Assembly (NCBI RefSeq): GCF_000176915.2
Contig: NC_014844.1
Coordinates: 1,364,001-1,428,000, forward strand
DNA: 64,000 bases
DNA from: Pseudodesulfovibrio aespoeensis Aspo-2
GTDB taxonomy: Bacteria; Desulfobacterota; Desulfovibrionia; Desulfovibrionales; Desulfovibrionaceae
Reading direction: 5' to 3'
The translations under genes were made by a program, and so were the position numbers. Of this stretch, positions 1 through 64,000 are shown in pieces. Position 1 is the first letter of the stretch. Every line of letters starts with the position of its first letter. Below the pieces are notes generated by a model. It was given only the letters and a program-made list of their open reading frames with translations, did no database searches and was not told the DNA's origin.

Positions 1-299
1 TCGGGGCCATGCTGGCCGTCAAGTGGAACCTGCCCGTCGACCTGGGCGACGCCATCGCCCGGCACCACACCCCGGACCAGGGGGATCGCTCCCAACTGGT
101 GGACTGCGTGTTCGCCGCCGACCAGATCAGCAAGAAACTCTGCTTTGGCTCTTCCGGCAATCTCGCGGTTCAGCCGCTGCCCGCTCCGGTCAGGGCCAGG
201 TTCGGCCTGGACCTGGATGGCCTTATCGCCGGAATGCCGACCCTTGACCAGGAGGTCGGGGAGGCCCGCATCTTCATCAGGCTCGGGGAGGCGGACTGA
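1..299 (+). CDS. HDOD domain protein, C-terminal end (partial)
   Basis: The reading frame is already open at the left edge (codons begin at position 3) and ends at 297-299, so only the last ~99 residues are present. The visible part has an HDOD-like C-terminal pattern: a helix with AVKWNLP, then DAIARHHTP, then a segment predicted to be helical that contains DQISKKLCFG. HDOD proteins are HD-fold signalling proteins that lack the full metal-binding HD motif. The stop overlaps the next ATG by one base (TGATG), so it is translationally coupled to the MBL hydrolase. The assignment rests on a fragment, so it is moderate. Confidence 0.6.
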   Translation, partial: GAMLAVKWNLPVDLGDAIARHHTPDQGDRSQLVDCVFAADQISKKLCFGSSGNLAVQPLPAPVRARFGLDLDGLIAGMPTLDQEVGEARIFIRLGEAD

Positions 300-1180
300 T
301 GCGGTTCCGTTTTCGCGGCACACGGGGCTCGCTGCCCGCGCCCGGCCCGGACACGGTCAGGTACGGGGGCAACACCACCTGCATCGAGGTCCGATCAGAC
401 GCGGGCGAGTTGATCATCCTCGACGCAGGCACCGGCATCCGAGAGCTCGGCATCGAGCTGATGGCGGCCCGGCCCGTCAAGTGCCATATTTTCATCAGCC
501 ACACCCACTGGGACCACATCCACGGACTGCCGTTCTTTCTCCCCCTGTTCACGCCGGGCAACGCTGTCACTCTCTACGGCCCGCCCGACCCGCTGGCCAT
601 GACCGGCATTGAGGCCGTGTTGAGCAAGCAGATGGAATACCCGCACTTTCCCGTGCGCGTGGCCGAGCTGCGGGCGGATATCGCCTACAGGACGCTGGCT
701 GACAGGCAGGCCGTGGACCTCGGATTTGCCACTGTCTCGACCCTGCTCATGAACCATCCGGCCATGGATTTCGGCTGCAAGGTGCGCTGTGACGGCAAGA
801 CCCTGTTCTTTACCGGTGATCACGAGCCGTATTACAACATTTATGCGCCGGGCGACGCGGACTTCGAGGAATATGGGCGGATCGTGGACGAGCGAAACAA
901 AGCGCTCACGGATTTCCTGCGCGGTGTGGACATCCTGGTGGCGGACGCCCAATATGCCGAGGAGGAATACCGGACGCGGCGCGGCTGGGGGCATTCCACT
1001 TTTGAGCGGACCCTCTCGCTGGCCAGAGAGGCGGGCATTGCCAGGGTCTACCTGACCCATCACGAGACGACCCGGACCGATGACGAGATGGACGTCATCC
1101 TCGCCAGGCTGCGCCGCGAGTGGGAGGGATGTGGGTTTGATTTTGACATGGCCCGCGAAGGAGACGACCTTGTCGCCTGA
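299..1180 (+). CDS. MBL-fold metallo-hydrolase
   Basis: 293 residues. The metallo-beta-lactamase metal motif HTHWDH lies at about residues 68-73, with a downstream GDHEPYY segment supplying further metal ligands and a late conserved His in YLTHHET. These indicate a dinuclear metal hydrolase of the PhnP/phosphodiesterase-like MBL branch; the substrate is unknown. The N-terminus (RFRGTRGSLPAPGP, then RYGGNTTC) is typical of this branch. It is coupled to the upstream HDOD gene (1-bp overlap) and followed by a receiver-domain gene, so a role in signal transduction is inferred from context only. Confidence 0.85.
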   Translation: MRFRFRGTRGSLPAPGPDTVRYGGNTTCIEVRSDAGELIILDAGTGIRELGIELMAARPVKCHIFISHTHWDHIHGLPFFLPLFTPGNAVTLYGPPDPLAMTGIEAVLSKQMEYPHFPVRVAELRADIAYRTLADRQAVDLGFATVSTLLMNHPAMDFGCKVRCDGKTLFFTGDHEPYYNIYAPGDADFEEYGRIVDERNKALTDFLRGVDILVADAQYAEEEYRTRRGWGHSTFERTLSLAREAGIARVYLTHHETTRTDDEMDVILARLRREWEGCGFDFDMAREGDDLVA

Positions 1181-1290
1181 GTTACAATTATCCCCACGGT
1201 CAATGTCTCGGAATGGTTGCTTTTTGCGCAAAACAATGCGATGAGTACCAACGGCGGCAAAAGGTCAATATAGACTATCAGGAGGAGATG

Positions 1291-1686
1291 ATGAAAGCGT
1301 TGATCGTGGATGATGACTTTTACAGCAGAAACATGATTCACGAAATCCTCCGCCCTGTGGCGCGGTGTGACATCGCGGTGAACGGGGAAGAGGCCATAGA
1401 GGCGTTCCGCCGGGGATTGATGGCCGCGGCTCCCTACGACCTCATCTGCCTTGATCTCCTCATGCCGGAGCTCGACGGCCAGCAGGCCCTGCGCGAGATT
1501 CGGGCCATAGAGCAGGAATTCGACGTGGCCCCGCGCAACGAGGCCAAGGTCATTGTCACCACCATGCTCGACGACGAGAAGGAGACCCATGACGCTTTTT
1601 TTCTCGGCGGAGCCACCTCCTACCTCGTCAAGCCCATTGATGAGGAAAAATTATTGAACGAAATCAAGAGCCTCGGACTGCTATAA
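1291..1686 (+). CDS. single-domain response regulator (CheY-like receiver)
   Basis: 131 residues, one receiver domain and no output domain. The acidic pocket is VDDD near residues 6-9, the likely phospho-acceptor is Asp55 in LICLDLLMPELDG, and the switch lysine is in YLVKPID. ATG 1291 is chosen because AGGAGG at 1280-1285 lies 5 nt upstream; ATG 1288 would be too close, and an in-frame upstream extension to 1213 has no support. It follows the HDOD and MBL genes on the same strand but is 110 bp away, so it may be separately transcribed. The partner kinase is not in the window. Confidence 0.85.
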   Translation: MKALIVDDDFYSRNMIHEILRPVARCDIAVNGEEAIEAFRRGLMAAAPYDLICLDLLMPELDGQQALREIRAIEQEFDVAPRNEAKVIVTTMLDDEKETHDAFFLGGATSYLVKPIDEEKLLNEIKSLGLL

Positions 1687-1866
1687 CCCGTCCGATCCTT
1701 TTCCCCGATGCCGATTCGCGAGCCGGGAGCCGTATCTGCAGCACGGCCCCGGCTTTTTGCGCACATGGGTATTTGAAGTCGGCGGCGTTTTCTAATATGA
1801 TATCTTTTTGCGCGGCATTATCTCTCCCCTGCACGGCGGGGGTCATTATACACAGGATTGTGATGC

Positions 1867-3045
1867 ATGAGCCAGATACTTGGTGTGAAATTCAATGACT
1901 ACGGTCAGGTATACTATTTCGGCTCCGGGCCGTTCGTGGTCCGCGAAGGGCAGCACGTCATCGTCAAGACCGACCAGGGCATGGGCCTTGGCAAGGTCAT
2001 CCTGACCCGGCAGGCCCCGCAGGAGAACGAATCGGAAGACGGCGAAGGGTACAAGGCCATCTATCGGCTGGCCAACGACAAGGACCTGGAGGCCGTGGCT
2101 GAGAACGAGGCCCTGGCCAGGGACGCCTACCGCCATTGTCGCAAGTGCGTGTCGCGGCTCAAGCTGGGCATGAAGCTCGTGGATGTGGAGGTTTTTTTTG
2201 ACCGCAGCAAGATGGTCTTTTTTTTCACCGCACCGGGCCGCATCGATTTTCGCGAACTGATCAAGGATCTGGTGCGGGAGTACCGCACCCGCATTGAGCT
2301 GCGCCAGATCGGCGTGCGCCATGAAACCCAGATGCTCGGCGCCATCGGCAACTGCGGCCAGATGTGCTGCTGCCGCCGGTTCATGCGCAAGTTCGTGCCG
2401 GTCACCATCAAGATGGCCAAGGAGCAGAACCTGTTCCTGAATCCCACCAAGATTTCCGGCATTTGTGGCCGCCTCCTGTGCTGCCTGAGCTTTGAGCAGA
2501 AGGGATATGAGGAATTCCACCGCATGTGCCCGAGGGTGGGCAAGAAGTTCACCACCTCCCTTGGGGCCGTGAAGGTACTTCGCTCTAATTTCTTCAAGAA
2601 ATCCTTGACTTTGATGACGGAGAATTTTGACGAGAAGGAAGTTTCCATTGACGAATGGAATGAAATAGTTAACAAGCCGCCCAGCGAAGAAGCCATGGCC
2701 GAGGCGCGCGCGCAGGCCTCTCGTGGCCGTCGGCCCGCGCGCAGGCCGTCCCGCCCGGATGTCGAGTCTGCGTCCGAGGCGGATGAGGTGTCGCCTGAGA
2801 TTCTCGCCCTGGAGGACAACGAGCCGCCCCTGGGCCTGGAGCGTCCAGACGCGGGGCAGGGGGCGGAACGCCCGGCCAGGCAACCCAGAGCGCCCAGGCC
2901 GCCCCGACAGGCCCCGCAGGCCCCGCAGGCCCCGCAGGCCGTGCAGGATGCACAGGCCGGGAACGATTCCCCTGGCGCAGGTGACGACGACGGCAAGAGC
3001 GTGCGCAGGCCAAGGCGGCGCAGACGCAAACCCCCCAGGAAATAA
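1867..3045 (+). CDS. ricT: PSP1-domain protein, RicT-like
   Basis: 392 residues. The N-terminal ~280 residues form the PSP1 domain, starting ILGVKFNDYGQVYYF, with clustered cysteines (HCRKC, GNCGQMCCCRRF, GICGRLLCCLSFEQ) that match the Fe-S-binding RicT/YaaT family. In Bacillus RicT acts with RicA/RicF in RNase Y-dependent mRNA maturation; whether that holds here is inference. The last ~110 residues are a disordered Arg/Pro/Ala-rich tail containing APQAPQAPQA and ending in a basic RRPRRRRRKPPRK run, absent from short homologues. metG follows 45 bp later, a common arrangement. Confidence 0.85.
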   Translation: MSQILGVKFNDYGQVYYFGSGPFVVREGQHVIVKTDQGMGLGKVILTRQAPQENESEDGEGYKAIYRLANDKDLEAVAENEALARDAYRHCRKCVSRLKLGMKLVDVEVFFDRSKMVFFFTAPGRIDFRELIKDLVREYRTRIELRQIGVRHETQMLGAIGNCGQMCCCRRFMRKFVPVTIKMAKEQNLFLNPTKISGICGRLLCCLSFEQKGYEEFHRMCPRVGKKFTTSLGAVKVLRSNFFKKSLTLMTENFDEKEVSIDEWNEIVNKPPSEEAMAEARAQASRGRRPARRPSRPDVESASEADEVSPEILALEDNEPPLGLERPDAGQGAERPARQPRAPRPPRQAPQAPQAPQAVQDAQAGNDSPGAGDDDGKSVRRPRRRRRKPPRK

Positions 3046-3090
3046 CTGTCCCAGCCAGCCCCTGCGCCAGTCGGGACAAGGAGATTCGGT

Positions 3091-5067
3091 TTGGAACGTT
3101 TCTACATCACCACGCCCATTTATTATGTGAACGCGAAACCGCATCTGGGACACGCGTACACCACCACGGTTGCGGATTCGCTGCGCCGCTTCCACTCGCT
3201 CATGGGCGAGGAGACCTATTTTCTCACCGGAACAGACGAGCATGGCGACAAGATCGTGCAAGCCGCAGAGGCCAACGGCCAGTCGCCCAGGGATTACGTC
3301 GATGCCGTCAGCGGGTTGTTCAAGGCTCTGCTGCCCGACATGAACATCAGCAACGACGATTTCATCCGCACCACCGAGCCGCGCCACATCAAGGTCGTCC
3401 AGAGTATCCTCCAGAAGGTCCACGATTCTGGCGACATCTACTTCGGCGAATACGGCGGCCACTACTGTTTCGGCTGCGAGCGGTTCTATACCGAGAAGGA
3501 GCTGGTGGACGGCCTGTGCCCGGATCATCAGACCAAGCCGGAGTACATCGCGGAAAAAAACTATTTCTTCAGGATGTCCAAGTACCAGGGGTGGCTCAAG
3601 GAGCACATCAGAACGAACCCCGACTTCATCCGTCCGGAGCAGTACCGCAACGAGGTGCTGAGCCTGCTCGAATCCGGTGAGCTTGAGGATTTGTGCATCT
3701 CGCGGCCCAAGAGCCGGTTGACCTGGGGGATCGAGCTGCCCTTTGACTCGGAGTTCGTCACCTATGTCTGGTTCGATGCGCTCATCAACTACCTCTCGGC
3801 CCTGGGCTACCCGGACGGCGACAAGTTCAAAAAATTCTGGCCCGCCGCCAACCATCTGGTGGCCAAGGACATTCTCAAGCCCCATGCCGTATTCTGGCCG
3901 ACCATGCTCAAGGCTGCGGGCATCGAGCCTTACCAGTCCCTGAATGTCCACGGCTACTGGCTGGTCAAGGACACCAAGATGTCCAAGTCCATCGGCAATG
4001 TCATCGAGCCGCTGGCCATCAAGGACAAGTACGGCCTGGACGCCTTCCGCTACTTTCTGCTGCGCGAGATGTCCTTTGGTCAGGATTCGAGTTTTTCCGA
4101 GGAGGCACTGGTGGGCCGACTCAACGCCGACCTCGCCAACGACCTGGGCAATCTCTTCAACCGCACCCTGTCCATGACCCACAAGTATTTCGGCGGCGTG
4201 ATCCCCAGCCCGGATGCCGAGGAGATCATGGATGCCGAGATCAAGAAGCTCGGACAGGACTCCATGCGGGCGTTCCAGGCCCATTTTAGCGACCTGCGGT
4301 TTTCGCGCGGCCTGGAGTCGCTGTGGGAGCTGGTGCGCGGCCTGAACAAGTATATCGACACCAGCGCGCCCTGGACCCTGTTCAAGGCCGGGAACACGGG
4401 CAGGCTCTCCACTGTCATCTACGTGCTGCTGGAAAACATGCGCAAGATCGCGGTCCACCTGTGGCCGGTCATGCCCGAATCCAGCGAGAGCATGCTCAAG
4501 CAGCTGGGCATCAGTTTTGCCTGGGACAAGTTCAATCTGCCCAAGGAGCTTGAGGTCTGGGGCGTGCTTGAATCCGGCTCCACCGTGGCCGAGACCTCCA
4601 ATCTTTTCCCACGCATCGAGGTGGTCGCGGCTGAATCCGCGGCTCCGGCAGCCAAGGCTGTGGGCGGTAAAGTCGGCAAAGTCGGCAAAACTGGCACGGA
4701 AGGAAAAGCCGCAAAGGAAGCTGAAGCCTTTCAGGGCAACGGAACCATCGAGTTCGAGGATTTCCAGAAACTTGACCTGCGCGTGGGCACCGTGGTCGAG
4801 GTGGAGCCGCACCCCGATGCCGACCGGCTGCTGCTGGTCCGGGTGGACACCGGCGAGGACGCGCCGCGCCAAGTGGTGGCGGGCATCGCCGAATTCTTTG
4901 CGCCTGACGATCTGGTCGGCAAACAGGTGGTTGTGGTGACCAACCTCAAGCCGCGCAAGCTCCGCAAGCAGCTCTCCCAGGGCATGATCCTGGCGGTCAA
5001 ATCCGGCGAATCCCTGCACCTGCTCACCCCATCGGGCGAGGTCGCGCCGGGCAGCAAGGTCAGCTAG
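3091..5067 (+). CDS. metG: methionyl-tRNA synthetase
   Basis: 658 residues, the full class-I MetRS length with a C-terminal tRNA-binding module. It charges tRNA-Met in the cytoplasm. Visible motifs are HLGH (residues 18-21), a zinc-knuckle region with CFGC and CPDH, and KMSKS near residue 297. The last ~110 residues, from FEDFQKLDLRVGTV, are a Trbp111-like OB-fold dimerisation/tRNA-binding domain, joined by a Gly/Lys/Ala-rich linker. The start is TTG at 3091, with AAGGAG about 8 nt upstream and the protein beginning MERFYITTPIYYVN, as expected for the family. Confidence 0.97.
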   Translation: MERFYITTPIYYVNAKPHLGHAYTTTVADSLRRFHSLMGEETYFLTGTDEHGDKIVQAAEANGQSPRDYVDAVSGLFKALLPDMNISNDDFIRTTEPRHIKVVQSILQKVHDSGDIYFGEYGGHYCFGCERFYTEKELVDGLCPDHQTKPEYIAEKNYFFRMSKYQGWLKEHIRTNPDFIRPEQYRNEVLSLLESGELEDLCISRPKSRLTWGIELPFDSEFVTYVWFDALINYLSALGYPDGDKFKKFWPAANHLVAKDILKPHAVFWPTMLKAAGIEPYQSLNVHGYWLVKDTKMSKSIGNVIEPLAIKDKYGLDAFRYFLLREMSFGQDSSFSEEALVGRLNADLANDLGNLFNRTLSMTHKYFGGVIPSPDAEEIMDAEIKKLGQDSMRAFQAHFSDLRFSRGLESLWELVRGLNKYIDTSAPWTLFKAGNTGRLSTVIYVLLENMRKIAVHLWPVMPESSESMLKQLGISFAWDKFNLPKELEVWGVLESGSTVAETSNLFPRIEVVAAESAAPAAKAVGGKVGKVGKTGTEGKAAKEAEAFQGNGTIEFEDFQKLDLRVGTVVEVEPHPDADRLLLVRVDTGEDAPRQVVAGIAEFFAPDDLVGKQVVVVTNLKPRKLRKQLSQGMILAVKSGESLHLLTPSGEVAPGSKVS

Positions 5068-5085
5068 CCTTTTCCCTTTTTCGCC

Positions 5086-5124
5086 GCCAAAGAGGCCGTC
5101 CCGCACCGGGGCGGCCTCTTTGGC
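5086..5124. terminator. inverted repeat after metG (weak terminator candidate)
   Basis: Perfect 13-bp stem: GCCAAAGAGGCCG at 5086-5098 pairs with CGGCCTCTTTGGC at 5112-5124 around a 13-nt loop. There is no T-run after it on either strand, so it may be a factor-dependent terminator or an mRNA-stabilising hairpin rather than a classical intrinsic terminator. Confidence 0.5.
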
Positions 5125-5220
5125 GTCCGGCGTCCATGGTAGAGCGGCTGGCAGAATCCTTGCAGGGCTGGCGTGGGACGTGTCAAGACGGCAACAATCG
5201 GACGATCCGGGGGTAGAAAC

Positions 5221-6009
5221 ATGCATATCGAGATGATCCGCGGCGTTGACAGGGGCAAGGAAGGACAGGGCGAATGCCCGTGGCAGGCCTTGGTCCGGCT
5301 GGGACAGGGTGGCACTGCGGTCGATCTGGCCAGGGCCGTTCGCAAGCAGGGGCTGCGCTCGCTGGCGTTCGACGACGAGGCGCTTTTTGCCTGCCACGCG
5401 CGCGCCATGACCGTGTGCAGCGAGATGCGCGAGCTGGATGTCAATGTCCTGTGGAGCGCGCGGTTGTCGAGCCTGCCGGAGCGGGAACTGTTGCGCGCCA
5501 TGCGGCTGGCCGGATGCCAGTTGCTGGATGCGCGGCTCGGGCCGGACGAGGCTGCCGAGGCCCTGTGCCGGGCGCGCGAGTTCGGTTTTGACATCCGTCT
5601 GCGCAATGTGGACGGCTCGGCCTATGCCACGGACAAGACCAGCTACACCGTGGCCGAGCGTGAGGCCATCGCGGACCTGCTGCCCGGCCTGCACGCCGCC
5701 CAGTTCGACCTGGCCGTGGCCTATTACCGGGCGCGTCGTTTCAGCGATGTCATGCAGCCTTTGGGCAAGGCCATGGTCCTGCGCTTTCCCATGAACGAGC
5801 TGTGCCTCAACCTGCTGGCCTGCCTGAGCGCGGCCCGGCACTATCCCGATATGGCCGCCGGGCTGCTCGATCAGGCCGGGCATGGCTGCCCGCATCCGGT
5901 GGTATTCCGCAACCGCGGGCTGCTCCGGTCGTGGATGGAGAGCGGGGGTGACCTGCGGGGCGTGCGCCTGGAGCTGGAGCCTGTCAGCGGACCCGGCGCG
6001 ATCCTCTGA
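5221..6009 (+). CDS. hypothetical protein, degenerate radical-SAM half-barrel plus TPR-like tail
   Basis: 262 residues from ATG 5221; GTG 5173 is an in-frame alternative. Residues ~45-105 resemble the middle of a B12/radical-SAM barrel: LAFDDEALF, then a C-x2-M segment, then LWSARLSSLPERELLRAMRLAGCQLL. The CxxxCxxC cluster motif that should precede it is absent and there is no room for it upstream. Residues ~155-240 look helical and TPR-like (FDLAVAYYRARRF, LCLNLLACLSAARHY). I infer a non-catalytic remnant or scaffold. Function unknown; it stands alone between metG and the convergent DUF523 pair. Confidence 0.7.
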   Translation: MHIEMIRGVDRGKEGQGECPWQALVRLGQGGTAVDLARAVRKQGLRSLAFDDEALFACHARAMTVCSEMRELDVNVLWSARLSSLPERELLRAMRLAGCQLLDARLGPDEAAEALCRAREFGFDIRLRNVDGSAYATDKTSYTVAEREAIADLLPGLHAAQFDLAVAYYRARRFSDVMQPLGKAMVLRFPMNELCLNLLACLSAARHYPDMAAGLLDQAGHGCPHPVVFRNRGLLRSWMESGGDLRGVRLELEPVSGPGAIL

Positions 6010-6036
6010 TCCTTCTGGTTGGGGAGCGGCAGCGCG

Positions 6037-6993
6037 TCAGGCGTGATTGCGCAGCTTCAGTTCGAGCGGGTGCGGGGCGAGGTAGCACTGGTCCTTCAGA
6101 TAGTGGACGCCGTATTTTCGCACATAGTGGTTCATGAGCGTGATCGGCACGATGAGCGGGATCATTTCTTTCTTGTAATTCTCGATAATCTCCAGACATT
6201 CCTGCTTTTCGTCAGCGGTGAGCATGGCCTTGAAATAGCCCATGGCGTGCATGAGCACGTCCGCGTTCTTGCGCGCGGTGGGCTTGTGGGCCATGGCCTG
6301 GGCCAGCAGGCGGCCATAGTGGTCGAAGAGTTCATCGCGGGGCATGGTCTTGCCGCCAGCCACGAGCGATCCCATCTTGCGGTAGGTGGGGATGTCGTGG
6401 GAGCGCAGGAGCATCTTGTGACTGGTGTGGAAATTGATCAGACCCTTCATGGTTTTTTCGGCCATGAACACCGAGTTCCACCGGTGCTGCACGAAGACTC
6501 GCTCAAGGAAGTTGGCGCGCAACCCGATGTCGTGCAGCCGTCCCTCGTCCTCCACCGGCAGCAGGGGAAACCGCTCCATGAACAGTCGGGCAAAGAGGCC
6601 CACGCCTGCGTGGCTGACGGACTGCCCGCCGTTTTCCGGATAGACCTTGATGCGGGTCATGCCGCTGGACGGCGACTTGGCCTTGAAGATGAATCCGCAC
6701 AGGCCCGCGTCTGCCAGTTCGTCGAGCGCGTTTTGCGCCCAGGCGGTCATGCGCCCGGTCCAGTCCGCGCCGGATTCGCGGCCCACCAGCCTGCACGATT
6801 CGGGCGTGCCCACCAGCCGCACCGGTTCGCGCGGAATGCCCATGCCGCACCCCACCTCGGGGCAGACGGGGTGGAATTCGACGCGGTCCGCCAGCAGGGC
6901 GGTCACATGGTGCGCGTGGGCGTGGCCGCCGTCATACCTGACCTTTTCCCCCAGCAGACATGTGCTGATGCCGATGCGTATGGGGTTGTCCAT
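6037..6993 (-). CDS. DUF523-DUF1722 protein, thiouracil-desulfidase-like (copy 1, Cys110 to Ser)
   Basis: 318 residues. The N-terminal DUF523 (TudS-like) part has ISTCLLG (C12), CPEVGCGMGIPRE (C44, C49) and a KSPSSG segment; the C-terminal ~150 residues are DUF1722/YbgA-like. Fused proteins of this type (RudS) are reported to remove sulfur from thiouracil or tRNA 4-thiouridine, using a [4Fe-4S] cluster held by three cysteines. Family members normally read SPSCG, but here position 110 is Ser, so a presumed cluster ligand is missing. It is the downstream gene of a tandem pair, 19 nt after copy 2. Confidence 0.85.
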   Translation of the reverse strand: MDNPIRIGISTCLLGEKVRYDGGHAHAHHVTALLADRVEFHPVCPEVGCGMGIPREPVRLVGTPESCRLVGRESGADWTGRMTAWAQNALDELADAGLCGFIFKAKSPSSGMTRIKVYPENGGQSVSHAGVGLFARLFMERFPLLPVEDEGRLHDIGLRANFLERVFVQHRWNSVFMAEKTMKGLINFHTSHKMLLRSHDIPTYRKMGSLVAGGKTMPRDELFDHYGRLLAQAMAHKPTARKNADVLMHAMGYFKAMLTADEKQECLEIIENYKKEMIPLIVPITLMNHYVRKYGVHYLKDQCYLAPHPLELKLRNHA

Positions 6994-7012
6994 CGCCAGT
7001 CCCTCTGCCTTG

Positions 7013-7963
7013 CTAGGCGTGGTTGAGGAGCTTCTGTTCCGCCGGGTCCGGGTTGAGGAAAAACTGCTGCGTCAGGTAGGGCCGGTCGTACTTGCGCGCG
7101 TAATGGTTGAGGATCGTGATGGGGATGAGCAGGGGAACCCGGCCCTCCTTGTAGGCGGTGATCATGTCCAGCAGTTCCTGCTTGTCCCGGCTGTCCAGAT
7201 CTTTCTTGAAGAACCCCATGGCGTGCATGAGCACGTCCGCGTTCTTGCCGGGCGTGGCCTTGAGCGCCAGGGAGCGGAAGAGCAGGGTGCCGTAGGTCGC
7301 AAAAATCTCGGCGTTGTTGAAGATTGAGCTTTCGCCCAGCAGTTGTCCCAGTTGGCGATAGCCGCGCAGGTCGTGGGCGCGGACGAGCATCTTGTGGCGG
7401 GTGTGGAAGTCCACCAGTTGGCCGATCTGCATGCCCTTGGACAGCAGCTCACGCCAGCGCTTGAGCACGAAGATGCGGCGGACGAAATTCTCGCGCAGCA
7501 GGGGGGTGTGCAGTTGGTTGTCTGTTTCCACCGGGAGCAGGGGATAGCGCTCCATCAGCCTGCCTGCGAAGAATCCTGATCCCCGCCTGGGCGGATCGCC
7601 CTTGGTGGAGAACAGCTTGCCCTGCATCAGTGCGCAGGAGGGCGAGGCGTGCCTGAGGACGAATCCGCAGATGGCGTCCTCGTCCAGGCCGGGCAGGATG
7701 CGGTTGGCCCAGACGTTCATGCGGTCGGTCCAGTCCTCGCCGGAGTCGTAGCCGATGAGCCTGGTGGCACCGCCGCAGTCCACCTGTCGAATCTGCTCGC
7801 GCGGCACACCCATGCCACAGGCGACCTCCGGACACAGGGGGACGAACTCAACGTACTTGGCAAGGGTGTCGGTGATGTAGGCGTCGCGGGCGTGGCTGCC
7901 GTCGTAACGGACCCTCTCCCCCACGACGCAGGCGCTGACGCCTATCCTGATGATGTTGGGCAT
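7013..7963 (-). CDS. DUF523-DUF1722 protein, thiouracil-desulfidase-like (copy 2, canonical cysteines)
   Basis: 316 residues, collinear with copy 1. It keeps C12 (VSACVVG), C44 and C49 (CPEVACGMGVPRE) and C110 (SPSCAL), the set expected for a TudS/RudS-type [4Fe-4S] desulfidase. The DUF1722 half starts near residue 165 and includes DFHTRHKMLVRAHD and KNADVLMHAMGFF. It is upstream of copy 1 on the minus strand and probably co-transcribed with it. The two proteins are clearly homologous along their length but well diverged, so the duplication is old or the copies have different substrates. Confidence 0.88.
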   Translation of the reverse strand: MPNIIRIGVSACVVGERVRYDGSHARDAYITDTLAKYVEFVPLCPEVACGMGVPREQIRQVDCGGATRLIGYDSGEDWTDRMNVWANRILPGLDEDAICGFVLRHASPSCALMQGKLFSTKGDPPRRGSGFFAGRLMERYPLLPVETDNQLHTPLLRENFVRRIFVLKRWRELLSKGMQIGQLVDFHTRHKMLVRAHDLRGYRQLGQLLGESSIFNNAEIFATYGTLLFRSLALKATPGKNADVLMHAMGFFKKDLDSRDKQELLDMITAYKEGRVPLLIPITILNHYARKYDRPYLTQQFFLNPDPAEQKLLNHA

Positions 7964-8021
7964 GGTTGGCGAACCTCCGGTGGCTTCCTTGTGGATAGCA
8001 TCCGGCGATCATCATGCACAA

Positions 8022-8050
8022 GACAAAATCAACCTGTCTGGCAGGTTGAT
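8022..8050 (-). terminator. intrinsic terminator after feoA
   Basis: 9-bp perfect stem ATCAACCTG (8028-8036) with CAGGTTGAT (8042-8050) and a 5-nt loop. On the minus strand it is followed by TTTTGTCTTG, a fair T-rich tract. It would end the feoA transcript before the DUF523 pair. Confidence 0.65.
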
Positions 8051-8083
8051 CTCTTGTCGGGAGCGAGTGGGACGGGGATGGGG

Positions 8084-8365
8084 TTACGAAGCCTTGGCCT
8101 GGGTGCCAGGGCAGCAGTCGCAGGGCGGAACCTCGACGGAGTCCTTGTCCACGGCCAGTATCTTGCCAGCCAGGCCGCAGCACAGAACCACTTCGCAGCC
8201 GCGCACGCGCACCCGGCATCCCGCCGGGCCGCCGGCCAGGATCTCCACCGGGCAGCCGGGGGTCAGGCCCATGGCCAGCATGCGCGACCGTGCGCGCCTG
8301 CCGCCGTCGATGTCGGCCACGCGGACAATGGTTCCCGCCGGATACTCGGTCAAAGGCTTTACCAT
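8084..8365 (-). CDS. feoA: FeoA-domain protein, cysteine-rich
   Basis: 93 residues. The FeoA SH3-like domain is recognised by RMLAMGLTPGCPVEIL followed by an RVRG(C)E beta-hairpin. FeoA proteins support the FeoB ferrous-iron transporter at the membrane; no feoB lies nearby. It is unusual in carrying 8 cysteines, including a CCG pair and a C-terminal CDCCPG tail. ATG 8365 is chosen over an in-frame TTG at 8368 because GGAGGGG sits about 7 nt upstream. A near-consensus promoter overlapped by a Fur-like palindrome lies just upstream, so iron control is likely. Confidence 0.9.
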   Translation of the reverse strand: MVKPLTEYPAGTIVRVADIDGGRRARSRMLAMGLTPGCPVEILAGGPAGCRVRVRGCEVVLCCGLAGKILAVDKDSVEVPPCDCCPGTQAKAS

Positions 8366-8394
8366 CAAAGCTCCCCTCCAGGACAGTCTTGAGT

Positions 8395-8426
8395 TTGATA
8401 ATAAGTATCAACCTCGATCCTGTCAA
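8395..8426 (-). promoter_or_regulatory. feoA promoter overlapped by Fur-like box
   Basis: Reading the minus strand: -35 TTGACA (8421-8426), 17-nt spacer, -10 TATTAT (8398-8403). The perfect palindrome TTGATA-N5-TATCAA at 8395-8411 covers the -10. This resembles the A/T-rich dyads bound by Fur family repressors. The transcript would start near 8391, leaving a short leader before ATG 8365. Confidence 0.75.
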
Positions 8427-8678
8427 TGAGTAAAACGGGTTGCGTCTCTTGAGGGAAGCCTTGATGCCTCCTCCGGCAAGGAGTGCGGGGGGCGGAAGGA
8501 GGGGCGCGGGGCGGGTGCCCGACCGGGGTGCGGCCCATAAAACCATTGCGTTTCAAGGTCCAAGGCTGTAAGTAAATGAGCTTGTCCGGCGGGTGGCGGC
8601 GTTGCCTGGCCGGGCACATGAGCCGACTGTTTCCTCCGATCTGAAAAGATGCCGTAACTTCAACTACTTCCATATAGA
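8427..8678. other. gene-free stretch between feoA promoter and carB
   Basis: About 250 bp with no plausible gene. It contains a G-rich run (8485-8535) and no clear sigma-70 promoter or attenuator for carB. carB itself has no good Shine-Dalgarno sequence before ATG 8679. Confidence 0.5.
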
Positions 8679-11915
<3,237 letters not shown>

Positions 11916-11936
11916 ACCGCCTTCAGAGAATAGCAC

Positions 11937-13352
11937 ATGAAAAAAGAGTATTGCGGTCTTTTCGGAGTCTACGGCCACAAAGAGGCCGCCAGGATGACCT
12001 ACTTCGGCCTCTATGCCCTGCAGCACCGCGGGCAGGAGTCGGCTGGCATCGTCACCTGGGACGGCGAGACTATCCGTGAGCAGAAGGGCATGGGGCTGGT
12101 AGCCGATGTGTTCAACGAGCGCCACTTGAGCAAGGAGCTCAAGGGCGACATCGCCATGGGCCACATCCGCTATTCCACCACCGGTGCCTCCCTCATCCGC
12201 AACGCCCAGCCGTTTCTCGTCCGCCATGGTGACCTGCGGCTGGCCGTGGCCCACAACGGCAATCTGGTCAACACCTATGAGTTGCGGACCGAGCTTGAGC
12301 AAAACGGATCAATCTTCCAGACCACCATGGATACCGAGGTCTTTGCCCACCTGATCATCAAGTATCTGCACGAGACCGACACCATCGAGGCGGCCATCGC
12401 CAAGGCGTGTTCCAGGGTCCGCGGCGCGTACTCCATGCTGATCATGGCCAACGACAAGCTCATCGCCCTCAAGGATCCCAACGGCGTCAGGCCGCTCGGC
12501 CTTGGCCGGGTGGGCGACCGCTACGTCTTTGCCACCGAGACCTGCGCCTTTGACCTGATCGAGGCGGAATACCTGCGTCCGCTGGAGCCCGGCGAGATCG
12601 TCACCATCCACAAGAACAAGCTGACCTCCCTGCGGTTCAACGACACGGAACCCAAGCGTCAGTGCATCTTTGAGCTGATCTATTTCGCCCGGCCCGACTC
12701 CAACATCTTCGGCGATGTGGTCTACGAGCGGCGCAAGGCCATGGGCGTCATGCTCGCCAAAGAGGCCCCGGTGGACGCGGACTTTGTCATGCCGTTCCCG
12801 GACTCGGGCAACTACGCCGCCGTGGGCTATTCCCAGGAGTCCGGCCTGCCGCTCGAGCTGGCCATGATCTGCAACCATTACGTGGGCCGCACCTTCATCC
12901 AGCCATCGCAGGACATGCGCGACTTCTCGGTGCGGGTGAAGCTCAACCCGGTCAAGAGCATGGTCAAGGGCAAGCGCATCATCATCATCGAGGACTCCAT
13001 CGTGCGCGGCACCACCATCCGCGCCCGGGTGCGCAAGCTGCGTGAACTGGGAGCGCGCGAGTTGCACCTGCGCGTCAGTTGCCCGGCCATCAAGTTCCCC
13101 TGTTTTTACGGCATCGATTTCTCGTCCAAGGGCGAGCTGATCGCGGCCAATCATTCGGTGGAGGACATAGCCCGGTTCATGGGGCTTGATTCCCTCCACT
13201 ACCTGACCATCCCCGGCCTGCTCGACTCGGTCACGGACGACGACGCCTGGTGCCTAGCCTGTTTCGACGGCAATTATCCCATTCCCCTGTCCGACAAGAT
13301 GGGCAAGGACTGCCTTGAGGCCAACCCCGGTATCATCAAGGAATTCTGCTAG
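11937..13352 (+). CDS. purF: amidophosphoribosyltransferase
   Basis: 471 residues. It catalyses the first step of purine synthesis (PRPP plus glutamine to phosphoribosylamine). The Ntn glutaminase nucleophile is Cys6 (MKKEY-CGLFG), implying removal of a 5-residue propeptide. The PRPP loop is IIIIEDSIVRGTT. Cysteines in RQCIFELIYFARPDS, FPCFYG and WCLACF match the four [4Fe-4S] ligands of the Bacillus-type enzyme, suggesting the oxygen-sensitive form. It lies 21 bp after carB and 10 bp before the isomerase gene. Confidence 0.96.
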   Translation: MKKEYCGLFGVYGHKEAARMTYFGLYALQHRGQESAGIVTWDGETIREQKGMGLVADVFNERHLSKELKGDIAMGHIRYSTTGASLIRNAQPFLVRHGDLRLAVAHNGNLVNTYELRTELEQNGSIFQTTMDTEVFAHLIIKYLHETDTIEAAIAKACSRVRGAYSMLIMANDKLIALKDPNGVRPLGLGRVGDRYVFATETCAFDLIEAEYLRPLEPGEIVTIHKNKLTSLRFNDTEPKRQCIFELIYFARPDSNIFGDVVYERRKAMGVMLAKEAPVDADFVMPFPDSGNYAAVGYSQESGLPLELAMICNHYVGRTFIQPSQDMRDFSVRVKLNPVKSMVKGKRIIIIEDSIVRGTTIRARVRKLRELGARELHLRVSCPAIKFPCFYGIDFSSKGELIAANHSVEDIARFMGLDSLHYLTIPGLLDSVTDDDAWCLACFDGNYPIPLSDKMGKDCLEANPGIIKEFC

Positions 13353-13362
13353 GAGCGCGCTC

Positions 13363-14394
13363 ATGGCATGCACGTCCGACAGAACAGACTGGCTTGAGCT
13401 GGCCCGCGAGGTGCTCGACATCGAGATCGAGGGACTGCGGACCGTGTCCGGGCAGCTGGGTGACGGGTTCGTGCGCGCCCTGACCCTCATGGCCGAGTGT
13501 AGGGGCCGCGTGGTCATCACCGGCATCGGCAAGTCCGGGCTGGTGGGACGCAAGATCGCGGCCACCCTGTCGAGCACGGGCACGCCCGCCTTTTTCCTGC
13601 ATCCGGTGGAGGGCGCCCACGGCGACATGGGCATGATCCGCAGCGAGGACGTGGTCCTCGCCCTGTCCAATTCCGGCGGCAGCGACGAGGTCAACGCCAT
13701 CATCCCGACCTTGCGCTCGCTGGGGGCCACGGTCATCGCCATGACCGGCAACACCGCCTCGGCCATGGCCGAGCTGGCGGACATCACCATCGAGGTCCGG
13801 GTGCCGCGCGAGGCCTGCCCCATGGGGCTCGCCCCCACGTCGAGCACCACGGCCCACCTGGCCGTGGGCGACGCCCTGGCCGTCTGCCTCATGGAGTGGA
13901 AGTCCTTTGGTCAGGACGATTTCCGTAAATTTCATCCCGGCGGTTCCCTGGGCCAGCGGCTGGCCATGTGCGTGGACCAGCTCATGCACACCGCCGACCT
14001 GCCTGTGGTGACCGACACTGTGACCGTCCGGGAGGCGATCACGGCCCTCAACTCCGGCGGCCTCGGCCTTGTGGCCATCATCGATGCCGGCACCATGCTC
14101 AGAGGCGTGTTCACCGACGGCGATGTGCGTCGTCTGGTCTGTTCGGACGCCATGGACATGGACCGGCCCGTGGCCGGGGTCATGACCGTGTCGCCGCGCC
14201 GGGCCGTGGTGGGAGAATCCTCGGCCCATGTCCTTGATGTCATGGAGCAGAACGAGATCACCGTGCTGCCCGTGGTGCTGGAAGACGGACGGCTGGCGGG
14301 CATGGTCCACCTGCACGACCTCCTGGGTAAGGGCGCGCTGCGCTTTTCCGGCAGCTCCGGATTTGGCAGCGCCGGGTCAGGGAGCGCCGAATAA
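13363..14394 (+). CDS. kdsD: arabinose-5-phosphate isomerase (KpsF/GutQ/KdsD family)
   Basis: 343 residues. An N-terminal SIS domain (GIGKSGLVGRKIAATLSSTG, then ALSNSGGSDEV) is followed by two CBS repeats (~205-335), the standard architecture. It converts ribulose-5-phosphate to arabinose-5-phosphate for KDO and LPS synthesis. ATG 13363 follows AGGAGCG by about 6 nt; a longer frame reaching back into purF is not needed. Whether it is the LPS paralogue (KdsD) or a capsule/gut paralogue cannot be decided from sequence alone. Confidence 0.9.
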   Translation: MACTSDRTDWLELAREVLDIEIEGLRTVSGQLGDGFVRALTLMAECRGRVVITGIGKSGLVGRKIAATLSSTGTPAFFLHPVEGAHGDMGMIRSEDVVLALSNSGGSDEVNAIIPTLRSLGATVIAMTGNTASAMAELADITIEVRVPREACPMGLAPTSSTTAHLAVGDALAVCLMEWKSFGQDDFRKFHPGGSLGQRLAMCVDQLMHTADLPVVTDTVTVREAITALNSGGLGLVAIIDAGTMLRGVFTDGDVRRLVCSDAMDMDRPVAGVMTVSPRRAVVGESSAHVLDVMEQNEITVLPVVLEDGRLAGMVHLHDLLGKGALRFSGSSGFGSAGSGSAE

Positions 14395-14408
14395 TCGGCG
14401 GGGATGCC

Positions 14409-14972
14409 ATGACCACGATCCGGTCCAGCGACTCCGACACCTGCCGCCGATGCGCCCTCCTGGGCCCCACCTGCTGCCGCATGACGGCAGGGCAGGAGGA
14501 GTTCTGCTTTCCCGTGTCCCAGATGGAGAAGGACCGCGTCCGCGATCATGCCCCCTTTACCGGTGGCTTTGTGCTCACGCCCAACAGCGTGGCCTTCATC
14601 GACAATGTCTGCCGTTTGTTTCCGGGCGAGAGCGACCTGATACACGAATTGTTTCCCGCCCGGGGCGAGCACTATCGCCTGACGGTGGACACCATGGGAG
14701 CGTGCCGGTTTCTCGGCCCGGAAGGGTGCGAGATTCCCTACGAGGCCCGGCCATACTATTGTCGGCTCTATCCCTTCTGGGTGGTGGGGCGGGAGGTGAC
14801 GTTCTTCGACGCGCCCACCTGCCTTGCCAGACGGGAGGAGAAGACGCTGCCGCGAATGCTCAAATGCTTTGACACGAACAAGTCCTCGGTCCTGGACCTC
14901 CATGGGAGGCTCCGGCTGGCCTGGGGGTTGCCGCCCACGCGGGGTGCGTGCACGGTAAAAAGAGGTTTTTGA
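14409..14972 (+). CDS. YkgJ-family cysteine cluster protein
   Basis: 187 residues. Cysteines are arranged as CRRCALLGPTCC near the start, then GACRFLGPEGCEIPYEARPYYCRLYPFW in the middle, the CxxC...C pattern of the YkgJ/UPF0153 family thought to bind zinc or an Fe-S cluster. No enzymatic role is established. It starts 14 bp after the isomerase and ends 5 bp before the PBP1A start, so it belongs to the same operon and is probably co-expressed with envelope genes. Confidence 0.8.
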   Translation: MTTIRSSDSDTCRRCALLGPTCCRMTAGQEEFCFPVSQMEKDRVRDHAPFTGGFVLTPNSVAFIDNVCRLFPGESDLIHELFPARGEHYRLTVDTMGACRFLGPEGCEIPYEARPYYCRLYPFWVVGREVTFFDAPTCLARREEKTLPRMLKCFDTNKSSVLDLHGRLRLAWGLPPTRGACTVKRGF

Positions 14973-14977
14973 TACCC

Positions 14978-17323
14978 ATGAAAGCGCTCAAGATTCTGCT
15001 TGTTGTTTTCCTGCTTTGTCTGCTCGCCGGGATCGGCGCGGCCTTCGGGCTGTACCACTGGGCGTCCAAGGATCTGCCTGGTTTCCGAAACATCACCGAC
15101 TACAAGCCGCCGCTCGTGACCACGGTCTACGGCAAGGACAACGAGGTGCTCGGCTATTTCTACAAGGAAAAGCGGTTTCTGGTGACGCTCGACCAGATGA
15201 GCCCGTTCCTACCCAAGGCGTTCCTGGCCGCCGAGGATTCGGCCTTTTACCAGCATGACGGGGTGGACCTGACGGCCATCCTGCGCGCCTTTGTGGCCAA
15301 CGTCCGGGCCGGGCGCACCAAGCAGGGCGGCTCCACCATCACCCAGCAGATCATCAAGCGGCTGCTCCTGACCCCGGAGCGCAGCTATACCCGCAAGATC
15401 AAGGAGGCCATCCTGGCCTTCAGGCTCGAAAACTATCTGACCAAGGAAGAGATCCTGACCATCTATCTCAACCAGATCTTCCTTGGTGCCAACTCCTATG
15501 GGGTCGAGGCCGCGTCCAGAACGTATTTTGCCAGGCACGCCACGGACCTGACCCTGGCCCAGGCGGCCATGCTGGCCGGTCTGCCCCAGGCGCCCAGCCG
15601 CTACAATCCGTATCAGAGCCTGGAACAGGCCAAGGTCCGTCAGCGCTATGTCCTCGACCAGATGCTTTCCCTGCGCTGGATCACCCCCGAGCAGCACGCA
15701 CAGGCTCTGGCCGAGGAGATCGTGCTGGAGAGCATGGCCGAGCCGTCGTGGCAGATCGGGGCTTATTATCTCGAAGAAGTGCGCCGCTGGCTCATTGGTC
15801 AGTACGGCGAGGATGAAGTCTACACCGCGGGCCTGACCGTGACCACGCCGTGCGACCTCAAGCATCAGGGGGCGGCGGAAAGGGCGCTTCGGCGCGGCCT
15901 GCTTGATTCTGCCCAGCGGCGCGGCTGGCTCGGTCCCATCGAGACCGTCAATCCCGGCGATGTGGCCCGCATCCTTGACCAAGGCCCCCAGGCCACGGAC
16001 GGCCTCAAGGACAAATCCGTGCCCTTCAAGGTGTGGGTGGCCGAGGTGGACAAGGACAGGGCCACGGTCCGGTTCGGCAAATACAGCGGCGTCATCCCTG
16101 TCAAGGCCATGTGGTGGGTGCGTGAGCCCAACATCAAGCGAAGCCACGAGGATGTTCCGGACCCGTCGGACGCCCGCAAGGTGCTTAAAAAGGGCGATGT
16201 GGTCTGGGCCACGGTGGCCAAGGCACCCGATGCCCCCGAAGGCGTGTGGGTGCTCGACCTTGAGCGCGAGCCGCTGGTGGAGGGGGCCATCGTCTCCATG
16301 AAGCCGGAGACCGGCGAGGTGCTGGCCCTGTCGGGCGGGTATTCCTTCCACAGGAGCCAGTTCAACCGGGCGACCCAGGCCAAGCGCCAGCCCGGTTCGG
16401 CCTTCAAGCCCATCGTCTACTCCGCGGCCATGGACAACGGGTTCACGCCCGCGTCCATCGTCCTCGACGCCCCCATCGTTTACGCCAACGATGCCCTGGG
16501 CAAGCTGTGGCGGCCTGAAAACTTCGAGGGCACCTTCGAAGGGCCGACCCTGCTGCGCACCGCGCTGGTCAAGTCCAAGAACCTCGTCACCATCCGCGTG
16601 GCCCAGAAGATCGGCATCCGCACCATCATCGATCGGGCCAGGGCCATGGGGCTTGAGAGCGATTTTCCTGCGGACCTCTCGGTCTCGCTGGGCTCGTCCG
16701 TGGTCACCCTCATGAACCTCTGCGAGGCGTATACCGCCTTTGCGCGCGGCGGCTCCTACATCAAGCCGCGTACCGTGCTCTCGGTCCATTCCGCCTGGGG
16801 CGAGGAGATGTACACCTCGGTCCCCGAGGCCGTGGACGCCATCAGCCCCCAGACCGCGTTCATCATGACCACCATGATGAAGCAGGTGGTGCTGCACGGC
16901 ACCGGCTGGCGGGCCAAGGAACTCAACCGGCCCGTGGCGGCCAAGACCGGCACGTCGAACAACGAGAACGACGCCTGGTTCATGGGCTTCACCTCCTACC
17001 TGCTGACAGGCGTGTACGTCGGTTTTGACGAGATGCGGCCCATGGGCAAGTTCGAGACCGGATCGCGCGCAGCCAGCCCCCTGTGGGTGGACTATCGCAG
17101 GCAGGTGGAGGAGGATTTCCCCTATCAGGACTTCACCGAACCGCCGGGAGTTGTTATGGTCCGGGTGGACGGCAATACGGGCAAGCTCGCCTCGTCGGGT
17201 TCCAGTACGGAGTTTTTCCTGCCCTTCAAGGTGGGTACCGAGCCGACCGAGACCACCGCGCCAGCCGGATCGCGCGAGGATTCCACCGGCTCGGCGGACG
17301 ATTTGTTCAAGCAGATGTTCTAA
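14978..17323 (+). CDS. mrcA: penicillin-binding protein 1A (bifunctional)
   Basis: 781 residues from ATG 14978; an in-frame GTG at 14948 would overlap the previous gene. One N-terminal signal anchor (ALKILLVVFLLCLLAGIGAAFG), then the GT51 glycosyltransferase (AAEDSAFYQHDGVD near residue 84; GGSTITQQIIKRL), then a transpeptidase with the SxxK serine in GSAFKP, SKN, and KTGTSNNENDAWF. It polymerises and crosslinks peptidoglycan on the outer face of the inner membrane. The insert between the catalytic domains resembles the PBP1A OB-like domain. Length is normal for the family. Confidence 0.95.
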   Translation: MKALKILLVVFLLCLLAGIGAAFGLYHWASKDLPGFRNITDYKPPLVTTVYGKDNEVLGYFYKEKRFLVTLDQMSPFLPKAFLAAEDSAFYQHDGVDLTAILRAFVANVRAGRTKQGGSTITQQIIKRLLLTPERSYTRKIKEAILAFRLENYLTKEEILTIYLNQIFLGANSYGVEAASRTYFARHATDLTLAQAAMLAGLPQAPSRYNPYQSLEQAKVRQRYVLDQMLSLRWITPEQHAQALAEEIVLESMAEPSWQIGAYYLEEVRRWLIGQYGEDEVYTAGLTVTTPCDLKHQGAAERALRRGLLDSAQRRGWLGPIETVNPGDVARILDQGPQATDGLKDKSVPFKVWVAEVDKDRATVRFGKYSGVIPVKAMWWVREPNIKRSHEDVPDPSDARKVLKKGDVVWATVAKAPDAPEGVWVLDLEREPLVEGAIVSMKPETGEVLALSGGYSFHRSQFNRATQAKRQPGSAFKPIVYSAAMDNGFTPASIVLDAPIVYANDALGKLWRPENFEGTFEGPTLLRTALVKSKNLVTIRVAQKIGIRTIIDRARAMGLESDFPADLSVSLGSSVVTLMNLCEAYTAFARGGSYIKPRTVLSVHSAWGEEMYTSVPEAVDAISPQTAFIMTTMMKQVVLHGTGWRAKELNRPVAAKTGTSNNENDAWFMGFTSYLLTGVYVGFDEMRPMGKFETGSRAASPLWVDYRRQVEEDFPYQDFTEPPGVVMVRVDGNTGKLASSGSSTEFFLPFKVGTEPTETTAPAGSREDSTGSADDLFKQMF

Positions 17324-17336
17324 AAAGGATTTAGTC

Positions 17337-18119
17337 ATGGAACTCGACATCTATCAGGTGGACGCCTTTGCCGAAGAGGTGTTCAGCGGCAACCCGGCTG
17401 CGGTGATCCCGCTTTTCGAGTGGCTGAGCGACGGATTGATGCAGCGCATCGCCCAGGAGTGCGGCCAGTCCGAGACGGCGTTTTTCGTGCGCCGGGGCGA
17501 GTATTTCGAGCTGCGCTGGTTCACCCCGGACTACGAGATCGACCTGTGCGGCCACGCCACCCTGGCCAGCGCCCATGTCCTTTACGAATTCCTCGACTAC
17601 ACTGACCCGGTGGTGGTCTTTGAGACCAAGAGCGGGCGGCTCTTTGTGGACCGCGAGAACGGCTTGTATTCCATGGATTTTCCGGCCTGGAGCGTGCGCC
17701 CCATCCAGGTGACCGAGCGGGTGGCCCAGGCGCTGGGCGCGCGGCCCGACGAGCTGTTCATGGGTGAACGCGACATGATGGCCGTGTTCGGCAGCGAGGA
17801 GCAGGTCCGCGCCCTCAAGCCCGACTTCCGGCTCGTCTCCAAGCTCGACGGGCTGTGCATGATCTGCACCGCGCCCGGCCTGGATCATGATTTCGTCTCG
17901 CGCACCTTTGTGGCCATCACGGGCTTGCCCGAAGACCCGGTCACCGGCTCGGCCCACTGCACCCTGGTGCCCTTCTGGGCCGAACGGCTGGGCAAGTCGG
18001 CCCTGCGCGCCCGGCAGGTCTCGGCGCGCGGCGGCGTGCTCATCTGCGAGAACCTCGGCAGCCGCGTCAAGATTGCGGGCCACGCCGTGACCTTCATGAA
18101 GGGAACCATCACGCTGTAG
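17337..18119 (+). CDS. PhzF-family isomerase/epimerase-like protein
   Basis: 260 residues. It starts DIYQVDAFAEEVFSGNPAAVIPL, the N-terminal signature of the PhzF/DAP-epimerase fold, and has the duplicated half with GLPEDPVTGSAHCTL, also diagnostic. Members isomerise small metabolites; the substrate here is unknown and a phenazine pathway is not implied. The start follows AAGGA by 7 nt. It lies 13 bp after PBP1A and ends at a strong terminator, so it is the last gene of this operon. Confidence 0.9.
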   Translation: MELDIYQVDAFAEEVFSGNPAAVIPLFEWLSDGLMQRIAQECGQSETAFFVRRGEYFELRWFTPDYEIDLCGHATLASAHVLYEFLDYTDPVVVFETKSGRLFVDRENGLYSMDFPAWSVRPIQVTERVAQALGARPDELFMGERDMMAVFGSEEQVRALKPDFRLVSKLDGLCMICTAPGLDHDFVSRTFVAITGLPEDPVTGSAHCTLVPFWAERLGKSALRARQVSARGGVLICENLGSRVKIAGHAVTFMKGTITL

Positions 18120-18143
18120 TTGCTCTTGTTTTCAGGAATAGAG

Positions 18144-18179
18144 AAGGGGGAAGCGGTGTGATCGCTTCCCCCTTTTTTT
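18144..18179 (+). terminator. intrinsic terminator
   Basis: 10-bp stem GGGGGAAGCG (18146-18155) with CGCTTCCCCC (18163-18172), 7-nt loop, then seven T. It separates the phzF-like operon from the convergent U32 peptidase gene; the A-run on its left also gives it some bidirectional potential. Confidence 0.92.
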
Positions 18180-18200
18180 GCGGGCATTGGCATCCGGGGG

Positions 18201-20183
18201 CTACAGCAGTTGCAGCTTCCAGTTGAAGGTGCTGGTCCGCCTTGGTTTGGGCACGTCCTTGGGCCACTCCTCGATCATGGTCACGAAGGTCTTGAAGCCT
18301 GCCCGGTCGAGGGTCTTGTATTCCTCGCTCAGGTCCAGCTCCCAGGCCGGGAAGAGCCAGTTGGTCTGGCCGTACTTGCGAACGAAGAGCACCTCGTGCA
18401 TGGGGCTCTTGACCGGCCCGTCGAGGCGGACCGACTCGGCCAGGAAACGCGACAGGCCAAAGGGCCACATGCCCTTGATGACCAGCCCGAGCGGCAGGGG
18501 CGTGTTGCGCGACAGTTCGAGCGTGTCCTCGCCGGACAGCTCCGGGCTGATGATGGCCGACGAGCAGCCCAGCTCCTTGAGCACCTGGAGCGCGAACCGG
18601 TTGGACGCGTTGCAGAACGGCCCGGCCACCAGGACGACGTTCTTGCGGTCCTCGAAATAGGCTGCCTGCCAGGGCGAGTTGATGACGAACTCGCGCCCGC
18701 CGTTCTTGATGGCTTCCTTGATCAGGGTGCGGTATTTCTTGTCCTCGTCGGGCCAGATGACCGGGGGCAGCCACCACTGGGCGCGGCCCGTCTGGCCCCT
18801 GGCCACCTTGCCCAGCGAGGCGCGTTCGAGCCAGTAGGCGGCCCGGCCATTGACCCGCCCGCGCGGCGGCAGGCGGAAGAGCAGGACGTTTTCCGGGCGG
18901 CCCTTGCCGCGCACCGCGTCCTTGGGCCATTTGGGCGTGAATTTCGATTCCTTGGGCTCCGGGGCCGGGAACAGGGCCAGCTCGGCCTCAAGTCCCCTGA
19001 TCAGTTTGACCAGCTCCGGATCGCGGCGGTCCACCAGGAATATTTTGGTGCCCGTGGGCAGGGGTGGGCCGGGGGTCTTGGCCGAGTAGGGGATGTCCAT
19101 GCGCCCGCGCTTGGGCACGCGGCGGCGGATGGAGAGCGTCCGGTGGCCTGGCTGGTCCTCGTAGCCCACACGGATGAGGTCGCCGGGGTGGAGGTCTTCG
19201 CGGGGCTGGAAATAGAGTTTCTTCTGCTCGCGTTTGATCTCGCCCACGAGCCTGCCGGAGCTGGTCTCCTCCTTGGGCTGGATGGGCATGAAGGGCCGCT
19301 GGGGAAGGAAGACGGAGTGGCTGGAGGGCCTGCCCAGAGCCTGATCGAGCAGGTCCACGGCAGCCTTCTTGGCCTGGGCGTCGTTCGGGTTGTCGCGCAG
19401 CATCTGGTAGGCGCGCACCGTGTAGTAGACGTAGTGGGGGCCTTTTTTGCGGCCCTCGATCTTCCAGGCCGTGACCTTGGGCATGTCCAGCAGCGGCTTG
19501 GTCAATACGTCCAGGGAAAGATCGGTGCAGGAGAAGAGCCGTTCGGCGTCCTGCTTGCCTTGTTTGTACAGGCGGCGGCAGGGCTGGACGCAGCGGCCAC
19601 GCAGGCCGGACTTGCCGCCCAGGTAGCTGCTCCAGTAGCAACGGCCCGATACGCAGTGGCACAGCGCGCCGTGGACGAAAATCTCCAGGTCCAGATCCTT
19701 GGGGCAGGCGTCGGCCATGAGCTTGACCTCGTCCAGGTTCAGCTCGCGGGGGACGACCACGCGGGTCGCGCCGAGCTTTTTTGCCACCTCAAGGCCTGCC
19801 GGGTGGCTCAGGTTGGCCAGGGTGGAGAGGTGCAGCTCGCCCTTGAACCCGGCCTGCCGGGCAAGGGGGATCATGGCCAGATCCTGCACGATGAGGGCGT
19901 TGGGCTTGACGTTGGTTTGCAGCCGCTCGATGAGTCGGCCTGCGGATTCAGGATCGCCGGGCTTGACCAGGGTGTTCATGGCGACGTAGGTCTTGGTGCC
20001 CCGGTCGCGGCCCAGGCTTGCCAGTTGCGCCAGCTCGCTGATAGAGAAGTTGGTGGCCTGCATCCGGGCCGAGAAATGTTTCAGCCCCACGTACACGGCG
20101 TCCGCCCCGGCGGCCACGGCGGCGAGGAAGGATGACGTATCCCCTGCGGGCGCCATGATCTCTGGTAAATGTTTTATGCTCAT
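18201..20183 (-). CDS. U32-family peptidase / RNA hydroxylation-type protein
   Basis: 660 residues. The N-terminal half is peptidase family U32 (PEIMAPAGD, ADAVYVGLKHFSAR, EIFVHGALCHCVSGRCY, then GRCVQPCRRLY with the conserved cysteines). Characterised relatives such as TrhP and RlhA act in tRNA or 23S rRNA hydroxylation, and cysteines in that region are proposed Fe-S ligands; older names call them collagenases. A long C-terminal half with beta-rich and second-domain segments follows. It diverges from pyrK across only 11 bp, so the promoters must overlap coding sequence. Confidence 0.85.
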   Translation of the reverse strand: MSIKHLPEIMAPAGDTSSFLAAVAAGADAVYVGLKHFSARMQATNFSISELAQLASLGRDRGTKTYVAMNTLVKPGDPESAGRLIERLQTNVKPNALIVQDLAMIPLARQAGFKGELHLSTLANLSHPAGLEVAKKLGATRVVVPRELNLDEVKLMADACPKDLDLEIFVHGALCHCVSGRCYWSSYLGGKSGLRGRCVQPCRRLYKQGKQDAERLFSCTDLSLDVLTKPLLDMPKVTAWKIEGRKKGPHYVYYTVRAYQMLRDNPNDAQAKKAAVDLLDQALGRPSSHSVFLPQRPFMPIQPKEETSSGRLVGEIKREQKKLYFQPREDLHPGDLIRVGYEDQPGHRTLSIRRRVPKRGRMDIPYSAKTPGPPLPTGTKIFLVDRRDPELVKLIRGLEAELALFPAPEPKESKFTPKWPKDAVRGKGRPENVLLFRLPPRGRVNGRAAYWLERASLGKVARGQTGRAQWWLPPVIWPDEDKKYRTLIKEAIKNGGREFVINSPWQAAYFEDRKNVVLVAGPFCNASNRFALQVLKELGCSSAIISPELSGEDTLELSRNTPLPLGLVIKGMWPFGLSRFLAESVRLDGPVKSPMHEVLFVRKYGQTNWLFPAWELDLSEEYKTLDRAGFKTFVTMIEEWPKDVPKPRRTSTFNWKLQLL

Positions 20184-20194
20184 AAGGGTATCGT

Positions 20195-20980
20195 ATGTCC
20201 TTGAGGATCTGCCGGAATGTTACGGTATTGGAAGTGTCCCCGGTCGGTCAATCAAAAAGGCCGGACGAGTTCTACGAGATCCGGCTCTCCCTGCCCGACT
20301 GGGACGGGTGGAAGCCCGGCCAGTTCGTCATGGTCCGGCCCGTTTCCTGGGAGCTTGACCTGCTCTGGGCCCGGCCCTTCTCCATCTCGTCGGTGGACAA
20401 TGAAAGCGTGACCATCTTCATCCAGAAGGTGGGGCGGGGCACGGCCCGCATGGCGCGCCTTGCGCCGGGCGATCAGGTGGCCCTGTGGGGACCGCTTGGC
20501 AACTCGTTCGCCATGGAGCCGGACACGCCGACCCTGCTCCTAGCCGGGGGGATCGGCATCGCACCTTTTCGCGGTTATGTCGAGCACCATCCGCATCCGG
20601 AGAATCTGCGGCTCTTCCTGGCCCACCGGTTGCCCGTGGAATGTTACCCCTTTGGCCTGCTCTCCGCGCGGGTGGACAGCCGGTGCATGCTCGAGGCCCA
20701 GCCCTGCGATCTCGACCTGATCATCGCCGCCATGCGCGCGCAGATCGCTGAATACGCGGCCCTTGGCGGGCTGGTGCTGGCCTGCGGCCCGACCCCGTTT
20801 ATGCGCACGGTGCAGACCTTTGCCGCCGAGTTCGGGGCGCGGGCGCAAGTGTCGCTCGAAAACCGCATGGCTTGCGGCGTGGGCGCGTGCCTCGGCTGCG
20901 TGACGCGCGACGGCGAGGGGCATCACGTGCAGGTCTGCACGCGCGGCCCCATCTTCTGGTCCGACAAGGTCCAGCTCTAG
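20195..20980 (+). CDS. pyrK: dihydroorotate dehydrogenase electron-transfer subunit
   Basis: 261 residues. A ferredoxin-reductase-like protein: FAD domain (RPFSISSVDNESVTIF), NAD-binding domain (LLLAGGIGIAPF) and a C-terminal [2Fe-2S] motif CGVGACLGC...C near residues 228-247. It passes electrons from dihydroorotate oxidation by PyrD to NAD. The two genes form the class 1B PyrD-PyrK enzyme. pyrD follows 26 bp later. Confidence 0.94.
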   Translation: MSLRICRNVTVLEVSPVGQSKRPDEFYEIRLSLPDWDGWKPGQFVMVRPVSWELDLLWARPFSISSVDNESVTIFIQKVGRGTARMARLAPGDQVALWGPLGNSFAMEPDTPTLLLAGGIGIAPFRGYVEHHPHPENLRLFLAHRLPVECYPFGLLSARVDSRCMLEAQPCDLDLIIAAMRAQIAEYAALGGLVLACGPTPFMRTVQTFAAEFGARAQVSLENRMACGVGACLGCVTRDGEGHHVQVCTRGPIFWSDKVQL

Positions 20981-21006
20981 TTTTTTCGACAGGGAGTCTT
21001 TTTCAT

Positions 21007-21924
21007 ATGGATATGCACGTCACATTCGGCGGCCTGAGCCTCAGGAATCCGGTCATGACCGCCTCGGGCACCTTTGGCTTCGGCCTGGAATTCGCGCCCT
21101 ATGGCGACCTCACGCGGCTGGGCGGCATCGTGGCCAAGGGCATATCCCTTGCGCCGCGCGAGGGCAATCCCATGCCGCGCATTGCCGAGACGCCGTGCGG
21201 CATGCTCAACGCCATCGGCATCCAGAATCCGGGGGTGGAGCAGTTCATCGCCAAGGCGTTGCCCTCCCTGCCGTGGCGCGAGGTGGCCATCATCGCCAAT
21301 CTCTACGCCTGCGACGCTGCGGAGTTCGGCGAGCTGGCCGGGATGCTGGCCGCCGAGGAGGGTATCGCCGCCCTTGAGGTCAATGTCTCCTGCCCCAACG
21401 TGCGCGAGGGCGGCATCGCCTTTGGCCAGGACCCGGCCCAGATCGCGCGCGTGACCGAGGCGGTCAAAAAAAGGGCCGGGAACAAGCCGGTCATGGTCAA
21501 GCTCTCGCCCAATGTCACGGACATCACGGTCTGCGCCAGGGCTGCAGAGGACGGCGGGGCCGACTGCCTGTCCCTGATCAACACCCTCTCGGGCATGGCC
21601 GTGGACATCCGCAAAAGGCAGCCGCGCATCGCCAACGTCATTGCCGGGCTGTCCGGCCCGGCCATCAAGCCCGTGGCCCTGCGCTGCGTGCATCAGGCGG
21701 TCCGGGCCGTGAGCATCCCGGTGGTGGGCATCGGCGGCATCGCCAGCGCCGAGGACGCCCTGGAGTTCATCCTGGTGGGCGCCCACGCGGTGCAGGTGGG
21801 CACGGCCAATTTCCTGCGGCCCGACTTCGCCTTTGGCCTGGCTGACGAGATGGCGGCCCTGCTGGCCGAGATCGGCGCATCAAGCCTCGACGAGTTCCGC
21901 GGGAGCCTCCAGCTCCCATTGTGA
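21007..21924 (+). CDS. pyrD: dihydroorotate dehydrogenase, catalytic subunit (class 1B)
   Basis: 305 residues. FMN-dependent TIM barrel: NPVMTASGTFGFG at the N-terminus, VNVSCPNVREGG carrying the class-1 active-site Cys, and VVGIGGIASAEDALEFILVGA for phosphate binding. It oxidises dihydroorotate to orotate in pyrimidine synthesis. ATG 21007 is 10 nt after AGGGAG; a longer frame overlapping pyrK is spurious. Class 1B is supported by the adjacent pyrK. Confidence 0.95.
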   Translation: MDMHVTFGGLSLRNPVMTASGTFGFGLEFAPYGDLTRLGGIVAKGISLAPREGNPMPRIAETPCGMLNAIGIQNPGVEQFIAKALPSLPWREVAIIANLYACDAAEFGELAGMLAAEEGIAALEVNVSCPNVREGGIAFGQDPAQIARVTEAVKKRAGNKPVMVKLSPNVTDITVCARAAEDGGADCLSLINTLSGMAVDIRKRQPRIANVIAGLSGPAIKPVALRCVHQAVRAVSIPVVGIGGIASAEDALEFILVGAHAVQVGTANFLRPDFAFGLADEMAALLAEIGASSLDEFRGSLQLPL

Positions 21925-21976
21925 GCCAGCCGGGCCGGACTGTGAGCCCGCCGGGCCGGTTGCGGGAACTTTTCTC

Positions 21977-22005
21977 TTGCCATGGCTGCTCATTTTGGTT
22001 AGTTA
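21977..22005 (+). promoter_or_regulatory. putative tRNA-Ser promoter
   Basis: -35-like TTGCCA (21977-21982), 17-nt spacer, -10-like TAGTTA (22000-22005), ending 15 nt before the mature tRNA. Confidence 0.5.
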
Positions 22006-22020
22006 CTGCCTCTCAAACGC

Positions 22021-22112
22021 GGAGAGGTGTCCGAGTACGGTTTAAGGAGCACGCCTGGAAAGCGTGTTTGGGGGGAACTCCAACGGAGGTTCAAATCCTC
22101 TCCTCTCCGCCA
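22021..22112 (+). tRNA. tRNA-Ser (anticodon GGA)
   Basis: 92 nt including an encoded CCA. Acceptor stem GGAGAGG (22021-22027) pairs with CCTCTCC (22102-22108), followed by discriminator G and CCA. The anticodon arm CACGC-CTGGAAA-GCGTG puts GGA at 22057-22059. A long variable arm (GGGGGGAACTCC region) and a GGTTCAAATCC T-arm confirm a class II serine tRNA. Confidence 0.96.
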
Positions 22113-22120
22113 GATACCAC

Positions 22121-22153
22121 AAGGGCTTACGGTGAAAATCGTAAGCCCTTTTT
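22121..22153 (+). terminator. intrinsic terminator of tRNA-Ser
   Basis: 11-bp stem AAGGGCTTACG (22121-22131) with CGTAAGCCCTT (22140-22150), then more T. A nearly identical hairpin recurs at 23089. Confidence 0.88.
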
Positions 22154-22217
22154 GCGTGTTTTCAGCCGCAACTATTTGGATTTGTTGCAAGATCGTCAAG
22201 CGCCCGAATGGCGCCAC

Positions 22218-22245
22218 TTGACGAGGTACAACTTTGGTGTAGTAT
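22218..22245 (+). promoter_or_regulatory. putative promoter of the solute-binding protein gene
   Basis: TTGACG (22218-22223), 16-nt spacer, TAGTAT (22240-22245), with an overlapping TATATT at 22243. It sits in AT-rich DNA 60 nt before the ATG. Confidence 0.5.
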
Positions 22246-22304
22246 ATTATGTGTGATCGAGATTTCATAAATCTAGGGACTGACCAATAAAACCGAGGGT
22301 TGCT

Positions 22305-23027
22305 ATGAAGTTTGCGATCGTATTCGCTGCCATATTATGCCTTTTTTTCAGTTCACCGGTTGAGGCCAAAGACAAGGTCCTCCGTATCAGCACTTCCTAT
22401 CGAAATCTTCTATCTAATTCTGATTGTTCAGGGATGCTGGATCAGATAGTCACAGAGGCATTTCGAAGAATCGGCATTAAAGTCGAGATCGTTTTTACTA
22501 CCACGAAACGTTCAGTGGTTGAGGTAAATGATGGGTTGTTGGACGGTGAGTTGAATCGCATCGAAGGTATGGAGCAGGGTTTTAACAATTTAGTTCGTGT
22601 TCCTGAACCAAATATGCAGATGCACTTTGTTGCCTTTGCCAAGAGGGATATTCCAATTTCCGATTGGGAGAGCCTCAAAGACTTAAGGATCGGCCTTGTC
22701 AGTGGATGGAAGATATTGGAGCAGAACATCAAGGGTTTTCCCAACGTCACGTACCTGACTGAAATTGCCACCCTGTTTAAAATGCTTGAGATGGATCGGT
22801 TGGATGTAGTTTTGTACTCTCAACTGACTGGGTATGAGGAACTTCATAAGTTGGGGTATGATGACATTCACCATCTTACGCCGCCACTGTGCGTGAATGA
22901 CATGTTTCTCTATCTGCATAAGAGCCACAAAGAAATCGTTGTCCCTGTGGCTGAGGCGTTACGCGAGATGAAGAAGGATGGGACTTATGACAAGATCATC
23001 CAAGAAACGACCGGTCATCTGCACTAA
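22305..23027 (+). CDS. periplasmic substrate-binding protein (family 3-like), low GC
   Basis: 240 residues. The signal peptide MKFAIVFAAILCLFFSSPVEA has a likely cut before KDK. The rest matches a type-2 periplasmic binding fold: RISTSYRN, AFRRIGIKVEIVF, DGELNR, LKDLRIGLVSGWKILEQ, DVVLYSQLTGYEELH. The ligand is unknown and there is no transporter partner; solitary proteins of this kind often act as sensors or in uptake with distant permeases. Base composition is visibly lower in GC than neighbouring genes, and it lies between two copies of the same terminator next to a tRNA, suggesting acquisition. Confidence 0.8.
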   Translation: MKFAIVFAAILCLFFSSPVEAKDKVLRISTSYRNLLSNSDCSGMLDQIVTEAFRRIGIKVEIVFTTTKRSVVEVNDGLLDGELNRIEGMEQGFNNLVRVPEPNMQMHFVAFAKRDIPISDWESLKDLRIGLVSGWKILEQNIKGFPNVTYLTEIATLFKMLEMDRLDVVLYSQLTGYEELHKLGYDDIHHLTPPLCVNDMFLYLHKSHKEIVVPVAEALREMKKDGTYDKIIQETTGHLH

Positions 23028-23088
23028 GGCGGTCGGGTGGTGGAAGTGAAAACTATGGAGCAGCCTCAAGACTGTTGAAACTGCAATA

Positions 23089-23117
23089 GCTTACGGAGAA
23101 AATCGTAAGCCTTTTTT
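23089..23117 (+). terminator. intrinsic terminator, near-copy of the tRNA-Ser terminator
   Basis: Stem GCTTACG (23089-23095) with CGTAAGC (23104-23110), then CTTTTTT. The core differs from 22123-22150 by essentially one base in the loop, making a direct repeat around the low-GC gene. Confidence 0.85.
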
Positions 23118-23147
23118 CGCGTCCCCGCCCAATCCTCGCCAAGCAAC

Positions 23148-23175
23148 AAAAAAAAGCGCGTTCCTGAGAACGCGC
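23148..23175 (-). terminator. intrinsic terminator of the SRP RNA gene
   Basis: On the minus strand GCGCGTTC-TCAG-GAACGCGC (23156-23175) is followed by eight T (23148-23155). It begins 8 nt after the predicted RNA 3' end. Confidence 0.92.
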
Positions 23176-23183
23176 CTTTGAGT

Positions 23184-23269
23184 GGAAGCCGGACACCCGG
23201 CGGCAATCGATACCGCTGCTTCCTTTCGGACCTGACGGGGTTTTCAACGCCGCCGCCGCCCGGCTTCCC
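23184..23269 (-). ncRNA. ffs: signal recognition particle RNA (4.5S type)
   Basis: The minus strand carries the universal SRP tetraloop/Ffh-binding segment GTCAGGTCCGAAAGGAAGCA (apical loop region 23217-23236). The ends pair: GGAAGCCGG (from 23268 down to 23260) with CCGGCTTCC (23192 to 23184). Size and single-hairpin shape fit the small bacterial form that works with Ffh in membrane targeting. A strong terminator follows immediately. The exact 5' end is uncertain by a few bases. Confidence 0.93.
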
Positions 23270-23442
23270 TCTGATCGGGAAAGGACTTCCTACAGTGTCG
23301 GGCCGGGTTCGTCAACCATCGTGTTGGGGCGCGGCAGGGCAAACGCATCACAAATCACAAAATTAGACAATCGCTTTCCCCTCAAGGCCGTAGCCGTTGC
23401 AATGGACGGGTTTGATGGAAAGATTTCGTCCCTTCGGGCCGA

Positions 23443-23474
23443 CTTACTTTTGGACCGGAGCGCCCAAAAGTAAG
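23443..23474. repeat. palindromic intergenic element 1
   Basis: Perfect 11-bp inverted repeat CTTACTTTTGG (23443-23453) / CCAAAAGTAAG (23464-23474) with a 10-nt loop. It has the same layout as the element at 24057. Confidence 0.8.
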
Positions 23475-23673
23475 CAAAAACCGCTCTTTATCCTGTAATC
23501 GGGTCTCCCGCGCCGCGCGCCAGTAACGTCGGCCCGCTGGCGAAACAGTTGTCGGCGTCGAAGACTCCGCCTCCGCCGGGTTTCGCCCGAGACGCGAGCC
23601 AACGAACTGGCGCTGCGACGCTCCCGCCCATTGCCTGTCTGCCGTAAGCAACATCGAAAATGGCGTGACCAGC

Positions 23674-23849
23674 GTGGATACGAAGAAAAGACAAGGATAC
23701 CGAAAGGCTGCCGTTTCTGCCTGCAACCCGAGGAGTGCGCCGTGTGGATACGAAGAAAAGACAAGGATACCGAAAGGCTGCCGTTTCTGCCTGCAATCCG
23801 AGGAGTGCGCCGTGTGGATACGAAGAAAAGACAAGGATACCGAAAGGCT
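23674..23849. repeat. 70-bp tandem repeat, 2.5 copies
   Basis: Unit starts GTGGATACGAAGAAAAGACA at 23674, 23744 and 23814, an exact 70-bp period. Copies 1 and 2 differ at one base (AACCCG versus AATCCG); copy 3 diverges after about 36 bp. The period is not a multiple of three, so the open frames crossing it are not coding. Confidence 0.93.
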
Positions 23850-24056
23850 ATTCGCCTCCCGTACCCGAGGCTCTTCCGGCCTCCGAGTGCCCCAGCCATT
23901 AAGCCTCCTAAGGCCTAGAAGCTGACAAATCGCAAGCTGCGGCTCTTTCGAATCACGGACGGAGCGAAGCGGAGGACTTGATTCGGGAGCAGCGTGATTT
24001 GATCAGCTTCTTGGCCGTGGAGTGCGGCGGCCAAGCACGTAAGCCGAGCTTTTTTT

Positions 24057-24092
24057 GGTTCTTTTTTGGGGCGGCCCAGCCAAAAAAGAACC
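24057..24092. repeat. palindromic intergenic element 2
   Basis: Perfect 13-bp inverted repeat GGTTCTTTTTTGG (24057-24069) / CCAAAAAAGAACC (24080-24092) with a 10-nt GC-rich loop. Related in layout to element 1 at 23443. Confidence 0.8.
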
Positions 24093-24229
24093 CCGCCGGG
24101 AGGGCAATTCTAAACTTGGAGGAGCGACAGCGACGGCTCTTTCTTCCTCTCTTGTTCCCAAAGCAACAGGCAGGAATCAGTTTCACGCGTCGCGTTGACA
24201 AACTGCAAAATTTCATCCACCCATCCGGC

Positions 24230-25159
24230 ATGAAACCCGACGCCATCCCCGCCTTCATCGAGCGCTTCTTCATCCCCATCACCGCCACCCTGTGCGCCAT
24301 CGCCCTGGCGCATCCGCCGTCCTTCACCTGGATCAAGCCGCATATCCCGCTGTTTCTGGGCGTGATCATGTTCGGCATGGGGCTGACCCTGGAGTTCGGC
24401 GATTTTCGCAATATCCTCGGCAAGTGGCGGCTGGTTGGGTTCGGGGTGTTCATGCAGTACGCGATCATGCCCGTGCTGGCCGTGGGCATTTCCTCTGCGC
24501 TCCGGCTGCCGCCCGAGGCCACGGTGGGCATGGTCCTGGTGGGGGCCTGTCCCGGCGGCACGGCCTCCAACGTGGTGGCCTATCTTGCCCGTGCCAACGT
24601 GCCCCTGTCCGTGACCCTGACCCTGGCCTCCACCTGTCTGGCCCCGGTCCTGACGCCCGCCATCGTCTACCTGATCCTGGAGCAGAAGGTGGAGATGGAC
24701 TTCTGGGGCATGGTCGCCTCGGTCTTCTGGATCGTGGTCTTCCCGCTGGTGGACGGGCTTATCCTGCGCCGCCTGCTGCGCCGCTGGCTGGAGCCGTTTC
24801 TCCGGTATTTTCCCTCCCTGTCCATCCTGGTCATCGCCATGCTCATCGCCTGCATCATCGGGCTGAACCAGACCACCTTGCTGGCCCTGCCGGCCCTGGT
24901 CTTCGTGGCCGTGGTCCTGCACAACGGGCTGGGGCTGGCCGCAGGCTATTCCCTGGCCCGGCTGGCCCGGTGCTCCCGCCGCGACGCCCGGACCCTGGCC
25001 ATCGAGGTGGGCATGCAGAACTCCGGGCTGGGCGTGGCCTTGGCCGTGGCCCACTTCGGCGCGGCCAGCGCATTGCCGGGCGCGTTGTTCAGCCTGTGGC
25101 ACAACATCTCCGGCGTGTTCCTGGCACGACGGTGGCGCGCAAACAACGACTCCGAGTAA
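24230..25159 (+). CDS. bile acid:sodium symporter family transporter
   Basis: 309 residues from ATG 24230, mostly hydrophobic with about 9-10 membrane spans. Family motifs are FLGVIMFGMGLTLEF, the crossover segment GACPGGTASNVVAYLA, and EVGMQNSGLGVALA. These Na+-coupled inner-membrane carriers move organic anions; the substrate here is unknown. No Shine-Dalgarno sequence is evident before the ATG and the in-frame upstream extension runs through palindrome 2, so the start is the weakest part of the call. Confidence 0.88.
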   Translation: MKPDAIPAFIERFFIPITATLCAIALAHPPSFTWIKPHIPLFLGVIMFGMGLTLEFGDFRNILGKWRLVGFGVFMQYAIMPVLAVGISSALRLPPEATVGMVLVGACPGGTASNVVAYLARANVPLSVTLTLASTCLAPVLTPAIVYLILEQKVEMDFWGMVASVFWIVVFPLVDGLILRRLLRRWLEPFLRYFPSLSILVIAMLIACIIGLNQTTLLALPALVFVAVVLHNGLGLAAGYSLARLARCSRRDARTLAIEVGMQNSGLGVALAVAHFGAASALPGALFSLWHNISGVFLARRWRANNDSE

Positions 25160-25187
25160 CCCGGTGCGAAAAGATGCGGCTTCCGCC

Positions 25188-25215
25188 TTGACTTGTGTTA
25201 CGCTTTTGGTATCAG
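25188..25215 (+). promoter_or_regulatory. putative promoter of the NikK-like gene
   Basis: TTGACT (25188-25193), 16-nt spacer, TATCAG (25210-25215), about 60 nt before the ATG. A lone GTGTTAC in the spacer resembles a NikR half-site but has no partner. Confidence 0.45.
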
Positions 25216-25274
25216 TATGCATTGCTGCTGACGAAACGTAATTCAATATCTCTAGACGCGGGAGGTTCGGACTG

Positions 25275-26021
25275 ATGAAGATACGGATGACGATTGTGAC
25301 CACGGCTGCGGCGCTCCTGATGGCGAGCGCGGCGTTTGCGCATTTCGGCATGCTCATCCCTGACACCGACGAGCTGAGCCAGGACAAGAGGACGGTCAAC
25401 CTGACCCTGTCCTTCTCCCATCCCTTTGAGATGGTGGGCATGGAGCTTGAGAAGCCCGCGGCCTTCTTCGTGGTGGCCAACGGCGAGGCGAAGACCGACC
25501 TGCTCGGCACCCTCAAGCCGGCCAAGGTCATGGATCATACCGCCTGGACCGTTGCATACACCCCGCGCGAGCCAGGCCTATACGCCTTTGTCTTTGATCC
25601 GGTCCCCTACAAGGAGGACGCGGAGAACAACTACATCCGCCACATCACCAAGGTGGTCATCGACGCCTACGGCGAGGGCGAGGGATGGAACAAGCCCCTG
25701 GGCCTGAAGACCGAGATCGTCCCGCTGACCCGGCCCTTTGGCAACTATGCGGGCAACGTCTTCCAGGGCGTGGTCATGCTCGACGGCAAGCCCGCCCCGT
25801 ACACCCGCGTCGAGGTCGAGTTCTACAACCAGGACGGCAAGCGGACCGCGCCCAACGAGCGCATGATCACCCAGGAAGTGGTGGCCGACGGCAACGGCGT
25901 GTTCACCTTTGCCTGCCCGTGGAAGGGGTGGTGGGGATTTGCCGGACTCAACGCCGACTCCGCACCCTACCAGGGCCGCGAGCTGGAGCTTGGCGCGGTC
26001 ATCTGGGTCAACATGCAATAA
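25275..26021 (+). CDS. DUF4198 periplasmic protein, NikK-like
   Basis: 248 residues. The signal peptide ends MASAAFA, leaving a mature N-terminus HFGMLIPD, the His-first start typical of DUF4198 proteins associated with nickel/cobalt ECF transporters (NikK). The rest is beta-rich with an Ig-like/transthyretin-like C-terminal part (FQGVVMLDGKPAPYTRVEVEF). A role in periplasmic Ni/Co delivery is inferred. cbiO/cbiQ-type genes lie 2.2 kb downstream but a CbiM/NikM substrate subunit is missing. AGGAGG-like GGGAGG precedes the ATG by ~8 nt. Confidence 0.82.
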   Translation: MKIRMTIVTTAAALLMASAAFAHFGMLIPDTDELSQDKRTVNLTLSFSHPFEMVGMELEKPAAFFVVANGEAKTDLLGTLKPAKVMDHTAWTVAYTPREPGLYAFVFDPVPYKEDAENNYIRHITKVVIDAYGEGEGWNKPLGLKTEIVPLTRPFGNYAGNVFQGVVMLDGKPAPYTRVEVEFYNQDGKRTAPNERMITQEVVADGNGVFTFACPWKGWWGFAGLNADSAPYQGRELELGAVIWVNMQ

Positions 26022-26066
26022 TTCTGAGTTTTCGACATGGTGAGAGGAATCACCTCCCTTTCACGG

Positions 26067-26095
26067 AGCCCTGGTGAGCGATCACCGGGGCTTTT
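26067..26095 (+). terminator. intrinsic terminator
   Basis: AGCCCTGGTGA (26067-26077) pairs with TCACCGGGGCT (26082-26092) with one G.T-type mismatch position and a GCGA loop, followed by a short TTT. It ends the NikK-like transcript. Confidence 0.75.
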
Positions 26096-26118
26096 CCGTT
26101 TCCTGGCTGGGAGCTGGC

Positions 26119-26562
26119 TCAGAGGCTGCCGTGGCGGGGCTTGGCCCGATCCTGCGCGCGCATCAGTTCAAGGATGGGGGTGATGACCTCATCGGGGAAC
26201 GCGCCGGTCATGGCCCCGAAAAACGCGCCGACCATGGAGCCGACAACGAGATTCGCGCCGCTGGCGCTGTCGGCCAGCTGGACCAGGGTGCCGAGAAAGG
26301 CTCCCATGAACGCGCCCATGACCCAGCCGTCGTGGTTGATGCAGCGGTAGGGGGGGAGTCCGCGCAGGGTGCGTCCCAGGTCTTTCAGGAAAAATCCGGT
26401 GAATCCGCCGAGGAAGGCGGCCACCAGGGTCAGGGCCATGCCCGGAAACCCGGTGTGCAGGGTGAACCCATAGCGGAGCGACCCTTCGCCAATGCCCGCG
26501 AGGCAGCCGACGGCCAGCAGGCCGTGAAAGTTCTTTTCCTTGATGTCCAGTTTCGAGAGCAT
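26119..26562 (-). CDS. small glycine-rich membrane protein, unknown
   Basis: 147 residues from the ATG at 26562, with AAGGA 7 nt upstream. Several hydrophobic, Gly/Ala-rich segments (LLAVGCLAGIGEGSLRYGF, GMALTLVAAFLGGFTGFFL, GWVMGAFMGAFLGTLVQLA, LVVGSMVGAFFGAMTGAF) suggest three to four spans with repeated GxxxG packing. No family recognised. It is convergent with the NikK-like gene and divergent from the FadL-like gene. A longer frame to 26775 has no ribosome site. Confidence 0.65.
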   Translation of the reverse strand: MLSKLDIKEKNFHGLLAVGCLAGIGEGSLRYGFTLHTGFPGMALTLVAAFLGGFTGFFLKDLGRTLRGLPPYRCINHDGWVMGAFMGAFLGTLVQLADSASGANLVVGSMVGAFFGAMTGAFPDEVITPILELMRAQDRAKPRHGSL

Positions 26563-26694
26563 GGGGCGTCCTTGCTGGTCGGGCAGCTTTTTCCTGTTCC
26601 CAAACAGGATGCCAGAATCATGCCCGGCTGCTCTGTTGGTTCTGTGACAACAGTCTGTTGCGTGCGCATTTGGTCGGCTGATGGTCAGTTTTTG

Positions 26695-26723
26695 TTGTAC
26701 ATTGAGTGACGGTTTGGTTATAA
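26695..26723 (+). promoter_or_regulatory. putative fadL-like gene promoter
   Basis: TTGTAC (26695-26700), 17-nt spacer, TTATAA (26718-26723). It would give a leader of about 125 nt before ATG 26855. Confidence 0.5.
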
Positions 26724-26854
26724 AAACACGCTTTGTGCAAAAAGTAACAGACCTGATGGTTCCGGGGCGGGGCAACCCGCCGCATCTGGGAGGGTGCCGG
26801 ATTCATCAGGCCAGACAGTCGCCGCGCACGCTGCGACACCGTCAAGGGGGAAGG

Positions 26855-28048
26855 ATGAAACGTGCAGTTATTGCAGTTTTCTGCAGTCTTTTCGTATGTC
26901 TTCTGGCAACGGCCTCCAGCGTCCATGCTGGTGGTTTCGCATTGTATGAGTGGAGCAACCGCGGTGTTGCCATGGCCACTACCGGGTATGCCATTGCCGG
27001 AGACGCTTCGGTCATCGCCACCAACCCGGCGCTCATGACCAAGCTGGAAGGGTCCCACGCCCTGGCCGGTGCCGTGCTCATCTCGCCGCAGTCCACGGTG
27101 GTGGTTGATGGTCACAAGAACAAGACCAAGGCCAACATCTACACCGTGCCCCACGCCTACTACACCCGCCAGATGGAATCCAACGAGAACGTCTGGTTCG
27201 GCGTTGGCATGTTCACCCGGTTCGGCCTGGGCACCCATTACCAGGATGACTGGACCGGCAAGGCTAAGTTGCAGTACGTGGACCTGACCTCCGTCTCGCT
27301 CAACCCCAACATGGCCTTCAAGTTCTCTGACGATTTCTCGGCAGCGGTTGGAGTCGAGGTTCTCAAGGGCGGCATCAAGCTGCAACGGAATATTGCAGGC
27401 AATATTTTCAGCGCCAACACCGAAGGCTACGCCGTGGGCGGGAATATCGGCCTGCACTACGATATTGACGACCAGTGGGCCGCCGGCCTGACATGGCGCG
27501 CGCCCATGCACATGGTCACCGAAGGGTCCGGTCAATCCAATACGGCTTCTTCGGCGACCAGCGGACAGACCATCGAGGCGACCCTGCCGGGCAGCTACAC
27601 TCTGGGCATCGGCTATCAGCCCCTGGACAACTGGTCCTGGGAATTCGACGTGGTCCACACCCGGTGGGATTCCGTGGACGCCATGGATTACAGTGGCATC
27701 CTTGTCGCCAGCGACCAACTCCATTACAAGAATACCTGGCGGTTCCAGGTGGGCACCGAGTACTGGGCCACGGACTGGTTCGCCATGCGGTTCGGTTATG
27801 CCTACGACCAGACGCCCACCAGGGCGGGCTATTCGTCCTTCATGCTGCCGTGCAACGACCGCCAGCTCTTTTCCACCGGCCTTGGCCTCAAGGGAGACAA
27901 GTGGACGCTTGATTGGTCCTTCATGTATGTGAAGGCCAAGGAACGCCATGGGCTTGGGATATCCAACCCGCTGGGCGGTTCCTACAGTGTTGACTTCAAG
28001 GACGGCAAGACGTGGATAACAGGCCTGTCCGTGGGGTACGATTTCTAG
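26855..28048 (+). CDS. OmpP1/FadL-family outer-membrane transport protein
   Basis: 397 residues. Signal peptide MKRAVIAVFCSLFVCLLATASSVHA, then mature GGFALYEWSNRGVAMATTG, the plug-like FadL N-terminus; IAGDASVIATNPALMT is also a family signature. The remainder is amphipathic beta-barrel ending in aromatic Phe (VGYDF), as outer-membrane proteins do. It likely imports hydrophobic compounds such as fatty acids or aromatics. AAGG directly precedes ATG and a GGGGG run lies just upstream. Followed by a clear terminator. Confidence 0.9.
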   Translation: MKRAVIAVFCSLFVCLLATASSVHAGGFALYEWSNRGVAMATTGYAIAGDASVIATNPALMTKLEGSHALAGAVLISPQSTVVVDGHKNKTKANIYTVPHAYYTRQMESNENVWFGVGMFTRFGLGTHYQDDWTGKAKLQYVDLTSVSLNPNMAFKFSDDFSAAVGVEVLKGGIKLQRNIAGNIFSANTEGYAVGGNIGLHYDIDDQWAAGLTWRAPMHMVTEGSGQSNTASSATSGQTIEATLPGSYTLGIGYQPLDNWSWEFDVVHTRWDSVDAMDYSGILVASDQLHYKNTWRFQVGTEYWATDWFAMRFGYAYDQTPTRAGYSSFMLPCNDRQLFSTGLGLKGDKWTLDWSFMYVKAKERHGLGISNPLGGSYSVDFKDGKTWITGLSVGYDF

Positions 28049-28074
28049 TTCCTCCCCAATTCCTGTCCGTCATG

Positions 28075-28100
28075 AGCCCCTGCCCGCGCAGGGGCTTTTT
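28075..28100 (+). terminator. intrinsic terminator
   Basis: GCCCCTG (28076-28082) with CAGGGGC (28089-28095), 6-nt loop, then TTTTT. Ends the fadL-like transcript. Confidence 0.88.
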
Positions 28101-28201
28101 CTTTGGCCGAGGCGGCTGCGGGTTGACAGCTCGCGGTCGTGTGGTGAAGGGTGGGTCCGGTCCGGATTCGGGCCGACACTCACGGGCCACAAGGAGCTGC
28201 C

Positions 28202-28942
28202 ATGATTCGCGTGACCGATCTTGAATACGCCTATCCCGGAGGGCAGGGCGCACTTGTGTCGGTGTCCCTGTCCACCGGGCCTGGGCGGCTTGTCGGGCTG
28301 GTGGGTGCCAACGGCAGCGGCAAGTCCACTCTCATGGCGCTCATGGCTGGATTGTACACCCCTACGGGCGGCACGGTCACGGTGGGCGGCCATGTCAGTC
28401 CGGGCGAGACCAGGGCCATTCGCGGGTTGTGTCGGCTGGTCATGCAGGACGCGGACCTCCAGATGCTCGGAGCCACGGTGGAGGAGGACCTGTTGCTGGG
28501 TCGCCAGCATACTGCCGGGACCGTGAGCCGGGCCAGGGAGCTGGCAGCGCGGCTTCATCTGCTGGACGCCTGGGAGCGTCCGGTCCAGACCCTGTCCTGG
28601 GGCATGAAGCGCAAGGTCTGTCTGGCCGCTGCCCTGCTCGACGATCCCAAAGTCCTGCTCCTTGACGAGCCGTTTAGCGGCCTCGATTACCCCGGCATGC
28701 GCGAGATGCGCAAGTTGCTGGTGGAAAACCGCGAGGCCGGGCTGACCCAGATCGTGTCGTCCCATGATCTGGAATGTTTCGTGGACATCGTGGATGAACT
28801 GGCCGTGCTCGATGCGGGCAGGCTGGCTCTGGCCGGGCCGCCGCAGGACGTGCTGGGCCAGGTGCGGGAACACGGCGTGCGTCCGCCCTGCTCGTGGAAT
28901 GCGGGCCAGGGCGTCAGGCCGTGGGAGGGCGGGGAGCGATGA
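28202..28942 (+). CDS. ECF-type ABC transporter ATP-binding protein (CbiO/NikO-like)
   Basis: 246 residues. Walker A GANGSGKST, Walker B VLLLDEPFSGLD, and switch His in VSSHDLE. The signature motif is degenerate (LSWGMKRK in place of LSGGQ). The AYPGGQGALVSVSL start is typical of energy-coupling-factor ATPases. AAGGAG lies about 6 nt before the ATG. The stop overlaps the start of the T-component (ATGA). The substrate is unproven; cobalt or nickel is suggested by the NikK-like gene nearby. Confidence 0.88.
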   Translation: MIRVTDLEYAYPGGQGALVSVSLSTGPGRLVGLVGANGSGKSTLMALMAGLYTPTGGTVTVGGHVSPGETRAIRGLCRLVMQDADLQMLGATVEEDLLLGRQHTAGTVSRARELAARLHLLDAWERPVQTLSWGMKRKVCLAAALLDDPKVLLLDEPFSGLDYPGMREMRKLLVENREAGLTQIVSSHDLECFVDIVDELAVLDAGRLALAGPPQDVLGQVREHGVRPPCSWNAGQGVRPWEGGER

Positions 28943-29673
28943 TGCGGGGCCTTGCCGCCTTGGCGCGTCGGCTCGACCCGCGCCTCAAGCTGGGGGCGGC
29001 CCTGGTTCTTGGTCCGGTGTTGTGGCTGGTGGGGGCGGCGCAGGCCGGGGCGTGCGCGTTGGTCCTGCTGGCGCTGGTCGCACCCCTGGCCGCGGACCAC
29101 CCCCTTGGCGGGCGCATGGTGCGCAGTCTTCTCCTCTTCGTGGTCTTCTGGGTGGCGGCCAAGGCCGGGCTTGACGCGCTCTCCGGTCTGCCCCTGGGCG
29201 CGATCTCGGCTGGCGCTGGCGAGCTGGCAATCCGTCTTGCCGCGCTGCTCCTGCTCGGCCTGTTCCTGGCTCTGTCCTCGTCGGCCCGCGCCCTGGGGAT
29301 GGCCGTGGCCTGGGCTGTGCGCCCGGTTGTCGGGCGCGAACAGGCATGGCGGCTGGCCCTTTCCCTCGCTCTCATGGTTCATTTCCTGCCCCTGTGTCTC
29401 TCCACGGTTTCGCAGGTCAGACAGACCATGGCCCGCCGATGCCCACGGTGCGGGTTTTTCCTGCGCATGGTCGTGATTCCCCAGGCCGTGATCCGCGCCT
29501 TGGGCCAGAAGACCTGGAACCAGACCCTGGCCGTGGCCGGGCGCAACCTGGACCGGCCCGAGGCCTGGGAGCCGGACTTTTCCTGGACCAGCCGCGACAC
29601 TCTGCTGTGTCTGCTGGTGATTTGCGCCCTGGCCGGGTTGATTTTCCCGGTCATTTTCGTCCCTTCCCCGTAA
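28939..29673 (+). CDS. ECF transporter transmembrane subunit (CbiQ/EcfT-like)
   Basis: 244 residues; the ATG at 28939 overlaps the preceding stop by 4 nt. Five or so hydrophobic spans (ALVLGPVLWLVGAAQAGACALVLL; LLLFVVFWVAAKAGL; LAALLLLGLFLALSSS; LALSLALMVHFLPLCL; LLCLLVICALAGLIFPVIF). The cytoplasmic coupling helices are represented by TMARRCPRCGFFLR and AVAGRNLDR, diverged from the usual A-x-E-A-R-G motif. It would pair with the ATPase and an S-component that is not in this window. Confidence 0.8.
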   Translation: MMRGLAALARRLDPRLKLGAALVLGPVLWLVGAAQAGACALVLLALVAPLAADHPLGGRMVRSLLLFVVFWVAAKAGLDALSGLPLGAISAGAGELAIRLAALLLLGLFLALSSSARALGMAVAWAVRPVVGREQAWRLALSLALMVHFLPLCLSTVSQVRQTMARRCPRCGFFLRMVVIPQAVIRALGQKTWNQTLAVAGRNLDRPEAWEPDFSWTSRDTLLCLLVICALAGLIFPVIFVPSP

Positions 29674-29714
29674 TCCTCCCCATTTCTGACGGGCGTTGCC
29701 CCCTGTGGTGCGAG

Positions 29715-29744
29715 TTGACGCCCTCGGACCATGTGCCGTATCCT
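29715..29744 (+). promoter_or_regulatory. putative promoter of the rhodanese fusion gene
   Basis: TTGACG (29715-29720), 18-nt spacer, TATCCT (29739-29744), 65 nt before the ATG. Confidence 0.5.
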
Positions 29745-29809
29745 TTTGAGAATGGGGCAATCCCGTTGCGTCCCATTCCCGACGATGATGTCATACAGCC
29801 GAGGGAGCC

Positions 29810-30667
29810 ATGACCACAGCCGCGAAGACCATGAGTGTTGATCAGGCCAGGGCGTTTCTGGACCGGCGGTCGCCAGGGGACCACAGCCTGCTCGATGTCC
29901 GGCAGGGCTGGGAGTACGAGGAGTTTCACCTGCCCGGAGCACGCCACGTCCCCCTGGCCGACCTGCTCGACCGGCTGGACGAGATCGACCGTGACAAGCC
30001 GGTGCTGGTCTATTGCCTGTCCGGCGGACGGAGCCACTCGGCGGCGAGCCTGCTCGACGGGCAGGGATATGCGGATGTGGCCACCATGGCGGGCGGGATC
30101 ATGGCCTGGCAGGGGCAGACGGCCTTTGGCCCCGCAGCGCTCGGCATGGTCGAGTTCACGGGCCGGGAGACGCCGCAGGAGGTGGTGCTCAAGGCGTACG
30201 CCATGGAGAACATCCTGCAGGAATTCTACATTCTCCGGGCCGATCTGGCCGAGACCCTGGAGCGCATTGAGCTGTTCATGGAGCTGGCTGGCTTTGAGGA
30301 CCGTCACAAGGACACCCTGTTCGCCCTCTATCAGAAGCTCATGGGCGAGAAGATGGACCGGAAGCTCTTTGACGAGGTGGCCCTGGCCGGGGCTGGTGCC
30401 AAGGGCGGAGCCGGTGCCGGGGAAGCTGTTGCCGAGGGCGGAGTGGGCATCCTGGAATACCTCGATGTCTTTGGCGAGGCCTTTGACGCGGACCAGGGCG
30501 TGCTCCAGTTCGCGTCCATGATCGAGGCGCAGGCCCTGGACTACTATCTGCGTTGCGGGAGGCGGGCGGAGCGGGACGACGCCCGTGATGTCTTCGCCAC
30601 CCTGGCCAGGGAGGAGAAGGCGCACCTCAAGCTCCTGGCCCGGTTCATGGACAGGCGCGGGGAATAA
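29810..30667 (+). CDS. rhodanese domain fused to ferritin-like domain
   Basis: 285 residues. Residues 1-110 are a rhodanese module with the active-site loop CLSGGRS. Residues ~125-285 form a four-helix ferritin/rubrerythrin-like domain with metal-type carboxylates and histidines (AMENILQEFYI, EDRHKD, ASMIEAQALDYYLRC, LAREEKAHLKLLARF). An Ala/Gly linker (GAGAKGGAGAGEAVAEGG) divides the helical domain. A role in sulfur handling combined with peroxide or sulfide detoxification is inferred. GGGAG lies about 6 nt before ATG 29810. Confidence 0.85.
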   Translation: MTTAAKTMSVDQARAFLDRRSPGDHSLLDVRQGWEYEEFHLPGARHVPLADLLDRLDEIDRDKPVLVYCLSGGRSHSAASLLDGQGYADVATMAGGIMAWQGQTAFGPAALGMVEFTGRETPQEVVLKAYAMENILQEFYILRADLAETLERIELFMELAGFEDRHKDTLFALYQKLMGEKMDRKLFDEVALAGAGAKGGAGAGEAVAEGGVGILEYLDVFGEAFDADQGVLQFASMIEAQALDYYLRCGRRAERDDARDVFATLAREEKAHLKLLARFMDRRGE

Positions 30668-30682
30668 CCCGCTGGCAGGATG

Positions 30683-31579
30683 TCAGGCCGACCGGATCAG
30701 TGTGGCCGCCCGTCGCCGCAGGAGCAGGGCGCGCAGGTTGGGGATCACGATGCCGAGGATGATCAGGACTGTGCCGCCGATCTGCAGGAGCGCCACCTGT
30801 TCGCCGAGCAGGATCGCTGCCCCGGCCAGGGTGACCACCGGCTCCACCGACGAGAAGATCGAGGCATAGGCGCTGCCCACTTTTTCCACGGCCATGTAGA
30901 GGAATGACACGGCCACCACCCCCGGCACCACGCCCAGCGACACGCCGAAAACCACCCGCTCCCAGGTGGGGGAGAGCCACGCCGCCGGATCGCCGGACAG
31001 GGTGAAGGAGATTGCGGCAAAGAACATGACGTAGAAGGTGGCGGTCAGGGGTTTCAGTTTCCTGAGCAGCACCTGCACCAGCAGGAGGTAGCAGGAAAAG
31101 AAGCACATGGCCCCTACGGCGTAGAGTAGCCCCACCGGGTTGGCCTCTTTCAGGAACGCGTCGTAGAACACGAGGCAGCAGCCGCCAAGCACCAGGGCCA
31201 GCGAGCCGAGCACCACGCGATTGAGCTTCATCCCCAGAAAGACCGCCGAGAGCAGGGTCACGCTCACCGGGTAGAAATACAGGATCAGCGCGGTGGTGGA
31301 GGCGGGTATGGTCTCAAGGGCCCGGACAAAGCATGTGGTCTGGAGCCAGTAGACGACCAGGCCGAGCAGGGCGCACCGGGCCAGCCCGGAGCGGGAGATA
31401 ACCAGGAGCGAGCGGTCGCGCAGGAGCATGAACGTGCCGAGAACGACGACGGCGTAGGTGAAGCGGTACTGCATCATCTCGCTGCCCGAAAGGCCCGCGT
31501 CGTAGCCGAGCTTGACCAGGACGGCCAGGGAGCCGAAGGCCACGGCAGAGATGACGGCGTAGACGAGTCCCTGGAACAT
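30683..31579 (-). CDS. EamA/DMT-family transporter
   Basis: 298 residues starting MFQGLVYAVISAVAFGSLAV, with ten predicted membrane spans and the duplicated EamA five-helix unit (second repeat from about residue 150). The PVSVTLLSAVFLGMKLN and EPVVTLAGAAILLGEQ segments are family hallmarks. It exports metabolites or drugs; the substrate is unknown. ATG 31579 is chosen with GGGAAG just upstream; a longer frame reaches into tlyA. It is the last gene of the minus-strand block. Confidence 0.85.
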   Translation of the reverse strand: MFQGLVYAVISAVAFGSLAVLVKLGYDAGLSGSEMMQYRFTYAVVVLGTFMLLRDRSLLVISRSGLARCALLGLVVYWLQTTCFVRALETIPASTTALILYFYPVSVTLLSAVFLGMKLNRVVLGSLALVLGGCCLVFYDAFLKEANPVGLLYAVGAMCFFSCYLLLVQVLLRKLKPLTATFYVMFFAAISFTLSGDPAAWLSPTWERVVFGVSLGVVPGVVAVSFLYMAVEKVGSAYASIFSSVEPVVTLAGAAILLGEQVALLQIGGTVLIILGIVIPNLRALLLRRRAATLIRSA

Positions 31580-31638
31580 GCTCTTCCCGAATGGATTGAA
31601 TTTGTTGGATGCGAGACTGGTACGCCGGGTCCGGGGGA

Positions 31639-32388
31639 TCAGGCAAGTCTTTTCATGTAGGCCAGATATTCCTGGTTGCCCTTGGGGCCGAGAATGCACG
31701 AGGGGACTACGCCTGCCACGGTCAATCCCAACTCGTCGCGGCAGAATCCGGTCACCATGTCCACGGCCTTCTGTCTCAGGGTCTCGTCGCGGACCACGCC
31801 CTTGTCGGTCTGGCCCGGTCCCAGTTCGAACTGCGGTTTGATGAGCGCCACCACCTCGCCGCCGGGCCGCAGAAACTGCAGGCACGCGGGCAGGATCTTG
31901 GTCAGGGAGATGAAAGAGACATCAGCCACCACCACATCCACCGGCTCCGGGATGAGATCCGGTCCGGCGTGGCGCACGTTGGTCCGCTCCAGGTTGATGA
32001 CCCTGGCGTCCTGCCTGAGTTTCTCGTGGAGCTGGCCGTAGCCTACATCCGCCGCGTAGACGCGCACCGCTCCGTGCTGGAGCAGGCAGTCGGTGAAGCC
32101 GCCGGTGGAGGCTCCGGCGTCCAGGGCCACCGCGCCAGCGAAGTCGAGGCCGAACTCCTCAATGGCCGTGAGCAGCTTGTGCGCCCCGCGCGATACATAA
32201 CAGTCATCGCCGGGAACCACGAATTCGGTGTCCTCGTCGAACTGCTGGCCGGGTTTGGACACCGGGATCTTCTGGCCCCGGTCCAGAGAGTGGACCTCGC
32301 CTGCCATGATCAGACGCTTGGCCTTCTCGCGGCTCTCCACGAGGCCGGATGCCGCCAGCAGATGGTCGGCGCGGTATTTCTTGGGCAT
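31639..32388 (-). CDS. tlyA: TlyA-family rRNA 2'-O-methyltransferase / hemolysin-type protein
   Basis: 249 residues. An S4 RNA-binding domain (RADHLLAASGLVESREKAKRLI) is followed by an FtsJ-like methyltransferase with YVSRGAHKLLTAIE, the SAM site ALDAGASTGGFTDCLL and VVADVSFISLTKILP, ending near the KPQFELG motif. TlyA enzymes methylate ribosomal RNA riboses (capreomycin target sites in mycobacteria). It lies 8 bp after thrC on the same strand. Confidence 0.92.
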   Translation of the reverse strand: MPKKYRADHLLAASGLVESREKAKRLIMAGEVHSLDRGQKIPVSKPGQQFDEDTEFVVPGDDCYVSRGAHKLLTAIEEFGLDFAGAVALDAGASTGGFTDCLLQHGAVRVYAADVGYGQLHEKLRQDARVINLERTNVRHAGPDLIPEPVDVVVADVSFISLTKILPACLQFLRPGGEVVALIKPQFELGPGQTDKGVVRDETLRQKAVDMVTGFCRDELGLTVAGVVPSCILGPKGNQEYLAYMKRLA

Positions 32389-32396
32389 GGCCGGTC

Positions 32397-33845
32397 CTAC
32401 TTCTTCTCCAGTCCCAGCCGGGCGACGATGTTCTCCGCCGTGGTCCGGGTGAATTCCTCGGGCGAGAGGCGCGCCTTGTCCTCGGGCGAGATGACCAGCG
32501 CGGGCTTGTTGGCCAGGGCCATGTCCGGCACCACCTCAAACTCCGGCGGGAAGGCGTTTTCGAAATACATGGTCTGGAAATCCACAAACTTGAGCTGGTG
32601 GGCCGTGGAGTCGAGCACGCACAGTTCGTCGGGCGAGACCAGCCCAAGCTCCAGGGCGCGCTTGGCCCCGGCAAAGGATTCGCCACCCTGGGTACAGGCG
32701 ATGTGTCCGTTGCGGTTGGCCTGGATCATGGAATCCATGATCTGCTGCTCGGTCACCTGGATCACCTGGAAGGCGTCGGCACCTGCCACGGCCTCGAATT
32801 TCTCGGCAAAGTGGCGCACGCGCGGGAAGGAGACCGGGTTGCCGATCATGGCCGCCTGGGCCACGGACGGGGTCACGGTCACGGGGCGGTAGTGCCGCTC
32901 CTTGGGGTCGTCCACGGCGTAGTAGCGGTAGACCGGGTCCGCATGGTGCGACTGGACGCCGAAGATGCGCGGCAGGCTGGTGATGACGTCAAGTTCGTGA
33001 AGCTTGAGGAATCCGGCCATGATGGCCGTGATGTTGCCCGCGTTGCCGATGGGCACGAAGATGCATGTGTCGCGCAAATCCCAGTCGAACCACTGGGCGA
33101 CCTCAAAGGCGTAGGATTCCTGGCCGAGGATGCGCCAGGCGTTCTTGGAGTTGAGCAGGGCCACGCGGTAGTTGTCGGCCAGATGCTCGACCACCTTCAT
33201 GCAGTCGTCGAACACGCCCGGCACTTCGAGCACCACCGCGCCCGAGCCGAGCGGCTGGGCGAGCTGGGCCGGGGTGACCTTGCCGTGGGGCAGGATGACC
33301 ACCGAGGTGATGGCCCCGCCCACATAAGAGGCGTAGAGGGCCGCAGCCGCCGAGGTGTCGCCCGTGGAGGCGCAGACCGTGAGGATGGAGTCCCAGCCGT
33401 GCTTGCGGATGAGGGCGCGCAGGTAGGAGAAGCCACAGGCCATGCCCCGGTCCTTGAAAGACGCGGACGGGTTCTGGCCATCGTTCTTGTAGGCGGTGCG
33501 CAGACCCGTGGCCGCGTTGAGCCCTGGGGATGATTCCACCAGCGGGGTGTTGCCCTCACCCAGGTAGACTATGTCCTCCTCCTCCAGCACCGGAGCCATC
33601 AGTTCGTAGAACCGGAACACGCCGCGCAGCGCGGTGCGCTTGGAGGCAGCGCGCGCGTCGAAGATTCTTCGCCACTCTTCGCCCGGCGTCTTCTTCAGTT
33701 CGTTGAAGTCGAGGTTGTCGAGCAGGAACACGCCGCCGCACTCGGGGCAGGTGTAATACAACTCGTCGGCGGGGTACCGCTGGCCGCATCCGAGACAGAA
33801 GTATTCCATGCGTCCGCGATAGGTGGGGAAGAGATCGGCAGTCAT
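32397..33845 (-). CDS. thrC: threonine synthase
   Basis: 482 residues from the ATG at 33845. The N-terminal zinc-ribbon (CLGCGQRYPADELYYTCPEC) is common in one ThrC branch. The PLP lysine is in NPSASFKDRG and the phosphate-binding loop is PIGNAGNIT. It converts O-phosphohomoserine to threonine. It sits between a DUF456 gene and tlyA in the rpsF-led block. An upstream in-frame extension to 33935 has no ribosome site. Confidence 0.94.
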   Translation of the reverse strand: MTADLFPTYRGRMEYFCLGCGQRYPADELYYTCPECGGVFLLDNLDFNELKKTPGEEWRRIFDARAASKRTALRGVFRFYELMAPVLEEEDIVYLGEGNTPLVESSPGLNAATGLRTAYKNDGQNPSASFKDRGMACGFSYLRALIRKHGWDSILTVCASTGDTSAAAALYASYVGGAITSVVILPHGKVTPAQLAQPLGSGAVVLEVPGVFDDCMKVVEHLADNYRVALLNSKNAWRILGQESYAFEVAQWFDWDLRDTCIFVPIGNAGNITAIMAGFLKLHELDVITSLPRIFGVQSHHADPVYRYYAVDDPKERHYRPVTVTPSVAQAAMIGNPVSFPRVRHFAEKFEAVAGADAFQVIQVTEQQIMDSMIQANRNGHIACTQGGESFAGAKRALELGLVSPDELCVLDSTAHQLKFVDFQTMYFENAFPPEFEVVPDMALANKPALVISPEDKARLSPEEFTRTTAENIVARLGLEKK

Positions 33846-33970
33846 AGCATCACCCGGCTGAAAGAGGTTCTCTGGTCTGGGATCGCCGCAAACGGCCCCA
33901 CAAAGTCGCTCAAAACCCGGCGTCGCGCAAGCCAAATGTGGGAAGGCAGCCTGTCAGGCCATGGAGGGGC

Positions 33971-34468
33971 TCAGGGCCAGATGCGGGGAATGGCGAGGAT
34001 GACCATGGCCGCGCCCACGGCGGTCTTGACCGTGAAGCCGAGGGCCTTGCCCACGAACGCCCCCTTGGCTGCGCGCAACGCCTCGGTCCGGCTGCGGCCC
34101 GGCATCTCCACCAGCAGGCAGCCGAGGTATGCGCCGGCCAGCGCACCGGGCAGCGCGCCCAGGCCAAAAAGAAAGGGCACGCCCAGAATGGCGCCGACCA
34201 CGGCCCCGACAATGCCGCCGAAGTTGCCGCGCCGGGTTGCGCCGTAGCGGTCCGCGCCCCATGCCTGGAGGCCGAATTCGAGCACCTCGGCCAGGAGGGC
34301 GAGCACGGCCAGGATGATGACGAAGGTCCAGTCCATGGATGCGGGGTGGAGCCATTTCCACAGGGCCACGATCCCCAGAGCCACCCAGTTGGCGGGCATG
34401 CTGGCGATCTGTAGCACCTGCGACAGGAGCAGGGACAGGATGGCGAGGGTCGCCCAGACGTAGGCCAC
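33971..34468 (-). CDS. DUF456 membrane protein
   Basis: 165 residues with four to five hydrophobic segments. The central Gly-rich GGIVGAVVGAILGVPFLFGLGALPGALAGAYLG and LAEVLEFGLQAWGADRYGATR are characteristic of DUF456. Function unknown; family members are small inner-membrane proteins with glycine-zipper packing. It begins 3 nt after paaK ends, so it is in the same transcript. Confidence 0.8.
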   Translation of the reverse strand: MAYVWATLAILSLLLSQVLQIASMPANWVALGIVALWKWLHPASMDWTFVIILAVLALLAEVLEFGLQAWGADRYGATRRGNFGGIVGAVVGAILGVPFLFGLGALPGALAGAYLGCLLVEMPGRSRTEALRAAKGAFVGKALGFTVKTAVGAAMVILAIPRIWP

Positions 34469-34471
34469 GGG

Positions 34472-35770
34472 TTAGTCCTTGTTCCGGTTGTCGATGACGC
34501 GCACGGCCTTGCCCTCGGCCTTGGGAATGGTGTCGTGCTGGACCAGCTCCACGCGCGGGGTGAGCAGGATCTCGTTGCACAGGTTCTTGGCGATCCGTTT
34601 CTGAAGCCCCTGCAACGAGCGCATGTCTTCCACGAAATATTCGTTCTTGATCTCCACCTTGACCTTCATCTGGTCGGACACGCCCTCGGTCACCAGCTCG
34701 ATGAGGTAGTTCTGGCCCACCTCGGGCATGGCCATCAGGCACTGCTCGATCTGCATGGGGTAGATGTTCACGCCCTTGAGGATGATCATGTCGTCGGCCC
34801 GGCCCGCGATGCGGTCGATGCGGCGATGGGTGCGGCCACAGGCGCACTGGCCCGGAATGAAGCGGGTCAGGTCGCGGGTGCGGTAGCGGATGATGGGCAT
34901 GCCCTCGCGGGTCAGGGTGGTCATGACCAACTCTCCGATCTCGCCTTCGGCCACGTGTTCGCCAGTCTCGGGGTTGATGATCTCGGCGATGTAGGCGTCC
35001 TCCCAGAGGTGCATGCCGGTCTGGTGCAGACACTCGAAGGCCACGCCCGGGCCGTTCATTTCGGACAGGCCGTAGGAGTTGTACGCCTTGATGTGCATCA
35101 TCTCCTCGATCTTGCGTCGGGCCTCCTCGGTGTGCGGCTCCGCGCCGATGAGGGCGATGCGCCAGGGCATGTCCGCGGTGTCGAACCCTTCCTCGCGCAC
35201 CTTCTGGGCGAAATAGAGGGCAAAGGAGGGGATGATGTGCATGACCGTGACGTTGAAGTCGCGGATGAGCTTGATCTGTCGCCGGGTGTTGCCCGCGCCC
35301 GCCGGGATGGTCAGCATGCCCAAACGCTCGGACCCGTAGTGGATGCCCAGCCCGCCCGTGAACAGGCCGTAGCCGGACATGTTCTGGAGCACGTCGGACC
35401 TGCGGCAGCCGCAGGCGTACATGGAGCGCGCCATGAGGTCTGCCCAGGTCTCGAGATCCTTCTGGGTGTAGAAGACCGCCGTGGGCGTGCCCGTGGTGCC
35501 GGACGAGGCGTGCAGCCGGACGAAATCCTCCAGAGGCCGGGCGAGCATGCCGCAGGGATACTGGCTGCGCAGGTCGTCCTTGGTGGTGAAGGGCAACGAA
35601 GTGATGTCGGCAGGGGTGCGGATGCTCTCGGCATCAAATCCGGCCAAGCGCTCCTTGTAGAAGGGCGATTGGCGGGCGATGGCAAGGGTGTCTCTGAGTC
35701 GCCGGGCCTGGAGTGCTTCCAGGTCTGCGCGGTCCATGGCTTCAACTGAATCGAAATACATGTTTTTCAT
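34472..35770 (-). CDS. paaK: phenylacetate-CoA ligase-like adenylate-forming enzyme
   Basis: 432 residues. AMP-binding motifs are HASSGTTGTPTAV, YGLSEMNGPGV and RYRTRD; a C-terminal lysine region NIYPMQIEQCLM precedes the PaaK C-terminal domain. A CACGRTH segment matches the zinc/cysteine loop seen in many anaerobe PaaK homologues. It activates an aryl acid with CoA; the true substrate may be phenylacetate or indoleacetate. The ATG at 35770 lacks a clear ribosome site (ATG 35761 is the alternative). It lies 10 bp after dnaB. Confidence 0.88.
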   Translation of the reverse strand: MKNMYFDSVEAMDRADLEALQARRLRDTLAIARQSPFYKERLAGFDAESIRTPADITSLPFTTKDDLRSQYPCGMLARPLEDFVRLHASSGTTGTPTAVFYTQKDLETWADLMARSMYACGCRRSDVLQNMSGYGLFTGGLGIHYGSERLGMLTIPAGAGNTRRQIKLIRDFNVTVMHIIPSFALYFAQKVREEGFDTADMPWRIALIGAEPHTEEARRKIEEMMHIKAYNSYGLSEMNGPGVAFECLHQTGMHLWEDAYIAEIINPETGEHVAEGEIGELVMTTLTREGMPIIRYRTRDLTRFIPGQCACGRTHRRIDRIAGRADDMIILKGVNIYPMQIEQCLMAMPEVGQNYLIELVTEGVSDQMKVKVEIKNEYFVEDMRSLQGLQKRIAKNLCNEILLTPRVELVQHDTIPKAEGKAVRVIDNRNKD

Positions 35771-35780
35771 TGGGTTGGAG

Positions 35781-37226
35781 TTAGATCCCTTCCGGGAGTT
35801 CCGAGGGATACGGGGTGGCGTCCATGTTTTCGAACAGGGTGAATTCCTTCTGGAAGAAGAGTTCACACTTGCCCACAGGGCCGTTACGCTGCTTAGCGAT
35901 GATGATTTCCGCATGGTTTTTCAGCGGGTTGTCCTCGCTCTTGTTGTAGGCGGCGTCGCGGTAGAGGAAGACGATGATGTCCGCGTCCTGCTCAATGGCG
36001 CCCGATTCGCGCAGGTCGGCCATCATGGGCCGCTTGTCCGTGCGCTCCTCCACCTTGCGGTTGAGCTGGGAGAGGGCGATGACCGGAAGGTTGAGTTCCT
36101 TGGCCAGGGCCTTCATGCTCCGGGAGATTTCCGAGATCTCCTGCTCGCGCGAGTCGGTGCGGTTGCTGGCGCGCATGAGCTGGAGGTAGTCCACGATGAC
36201 CAGCCCGAGGTTGTGCTCGGCCTTGAGGCGGCGGCAGCGCGCCTGGAGTTCCAGGGTGGAGAGGGCGGGCGTGTCGTCGATGAAGATGGGGGCCTGGGAC
36301 AGAATGTCGCCCGCGGCGTAGAGTTTTTGCCAGTCCTGGTCGTCGAGGTAGCCGGTACGCAGGTTTTGCAGCCCCACCTTGGCCTGCACTGCCAGCAGGC
36401 GGGTCATGAGCTGCTCCATGCTCATTTCGAGGGAAAAGATGACCGTGGGGGTCTCGGACCGGGCCGCGGCGCGCAGGGCCACATTGAGGGCAAAGGCGGT
36501 CTTGCCCATGGAGGGACGCCCGGCCATGATGATCAGATCCGACTTCTGGAGCCCGGCGGTCATGGCGTCAAAGGCGTGGTAGTGGGTGGCGATGCCGGTG
36601 ATGGCCGACTTGTTCTCGTATTTTCGGGTCAGGTCCTCGAACACCCGGTCGAGCAGCCGCTTGCTGTCGATCTGGTTGGCGTTGCCCTTGGACTGGGCGA
36701 TGTTGAATATCTGCTTTTCGGATTCGCCCAGCAGTTCATCGACATCGCCCGCCTCGTAGCAGTTGGTGATGATGGTGCTTGAGGCGTCGATGAGGCGGCG
36801 CAGGATCGCCTTGTCGCGGACGATCTTGGCGTGGTGCATGGCGTTGGCCGCGCTGAACACCGAGTCCGCCAGCTCGAAGAGATAGACCGGGCCGCCGATG
36901 GTCTCAAGGGTGCCCGAGGTTTCGAGCTGGTCCTTGACCGTGACCAGATCGATGGGTTTTTGCCTGTTGTAGAGTTCGATGAAGGCCTGGAAGATGGTCC
37001 GGTGCGCCGGGGAGTAGAAATCGTCGGCGTCAATGATGTCCACCAGTTCGTGGAACATGGTGTTTGACTGGAACACGCCGCCTATAACAGCTTGTTCCGC
37101 TTCGAGATTCTGTGGGGGGAGTTTGCGTAAGAGATCGGAAGAGGCCCTTTCTAGGGCCTCTTCCGAATGTGAGTCGTACTGGCCTGCTCTAGGCCTCTGC
37201 TGTTTCGGCGTCTTCGGACTGTGCAT
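35781..37226 (-). CDS. dnaB: replicative DNA helicase
   Basis: 481 residues. The N-terminal DnaB domain begins PPQNLEAEQAVIGGVF; the RecA-like core has Walker A GRPSMGKTAF and DYLQLMRASNR. It unwinds DNA at the fork. The only start that keeps the conserved N-terminus is ATG 37226 (or TTG 37235), both inside the 3' end of rplI, so the genes overlap by about 38 nt. A 13-bp perfect hairpin (37136-37165) lies within its first codons, giving an N-terminal extension MHSPKTPKQQ of low conservation. Confidence 0.93.
   Translation of the reverse strand: MHSPKTPKQQRPRAGQYDSHSEEALERASSDLLRKLPPQNLEAEQAVIGGVFQSNTMFHELVDIIDADDFYSPAHRTIFQAFIELYNRQKPIDLVTVKDQLETSGTLETIGGPVYLFELADSVFSAANAMHHAKIVRDKAILRRLIDASSTIITNCYEAGDVDELLGESEKQIFNIAQSKGNANQIDSKRLLDRVFEDLTRKYENKSAITGIATHYHAFDAMTAGLQKSDLIIMAGRPSMGKTAFALNVALRAAARSETPTVIFSLEMSMEQLMTRLLAVQAKVGLQNLRTGYLDDQDWQKLYAAGDILSQAPIFIDDTPALSTLELQARCRRLKAEHNLGLVIVDYLQLMRASNRTDSREQEISEISRSMKALAKELNLPVIALSQLNRKVEERTDKRPMMADLRESGAIEQDADIIVFLYRDAAYNKSEDNPLKNHAEIIIAKQRNGPVGKCELFFQKEFTLFENMDATPYPSELPEGI
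37136..37165 (-). promoter_or_regulatory. 13-bp hairpin inside the 5' end of dnaB
   Basis: CGGAAGAGGCCCT (37136-37148) and AGGGCCTCTTCCG (37153-37165) pair perfectly around a 4-nt loop. It falls just after rplI and inside dnaB codons, with no T-run. It may be an attenuator, RNA-processing or translation-control hairpin between ribosomal proteins and helicase. Confidence 0.6.
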
Positions 37227-37722
37227 CTTTAGCAACGGATCCCTTGGCCGCCGGAGCAGTTTCTTCGATGATGGAAGCGCCGTGGCGGACGACAGAGAGC
37301 TTCAGCTCGCCGTGAACGTCGGGGTGCAGCTTGACCTCGACCTCGTACTCGCCAAGCGAGCGGATGGGGTCGGACAGGACGATCTTCCTGCGGTCGATGT
37401 TGATGCCTGCGGCCTCAAGCACGTCGCCGATGTTGGTGGACGTGACCGAACCGTAGAGCTTGTCGCCTTCGCCCACGCGCACTTCGATGGTGAGGGGCGT
37501 GGCGGCGATGCGATCGGCCAGGCCCTGGGCCTGGGCGCGCAGGGAATTGGCATTCTCCTGCAGCTTGCGGCGCTCGAGCTCAAAAGCCTTGAGGTTGGCG
37601 GGGGTGGCGGGCTTGGCAAGTCCCTGAGGGATCAGGTAGTTGCGGCCATAGCCGGCCTTGACAGTAACGATTTCTCCGAGCCGACCCAGGGCATCGACAT
37701 CAGCGCGTAATATAAGTTTCAT
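37189..37722 (-). CDS. rplI: 50S ribosomal protein bL9
   Basis: 177 residues, slightly longer than the usual ~150 because of an Ala/Glu-rich C-terminal extension (KGSVAKDAQSEDAETAEA). The N-domain MKLILRADVDALGRLGEIVTVKAGYGRNYLIP is unmistakable. It binds 23S rRNA near the L1 stalk. GGAGGA precedes the ATG closely. It follows rpsR by 11 bp and overlaps dnaB. Confidence 0.97.
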   Translation of the reverse strand: MKLILRADVDALGRLGEIVTVKAGYGRNYLIPQGLAKPATPANLKAFELERRKLQENANSLRAQAQGLADRIAATPLTIEVRVGEGDKLYGSVTSTNIGDVLEAAGINIDRRKIVLSDPIRSLGEYEVEVKLHPDVHGELKLSVVRHGASIIEETAPAAKGSVAKDAQSEDAETAEA

Positions 37723-37733
37723 CAGTCCTCCTC

Positions 37734-37997
37734 CTACATGGAGCTCCGTTTCTTCACATCGGTGCTGTGAACGGTGGTGTAGAACAGAAGGGCCATTTGA
37801 CGGGCGCGCTTGATCTCGTTGGTCAGTCGGCGCTGATGCTTGGCGCAGGTGCCGGTGATGCGGCGGGCAATGATCTTGCCGCGCTCGGTCACGAAATCAC
37901 GAAGGATGTCGGTGCGCTTGTAGTCAAGGGGCAGTTCCTGGTCCGCGCAGAAGCGGCAGAACTTCTTCCTCGGGGTGAATTTCTTGCGAAATGCCAT
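37734..37997 (-). CDS. rpsR: 30S ribosomal protein bS18
   Basis: 87 residues with the central [36 protein letters not shown] core cut here as two parts: [10 protein letters not shown] and [13 protein letters not shown]. An N-terminal FCRFC and a later Cys indicate the zinc-binding (C+) form. It sits 11 nt after rpsF and forms the classical rpsF-rpsR-rplI cluster. Confidence 0.97.
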
Positions 37998-38008
37998 GGT
38001 GAAACCTC

Positions 38009-38299
38009 CTAGGCAGCCAGTTTGACGGTCATGAACTTGAAGATGCCGTCGGTGATGCGGATGTTGCGTTCAAGCTCGGCCACCAGATTTCCGGGGGCGT
38101 CATAGACCAGTCGCACATAGTATCCGCGGGTCTGCTTCTGGACAGGGTAGGCCAGCTGGCGCAGGCCCCAGTCGTCGGTTTCGACCATGTTGCCGCCTTC
38201 GCGCTCCACGATGGAGGTGAGGAGGTCCAGGATGCCTTTCCTGTTTTCCTCAGCCAACTCGGGAGAGAGAAGCACGAGCGTCTCGTAGTTGTTAGCCAT
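38009..38299 (-). CDS. rpsF: 30S ribosomal protein bS6
   Basis: 96 residues starting [15 protein letters not shown]. The ferredoxin-like fold is evident with the [18 protein letters not shown] segment. The start at 38299 has AAGGAG 7 nt upstream; a longer frame to 38320 is not supported. First gene of the minus-strand block that runs to tlyA, directly downstream of a near-consensus promoter. Confidence 0.97.
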
Positions 38300-38361
38300 A
38301 ATGGTACTCCTTTTGGTCATTGGCCCTCCTCAATCAAAGAAGAGAGCAAGGCAAGGGGGGA

Positions 38362-38390
38362 CTTATAGTTTCATTCCGCGCTGCTGTCAA
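38362..38390 (-). promoter_or_regulatory. strong sigma-70 promoter of the rpsF operon
   Basis: On the minus strand TTGACA (38385-38390), 17-nt spacer, TATAAG (38362-38367), about 63 nt before rpsF ATG 38299. It lies immediately beyond the end of the 52-codon gene. Confidence 0.85.
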
Positions 38391-38428
38391 GTGGCCCATC
38401 GTCCTGGGTCACGACGCGGACGTCCCGG

Positions 38429-38587
38429 CTATTTTTTGTCTTTTTCTTCGGATTTCCCGGATTTGGGCGGCTTCCAGCCGCACGAGTTGTTGCTCGGGCC
38501 TCAGCCGCCGCCGAGTTTGCCTCGGACGAAGCGACCGAAAACGAGGCCGAGGACGACCAGACCGACGAGTTGGAGCCATTCGGGCAT
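38429..38587 (-). CDS. candidate small membrane selenoprotein (UGA = Sec29)
   Basis: 52 residues if UGA at 38503-38501 is read as selenocysteine; 28 residues if it stops there. AGGAGG lies exactly 6 nt before ATG 38587 and overlaps the purC stop region, so this is a translated gene of the purC operon. Residues 4-20 are one hydrophobic helix (WLQLVGLVVLGLVFGRF), followed by GKLGGGUGPSNNSCGW and a Lys-rich tail ending EEKDKK before TAG 38429. A GC hairpin 19 nt after UGA fits the bacterial SECIS pattern. The N-terminal helix with GGGUG near the C-terminus mirrors eukaryotic SelK/SelS. Sec29 and Cys36 could form a selenylsulfide. selA/selB/selD are not in this window, so recoding is inferred. 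Confidence 0.65.
38467..38481 (-). promoter_or_regulatory. SECIS-like hairpin
   Basis: Minus-strand RNA GCGGC-UGGAA-GCCGC: 5-bp GC stem, 5-nt apical loop with G at position 2, starting 19 nt downstream of UGA 38503-38501. This meets the bacterial SECIS rules I know: stem 16-37 nt after UGA, and a G in the first two loop bases. A second small hairpin (CGAG-CAACAA-CUCG) lies between UGA and this one. Confidence 0.55.
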
Positions 38588-38597
38588 GACGGGCCTC

Positions 38598-39494
38598 CTA
38601 AAGCTTGAGTTCCCCGCCCGTGAGCAGGGCGTATGCTTCCATGTACTTGGCGCGGGTGCTCTCGGCGATCTCCGGCGGCACGCGCGGGGCCGGGGGCTGC
38701 TTGTTGAAGCCGATCTCCTCCAGCCAGTCGCGGAAATACTGCTTGTCAAAGCTCGGCTGCGACGCGCCGGGCGCGTATCCTTCCACAGGCCAGAAGCGCG
38801 ACGAGTCCGGGGTCAGCACCTCGTCGATGAGGATGAGCTGGTCGCCGACCATGCCGAACTCGAACTTGGTGTCCGCGATGATGATGCCGCGCAGCCGGGC
38901 GTAGTCGCGGGCGCGGCTGTAGATGGCGATGGCCAGGGTTTCGACAGTGCGCATCAGGTCCGCGCCGATGAGCTGGGCCGCCGTGTCCAGGGTGATGTTC
39001 TCGTCGTGGTCGCCCAGGTCCGCCTTGGTGGAGGGGGTGAAAAGCGGCGTCTCAAGCATCTCGGATTCCTTGAGATTGGCTGGCAGCGCGTGGCCGCAGA
39101 CCTGCCCAGTCTTCTGGTAGTCCTTCCAGCCTGAGCCGGTGATGAAGCCGCGCACGATGCACTCGATGGGCAGGGGCTTGGCTCTCTTGACCAGCACGCT
39201 GCGATCCTGCAACTCGGCCTTGTATTTGCGAAGCGGCTCGGGATAGTCGTCCACGTTGGTGGCGATGATGTGGTTGGGCACCAGATCACGCATCATGTCC
39301 ATCCAGAACAGGGTGATCTGGTTGAGGATTTTGCCCTTGTCCTCAATGGGGTCGGGCATGACCACGTCAAAGGCGGAGATGCGGTCCGTGGTCACCAGCA
39401 GCAGGGTGTCGGCATCTATCGCATAGATATCGCGGACCTTGCCTCTGGAGATGCGCGTGTATTCCTTGAAATCGGTTTCCATCACGGCGGTCAT
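38598..39494 (-). CDS. purC: phosphoribosylaminoimidazole-succinocarboxamide synthase
   Basis: 298 residues from the ATG at 39494, preceded by GAGGG. SAICAR synthetase motifs: RGKVRDIYAIDADTLLLVTTDRISAFD, IECIVRGFITGSGWKDY, and DTKFEFGMVGDQLILIDEVLTPDSSR. It ligates aspartate to CAIR in purine synthesis. It lies 28 bp after hisD and 10 bp before the candidate selenoprotein gene. Confidence 0.97.
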   Translation of the reverse strand: MTAVMETDFKEYTRISRGKVRDIYAIDADTLLLVTTDRISAFDVVMPDPIEDKGKILNQITLFWMDMMRDLVPNHIIATNVDDYPEPLRKYKAELQDRSVLVKRAKPLPIECIVRGFITGSGWKDYQKTGQVCGHALPANLKESEMLETPLFTPSTKADLGDHDENITLDTAAQLIGADLMRTVETLAIAIYSRARDYARLRGIIIADTKFEFGMVGDQLILIDEVLTPDSSRFWPVEGYAPGASQPSFDKQYFRDWLEEIGFNKQPPAPRVPPEIAESTRAKYMEAYALLTGGELKL

Positions 39495-39522
39495 GGGTGT
39501 TCCCTCTCTATAATTGTAATGG

Positions 39523-40827
39523 CTATTTGGTGCGGCATTCCACGCTGCGGGCGTGGGCTTCAAGCCCTTCCAGCCGGGCCAGCCGGGCGATCTTGTGCCC
39601 GTGCTCGGCCACGTAGCCGGGGCTTGTGGCGATCACGCTGGATTTCTTGCAGAAATTCTGGACCGACAGGGCCGAGGAAAAGCGCACGGTGCGCAGGGTG
39701 GGCAGGACATGGTTGGGTCCGGCAAAGTAGTCGCCCACTGGTTCTGGCGAGGTGTGGCCCATGAAGATGGCCCCGGCGTGGCGGATGGAGCCGAGCATGG
39801 TCCAAGGGTCGGCCAGGGCGAGTTCCAGGTGTTCGGGGGCCAGCAGGTTGACCAGCTCGGCCCCGGCGGTCAGGTCCGGCACCGTGATGACGCCTCCCCA
39901 CGATTCCAGGGATTTGGCCGCGATCTGGCCGCGCGGCAGGGCGGTGCACTGGGTCGTCAGTTCCCGGCGCACTTCTTCGGCCAGCCCGGTATCCGGGGTG
40001 ACGAGGATGGAGGCAGCCAGCGGGTCGTGCTCGGCCTGGGAGAGCATGTCCGCCGCCAGCCAGGCCGGGGTGGCGGAGCTGTCGGCCAGGATGACGATCT
40101 CGCTTGGCCCGGCCACCATGTCGATGCCCACCTGTCCGATGAGCTGGGATTTGGCCGTGGCCACGAAGATGTTGCCCGGCCCGGCAAGCACGTCGCACGG
40201 GGCGATGGTCTGCGTGCCGTAGGCCAGTGCGCCGATGGCCCAGGCGGAACCGGCGAGGTGGATTTCACCCAGGCCGAGCAGGGCGGCGGTGGCCAGAATA
40301 TAGGGGTTCAGGGTGGCGTCGGCGCGCGGCGGCGAGGTCACGGCTATGGACTCCACCCCGGCTACCTGGGCCGGGATGGCGTTCATGATCAGGCTGGAGA
40401 TGAGCGGGGTCTCACCGCCCTGGCCGCCGGGCACATAGAGGCCCACCCGGTCCACCGGGCGGACCATCTGGCCCAGGATGGTCCCGTCCGGGCTGGTGGT
40501 CCACCAGGATTTTTCCTTCTGGTTGGCGTGGAAGTCGCGCACCCGGCGGATCGCCTCCTCAAGGATGGCGATGTCCGCCCTGGGCAGATCGGCCAGGGCT
40601 GCGTCGATGGCCTCCTTGGGGACGCGCAGCATGGAGCCGTCGAAGTTCGGGCAGTCGAATGTGCGGGTGTACTCCACCAGGGCGTCGTTGCCCCGGTCTT
40701 TCACCGCGGCGAGGATGTCCCGGACGATTCCGTCCACAGTGGTGTCCGGGTCTTTGCGCCGGTCAAGCCAAGTGGCGATGGCGGGCCAGTCCTGGAGGTT
40801 TGTATAGTCAAGGGTTCTGCACGGCAT
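39523..40827 (-). CDS. hisD: histidinol dehydrogenase
   Basis: 434 residues, normal length. It carries out the last two oxidations of histidine synthesis with Zn and NAD. Motifs: VPGGQGGETPLISSLIMNAIPA (nucleotide region), GPGNIFVATAK, MVAGPSEIVILAD, QAEHDPLAAS with catalytic and metal histidines, and APEHLEL. GAGG lies about 6 nt upstream of the ATG. First gene of the hisD-purC operon. Fusion or truncation is not evident. Confidence 0.97.
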   Translation of the reverse strand: MPCRTLDYTNLQDWPAIATWLDRRKDPDTTVDGIVRDILAAVKDRGNDALVEYTRTFDCPNFDGSMLRVPKEAIDAALADLPRADIAILEEAIRRVRDFHANQKEKSWWTTSPDGTILGQMVRPVDRVGLYVPGGQGGETPLISSLIMNAIPAQVAGVESIAVTSPPRADATLNPYILATAALLGLGEIHLAGSAWAIGALAYGTQTIAPCDVLAGPGNIFVATAKSQLIGQVGIDMVAGPSEIVILADSSATPAWLAADMLSQAEHDPLAASILVTPDTGLAEEVRRELTTQCTALPRGQIAAKSLESWGGVITVPDLTAGAELVNLLAPEHLELALADPWTMLGSIRHAGAIFMGHTSPEPVGDYFAGPNHVLPTLRTVRFSSALSVQNFCKKSSVIATSPGYVAEHGHKIARLARLEGLEAHARSVECRTK

Positions 40828-40894
40828 GAAGACCTCGGCAATGGCTTATGGCGACAGGCCGCACCGGGCACGGCAGCGTCAGTCAAGGGACAAT

Positions 40895-40923
40895 AATATA
40901 GCCGACCAGGGCTGGAAAGTCGA
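40895..40923 (-). promoter_or_regulatory. putative hisD-purC operon promoter
   Basis: On the minus strand TCGACT (40918-40923), 17-nt spacer, TATATT (40895-40900), giving a leader near 60 nt before hisD ATG 40827. Confidence 0.55.
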
Positions 40924-40988
40924 GCACCAGAAGCGGGGAGGGGTGCAAGCCGAGGGCGGCAATGGCGACGGATGCCGGGCAAATGAAA

Positions 40989-41016
40989 GGGGCCGGGGTT
41001 TGCACTCCCCGGCCCC
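40989..41016 (-). terminator. terminator of the porin gene
   Basis: Perfect 10-bp stem GGGGCCGGGG (40989-40998) / CCCCGGCCCC (41007-41016), 8-nt loop; on the minus strand followed by TTTCATTT. Confidence 0.8.
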
Positions 41017-41057
41017 AGGTGTCACTTGGGTCGATTGTGTCTGTCTAGAGGATCAGA

Positions 41058-42464
41058 CTAGAACTTGTAGGCCACACCGGTGCTGATCTTCCAGGCGTCG
41101 CCGCCCTTCATGCCAGACACGTTGTTCCAACGGGATTCCTTGGTGTCCAAGTTGAGGTAACCCAGGTCCAGGGACAGGGTCAGCTCGTCGTACAGCTTGT
41201 AACCGGTGTTGAAGTCGATTTCGTACAGGGTGTCCTTCTCGGTGAGGGAACGACCGTACGTGAAGTTGTGGTTGGAACCACCAGCGCCGGTAACGTCCAA
41301 GGAATTCTTGTCGTTGGTACCCCTGGCGTAGATCAAGTGCACGTCGTGGGTCAGGCCTTCAGCAAAGGACTGGATGTCCTTGAGGGACAGGCCCAGGGCC
41401 CAGAAGCCCATGTAGTCGTTGGTCTCCTGGATGGAACCCATGAGCAGACGGTCACCACCGAAGAAGAAGGAGCCGATGGCCCAGTTCTGGGCGGCCAGGA
41501 CAGGCATGCGCTCGGAGGAGCCATTGCCCTTGGAGGAGTTTCCATCTTCACCAGAGGTGTAGACGAAGAACAGCTCGGGGGTCATGAAGTCAAAGCCCTT
41601 GTATTCCAGGGCGGCGTCGAACAGCCAGCCGGAACGGTCGTTCTGGGAACGGCTGGACTTGACAGTGCCGTAGTTCACGTCGGCCATCAGGACGAAGGGA
41701 TCAAACAGGTCCATGGTGAAGGCAGCGCCCAGCCAGTAGGCGTTGTCAAAGGAACCATCGGTCACGTCGGTGGCGTTGTTGGCAGCCAGACCCTGCATCT
41801 TGGAGCCGATCAGGGAGGTGGCGGTCGTGGCGTCGCCGATCGGAGCGTACATGCCGAAGGGAGCGAAGGAGAAACCTTCGAAGCTCATCGGCAGGGCGGC
41901 AACGTAAGCGTCAATGTAGGCATTGGTGTTGGCACCGCCGTCAGCAGCGCGGGCGTAGCCGACCAGGTAGCCGACGTTGTCGGTCATGGAGCCGGAGACA
42001 ACGGCAGCGCCGATCTCTTCGTCCAGGACCAGGGAGCCGCCGCCAAAGGCAGCAGGCAGGGAGATGCCCTGGTAACCAGCGCGGACATGCACGGTGGTGT
42101 CGGGCCAGTTGAAGTCGATGTAGGCCTGACGCACGGTGATGCGGTTCTGGGTGTTGTCGTTGGTGCCGGAGTCGCCAGAGCCGATGGCGAAGCTTTTCTG
42201 GCCCCACTGCTCAGTGCCGTAACGGGTCTGGAGGACGCCCTTCAGGTTCTCGTTGGCGATGAACTCGAAGGTGGTGGTGGCGCGCTGGGAGACAGCGAAA
42301 GCAGCACCGTTGGACGCGCCGGCTACATCTTTGTTGAAGGCCCAGTTGGAATTCCAGTTGGCCTCAACGACCCAGGCGCCGGACGCTTTGATGTCGGCGG
42401 CGGAGGCCACGGCAGCGCTGAGCACAAAGGCGCACAGCACGGCGAGGATGATAAGACGTTTCAT
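41058..42464 (-). CDS. Desulfovibrio-type homotrimeric outer-membrane porin
   Basis: 468 residues. Signal peptide MKRLIILAVLCAFVLSAAVASA, mature ADIKASGAWVVEANW, and a terminal aromatic residue (GVAYKF). The long amphipathic beta-barrel with RQAYIDFNWPDTTVHVRAGYQ matches the abundant porin of Desulfovibrionaceae. It lets small solutes cross the outer membrane. The codon pattern looks highly optimised (for example GGC, AAC, TTC throughout). It has its own terminator and an AT-rich upstream region, consistent with strong independent expression. Confidence 0.9.
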   Translation of the reverse strand: MKRLIILAVLCAFVLSAAVASAADIKASGAWVVEANWNSNWAFNKDVAGASNGAAFAVSQRATTTFEFIANENLKGVLQTRYGTEQWGQKSFAIGSGDSGTNDNTQNRITVRQAYIDFNWPDTTVHVRAGYQGISLPAAFGGGSLVLDEEIGAAVVSGSMTDNVGYLVGYARAADGGANTNAYIDAYVAALPMSFEGFSFAPFGMYAPIGDATTATSLIGSKMQGLAANNATDVTDGSFDNAYWLGAAFTMDLFDPFVLMADVNYGTVKSSRSQNDRSGWLFDAALEYKGFDFMTPELFFVYTSGEDGNSSKGNGSSERMPVLAAQNWAIGSFFFGGDRLLMGSIQETNDYMGFWALGLSLKDIQSFAEGLTHDVHLIYARGTNDKNSLDVTGAGGSNHNFTYGRSLTEKDTLYEIDFNTGYKLYDELTLSLDLGYLNLDTKESRWNNVSGMKGGDAWKISTGVAYKF

Positions 42465-42738
42465 TGTTTTCTTCCTTTTTTGCGGTTAACCCAAGTGAAC
42501 ACCGTTACTGGCAACCCTTCTACAACAGCATGGCGCGTCTTGGCAAGGGGTTTTGGCCGAAAAAGACGATGTTGGTCAAAATTTTTTTACCGTGTGTTTC
42601 CGGGATGATTTCAAAGTGAAACTTTACGGCATAACTATTTAAAATAATTATATTTTTAACACACAAATTTTCCTGTGATCACCAGCGCATTTTGGGATAT
42701 GCTGCGTAAAAATCCAAAGGGAGTCCAAGAAAAACCAC
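42465..42738. other. AT-rich intergenic region between porin and uvrC
   Basis: About 270 bp separating the two divergent genes, markedly AT-rich at 42570-42675. It should hold both promoters; minus-strand TTGACC near 42575 is the best -35 candidate for the porin but has no good -10, so none is asserted. Confidence 0.5.
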
Positions 42739-44553
42739 ATGGCCGTGACCCAGGAGTTCAAATTTTTTGCCGCCGACTATCCCGACTCGCCGGGTGTGTA
42801 TCTGATGAAGAACGCGCGCGGGCGGATCATCTATGTGGGCAAGGCCAAGCGGCTCAGGCGGCGGCTGGCCTCGTACTTTCAGAAAAGCTCTGGGCTGACC
42901 CCCAAGACCCTGGCCCTGGTCGGGCAAGTGTGCGCGGTGGACGTGCTGCTGACCGGGACCGAGAAGGAGGCCCTGCTCCTGGAGGAGGGGCTGATCAAGA
43001 AGCACCGGCCCCGCTACAACGTGGTCCTCAAGGACGACAAGCAGTATGTGCTCTTCCGGCTGGACCGGAAGGCCGAATTCCCCAGGCTGTCCGTGACCCG
43101 CAAGGTGGTGCGCGACGGGTCGGTCTATTTCGGGCCGTTCACTTCGGGCGCGGCGGCCAGGACCACCTGGAAGCTGCTGGGCAAGGTCTTTCCCTTGCGC
43201 AAGTGCTCGGACCATGTCTTCCGCAACCGGGTCAGGCCGTGCCTCTATCACCATCTGCATCAGTGCCTCGCGCCGTGCGTGCTCAATGTGGACCGGGCCG
43301 TGTACAAGGATATGGTCCGGCGCGTGGAGATGCTCCTCTCCGGCAAGTCGGGCGAGCTGCTGACCACCCTGGAGAAGCGCATGGCCGAAGCCTCGGCGGC
43401 CATGGAGTACGAGCAGGCGGCGCTCTTGCGCGACCAGATCCGGGCGGTGCGGCAGACTGTGGAAGGACAGGTGGCCGTGTGTCACGACACCCGCGACCGC
43501 GACGTGCTGGGGCTGGCCGCCAGCGAGAGTGGCCTGGGGCTCGGTCTGCTCTTCATCCGCCAGGGCAGACTCCTGGACGAAAAGCAGTTCTTCTGGCCGG
43601 GGTTGACCCTGGACGAGGGGCCGGAGGTGATCCAGAGTTTTGTGATGCAGTTCTACGGCGCGGCCCGGTTTATCCCGCCGATGATTATTGTTCCCTATGA
43701 GATGGTGGAGCCGCTGGTGGCCGAGGTGCTGGCCGAGCGGCGCACCGGCCCGGTGCGCCTCGTCCTGCCCCGGACAACGCAGGAGAAGAAACTGCTGGAA
43801 TTGGCCCGCGACGTGGCCCGGCAGGCTCGTCAGCGCAGGGATTCCATCTCGGCCCGGCTGGCCCGCGCCCTCAACCTGCCCGCCGAGCCGGAGCGCATCG
43901 AGTGCGTGGACGCCTCGCACCTGGGCGGCAGCGACATGCGCGTGGGGCAGGTGGTGTTCGAGGCCGGGCGGCGCGACAGGGAAGCATCAAGGCTCTACGC
44001 CTTTCCCGACCTGGAAGGGACGGGCGACGACTACGCGGCCCTGGCCGCCTGGGCGCGCAGGCGGGTGGAGTCTGGCCCGCCGTGGCCCGATCTGGTGCTC
44101 ATCGACGGCGGCAGGGGGCAGCTGGCCGCCGTGGAGCGGGCCTTGAGCGAATGCGTTGAAGAGACCTGCTGGGAGCTGGTTGCCATCGCCAAGGGGCCGT
44201 CGCGCCGGGCGGGCGAGCTGGAGGATGTGGTCTTCAGGCCGGGGCGCAAGAATCCCATGCCGCTGAAACCCGGCAGCGCTGAATTGTTGTTTTTGCAGAT
44301 GGTGCGCGATACGGCCCACCGTTTCGTGCTCGGCAGGCAGCGCATCGCGCGCAAGAAGACGGTGCTGCAAAGCGAGCTGACCTTGCTGCCGGGCATCGGG
44401 CCGAAGACGGCGCGGCTGTTGTGGGATCGGTTCGAGTCGCTCGACGCCATGCTGGCGGCTGATCCCCAGGCCATCCGCGCCCTGCCCGGCATCGGCGGGA
44501 AAAAGGCGGAGCTGATCCACGCGGCCCTGCAAAAGCTCAGGGCGACGGGGTAG
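42739..44553 (+). CDS. uvrC: excinuclease ABC subunit C
   Basis: 604 residues, full length. The N-terminal GIY-YIG nuclease (PGVYLMKNARGRIIYVGKAKRLRRRLASYF), UvrB-interacting UVR segment (MAEASAAMEYEQAALLRDQI), UvrC RNase-H-like nuclease (ECVDASHLGGSDMRVGQVVF; LVLIDGGRGQL) and C-terminal tandem HhH (LLPGIGPKTARLL, ALPGIGGKKAELI) are all in order. It makes the two incisions of nucleotide excision repair. GGGAG lies upstream at greater than usual spacing. Confidence 0.97.
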   Translation: MAVTQEFKFFAADYPDSPGVYLMKNARGRIIYVGKAKRLRRRLASYFQKSSGLTPKTLALVGQVCAVDVLLTGTEKEALLLEEGLIKKHRPRYNVVLKDDKQYVLFRLDRKAEFPRLSVTRKVVRDGSVYFGPFTSGAAARTTWKLLGKVFPLRKCSDHVFRNRVRPCLYHHLHQCLAPCVLNVDRAVYKDMVRRVEMLLSGKSGELLTTLEKRMAEASAAMEYEQAALLRDQIRAVRQTVEGQVAVCHDTRDRDVLGLAASESGLGLGLLFIRQGRLLDEKQFFWPGLTLDEGPEVIQSFVMQFYGAARFIPPMIIVPYEMVEPLVAEVLAERRTGPVRLVLPRTTQEKKLLELARDVARQARQRRDSISARLARALNLPAEPERIECVDASHLGGSDMRVGQVVFEAGRRDREASRLYAFPDLEGTGDDYAALAAWARRRVESGPPWPDLVLIDGGRGQLAAVERALSECVEETCWELVAIAKGPSRRAGELEDVVFRPGRKNPMPLKPGSAELLFLQMVRDTAHRFVLGRQRIARKKTVLQSELTLLPGIGPKTARLLWDRFESLDAMLAADPQAIRALPGIGGKKAELIHAALQKLRATG

Positions 44554-44582
44554 GCGGGCCTGGACCGGCAGGCTCTCCGGCT

Positions 44583-45260
44583 CTAGAGGGTCGTCGGTTC
44601 GCCGATGGCAAGCTCCACCAGCTCGGTCTCGGGCGAAAGGAGCATGAGCTGTTCGGCCAGGGCCGTGGTGTTCTGGGCCAGGACCGACCAAGTGCCCCAG
44701 TGCTGCGGGATGACCTTGCGGCAGCCGAGCAGCGAGCAGGCGTAGGCCGCCTGGACCGCGTCCATGGTGAACCGTCCGCCGATGGGCAGCATGGCGATGT
44801 TGATGTCGTGGAGCTTGCCGAACAGGGCCATGTCGCCGAACAGGCCGGTGTCCCCGGAGTTGTAGATGCAGGTCCGGTCGGGCAGGGTGATGATGAAGCC
44901 AGCGGCGGCTCCATGCACGGACGAGTGCATGGCCTGGACCATCTTGATGGAAAGGCCGAGCCGGGAGACCGTGCCCCCGATGTTCATGCCCACGCCCAGA
45001 TGCTCGGGCAGTCCCTGGGTGATGAGGTTCTGGATCACGTCGAAGATGGCCACCACCTCGGCGTCATGCCTGGCGGCCAGCTCCAGGGTCTGGCCCACAT
45101 GGTCGTTGTGGTCGTGGGTGACGAGGATGAGGTCGCACCGCTCGATCTCCTTGTAGGTCGTGGGCGAGGACGGGTTGCCCACGAAGAACGGGTCGATCAG
45201 CACCACTGTTTCGCCTGTCCTGATCATGAAATTCGCATGGCCGAACCAGGTGATCTCCAT
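44583..45260 (-). CDS. UPF0173 metal-dependent hydrolase (MBL fold)
   Basis: 225 residues from ATG 45260, with GGAGGGAG just upstream. It starts MEITWFGHANFMI, has the metal motif THDHNDH and a later NSGDTGLFGDM, and ends at PQHWGTWSVL. UPF0173 enzymes are MBL hydrolases of unclear substrate. It is convergent with uvrC. Confidence 0.88.
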   Translation of the reverse strand: MEITWFGHANFMIRTGETVVLIDPFFVGNPSSPTTYKEIERCDLILVTHDHNDHVGQTLELAARHDAEVVAIFDVIQNLITQGLPEHLGVGMNIGGTVSRLGLSIKMVQAMHSSVHGAAAGFIITLPDRTCIYNSGDTGLFGDMALFGKLHDINIAMLPIGGRFTMDAVQAAYACSLLGCRKVIPQHWGTWSVLAQNTTALAEQLMLLSPETELVELAIGEPTTL

Positions 45261-45387
45261 ACTCTCCCTCCTGACGGCTGCCGGATTGCGCGTGCGGGAA
45301 ATCCGCACCGGACTGCCGGGCGCGCGAGTTGCCCGGCGGCTTGCGCCTGTCTGTTGTCAGCCTCGTGTTTGCCTTCTCATCCCAGGC

Positions 45388-45954
45388 TCACTCGCCCCAG
45401 CGGGCGTGGAGCGCGTGCGGGATGTCCAGTTGGTCGAGAATCCTGCCCGCCAGATGGGCGGCCAGATCCCCGATGGTCTCCGGGCGATGGTAAAAACCGG
45501 GACATGCCGGCATGATCACGGCTCCGGCCCGGTTGGCCGCGAGCATGTTCTTCAGGTGGATGGCGCTGACAGGGGTCTCGCGGGTGACGAGCACGAGGCG
45601 TCCGCGCTCCTTGAGGGTCACGTCCGCGGCCCGGTGGATGAGCGAGTTGCCCGCGCCGGTGGCCACGGCGGAGAGGGTGGCCATGGAGCAGGGGCAGATG
45701 ATCATGCCCTGGTGCCGCCACGAGCCGCTGGCCGGGGGCGCGCCGATGTCAGCCTGGGGGTGGACGGCAAAGGCGCGGGCGGCGAGGGAGTCGGGTGTGG
45801 TGTCCGTTTCCTGCGCCATGACCTGCCGGGCGGCGTCGGAGATGATGAGGTGCAGCTCAATGTCGTCCCGGCGGCCAAGCTCGTTGGCCAGCGCGGCGGC
45901 GTAAACGGTGCCGCTGGCGCCGGTAACTGCCAGGATGATTCGTTTTTTGTCCAT
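45388..45954 (-). CDS. ubiX: flavin prenyltransferase UbiX
   Basis: 188 residues from ATG 45954 with GGAGAG upstream. Motifs: ILAVTGASGTVYAAALANEL for FMN binding, GAGNSLIHRAADVTLKERGRLVLVTRETP split here as IHRAADVTLKERGRLVLV, and MPACPGFYHRP. It prenylates FMN to supply the cofactor of UbiD decarboxylases; a ubiD-family gene lies 1.4 kb away on the other strand. Both could serve quinone synthesis or aromatic decarboxylation. Confidence 0.94.
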   Translation of the reverse strand: MDKKRIILAVTGASGTVYAAALANELGRRDDIELHLIISDAARQVMAQETDTTPDSLAARAFAVHPQADIGAPPASGSWRHQGMIICPCSMATLSAVATGAGNSLIHRAADVTLKERGRLVLVTRETPVSAIHLKNMLAANRAGAVIMPACPGFYHRPETIGDLAAHLAGRILDQLDIPHALHARWGE

Positions 45955-46139
45955 CGGCTCTCCGCGGTTCCTCAGCCTGCTCCGGCCTGCGCAGGCCGGG
46001 TGCGGACCGAAACCGGCCATGATTTCAACCCTTATAGACTTTATTTAGACATTTTTGCAAGAGAAAATGGTGGTGTTGTCGTTTGGCCTGCTTGCCGATG
46101 CCAATAGGCGGTGCCTGTTTCAGGCCGGGTGATGTCTCC

Positions 46140-46168
46140 TTGACAAAGCGTGGTCCGGAGTATAGCTA
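46140..46168 (+). promoter_or_regulatory. putative tRNA-Arg promoter
   Basis: TTGACA (46140-46145), 17-nt spacer, TAGCTA (46163-46168), with an overlapping TATAGC at 46161. The mature tRNA starts 12 nt later. Confidence 0.65.
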
Positions 46169-46180
46169 CTTCGTTCTCGC

Positions 46181-46257
46181 GGGCTATTAGCTCAGATGGA
46201 TAGAGTGCTTGCCTCCGGAGCAAGAGGTCACAAGTTCGAATCTTGTATAGCCCACCA
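46181..46257 (+). tRNA. tRNA-Arg (anticodon CCG)
   Basis: 77 nt including encoded CCA. Acceptor GGGCTAT (46181-46187) pairs with ATAGCCC (46247-46253), discriminator A, CCA. Anticodon arm CTTGC-CTCCGGA-GCAAG puts CCG at 46215-46217. D-arm AGCTCAGATGGATAGAG and T-loop GTTCGAATC are standard. Confidence 0.97.
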
Positions 46258-46265
46258 CGAAAGAC

Positions 46266-46302
46266 AAGGGTTTACGCGCTGATTGCGTGTAAGCCCTTTT
46301 CT
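46266..46302 (+). terminator. intrinsic terminator of tRNA-Arg
   Basis: AAGGGTTTACGC (46266-46277) pairs imperfectly with GCGTGTAAGCCCTT (46285-46298), followed by TTCTCTTTTT. The AAGGG-TTACG core resembles the tRNA-Ser terminator. Confidence 0.8.
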
Positions 46303-46355
46303 CTTTTTCCACACTTTTTTGGGCAGGCGCATCCTGGTGCGTCGGGTTGCCCTCA

Positions 46356-46751
46356 TCAGTTTTCGCGCCCTGCCATGTGGGCGGCGTAGCGCATGTCTTC
46401 GTTCATGATATGCGCGGCCAGCCAACTGCTCAGGAAGACGAACACCTGGGTCAGGTTGGTCTGGCTGTCCAGCTTGCGCCGAAAGTCGTCCACCGTGGCG
46501 TTGAACTTGGCGTGCTGGAACTTGTGCTCCTCAATGCCGGGGAAGCCGTGGTCGCGCATGTACCGCTCCTCGGTGGCGAAGTGCGTTCTGCCGTATGCGG
46601 CCATGCGGTCCACAAGCTCTGCCAATAGGGCGTGGTCCTGTCCCTGGATGGCCTCGTAGGTCTGGTTGACCAGGTCCACGAGCGTCTTGTGCTGGGCGTC
46701 GATCTCCTCGACGCCCACGGATAGGTTCGTGTCCCACTGCATCAGCGGCAT
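46356..46751 (-). CDS. bacteriohemerythrin
   Basis: 131 residues. It has the hemerythrin iron ligands: W-x6-GVEEIDAQHKTLVDLVN (first His), AYGRTHFATEERYM (HxxxE), HKFQHAKFN (HxxxH) and AHIMNEDMRYAAH (HxxxxD). The four-helix protein binds a di-iron oxygen centre; single-domain forms store or sense oxygen in anaerobes and microaerophiles. GGAGGAG precedes the ATG at 46751; an upstream in-frame extension is not needed. Confidence 0.92.
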   Translation of the reverse strand: MPLMQWDTNLSVGVEEIDAQHKTLVDLVNQTYEAIQGQDHALLAELVDRMAAYGRTHFATEERYMRDHGFPGIEEHKFQHAKFNATVDDFRRKLDSQTNLTQVFVFLSSWLAAHIMNEDMRYAAHMAGREN

Positions 46752-46923
46752 GGTTCTCCTCCGGATAACGGGTGTGCCTCTCGCAGTGATCCTAGCATGG
46801 CGTCCGGCCCGGGAAAAGGGCGAGGTGCGAGGGTGGCGCGGGGCGGGTGGAATTATAATACCCATTGTGAGCGGTCCGTGATGGTATCCGAAACTGAGCC
46901 AGTATCTGATTCGGAGGACCAAG

Positions 46924-47262
46924 ATGCGTAAATTGTCAACCATGTCAAACAATTGTCTGACGTGCGTCTTTCATCGGAAGTCGTGCGTGCTGGGAATCAG
47001 GCGGCCCTGGAACGCGCATGCCTGCGACGACTACCGGCCCTATTGCCTTGTGTGCAGCTATCCCAGGGTGTTCTGCAACACCTGTCGCAACCTCGCGTCA
47101 AAGGGGATGAAGCCCCTTGAGATGGACATGCGCCCACTGTTCGATCCGCAAGGCAGTGTCCATTTCGACTGCGTGTGGACGTCGTCCGCTGTCAAGCGGC
47201 GAGAGGGCGCGTTTGTCGACAGCCCTGTCGACTGCCCCGCCGACTGCCCGATTCCCGCTTAA
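46924..47262 (+). CDS. small cysteine-rich protein, unknown
   Basis: 112 residues with 13 cysteines: NCLTCVFHRKSC, AHACDD, YCLVCSYPRVFCNTC, FDCVW, and a tail DCPADCP. The CxxC pairs suggest zinc or Fe-S binding, as in many small Deltaproteobacterial proteins; no specific family is recognised. GGAGG lies about 6 nt before the ATG (GGAGGACCAAG-ATG). It is between the divergent hemerythrin and the co-directional ubiD gene. Confidence 0.75.
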   Translation: MRKLSTMSNNCLTCVFHRKSCVLGIRRPWNAHACDDYRPYCLVCSYPRVFCNTCRNLASKGMKPLEMDMRPLFDPQGSVHFDCVWTSSAVKRREGAFVDSPVDCPADCPIPA

Positions 47263-47320
47263 CATTTCCGCCCGTTCCGTCTAGATTGTCTCGCCAGCAA
47301 ACACGAAACCGGGAATCGAA

Positions 47321-49165
47321 ATGGGATACATCAACACCAGACAGTGCCTTGACGCCCTTGAGGCCAGGGGCGAACTCGTGCGCATCGACACGGCGGTCGA
47401 TGCCAGGATCGAGGTGGGGGCGATTCAGCGCAGGGTCTTCCTGGCGGGCGGTCCGGCGCTCCTCTTCACCAATGTCAAGGGATGCCGTTTTCCCATGGCC
47501 GCCAATATCTACGGCACGCGCGAGCGGATGCACTTCATCTTCCGCGACACCATCGCCACGGTGCGCCGGCTGATGAAACTCAAGCTCAACCCCATGGAGG
47601 CGCTCAGGCACCCGCTGCGATATCTGGGTGCGCCCCGTACGGCCTGGCACACCCTGCCGCGCAGCGTCGGGACCGGGCCGGTCATGGAGCATGAGACGAC
47701 CATATCGGCCCTGCCTCAGCTGGTTTCCTGGCCAATGGACGGCGGCGGCTACGTGACCCTGCCCCAGGTCTACACCGAAAGCCCGGACAATCCGGGCTAC
47801 GCCGGGTCCAACATGGGCATGTATCGGGTCCAGCTCACGGGCAACGACTTTTTGCCGGACCGCGAGGTGGGGCTGCACTACCAGATTCATCGGGGCATCG
47901 GCCATCATCACGCCCAGGCGCTTGCCAAGGGCCAGCCGCTCAGGGTCAACGTGTTTGTCGGCGGTCCCCCGGCCATGACCCTGGCCGCGGTCATGCCGCT
48001 GCCCGAGGGGCTGGCCGAGCTGTTCTTTGCCGGGGCCATGGCCGGGCATCGCATTCCCATGGTCAGCCGCGAGGGCGGTCTGCCCATTCCGGCCCAGGCG
48101 GATTTCTGCATCTGCGGCATGGTCATGCCCGGCGAGCAGAAGCCCGAGGGGCCGTTTGGCGACCATCTCGGCTACTACAGCCTGACGCACGATTTTCCGG
48201 TCATGCGCGTGGACAGGGTCTTTCACCGCAGCGACGCCATCTGGCCGTTCACCACCGTGGGCAGGCCGCCCCAGGAGGACACCGTGTTTGGCGAGTTCAT
48301 CCACGAGATGACCGCGGAGCTGGTGCCCTCGGTCTTCTCGGGCGTGCACGAGGTCCACGCCGTGGACGCGGCGGGTGTCCATCCGCTGCTCCTGGCCGTG
48401 GGCAGCGAACGGTACGTGCCCTATGCCCAGGACAGGCAGCCCCAGGAGTTGCTGACCAACGCCATGTCCCTGCTGGGCAACACCCAGACCTCGCTCTCGA
48501 AATACGTGGTCATCGCGGCCAGGGAGGACATGGAGCCAGGGCTTTCCTGCCACGACATCCCGGCCTTTTTCGGCCACATGCTGCGGCGGGTGGACCTGAC
48601 CCGCGACCTGCACTTCATCACCCGCACCACCATGGACACCCTGGACTATTCCGGCATCAGCCTCAACCAGGGGTCCAAGCTGGTGCTCGCCGCCGCAGGT
48701 TCGCCCAGACGGACACTGGCAGCCGAACTGCCGTCCGGCCTCGATCTGCCGCGCGGGTTCCGCAACGCCCGTGTGTTCGCGCCGGGCATCATGGTTCTCA
48801 AGGGACCGGCCCATCGCCGCAAGCGGGACCAGCAGGACCCGGCCTTTGACAGGCTGGGCGAAATCCTGTCGCAGGTCCGGGGCATCGAGGGGTTCCCCCT
48901 GATCGTGGTGGCCGACGACGCCGGTTTCACGGCAAAGGACTGGGACAACTTTCTCTGGGTGACCTTCACCCGCTCCGATCCGGCCACGGACATTTACGGC
49001 GCTGGCGCATTCACCAATGCCAAGCACTGGGGCGCGACCCTGGCCGTGGTCATCGACGCGCGTCTGAAGACCTACCACGCCCCGCCCCTTGCCCCGGACC
49101 CCGAGGTGGAGCGGCGCGTGGACGCCCTGGGCGCGCCCGGCGGGCCGCTGCACGGTATCATCTAG
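47321..49165 (+). CDS. ubiD: UbiD-family decarboxylase
   Basis: 614 residues. A prenylated-FMN-dependent decarboxylase fold: NMGMYRVQLTGNDFLPDREVGLHYQIHRGIGHHHAQA region for cofactor and metal binding, KPEGPFGDHLGYYSL, and a C-terminal domain after residue ~330. Members decarboxylate aromatic or unsaturated acids, including steps of quinone synthesis; the longer 614-residue form is common in anaerobes using the futalosine menaquinone route. The substrate is not determined. Confidence 0.9.
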   Translation: MGYINTRQCLDALEARGELVRIDTAVDARIEVGAIQRRVFLAGGPALLFTNVKGCRFPMAANIYGTRERMHFIFRDTIATVRRLMKLKLNPMEALRHPLRYLGAPRTAWHTLPRSVGTGPVMEHETTISALPQLVSWPMDGGGYVTLPQVYTESPDNPGYAGSNMGMYRVQLTGNDFLPDREVGLHYQIHRGIGHHHAQALAKGQPLRVNVFVGGPPAMTLAAVMPLPEGLAELFFAGAMAGHRIPMVSREGGLPIPAQADFCICGMVMPGEQKPEGPFGDHLGYYSLTHDFPVMRVDRVFHRSDAIWPFTTVGRPPQEDTVFGEFIHEMTAELVPSVFSGVHEVHAVDAAGVHPLLLAVGSERYVPYAQDRQPQELLTNAMSLLGNTQTSLSKYVVIAAREDMEPGLSCHDIPAFFGHMLRRVDLTRDLHFITRTTMDTLDYSGISLNQGSKLVLAAAGSPRRTLAAELPSGLDLPRGFRNARVFAPGIMVLKGPAHRRKRDQQDPAFDRLGEILSQVRGIEGFPLIVVADDAGFTAKDWDNFLWVTFTRSDPATDIYGAGAFTNAKHWGATLAVVIDARLKTYHAPPLAPDPEVERRVDALGAPGGPLHGII

Positions 49166-49262
49166 CGGTTTATTGGCCCGGTTTCGACGCTTGGCCGATT
49201 GTGCAACGCGCTGAAATGCGCTATTTGCTGCGCTGCGTTGCGCTCAACACCGGAGGGAATCC

Positions 49263-49772
49263 ATGGACGGGAAAGTCATCGAGGATATCAAGCTGGCCTT
49301 TGCCTGCGACCTGTACGAGACGGTCAAGGCGGCCAGGAAGCATCACGGGGAGTCCGTGTTTCGGCACACCATGGCCGAGGAGAGCGGGACCATGGTCTTT
49401 GTCGGGGCGTTCCCCAAGAAGGACATCCTCGAATTCCCGGACCTGACTGACGAGTTCGTGTCCAGGCTCGGCACCTTCAACCTGATCGGCGTGGTCACGG
49501 ACGGCAAGAGCCGCCTTGACCTGTTCTTTCTTGGCGGGATGAACAAGCCCTTCACCTCGCTGACCGATCCCAGGGGGCTGGCCAGGGTCTTTTCCGATGA
49601 GCCGCTGACGGCTTTCCTGCTTATGTATTTCGAGGTCAAGGGCATCATGATCGACTTCACCGAAATGACCCACGACGAGTTCCTCAAGGCCGTGGAAGGG
49701 GAGGTCTTCAAGAATACCTCCTTTACCAAGATGCAGGAGGCGAGTCAGTTGCTCAAGGTCTTCGAAAACTAG
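49263..49772 (+). CDS. conserved-looking hypothetical protein
   Basis: 169 residues, GGAGGG 6 nt before the ATG. No recognised domain; predicted mixed alpha/beta, with YETVKAARKHHGESVF at the N-terminus and MIDFTEMTHDEFLKAVEG near the C-terminus. Codon use matches its neighbours and a strong terminator follows, so it is a real gene. No function is offered. Confidence 0.75.
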   Translation: MDGKVIEDIKLAFACDLYETVKAARKHHGESVFRHTMAEESGTMVFVGAFPKKDILEFPDLTDEFVSRLGTFNLIGVVTDGKSRLDLFFLGGMNKPFTSLTDPRGLARVFSDEPLTAFLLMYFEVKGIMIDFTEMTHDEFLKAVEGEVFKNTSFTKMQEASQLLKVFEN

Positions 49773-49795
49773 GCCCGTGAAGCAAGGCGAAAAGA

Positions 49796-49828
49796 AAGGG
49801 CGTCCCGTGATCGGGACGCCCTTTTTTT
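49796..49828 (+). terminator. intrinsic terminator
   Basis: AGGGCGTCCCG-TGAT-CGGGACGCCCT stem of 11 bp (49797-49822), then T-run to 49828. Separates the hypothetical gene from the convergent Hpt gene. Confidence 0.93.
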
Positions 49829-49840
49829 GCGTGTCGTGTC

Positions 49841-50236
49841 TCAGCGTTCGAGAGATTTCTTGACGGACATTTCGAGCATGGCCGTGTGCAGCCGGATGCT
49901 GATGTCATCATTGCGGTCGATATTGTCCACCAGTTCCCTGAGCTTGTCCACCGCTTCAAGGCTGGCGGTGATGATCATCTCCGTGACCGGGATCTTTCCG
50001 GTGCGGACGTTCTCAAGCACGTTCTCCAGCGTATGGGCCAGTTCCTCGATAACCTTGAGCTTGAGGAGGTTGGCCCCGGCCTTGACCGAGTGGGCGTCGC
50101 GGAAAATGGAGTTGACCAGTTCGGAGTCCGGGGCGGACCGTCTCTCAAGCTGGAGCAGCCCCGTCTCGATGGTGTTGAGCCGTTCGGAGGTCTCTTCGAG
50201 GTAGACCTCGAGGATTTCGTCACCCGGTTTGATCAA
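49841..50236 (-). CDS. Hpt domain protein
   Basis: 131 residues. A histidine-phosphotransfer helix bundle with the phospho-His in RDAHSVKAGANLLKL (H48). It relays phosphate between a kinase and response regulator. Its start overlaps the end of cheV by 4 nt, so the two are coupled. The Glu/Asp-rich segments around the His are typical of four-helix Hpt domains found in CheA N-termini. Confidence 0.85.
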   Translation of the reverse strand: MIKPGDEILEVYLEETSERLNTIETGLLQLERRSAPDSELVNSIFRDAHSVKAGANLLKLKVIEELAHTLENVLENVRTGKIPVTEMIITASLEAVDKLRELVDNIDRNDDISIRLHTAMLEMSVKKSLER

Positions 50237-51177
50237 GCGTGCGTTCCTTCGATGAGTTTGATGGCCACTTCGGGAATGGTGTGCAGGTCGGGCTTGGTGA
50301 TCTGCATGTCCGCGCCCACGGAGTCGCCCTTGTGGCGCAGCTCGTTGGTGATGATGGAGGAGTACAAGATGACCGGGAGCTTTTTCAGGACCGGGTCCTG
50401 CTTGATGTTCTTGGTCAGGCTGAAGCCGTCCATGAGCGGCATCTCGATGTCCGAGACCACGATGTCCACATACTCGGTGATGTCTTTGCCCGCTTCCTCG
50501 GCCATGGCCTTGTAGCCCATGATGGTCTTGAGGGCTTCGCTGCCGTTGTTGGTGATGGTGGGCTTGAAGTTGGCCGATGTCAGGTTTTGTTGGAGCATGG
50601 TCCGGATGGTGGCCGAGTCGTCCGCCACCAGCACCTTGTACTCCCTGTCCGACCTTTTCAGCGCTATGCCGTCGTCCGGCTCGAACTGGGTCAGGATGGT
50701 TTCGAGGTCGAGCAACTGGATGAAGTGGTCGCCCTTGTCCACCAGACCGATGATGGAATCGGTGCTCTGGGAGATGACGCTTGAAGGCGGGATGACCTCG
50801 CCCCAGCCCACGCGGTGGATCTCGGTGACGCCTGAGACCAGGAATCCGGTCACGGATTTGCTGAACTCGGTGACGATGACGATGTCGCGCTCGGTCTTGG
50901 GCATGTTGAGTTCAAGCCAGACCGAGAGGTCGAGCACCGGCAGGATGAGATCGCGCAGGGGGATGGTCCCCATGAACGACGGATGGGGCGCGGATTCCGG
51001 AGGTTCCAGGTTCGGCGTCTCGATGACCTGCATGACCTTGGCCACGTTGATGCCGAAGTGGTTTTTGACCGGGGGATGTCCTTCCTTGATGGTCTCGTTG
51101 ATATAGAATTCAAGAATTTCGAGTTCGTTCGTGCCGGTCTCCAGAAGGATGCCAGTGTCAGTCGCAAGCTTGCTCAT
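50233..51177 (-). CDS. cheV: CheV-type chemotaxis coupling protein
   Basis: 314 residues. An N-terminal CheW-like domain (EFYINETIKEGHPPVKNHFGINVAKVMQVIETPNL; only cores quoted: HFGINVAKVMQVIE) is joined to a receiver domain (VLVADDSATIR, phospho-Asp in DIVVSDIEMPLMDGF, YSSIITNELR; ITKPD switch lysine). CheV couples chemoreceptors to CheA and is itself phosphorylated. The ATG at 51177 has GAGG about 8 nt upstream. Confidence 0.92.
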   Translation of the reverse strand: MSKLATDTGILLETGTNELEILEFYINETIKEGHPPVKNHFGINVAKVMQVIETPNLEPPESAPHPSFMGTIPLRDLILPVLDLSVWLELNMPKTERDIVIVTEFSKSVTGFLVSGVTEIHRVGWGEVIPPSSVISQSTDSIIGLVDKGDHFIQLLDLETILTQFEPDDGIALKRSDREYKVLVADDSATIRTMLQQNLTSANFKPTITNNGSEALKTIMGYKAMAEEAGKDITEYVDIVVSDIEMPLMDGFSLTKNIKQDPVLKKLPVILYSSIITNELRHKGDSVGADMQITKPDLHTIPEVAIKLIEGTHA

Positions 51178-51397
51178 ACTATTACCTCGTCGCGGAACTC
51201 AGGTCAGGCCACCATGGCCCACTTGTCTGATCATACCCCGCAGGACACTGCATGTCCATGCTATAAGATCGTCAGTCAAACCATTATAATGTGTTGGACG
51301 ATTCGTGAATGATTTTTTCTCCCCCTTGACGGGTGCGCGCGGGCCATGCACAAATGATGATGCACAGTGGTCCGACCCTCAAGCCAGGAGATGCCCA

Positions 51398-54355
51398 GTG
51401 AACCAGGATACGACGATTGATCCGGCCACGCTCCGCGACGAGGTTCAGAGACAGGTCCTTGAGTCGGTGCGGACCCTTGTTCCATGGTTCAGCCGGAACA
51501 TGCCCGAATACTACTTTCGCACCCACGGCAGGGACGAGCAGGTCCGGCACCTCAAGGCCCTGGTCTCGGGCATGGTCCGCGAGCAGGGGCAGTCCATGGT
51601 CCTGCACAGTCCGTGCGGCACCATGGTCACGCACATCACCCCTGGCGGCGACATGCGGTCCCTGGCCGGGGTGCTGCGGCAGCATATCGACCGGGATATC
51701 CGCATCGCGCGCATCTATTCGAGCCGCGACGACACCATCCGGCTCGACACGCTGCTTTTTGGCCCAAGGCCGCAGTGCGCTGCGGACAGCGACGGGCTGG
51801 CCCGCGCCCTGGCCACGGTCCGCCGGGGCGGCCTTGATCTCGACCCTGCCGAGGCGGCTGATTTTGAGGGCTTCCTGGCCAGCGCCAACGACGATTATCT
51901 GGAGAAGTTCGAACCGGGCCGGGCCGTGCGCCATTTCAAAACGTGCAGTTGCGTGGAGAACCGGGAGCGGGTCCAGGTCGCCCTCGACACAGAGCCCGTG
52001 CCTGGGTTCGACCGCGTGTCCGTGGCCATGGAGCATCCGCCGGCCAGGGGGCTGCTCCTGCGGGTGGTCAACGTCTTTGCCAGGGAGAACATCCCGGTGG
52101 ACCGGGCCTACTCGGATGTTTTCGAGCGCGGGGACATGCCGCCCATCGCGGTCATGAGCTTCTATCTCGACCGTTCCCGCATCGGGCTGGTCGAAGGGAC
52201 AGGGCAGTGGGAGCGGCTTCGCCGCCAGCTGGAGCTGACCAAATGGTTCGCCTTTCACGGCCTGGAGGCCCTGGCCGAGGAGGAGGGCTGGGAGCTTGGC
52301 GAGGTCATGCTCATGCAGGCCGCCTCAGAGTTCGCCCACCAGTTCCTGATCCGGAAGAACCTGCACGCCTACGGCTCCGGTCGCATCGTCCACGTGGTGC
52401 TCAAGCACCGCCATGTGGCCCGGCGGCTGCTCGACTATTTCGACGCCCGCTGCAATCCCGCCCTTGCAGGCGACCGGGAAAGGGCCGTGGCCGAACAGCG
52501 CGAGGCCGTCCTTGAGGCCATCAACGGCGTGAACAATGAGATACACCGCAACATTTTGAAATACATCTATAAGTTTTTCAGGTATACTCTGCGGACCAAC
52601 TATTATCTGCCGCACCGGCTCGGCCTGAGCTTTCGGCTGGACCCGATCATCCTCGCTCCCACCCCGGCGCAGGAGCGGCCCTTTGGCCTCTATTGTTTCC
52701 ACGGGCCGTACTGCTTTGCCTTCCATGTCCGATACCGCGACATGGCCAGGGGCGGGGTCCGGGTGGTGCGCACCGGTTCCCAGGAGCATTTCGAGCTGGA
52801 GTCCAACCGGCTCTTCGACGAGGTCACCAAGCTGGCCAAGGCGCAGCAGTTCAAGAACAAGGACATTCCGGAGGGCGGGTCCAAGGCGGTCCTGCTGCTC
52901 GGCCCCGAGGGGGATATCGATCTGGCCGTCAGGAGCATGGTCGATTCGTTCCTCGATCTCCTGGCCGCTCCTGCCAACGGGAGCGGGTTCGTCCTGCCCG
53001 ACATTGTGGACCACCTGAACCGCGAGGAGGTCATCTTTCTCGGTCCTGACGAGAACATCACGCCGGAGCATATCTCCTGGATCGCGGCCAGGGCGGCCAA
53101 GCGCGGCTACAAGTGGCCCGGCGCGTTCATGAGCTCCAAGCCCGGAGCCGGGATCGCTCACAAGGAATATGGCGTGACCAGCGAGGGCGTGGTGGTCTTT
53201 GCCCGCGAGCTGCTGCTGGCTCTGGGAATCGATCCGGCCCGGCAGACGTTCTCGGTCAAGCTGACCGGCGGCCCGGCGGGCGACGTGGCCTCCAACGTCA
53301 TCAGGATTCTCATCCGCGAATACGGCGAAAACGCGCGCATCGTGGCCATGGCCGACGGACACGGGGCGGCCTTTGATCCGGACGGCATGGACCATGCCGA
53401 GCTGTTGCGTCTCATCGACAGCGGGGGGCGGGCATCGGGCTTTGACGCCACACGGCTCACGGGCGCGGGCGCGTTCGTGGTCTCGACCCAGGACCCCGAC
53501 GGCGTGCGCATCCGCGACGAGCTGCACAACCAGGCCAGGGCCGACCTCTTCATCCCGGCGGGCGGCAGGCCCGAGACCATCAACATGACCAACTGGAAGC
53601 AGTTCCTCGGCAGGGATGGCACGCCATCGGCCAGGGGCATCGTGGAGGGCGCCAACATATTCATCGCGGCAGACGCCCGAACCGCGCTGGAAAAGGCGGG
53701 GGTGCTGGTGGTGCCAGGCCCTTCGGCCAACAAGACCGGGGTCATCTGCTCGTCCTACGAGATCCTGGCCGGGCTCATCCTGACGGACGAGGAATTCCTC
53801 GCCATCAAGGACCGCTACGTGTCCCAGCTGCTCGACATCCTGCGCCAGCGCGCCGGGGCCGAGGCCCGGCTGCTCATGCGCGAATACCGGCTGGCCGGGG
53901 GCGGCAAGACCGTCACCCAGATATCCTATGCCCTCTCGGCGTCCATCAACGCACTGGCCGACAGGATCGTTGCGGCGCTCGAAGAGGAGACGGGCCGGGT
54001 GGCTGACAGCCCGGAGCTGTGCGAGGTGATCCTTGCCTACTGTCCCACCATCCTGGCCGAAAAATATGCCGACCGTCTGGTGGGCGATCTGCCGCGCAGG
54101 CATCAGCTGGCCCTGGTGGCCGCGTTTGTCTCGGCCAGGATGCTCTACCAGGAGGGTCTTGGCTGGGCCGAGCGGCTCGTGTCCCTGCGCGGGGTGCGCG
54201 AGGTGGTCTTCGGCTATCTGGCCGAGGAGAAGGCGCTGGCCCGGCTCGTGGCCGAGGTCCGCGCCGCCGGGCTGGCGCACGGCCCGCTCGTGGTCGACAT
54301 CCTGGAGCGGGGAGGGCGCAGCCGCCTGACCCTCGACCGGCTCGGCCTGGGATAG
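51398..54355 (+). CDS. large NAD-type glutamate dehydrogenase
   Basis: 985 residues from GTG 51398, with AGGAG 7 nt upstream. The catalytic Glu/Leu/Phe/Val dehydrogenase core lies at about 440-830: RDMARGGVRVV, AKAQQFKNKDIPEGGSKAVL (substrate lysines), KLTGGPAGDVASNVIRIL, and ANIFIAADARTALEKAGVL with PGPSANKTG. The N-terminal ~430 residues match the regulatory part of the 115-kDa-type enzyme. It interconverts glutamate and 2-oxoglutarate. The family assignment is firm; the direction in vivo (catabolic or anabolic) is not visible. Confidence 0.9.
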   Translation: MNQDTTIDPATLRDEVQRQVLESVRTLVPWFSRNMPEYYFRTHGRDEQVRHLKALVSGMVREQGQSMVLHSPCGTMVTHITPGGDMRSLAGVLRQHIDRDIRIARIYSSRDDTIRLDTLLFGPRPQCAADSDGLARALATVRRGGLDLDPAEAADFEGFLASANDDYLEKFEPGRAVRHFKTCSCVENRERVQVALDTEPVPGFDRVSVAMEHPPARGLLLRVVNVFARENIPVDRAYSDVFERGDMPPIAVMSFYLDRSRIGLVEGTGQWERLRRQLELTKWFAFHGLEALAEEEGWELGEVMLMQAASEFAHQFLIRKNLHAYGSGRIVHVVLKHRHVARRLLDYFDARCNPALAGDRERAVAEQREAVLEAINGVNNEIHRNILKYIYKFFRYTLRTNYYLPHRLGLSFRLDPIILAPTPAQERPFGLYCFHGPYCFAFHVRYRDMARGGVRVVRTGSQEHFELESNRLFDEVTKLAKAQQFKNKDIPEGGSKAVLLLGPEGDIDLAVRSMVDSFLDLLAAPANGSGFVLPDIVDHLNREEVIFLGPDENITPEHISWIAARAAKRGYKWPGAFMSSKPGAGIAHKEYGVTSEGVVVFARELLLALGIDPARQTFSVKLTGGPAGDVASNVIRILIREYGENARIVAMADGHGAAFDPDGMDHAELLRLIDSGGRASGFDATRLTGAGAFVVSTQDPDGVRIRDELHNQARADLFIPAGGRPETINMTNWKQFLGRDGTPSARGIVEGANIFIAADARTALEKAGVLVVPGPSANKTGVICSSYEILAGLILTDEEFLAIKDRYVSQLLDILRQRAGAEARLLMREYRLAGGGKTVTQISYALSASINALADRIVAALEEETGRVADSPELCEVILAYCPTILAEKYADRLVGDLPRRHQLALVAAFVSARMLYQEGLGWAERLVSLRGVREVVFGYLAEEKALARLVAEVRAAGLAHGPLVVDILERGGRSRLTLDRLGLG

Positions 54356-54383
54356 CAAAGAAGGGTGAATTTCGCTTGCCTCT

Positions 54384-54418
54384 TTGACAACCTTCAGATA
54401 GGAATAATTATCAATTAT
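54384..54418 (+). promoter_or_regulatory. tpx promoter overlapped by PerR-like palindrome
   Basis: -35 TTGACA (54384-54389); the -10 region near 54406-54412 lies inside the perfect palindrome ATAATT-ATC-AATTAT (54404-54418). This resembles the AT-rich dyads bound by PerR/Fur-family repressors. AAAGGAG sits upstream of ATG 54439. Confidence 0.7.
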
Positions 54419-54438
54419 AAATCAAAGGAGCGAACAGC

Positions 54439-54957
54439 ATGATAGAAAGAACTGGAATCGTCACATTGAAAGGCAACCCCGTGACCCTGGTCGGCCCGGA
54501 GATCAAGGTGGGGGACACGGCCCCGGCCTTTACCGTTCTGGCCAACGACCTGAGCCCGAAAACCCTGGCCGACTACAAGGGCAGGGTGCTGATCATAGCT
54601 TCGGTGCCTTCGCTCGACACCCCGGTCTGCGACATGGAGACACGCCGTTTCAACACCGAGGCCGCCGGGCTCGGCAAAGACGTGACCATCCTCACCCTGA
54701 GCATGGACCTGCCCTTTGCCCAGGCACGCTGGTGCGGAGCCGCCGGGGTCGAGGCGGTCAAGACCCTCTCCGACCATCGCGACGCCTCCTTCGGGCAGTC
54801 CTGGGGCGTGCTGATCAAGGAATTGCGTCTCCTGGGCCGCGCGGTCTTCGTGGTCGGCCGGGATGGGCGCGTGGCCTATGTCCAGTACCTCAAGGAAACC
54901 ACCGATGAGCCTGACTACGCCGCCGCCCTGGCTGCGGCCAGAAATGTCGCGGGCTGA
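54439..54957 (+). CDS. tpx: thiol peroxidase
   Basis: 172 residues, Tpx-type peroxiredoxin. Peroxidatic Cys64 is in SLDTPVCDMETRRFN and resolving Cys99 in AQARWCGA. The start has TVGDTAPAF-like GDTAPAFTVL. It reduces hydroperoxides with thioredoxin. It is monocistronic with a redox-type operator upstream and a hairpin element downstream. Confidence 0.96.
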   Translation: MIERTGIVTLKGNPVTLVGPEIKVGDTAPAFTVLANDLSPKTLADYKGRVLIIASVPSLDTPVCDMETRRFNTEAAGLGKDVTILTLSMDLPFAQARWCGAAGVEAVKTLSDHRDASFGQSWGVLIKELRLLGRAVFVVGRDGRVAYVQYLKETTDEPDYAAALAAARNVAG

Positions 54958-54984
54958 TCACTCCCGGTCACTTCCAGATCCGAC

Positions 54985-55015
54985 AGGCCGCCCTTTCGTC
55001 AGGAAAGGGCGGCCT
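54985..55015. repeat. 12-bp palindrome with CGTCAGG loop (copy A)
   Basis: AGGCCGCCCTTT (54985-54996) / AAAGGGCGGCCT (55004-55015), loop CGTCAGG. Same loop and near-same stem as copy B at 55166. No T-run, so not a simple terminator. Confidence 0.8.
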
Positions 55016-55052
55016 CAGGCTGCTGACAAAGGCCCGATTGCGTCGTTGCTTC

Positions 55053-55105
55053 AAAAAAGGCAAACCCTCGCGTATTATATATACGCGTCGGTCTTGCCTT
55101 TTTTT
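55053..55105. repeat. large compound palindrome
   Basis: Inner perfect stem CGCGTAT (55069-55075) / ATACGCG (55081-55087) with a 5-nt TATAT loop, nested in outer arms AAAAAAGGCAA (55053-55063) and TTGCCTTTTTT (55094-55104). Lies between palindromes A and B. It could end transcripts on either strand (A-run left, T-run right). Confidence 0.75.
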
Positions 55106-55165
55106 CGCGCCTAGCACTCGAACCTTTCTCAACAGCCTTTCAGAGTGGACTTTGTCAACACGCTG

Positions 55166-55196
55166 AGGCCGCTCTTTCGTCAGGAAAGAGCAGCCT
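55166..55196. repeat. 12-bp palindrome with CGTCAGG loop (copy B)
   Basis: AGGCCGCTCTTT (55166-55177) / AAAGAGCAGCCT (55185-55196), one mismatch, loop CGTCAGG as in copy A, 180 bp away. Conserved loop and covarying stem bases suggest a mobile or maintained intergenic element. Confidence 0.8.
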
Positions 55197-55211
55197 TGTG
55201 CGCTCGACCGG

Positions 55212-55267
55212 TTGACAACCGGATTGAACGTGGGTAAATCCATCACAAATGAGTAGCTGATCATTTG
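55212..55267 (+). promoter_or_regulatory. arsR promoter and operator
   Basis: TTGACA (55212-55217), 17-nt spacer, TAAATC (55235-55240). Just downstream is the dyad CAAATGA-N8-TCATTTG (55246-55267), overlapping the expected start site, a likely autoregulatory operator. Confidence 0.65.
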
Positions 55268-55274
55268 AGGAAAA

Positions 55275-55631
55275 ATGTCCAACATCGCATGTGGAAATAC
55301 CGAGCAGCACGTCGAGAACGTGGACAGGGTCCGGGGGCAGATGCTCACCGAGCGCGATTTCCTTTTCCTGGCCGAGCTGTTCAAGGCCCTTGGCGACTAC
55401 ACCAGGGTGCGCATGCTCTACGCCCTGTCCATCAATGAGCTGTGCGTCTGCGCCCTGGCGGAGGTGCTCGACATGTCGCCCTCGGCCATCTCGCACCAGT
55501 TGCGGCTGTTGCGCGCCGCCCGGCTGGTCCGCTACCGCAAGGATGGCAAGAACGTGTACTATACCCTGGACGACGATCATGTGCGCGCCCTCATCGTTCA
55601 AGGGCTTGACCATGTCCGGGAAGAGGGGTGA
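55275..55631 (+). CDS. ArsR/SmtB-family transcriptional regulator
   Basis: 118 residues. Winged-helix core LFKALGDYTRVRMLYALS, recognition helix SPSAISHQLRLLRAARLV and wing RYRKDGKNVYYTL. A CVC motif (ELCVCALAEVLD) in the metal-site helix is the CadC/ArsR-type alpha-3 site, so it likely senses a soft metal or arsenical and lifts repression of the neighbouring permease gene. Dyads lie before it and between it and the permease. Confidence 0.92.
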   Translation: MSNIACGNTEQHVENVDRVRGQMLTERDFLFLAELFKALGDYTRVRMLYALSINELCVCALAEVLDMSPSAISHQLRLLRAARLVRYRKDGKNVYYTLDDDHVRALIVQGLDHVREEG

Positions 55632-55666
55632 GTCGTGGCCGCTCTTTTTTTTATCCAATTACATGA

Positions 55667-55682
55667 ACATATGCTCATATGT
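55667..55682 (+). promoter_or_regulatory. operator-like dyad before the permease gene
   Basis: Perfect ACATATG-CT-CATATGT (55667-55682), placed 30 nt before the permease start; AT-rich with TGAACAT just upstream, similar to SmtB/ArsR sites. Suggests the regulator controls the permease separately from itself. Confidence 0.65.
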
Positions 55683-55712
55683 AACAGAGTTGCATTGAGA
55701 GGAAGGTGAACC

Positions 55713-56807
55713 GTGCCTCAATTGTTTTTCGAAATATTTTCAGAGTCGTGGCGAGTACTTGTGGATTCTGCGCCCTATGTTCTCTTTGGCTTTTTCGTGG
55801 CCGGGCTGCTCAAGGCGTTCGTGCCGGATTCGTTCATGGCCCGCCATCTCGGCAAGAGCTCGGTGGGCTCGGTGTTCAAGGCCGCCCTCATCGGCGTGCC
55901 GTTGCCTTTGTGCTCGTGCGGGGTGCTGCCCGCTGCCCTGGGGCTGCGCCAACAGGGTGCCAGCAAGGGGGCGACCACGGCCTTCATGATCTCCACGCCC
56001 GAGACCGGGGTGGACTCCATGGCCGTGACCTATGCGCTCATCGACCCGATCATGACCGTGGTCCGGCCCGTGGCCGCGACGATCACCGCCATCTTCGCCG
56101 GGTTGCTGGTCAACGCCTTCCCCGACCGCGAGGCAGGGGCAGCGTCGCGGATGCGTCCCATCGTGGTGGGATCGCCCGCCGACTCTCCCGAATCTGCCGC
56201 GACCGGCGAACCCACTGCGCCGGGCTGCGGCTGCCACGGCTGCGGCTCTTCCCCCGTGACCCTTGCGGGCCGGTTTCGCGCGGGCATGGGCTACGCCTTT
56301 GGCGAGATGATCGCGGATATCGGCAAGTGGCTCATCGCGGGCGTGATCGTGGCCGGGGCCATCGCGGCTCTGATTCCAGAGGACGTGCTGGTCGAATACG
56401 TGGGCCAGGGGTTCCTGTCCTATCTGGTCATGCTGGTCGTGGCCCTGCCGCTCTACGTCTGCGCCACGGCCTCGACCCCCATTGCTGCCTCGCTGCTGCT
56501 CAAGGGGTTGTCGCCTGGCGCGGCTCTGGTCTTTCTGCTGGCCGGTCCGGCCACCAACGGGGCCACCATCACGGTCATGCTCAAGACCCTGGGCAGGCGG
56601 GCGACCGGGCTGTATCTCGCGTCCATTGTCGTCTGCTCGCTGGGGCTGGCCTGGCTGGTGGACAGGCTCTATATCGGCCTTGGGCTCGACATCCGGGCCG
56701 TGGTCATGCAGGTGGACGAGACCCTGCCGGAGTGGGTCGGCGTGATCAGCGCCGTGACCATCCTGCTGCTCGTCGGACGCACCCTGTTCCAGGGCGGCCA
56801 CGGCTGA
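55713..56807 (+). CDS. SO_0444-type Cu/Zn efflux permease
   Basis: 364 residues from GTG 55713, with GAGGAAGG a few bases upstream. Predicted 8-10 spans. Conserved LPLCSCGVLPAALGLRQQGASKGATTAFMIS and, in the second half, LYVCATASTPIAASLLLKG match the ArsP/SO_0444 permease family. A central cytoplasmic loop is Cys-rich (GCGCHGCG, near residue 172), a probable metal-binding segment. Family members export metals or metalloid-organic compounds. It is next to an ArsR-type regulator with CVC motif. Confidence 0.88.
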   Translation: MPQLFFEIFSESWRVLVDSAPYVLFGFFVAGLLKAFVPDSFMARHLGKSSVGSVFKAALIGVPLPLCSCGVLPAALGLRQQGASKGATTAFMISTPETGVDSMAVTYALIDPIMTVVRPVAATITAIFAGLLVNAFPDREAGAASRMRPIVVGSPADSPESAATGEPTAPGCGCHGCGSSPVTLAGRFRAGMGYAFGEMIADIGKWLIAGVIVAGAIAALIPEDVLVEYVGQGFLSYLVMLVVALPLYVCATASTPIAASLLLKGLSPGAALVFLLAGPATNGATITVMLKTLGRRATGLYLASIVVCSLGLAWLVDRLYIGLGLDIRAVVMQVDETLPEWVGVISAVTILLLVGRTLFQGGHG

Positions 56808-56956
56808 GCCGCCGGACAGGGCGCAGCCGGTCCGGCTGCCTGACGATCCTTCCCAGGGCATGCCCCTCGCCGCGAGGCCGGGCCTCTCCGGGCAACGTCT
56901 TTTCTTTCTCGCGCGGGCATGCTACATACGCGCCACCAATTTTATGGAGAACTGGC

Positions 56957-57892
56957 ATGAGAAATCCACTGCCCGCTGCGTTGCTCATACTCTGCCTCGT
57001 TATCCTGACCGCGCCCGCCAAGGCGCAGGATGTCAGGATACGCTTCGGCATTCTGCCCGTGCTCGACACCTTGCCGCTCCAGGTGGCGGTGACGGACGGC
57101 CTGTTCGCCGGGCAGGGGCTTGATGTCGAGCTGATCCCCTTTGCCTCGGCCCTTGAGCGCGACACGGCCATGCAGACCGGCCAGCTCGACGGCTATTTTG
57201 GCGACCTCATCGCCACCTACATGCTCATCAACCAGAATGTGCCCATGTACATCGCTCTGACATCCTGGCGCACCTCCCCCGGCTATCCCATGTTCGGCAT
57301 TGCCCTTTCGCCGGGCGCGCGGGACAGGACCCTGGCCGAGCTCAAGGGAAGCAACCTCGGCATCTCCAAGTCCACCATCATGGAGTTTCTGGCCGACAAG
57401 ATGGAGGCGCGGCTGGGCGTGGGCACGGGCTATTTCTCACGCATGGAAGTCAAGAAGATCCCCATCAGGCTCCAGATGCTCATGGCCGATCAGATCGACG
57501 CTGCCTTCCTGCCCGAGCCGCTCCTGTCGCTGGCCAGGCTCAAGGGCGGCGGGGTGCTGGTCACTGCGGACAACCTTGACGTGCCCCTGACCGTGCTCTG
57601 CCTGCACCGCAAGTATTTCTCCGACGGTGCCGAGACCTATGTCCGCTTTGTCACCGCCTACAAGGAGGCCGTGGAGCGGCTGGCCGCCGATCCCGAGAAG
57701 TATCGCGCGCTCATGGCCGAGGTCTGCCGCATTCCCCAGCCGCTGGCAGCGGAATTTCCGGTCTACAGGTATCCGCTGCCCGCGCTGCCTGCCGACAGCG
57801 AACTCGACGAGGTTCAGGACTGGATGATCGCCAAGGGGCTCCTGCGGGAGCGCATGCCCAACGAGATCGCGCTCTCCCCGATCATACCGTAG
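56957..57892 (+). CDS. ABC transporter substrate-binding protein (NitT/TauT-like)
   Basis: 311 residues from ATG 56957, with the signal peptide MRNPLPAALLILCLVILTAPAKAQ. A type-2 periplasmic fold with FGILPVLDTLPLQVAVTDGLF, then LDGYFGDLIATYM and DAAFLPEPLLSLARL. It probably feeds the downstream ATPase and permease, both co-directional. Substrate unknown (NitT/TauT-family systems import nitrate-, sulfonate- or thiamine-precursor-type ligands). The open frame extending back to 55706 crosses the permease in another frame and is spurious. Confidence 0.85.
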   Translation: MRNPLPAALLILCLVILTAPAKAQDVRIRFGILPVLDTLPLQVAVTDGLFAGQGLDVELIPFASALERDTAMQTGQLDGYFGDLIATYMLINQNVPMYIALTSWRTSPGYPMFGIALSPGARDRTLAELKGSNLGISKSTIMEFLADKMEARLGVGTGYFSRMEVKKIPIRLQMLMADQIDAAFLPEPLLSLARLKGGGVLVTADNLDVPLTVLCLHRKYFSDGAETYVRFVTAYKEAVERLAADPEKYRALMAEVCRIPQPLAAEFPVYRYPLPALPADSELDEVQDWMIAKGLLRERMPNEIALSPIIP

Positions 57893-57972
57893 CGCGAAGG
57901 GGAGCTTCGCCGTCGCGTCCAAATCCGTGCGGCCATTGCTGCCGTCGGGCCAATGCAACACCCAGAGAATTC

Positions 57973-58707
57973 ATGCTCAGAGCCGAAAATCTCGGAAAAT
58001 CCTATGGCGCGGAGCGCGTCCTGGACAGCGTGTCCTTTGCCCTGGCGGGCGAGGAGACCCTGGCCGTGGTCGGCCCGTCGGGCTGCGGCAAGACCTCGCT
58101 GCTCTATATCCTAAGCGGCCTTGTCAGGCCCGATAGCGGGGCGGTCCTGCTTGACGGCGCGCCCATCAGCGGGCCGACCCCGGACATCTCCATCATCCTG
58201 CAGGACTACGGGCTGCTGCCCTGGCGCACCGTTGAGGACAACGTGGCCCTTGGTCTCAAGGTGCAGGGCGTGCCGCGCGCCGAGCGGCGGGCGCGGGCCA
58301 AGGCCCAGCTGGCCGAGTTGGGCATTGTCGGGCGCGGCCAGGACTTTCCCGCCACCCTGAGCGGGGGGGAGCAGCAGCGGGTGGCCATTGCCCGCGCCTT
58401 TGTCTCCCGGCCCCGGCTCATGCTGCTCGACGAGCCTTTTTCGTCGCTGGACGCCCTGACCCGCGAGCGGCTCCAGCGCACCCTGCTCGATGTCTGGAAA
58501 CGGCGCAGGGTGCCGTATGTCCTGGTTACCCATTCGCTGGAGGAGGCTGTGGTGCTTGGACGCAGGATCATGGTCATGTCGGGCCGTCCGGCCCGGCCCG
58601 TGGCCGTGTTCGACAACCCTGGTTTCGGCGATGCGTCCATCCGCGACACCGAGGCGTGCTTCAAGCTGCTCAAGGAGCTTCGACACACCGTGGAGGACGT
58701 ATGGTGA
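57973..58707 (+). CDS. ABC transporter ATP-binding protein (NitT/TauT-like)
   Basis: 244 residues. Walker A GPSGCGKTS, signature LSGGEQQRVAIARAF, Walker B LMLLDEPFSSLDA, and H-loop VTHSLEEAV. It powers the permease that overlaps its stop. It lies 80 bp after the binding protein. Confidence 0.93.
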   Translation: MLRAENLGKSYGAERVLDSVSFALAGEETLAVVGPSGCGKTSLLYILSGLVRPDSGAVLLDGAPISGPTPDISIILQDYGLLPWRTVEDNVALGLKVQGVPRAERRARAKAQLAELGIVGRGQDFPATLSGGEQQRVAIARAFVSRPRLMLLDEPFSSLDALTRERLQRTLLDVWKRRRVPYVLVTHSLEEAVVLGRRIMVMSGRPARPVAVFDNPGFGDASIRDTEACFKLLKELRHTVEDVW

Positions 58708-59465
58708 GGCCAGGCGGCCCGATCATGCGCTACGGGCTGGTCATGCTCGCGCTCGGCCTTTTGTGGAAGCTGGCCGCCGTGGCCCTGGGCGGGGTCATCC
58801 TGCCGCATCCTGAGGACGCGCTGGCCGCCTTTGCCTCGGCCCTGTCCACCCGCATCTTCTGGGAGCATTTCTGCATCAGCGGCTACCGGGCCGTCACGGC
58901 CATGGCCCTGGCCTGGTGTGTCGCCTTTCCGCTCGGGCTGGTCATGGGCAGCGTCAGGCGGGCGGACGCCCTGCTGGCCCCGTTCATCTTCCTGACCTAT
59001 CCCATCCCCAAGATCGTGCTCCTGCCCGTGTTCCTGCTCCTGTTCGGCCTTGGCGACGCCTCCAAGATCGCCATGATCGCACTCATCCTCGGCTACCAGA
59101 TACTGGTCACCACCCGCGACGGGGTGCGCTCCATCCATCCGAAGTATTTCGATTCGGTCCGCTCGCTCGGCGGCTCGCGCTGGAACGTGCTGCGCGAGGT
59201 GCTGCTGCCCGCGGCCCTGCCCCATGGCTTTACAGCCCTTCGCCTCGGCACTGGCGTGTCCGTGGCCGTGCTCTTCTTCGTCGAATCCTTTGCCACCACG
59301 CGGGGGTTGGGCTACATGATCATGGACGCTTGGGGGGCTATGGACTATCTCGGCATGTTCACCGGGATCATCGGCATGAGCCTGATGGGCGCGGCCCTCT
59401 ATGAGCTGGCCAATTTCATGGAGCGCAAGGCGTGCCGGTGGATGTTCCTCAGAAAAAAGGGGTGA
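58701..59465 (+). CDS. ABC transporter permease (NitT/TauT-like)
   Basis: 254 residues from ATG 58701, overlapping the ATPase stop by 7 nt; GGAGG lies 4 nt upstream. Six hydrophobic segments with the EAA-like coupling loop SVRSLGGSRWNVLREVLLPAALP. SsuC/TauC-type. It completes a three-gene importer with the two upstream genes. Confidence 0.9.
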   Translation: MVRPGGPIMRYGLVMLALGLLWKLAAVALGGVILPHPEDALAAFASALSTRIFWEHFCISGYRAVTAMALAWCVAFPLGLVMGSVRRADALLAPFIFLTYPIPKIVLLPVFLLLFGLGDASKIAMIALILGYQILVTTRDGVRSIHPKYFDSVRSLGGSRWNVLREVLLPAALPHGFTALRLGTGVSVAVLFFVESFATTRGLGYMIMDAWGAMDYLGMFTGIIGMSLMGAALYELANFMERKACRWMFLRKKG

Positions 59466-59542
59466 TCGTCCATTGAAAGATTGCGGGATGCCCGTTACGG
59501 TGCGACCAGATCAACCACGGCCAGACAGGCTGGCATGGCGCC

Positions 59543-60556
59543 ATGGGGCGATCCGTCAACCACCAGCGGGAGCGACTGCTCGACATGAAGCTCGAATTTG
59601 ATGACAGCAGGCTGGCCAGCCAGCTTTTTGGCCCCCACAACCAGTATCTCAAGCTCATGGGCGAGCGGATCGGCGTGCGCCTTGAGAGTCGGGGCAACGC
59701 CGTGACCGTCACCGCGCCCGAGGGCGAAGAGGGCGGGGAGAGCGCGGAAGCGTTGGCCGCCCAGGTGCTTACCCAGCTCTACGCCATGCTCAAGGCGGGT
59801 AAGAAAATCTATCCCCAGGATGTGGATTTTGCCTGCCGCATCCTCATGCGCCAGCCCTCGGCGGACGTGGGCGAGGTCTTCAAGGGTGATGTCTACGCCA
59901 CCTCCGGCAAACGCACGGTCTCGCCCAAGTCCCTGAACCAGCGCGAATATCTCGACGCCATCCGGCAGTACGACCTGACCTTTGGCATCGGTCCCGCGGG
60001 CACGGGCAAGACCTACCTCGCCGTGGCCATGGCCGTGGGCGCGCTGTTGCGCCGCGAGGTCAAGCGCATTGTGCTCACCCGCCCGGCGGTGGAGGCGGGC
60101 GAGAAGCTCGGCTTCCTGCCCGGCGACCTGGCCGAGAAGATCAATCCCTACCTGCGCCCGCTCTACGACGCCCTGCACGACATGCTCGATTTTCCCAGGA
60201 TGCAGGAATATCAGGAGACCGGCGTCATCGAGGTGGCCCCCCTGGCCTTCATGCGTGGCCGCACACTCAACGACGCCTTCATCATCCTCGACGAGGCCCA
60301 GAACACCACGCCGGAACAGATGAAGATGTTCCTGACGCGCCTTGGTTTCGGCTCTCGGGCCGTGATCACCGGTGATGTCACCCAGATCGATTTGCCTGTC
60401 CACGCCCGCTCCGGCCTGCTCAACGCCCGCACCGTTCTCGACGGGGTCAAGGGCGTGAAGTTCATCCTCTTCGACGAGCACGATGTCATCCGCCACCCCC
60501 TGGTGGGGCGGATCGTCCGCGCTTACGATCAGCACGACACCATCCGGACCGAATGA
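59543..60556 (+). CDS. PhoH-family ATPase
   Basis: 337 residues from ATG 59543 (an in-frame ATG at 59585 is possible). Walker A GPAGTGKTYLAVAMA, Walker B FIILDEAQNTTPEQMKMFLTRLG and the PhoH core GVKGVKFILFDEHDVIRHPLVGRI. It is thought to act in RNA metabolism. The stop overlaps ybeY by 4 nt, the usual PhoH-YbeY pairing. Confidence 0.93.
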   Translation: MGRSVNHQRERLLDMKLEFDDSRLASQLFGPHNQYLKLMGERIGVRLESRGNAVTVTAPEGEEGGESAEALAAQVLTQLYAMLKAGKKIYPQDVDFACRILMRQPSADVGEVFKGDVYATSGKRTVSPKSLNQREYLDAIRQYDLTFGIGPAGTGKTYLAVAMAVGALLRREVKRIVLTRPAVEAGEKLGFLPGDLAEKINPYLRPLYDALHDMLDFPRMQEYQETGVIEVAPLAFMRGRTLNDAFIILDEAQNTTPEQMKMFLTRLGFGSRAVITGDVTQIDLPVHARSGLLNARTVLDGVKGVKFILFDEHDVIRHPLVGRIVRAYDQHDTIRTE

Positions 60557-61044
60557 TGGGCGGCGATATCAGGATCCTGCGCGAAACCCGGCTGGAACCG
60601 GATTTTCCTTTGTCCCGGCAGGAGCTTGTCCGGGTGGTGGAAACCATTCTGGACAGCCTCGGCCTTGAGGGCGCGGCCCTGGAACTCACCTTGGTCGACG
60701 ACCGCGAGATCGCCCGGCTCAACCGCGAGTTCATGGGCTGCCCCGGCCCCACCAATATTCTGAGTTTTCCCGCCTTTGAGCGGTCTGGCCCTGACTCTGG
60801 CCCCGATGTTGACCCCGATTCAGGTCCTGATTCAGGCACTATGGCGGAATACCTTGGCGAGCTGGCCCTGTCCGTGGACACCCTGGCCCGCGAAGCCCAT
60901 CTCTACGGTCAGCCGCCCCGTGTCCATCTGGCCCGGCTGCTGGCCCATGGCATTCTGCATCTGGCCGGGCACGACCACGGCGAGGAGATGGACGCGCTCA
61001 CGGAAACGGCTGTGGATGTTGTCCAGCTCACCTGTTCAGACTGA
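60553..61044 (+). CDS. ybeY: endoribonuclease YbeY
   Basis: 163 residues. The zinc site is AHGILHLAGHDH, near residues 131-142, the family hallmark. YbeY matures 16S rRNA. An unusual Asp/Pro/Gly/Ser repeat GPDSGPDVDPDSGPDSG is inserted at residues 79-95, between the SFPAF strand and LGELALS, where standard members have a shorter loop. The stop-start overlap with phoH couples translation. Confidence 0.92.
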   Translation: MMGGDIRILRETRLEPDFPLSRQELVRVVETILDSLGLEGAALELTLVDDREIARLNREFMGCPGPTNILSFPAFERSGPDSGPDVDPDSGPDSGTMAEYLGELALSVDTLAREAHLYGQPPRVHLARLLAHGILHLAGHDHGEEMDALTETAVDVVQLTCSD

Positions 61045-61059
61045 TCAACCAGGAGTTTC

Positions 61060-62670
61060 ATGTTCAAGCGCATTTCCCGCCGGAGCCGCAGCCGGACCCG
61101 CAATCTCATGCGGGGCAGGAACCTCTACAGGCTGCTCTTTTCCGGGGTGATCCTGGCCATGGCGGCCATCGCTGCGCTCGCCTTCTGGGGCGTGCACGAG
61201 GTCCGGCGCGACGCGGCTTCCGTGGCCGTGGAGAGTTCGGCGCGCGGCCTGTCGGGTGCCGTGACCGTGCTGGTCAACGCGGTGTCCGCATCCAACATCG
61301 ACCTGACCGGCAAGGATTTCGGGAGCCTGGAACCGGCCCACCTGCGCGACGTCTTTGCCGCCATCCTCGAAAAACACGCTGTCCTGGCCTCGGCCATGGT
61401 CTCTGATGGTGACGGGCTGCGCTACATGCTCACGCGCAGGCGCGGCGGGCTGCTGGAAGGCGTGGCCGCGACCGGTGCGCAAGGCGACCCTTCGAGCGAC
61501 CTGCGCTGGACCCTGTGGACGAGCGACGGCAACTCCAGGCCGACCCAGGCCAGAGGGCGGTACGACAAGGCTGCGGTGGACGCCGTGCTGGCCGACGAGT
61601 TCCGGCAGCTTGCGCCCGGACAGGTCCGGTGGCGCAGCACGGATCGCCTGCTCGACGCGGGCGAGTCGTGGATCACGGCCTCGTCGCTGGCCGAAAGCAG
61701 GGGCAGGAAGATCATGCTCTCCTTCATTCTGCCCGTGAATGCCGTGGTCAGTCAGCTTGTCGGCGCGGAAAAGGGGAGGGCCGAGAAGGTCTTTCTCTCC
61801 TGGGCCAGCGGCAGCATATTGTCCATCGGCGACGGAGCCGTCATTGCCGGGCCGGGCCAGACCCGTGTGCCGCAGCCGGTCGGCAGCGTGACTGATCCGG
61901 TCATCGCCAGGGCCGCCGAACTCCTGGCCGCCGATGCGTCGCTGCGCAGCGTTCCGGTCTCCATGCGGGTGGCGGGCGAAACGTGGTGGGTCTACCTCAT
62001 GCCCCTGTCCGTGTTCGAAGACAGCATGTCCCTTGGCGTGGCCGTGCCCATGAAGAGTGTGGTTCCGGCCATGGGCAGCGACACCTTTTTACAATTTTTT
62101 GGAGGCGGGCTTGTGCTTCTGGCCGCATGCGCGCTGTTTCTGCTGCGCAGGTACCGGGCCAGGATCGAGACCCTGGGCATGCGTCACGGCGCGGCCCGGA
62201 CCGCTCAGGACGTGCTGAGTCTCATTGCCGAGGGCGAATGCAGCGTGCTTGAATTCAAGCAGACCATGCGGTTCAACCTCAAGGCGGGCAAGAACGGCAA
62301 GGAGATCGAACACGCCATTGTCAAGACCGTGGCCGCCTTCATGAATTCTGAGGGCGGCATGCTCCTGATCGGTGTTGCCGACGATGGCATGGTCACCGGC
62401 TTTGGCGAGGACAATTTCGCCAGCGACGACAAGGCGCTGCTGCACCTCAACAACCTTGTGAACCAGTATGTCGGGGCTGAATTCTCGCGCTATGTCGATA
62501 CCATGGTCATTGAAGTCAATGGCAGGCCGGTCATCCGCGTCCTGTGCACGCCCGCTTCGGCCCCGGCCATCCTCAAGACGGGCCAGAGCGAGGAGTTCTA
62601 TGTGCGCAGCGGCCCGGCCAGCCGCCAGCTCACCCTGAGCCAGTTTTACGAATGGCTCCAGAACCATTGA
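61060..62670 (+). CDS. membrane sensor with C-terminal AlbA_2 (Schlafen-type) domain
   Basis: 536 residues. A first membrane helix (~22-44, LYRLLFSGVILAMAAIAALAF) is followed by a ~290-residue extracytoplasmic region (~45-335), a second helix (~343-362, GGGLVLLAACALFLL), and a cytoplasmic AlbA_2/divergent AAA-4-type domain from ~385 (ECSVLEFKQTMRFNLKA, VKTVAAFMNSEGGMLLIGVADDG, VRSGPASRQLTLSQFYEW). The AlbA_2 fold is usually found in soluble DNA/RNA-binding or Schlafen proteins; membrane-sensor fusions are less common. Ligand and output unknown. Confidence 0.8.
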   Translation: MFKRISRRSRSRTRNLMRGRNLYRLLFSGVILAMAAIAALAFWGVHEVRRDAASVAVESSARGLSGAVTVLVNAVSASNIDLTGKDFGSLEPAHLRDVFAAILEKHAVLASAMVSDGDGLRYMLTRRRGGLLEGVAATGAQGDPSSDLRWTLWTSDGNSRPTQARGRYDKAAVDAVLADEFRQLAPGQVRWRSTDRLLDAGESWITASSLAESRGRKIMLSFILPVNAVVSQLVGAEKGRAEKVFLSWASGSILSIGDGAVIAGPGQTRVPQPVGSVTDPVIARAAELLAADASLRSVPVSMRVAGETWWVYLMPLSVFEDSMSLGVAVPMKSVVPAMGSDTFLQFFGGGLVLLAACALFLLRRYRARIETLGMRHGAARTAQDVLSLIAEGECSVLEFKQTMRFNLKAGKNGKEIEHAIVKTVAAFMNSEGGMLLIGVADDGMVTGFGEDNFASDDKALLHLNNLVNQYVGAEFSRYVDTMVIEVNGRPVIRVLCTPASAPAILKTGQSEEFYVRSGPASRQLTLSQFYEWLQNH

Positions 62671-62785
62671 TGGTGCTGGCAACGGGCATGGAGAGGCGGA
62701 CCAAAAGCCTTTACATCCATGTGAATATCGGCCACACTTCTTCCCTTTCATAAAGACCGGCAATCGATGATGGAGTACACGTACG

Positions 62786-63688
62786 ATGCCCAAGAATTTC
62801 CTGACTATTTTGGATATGCCCAGGGACGAGGCCCGGCAGGTGCTGCTGCGCGCCAAGGAGATGAAGGACGGAAAAGTCCGCACCGACCTCCTGGCAGGCA
62901 AGACCCTGCTCCTGATTTTCGAGAAGGCCTCCACCCGCACGCGGGTCTCTTTTGAAGTGGGCGTGCGCCAGCTTGGCGGCGACCCGGTCTTCATCACCTC
63001 GCGTGACTCGCAGTTGGGCCGCAGCGAGCCCCTCAAGGACACCGCGCGGGTGCTCTCGCGCTACGCGGACGGACTCATCGTGCGCACCTTTGGCCAGGAA
63101 AAGCTCGAAACCCTGGTCAAATACGGGACCATTCCGGTCATCAACGCCCTGACCGACGAGTACCATCCCTGCCAGATCATGTCCGACGTGCTGACCATGT
63201 ACGAGCGCACGCCCAGCCTCGACGAGATCAAGGTGGCCTGGATCGGCGACGGCAACAACATGGCCCACTCGTTCATCAATGCGGCGGCCACCTTTGGCTT
63301 TGCCCTCTCCCTGGCCTGCCCGGCGGGATACCTGCCCGACCAGGGTATCCTGGACAAGGCCCGCAGCCTGGGCGCGGACATCACCCTGACCGACGATCCG
63401 GCCAGGGCCGTGGCCGGGGCGCACTATGTCAACACCGATGTCTGGGCATCCATGGGACAGGAAGAGGAGCAGAAGAAGCGCGAGGCCGCCTTTGCCGGGT
63501 ATGCCGTGGACGATGTGCTCATGGCCAAGGCCGCGCCGGGCGCCTGCTTCATGCACTGCCTGCCCGCCCACCGGGGCGAGGAGGTCAGCGAGGCCGTGTT
63601 CGAGGGGCCTGCCTCCATCGTCTGGGACCAGGCCGAGAACCGGCTGCACATGCAAAAGGCCATCATCGAATGGATTTACAGCAATTAA
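62786..63688 (+). CDS. argF: ornithine carbamoyltransferase
   Basis: 300 residues. Carbamoyl-phosphate loop FEKASTRTRVSFE; ornithine-side motifs HPCQIMSD and a conserved C-terminal HCLPAHRGEEV. It makes citrulline in arginine synthesis, using carbamoyl phosphate from the CarAB enzyme whose large subunit is at 8.7 kb. argG follows 32 bp later. Confidence 0.97.
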   Translation: MPKNFLTILDMPRDEARQVLLRAKEMKDGKVRTDLLAGKTLLLIFEKASTRTRVSFEVGVRQLGGDPVFITSRDSQLGRSEPLKDTARVLSRYADGLIVRTFGQEKLETLVKYGTIPVINALTDEYHPCQIMSDVLTMYERTPSLDEIKVAWIGDGNNMAHSFINAAATFGFALSLACPAGYLPDQGILDKARSLGADITLTDDPARAVAGAHYVNTDVWASMGQEEEQKKREAAFAGYAVDDVLMAKAAPGACFMHCLPAHRGEEVSEAVFEGPASIVWDQAENRLHMQKAIIEWIYSN

Positions 63689-63720
63689 AGCTAGATGGAA
63701 TAGCGAGGAAATAATCAGAT

Positions 63721-64000
63721 GAGCAAGCTGGAAAAAGTCGTTCTCGCCTACTCGGGCGGACTTGACACATCGATCATTCTCAAGTGGATCAAGAACAACT
63801 ACGACTGCGACGTGGTCTGCATGACCGCAGACCTCGGCCAGGGCGAGGAGATGGACGGCATCGAGCAGAAGGCGCTGACCACCGGAGCGGTCAAGGCGTA
63901 TGTCGAGGATCTGCGCGAGGAGTTTGTGCGCGATTACGTCTTCCCCATGTTCCGCGCCAGCGCCCTGTACGAGGGCCGCTATCTGCTCGGCACGGCCATT
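63721..64000 (+). CDS. argG: argininosuccinate synthase (partial, runs off the window)
   Basis: Only the first ~93 codons are present. The N-type ATP pyrophosphatase P-loop is [16 protein letters not shown], followed by [11 protein letters not shown], characteristic of ArgG. GAGG lies upstream of the ATG. It follows argF in an arginine operon. Confidence 0.95.

Follow-up and report, generated by a model that had tools for sequence, protein, structure and literature searches.

A 52-codon open reading frame downstream of purC in Pseudodesulfovibrio aespoeensis Aspo-2 is very probably a genuine selenoprotein gene (probability about 0.9, judged from the sequence). The window, that is the whole stretch of DNA analysed, comprised 64,000 nucleotides of contig NC_014844.1. 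Reading the in-frame UGA as selenocysteine (Sec) is strongly supported by the conserved TGA, a family-wide hairpin, the Sec machinery and the conserved reading frame. The decisive evidence is comparative: frame, UGA and hairpin were kept across one phylum of sulfate-reducing bacteria. The preliminary description had proposed a candidate small selenoprotein gene, which is supported, but the gene does not stand alone and belongs to a large family. After purC, translation would start from a strong ribosome-binding site. We infer that the UGA at codon 29 is decoded as Sec by SelB and tRNA-Sec under the direction of a hairpin with its loop some 20-25 nt further on. The resulting protein would span the inner membrane once, with the N-terminus outside and a short, charged, disordered tail in the cytoplasm; this tail would carry a reactive Sec beside the membrane, accompanied in most members by a Cys at +5 to +8.

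All coordinates given for the locus in the preliminary description proved correct (Table 1). The AGGAGG ends 6 nt before the ATG at 38587 and shares bases with the stop TAG of purC (38600-38598), 28 codons lead to the UGA, and 23 sense codons follow before the stop TAG at 38431-38429. With UGA as Sec the product reads MPEWLQLVGLVVLGLVFGRFVRGKLGGG-U-GPSNNSCGWKPPKSGKSEEKDKK, and the one Cys and one Trp announced for its tail are present. The statement that a gene caller would see a 28-residue frame or nothing was not quite right: a TTG-started frame of 82 amino acids also ends at the UGA. Among the genus members most have similar Shine-Dalgarno sites, as judged by eye. The gene order in the window is hisD-purC-X-rpsF-rpsR-rplI-dnaB, X being the new gene; purC, rpsF and the genes further downstream are presumably these, as they were named by recognition of their sequences. 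Between the selenoprotein gene and rpsF, a TTGACA separated by 17 nt from a TATAAG was noticed by eye on the minus strand (window positions 38390-38362), hence rpsF may have its own transcript start. A scan of the region for promoter-like sites, which requires T as the final base of the second hexamer, returned none.

Table 1. Positions of the features at the selenoprotein locus, numbered within the window
Feature	Position	Strand	Remarks
Selenoprotein ORF	38429..38587	minus	52 residues including Sec29, TAG stop; homologues found
In-frame UGA, read as selenocysteine (codon 29)	38501..38503	minus	TGA in 138/138 distinct members
Shine-Dalgarno sequence AGGAGG	38594..38599	minus	overlaps purC stop; from sequence
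purC (presumed), upstream neighbour	38598..39494	minus	ATG start read by eye; TTG start at 39563 in the ORF list
rpsF (presumed), downstream neighbour	38009..38320	minus	followed by rpsR, rplI, dnaB
Predicted single transmembrane helix, residues 3-25	38513..38581	minus	AlphaFold2, 138-row alignment
Cys36, candidate partner of Sec29 (+7)	38480..38482	minus	Cys at +5 to +8 in 127/138 members
SECIS-type hairpin GCGGCU-GGA-AGCCGC	38467..38481	minus	-8.7 kcal/mol scored alone; loop begins 25 nt after UGA

An initial search of 149 genomes from the taxonomic family yielded nine close matches in the genus, including the own genome (E 4.7e-31 to 1.5e-9), each with one in-frame TGA. Other genera gave weaker matches, of which the better ones mostly contain a TGA. 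At E<=0.01, a profile of 31 members (A1) matched 169 of the phylum's 395 genomes, and a profile of 138 members (A2) matched 172 of the 395 genomes and 114 of 246 genera at E<=1e-4. Of the 36 genomes in the genus, 34 gave a profile match, among them 32/32 of the complete, clean ones; the protein of Pseudodesulfovibrio sp. OB3 (L031) is identical to those of the genus members L151 and L153. One genus of the same family (g40) gave no convincing member in 11/11 genomes, although all 11 have tRNA-Sec, and seems to be a clade that lost the selenoprotein gene while retaining Sec. No relatives outside the phylum were detected in plasmids or the PDB, nor in viral contigs (one scan with one member as query); the matches listed from a scan of genome contigs included one Pseudodesulfovibrio.

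The DNA of 137 loci provided 138 distinct proteins; left out were L142, one protein identical to another, and L040-L042, which duplicate L001, L018 and L025. In every one of these 138 members the Sec codon is TGA, and neither TGC, TGT, TAA or TAG nor any sense codon occurs at this position. The same was observed for 15/15 members read later (L182-L190, L200-L205). Six of them (L200-L205) had been A1 matches seemingly without TGA, and the TGA was located at the Sec place just past the end of the match in 6/6. An in-frame TGA was also spanned by 150/150 of the matches listed from the A2 search of the phylum, which cover all but 22 of the 172 genomes; the position of this TGA at the Sec codon was read in those matches that were fetched. 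The codons ending the 138 frames are mixed (TAG 49, TAA 47, TGA 42); in all but four members, any second in-frame TGA was counted as the end. Only two positions, the start and the Sec column, are invariant across the 138 members; Pro23, Gly26 and Cys36 are conserved to at least 90 %.

The predicted conservation of the frame after the UGA at the protein level was borne out by a dN/dS of 0.227 after versus 0.112 before the UGA. These values come from 26 distinct sequences of the genus, whose 325 pairs include 52 close ones that were used; L176-L178 and duplicates had been dropped. Differences after the UGA amount to 0.178, 0.093 and 0.421 for the first, second and third codon position, a third-position bias. 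In the Desulfovibrionaceae both arms of the hairpin encode the motif CGW[KT]PP that follows the UGA, thus what looks like conservation of the protein may in part be conservation of the RNA.

A hairpin 19 nt after the UGA with a G as second loop base had been described, and both details were confirmed; G occupies the first two loop positions. The published model of the bacterial SECIS element (bSECIS) specifies, in the text available of PMC13188914, a loop of 3-9 nt, a stem of 4-16 bp, a G in the first two loop positions, a distance of 16-37 nt from the UGA and a minimum free energy of <=-7.5. With a 3-nt loop GGA, 6 bp, the loop after 25 nt and -8.7 kcal/mol if scored alone, the window hairpin lies within these limits. 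The window hairpin is more than chance. The fold of 71 nt around it is better than that of 199 among 200 dinucleotide-shuffled sequences (z -2.76); the minimum-energy fold of these 71 nt pairs the hairpin bases otherwise, and the SECIS hairpin as such is absent from it. Family-wide, in line with the bSECIS model, the search was for perfect stems whose loop has 3-9 nt, contains a G among its first two bases and starts 16-37 nt after the UGA. Hairpins of <=-4 kcal/mol were present in 119/138 members versus 43/209 ordinary TGA stops, 65/351 TAA/TAG stops and 42/296 random codons of neighbouring ORFs, so that under this strict rule 19/138 members are without a hairpin. Mean energies were -7.39 kcal/mol for the members, -1.90 for TGA stops, -1.83 for TAA/TAG stops and -1.32 for random codons. 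At <=-7.5, scored alone, 73/138 members compare with 19/209 TGA stops. All 15 members read later had a hairpin of <=-5.8 kcal/mol. Random synonymous recoding of the same peptides gave in a similar search a mean of -1.65 versus the members' -7.39 kcal/mol, and p<=0.05 was reached in 99/138 members with 40 randomisations each. Of the 110 stronger hairpins, 93 had a loop that started 20-25 nt after the UGA. Among the 92 hairpins whose loops measure 3 or 5 nt, GC, CG, UA and AU all occur, in different members, at every one of the six innermost pair positions; the pairing in these 92 is given by the selection of hairpins, and the weight rests on the controls. In sequence comparison, the letters of the putative hairpin clearly vary across members while a hairpin stays.

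The Sec machinery expected for the own genome was found: selA, selB, selD and tRNA-Sec all scored over the cut-off, the latter with 82.3 bits. The own selD (C1:3326258-3327184, L181) holds one in-frame TGA, thus the selenophosphate synthetase of this organism appears to be a selenoprotein itself. Among the 169 genomes matched by A1, 152 had a tRNA-Sec over the cut-off, with the lists compared by eye, and the other 17 all had selB over the cut-off. A milder tRNA search of these 17 placed seven just over the cut-off (47-50 bits) and ten below; the tRNA-Sec matches listed for the phylum have about 73-87 bits. Genomes without tRNA-Sec comprised 17/169 of the matched versus 34/226 of the others, again by eye. 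Co-occurrence with tRNA-Sec was rejected as a proof of the selenoprotein, being weak: 344 of the 395 genomes of the phylum have tRNA-Sec. Sec is near universal in this phylum, hence machinery co-occurrence is little more than a consistency check.

Homologues with TGC or TGT at the Sec codon had been predicted, and this prediction failed: none exists among the 138 members in searches within one phylum. Since Sec is represented by C in the profiles, Cys forms should have been favoured, and their absence was not produced by the method. Nearly all selenoproteins have Cys homologues according to the available text of a 2026 review (PMC13188914), and selenoproteins without them are called scarce in the part at hand of PMC1914089. 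The lack of Cys homologues in our searches therefore makes the family unusual, while the selenoprotein reading is not refuted. Seven of the weak matches, all without TGA (L142, L194-L199), were examined as Cys forms and rejected. L142 (profile E 3.7e-3, no TGA) is a protein of the FeoB_associated family (37.9 bits versus a cut-off of 27), L195-L199 are Cys-rich small membrane proteins that all match FeoB_associated (PF12669), and L194 is an unrelated frame. The genomes of L142 and L195-L199 hold a selenoprotein match in addition. In hhalign, the family profile aligned with the six FeoB_associated proteins over 41 columns at a probability of 95.7 %, and Sec fell on the first Cys of their GCGC motif; this value overstates the kinship because the six were chosen by the same profile, C stood for Sec in that profile, and membrane helices are alike. 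In both groups a small N-terminal membrane helix and a basic stretch are followed by Gly/Cys, whereas the tail is Cys-rich in the FeoB-associated proteins and has one Sec and usually one Cys in the selenoprotein family. PF12669 had no significant match among the 138 members and a weak similarity in four of them (best E 0.039). Based on these alignments, FeoB-associated proteins, the closest Cys proteins found, are possibly distant kin of the selenoprotein family.

Family members have 44-70 residues and a single helix. AlphaFold2 predicted no secondary structure outside this helix (mean pLDDT 68.9). The net charge is -0.57 ahead of the hydrophobic stretch and +1.92 behind it, and the C-terminal side is the more positive one in 130/138 members; by the positive-inside rule, this bias suggests a cytoplasmic tail and an N-terminus outside. 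A Cys after the Sec is absent in 2/138 members, both tandem copies, and in four of six weaker members read later. These four (L201, L202, L204, L205) possess Sec without any Cys after it and have strong hairpins (-7.6 to -10.0 kcal/mol). Judged from such sequences, Sec can apparently work without a Cys partner. In L175, from position 1501 on the plus strand, a Cys directly precedes the Sec and the usual one after it is missing, as if the partner Cys had moved. The constant feature of the family is Sec, not the Sec-Cys pair. Two in-frame UGAs are present in L090:2824-3033, L093:2852-3058, L100:2945-3154 and L110:2961-3158, with a separate SECIS-type hairpin behind every one of the eight TGAs; these are likely double-Sec forms that arose through repetition of the Sec motif. 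Just downstream of the members in L015 and L018 lies a tandem second UGA-containing membrane ORF without Cys after the Sec (L015:1294-1446 and L018:1309-1461, both minus strand). It reads MWDN...MRGUMPRPPDVWETPDK, has a weaker hairpin (-3.2 kcal/mol) and is perhaps a sister selenoprotein.

The genomic context is stable within clades and different between clades. The purC cluster was present in 20 loci of the context set. In other clades the neighbours are, as we take it from recognition of the sequences, gltX (upstream in 9 loci), a small cytochrome c (7) or an FmdB-like gene (6). Domains of tRNA-synthetases, cytochromes c and thioredoxins were seen among the neighbours; the thioredoxin domain PF00085 occurred in 3 of 63 distinct close same-strand neighbours, which is suggestive only. 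No Feo family was among the 25 of 112 families listed for these 63 neighbours. By eye, no feoB was recognised near family genes in the context table, which is approximate because the ORF caller took antisense ORFs in GC-rich loci; the neighbours in the window are purC and rpsF. The difference in context between clades points to a general role in the membrane more than to a single fixed partner.

Four readings other than a redox-active selenoprotein were weighed. If the UGA were an ordinary stop, a 28-residue membrane peptide would be made and the hairpin would be a terminator or mRNA stabiliser. Such a peptide would form a complete membrane helix, and six terminator-like repeats in a region of 1.5 kb exceed the 1.6 expected, but the SECIS-type hairpin is not among these six. 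Only TGA, never TAA or TAG, occupies the position in all 138 members, the frame behind it is kept with a third-position bias, and the hairpin has SECIS geometry, so that an ordinary stop is extremely improbable. Still less credible is a reading of the UGA as another amino acid, e.g., Trp by near-cognate decoding: no member has a sense codon at the Sec place, the loop position relative to the UGA in the stronger hairpins is that given above, and all 169 genomes matched by A1 have tRNA-Sec or selB over the cut-off. In a selenium-sensing leader, stop or readthrough at the UGA would report the selenium status and control a neighbouring gene, with the peptide itself being irrelevant. The short ORF beside housekeeping genes would suit this role, and UGA plus SECIS would make translation selenium-dependent. 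However, the part before the UGA is strongly selected (dN/dS 0.11), a similar hydrophobic helix occurs across the phylum, and the neighbours differ between clades, hence no single regulated gene follows. A leader is thus very unlikely.

The probability given for the selenoprotein gene does not extend to its function. Most likely, though at a little under even odds, the selenol would serve as a small redox centre anchored in the membrane, where it would form a selenenylsulfide with a partner thiol or, in proteins that have one, with the protein's own Cys. The neighbours differ between clades, so this redox role rests mainly on Sec chemistry. Alternatively, the Sec tail would bind a metal or a selenium species and the protein would act as a membrane metallochaperone or transport accessory, not as an electron carrier. 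FeoB-associated Cys-rich proteins may be metallochaperones or transport accessories, and the hhalign probability to the six PF12669 proteins as well as the weak similarity of four members to this family point in that direction. Against it stand the overstated kinship, the failure of all 138 members to reach PF12669, the one Cys beside the Sec in most members in place of a Cys-rich tail, and the Feo families missing among the neighbour families listed. Metal binding is therefore regarded as unlikely, although the reading of the weak matches slightly raised its odds and slightly reduced those of the redox role.

The family is apparently undescribed in print, as judged from open-licence papers. 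NCBIfam release 20.0 gave eight unrelated families at E<=0.1 for the 138 members, the best at 0.0021 (ATP synthase subunit B); models up to NF050037 appeared in the output, thus recent selenoprotein models were probably included. Pfam gave 15 families at E<=0.1, unrelated or insignificant (best 0.0056, PF04602, 20 members). An inventory of 2026 counts 119 bacterial selenoprotein families and subfamilies (PMC13188914, Table 1), and none of these 119 entries matched when compared by name and motif, not by sequence. The nine new families reported with deep-Sep, three of them hypothetical proteins, are all said to have Cys homologues in the available text of PMC12013277. The new family was plausibly overlooked since its proteins have about 50 residues, the UGA splits them in annotation, and methods that pair Sec with Cys have no Cys form to work with.

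It is close to an even bet that the family is as a whole obligately selenium-dependent and phylum-wide, with cysteine never replacing Sec so far as seen, that it performs a membrane job needing selenium as the bacterial counterpart in architecture of the eukaryotic selenoproteins K and S (SelK and SelS), and that it was missed as discovery methods pair Sec with Cys homologues. If this is true, a large selenoprotein family has been overlooked, and one helix with a Sec tail would offer a minimal system for asking what selenium does that sulfur cannot. It would further suggest that sulfate reducers have more extensive selenoproteomes than the catalogues show, and that conserved UGA and SECIS alone suffice to find recoded small proteins.

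With the known bSECIS selenoproteins the family shares the in-frame UGA, the hairpin directly downstream, the association with SelA, SelB, SelD and tRNA-Sec, and often a U...C arrangement. It differs from known bacterial selenoproteins in its size of 44-70 residues, the single helix and the fact that no member with Cys for Sec was found. Selenoprotein A of glycine reductase (GrdA) has likewise been reported without Cys homologues in the accessible part of PMC1914089. Unlike the membrane family, GrdA is a soluble subunit of an enzyme of amino acid fermentation. GrdA is not known to be related in sequence to the new family. The eukaryotic SelK and SelS are small single-pass membrane proteins with Sec in a short, charged, disordered tail. 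The Pfam model SelK_SelG had no match at E<=0.1 in any of the 138 members; the likeness is one of architecture only, and the new family is bacterial.
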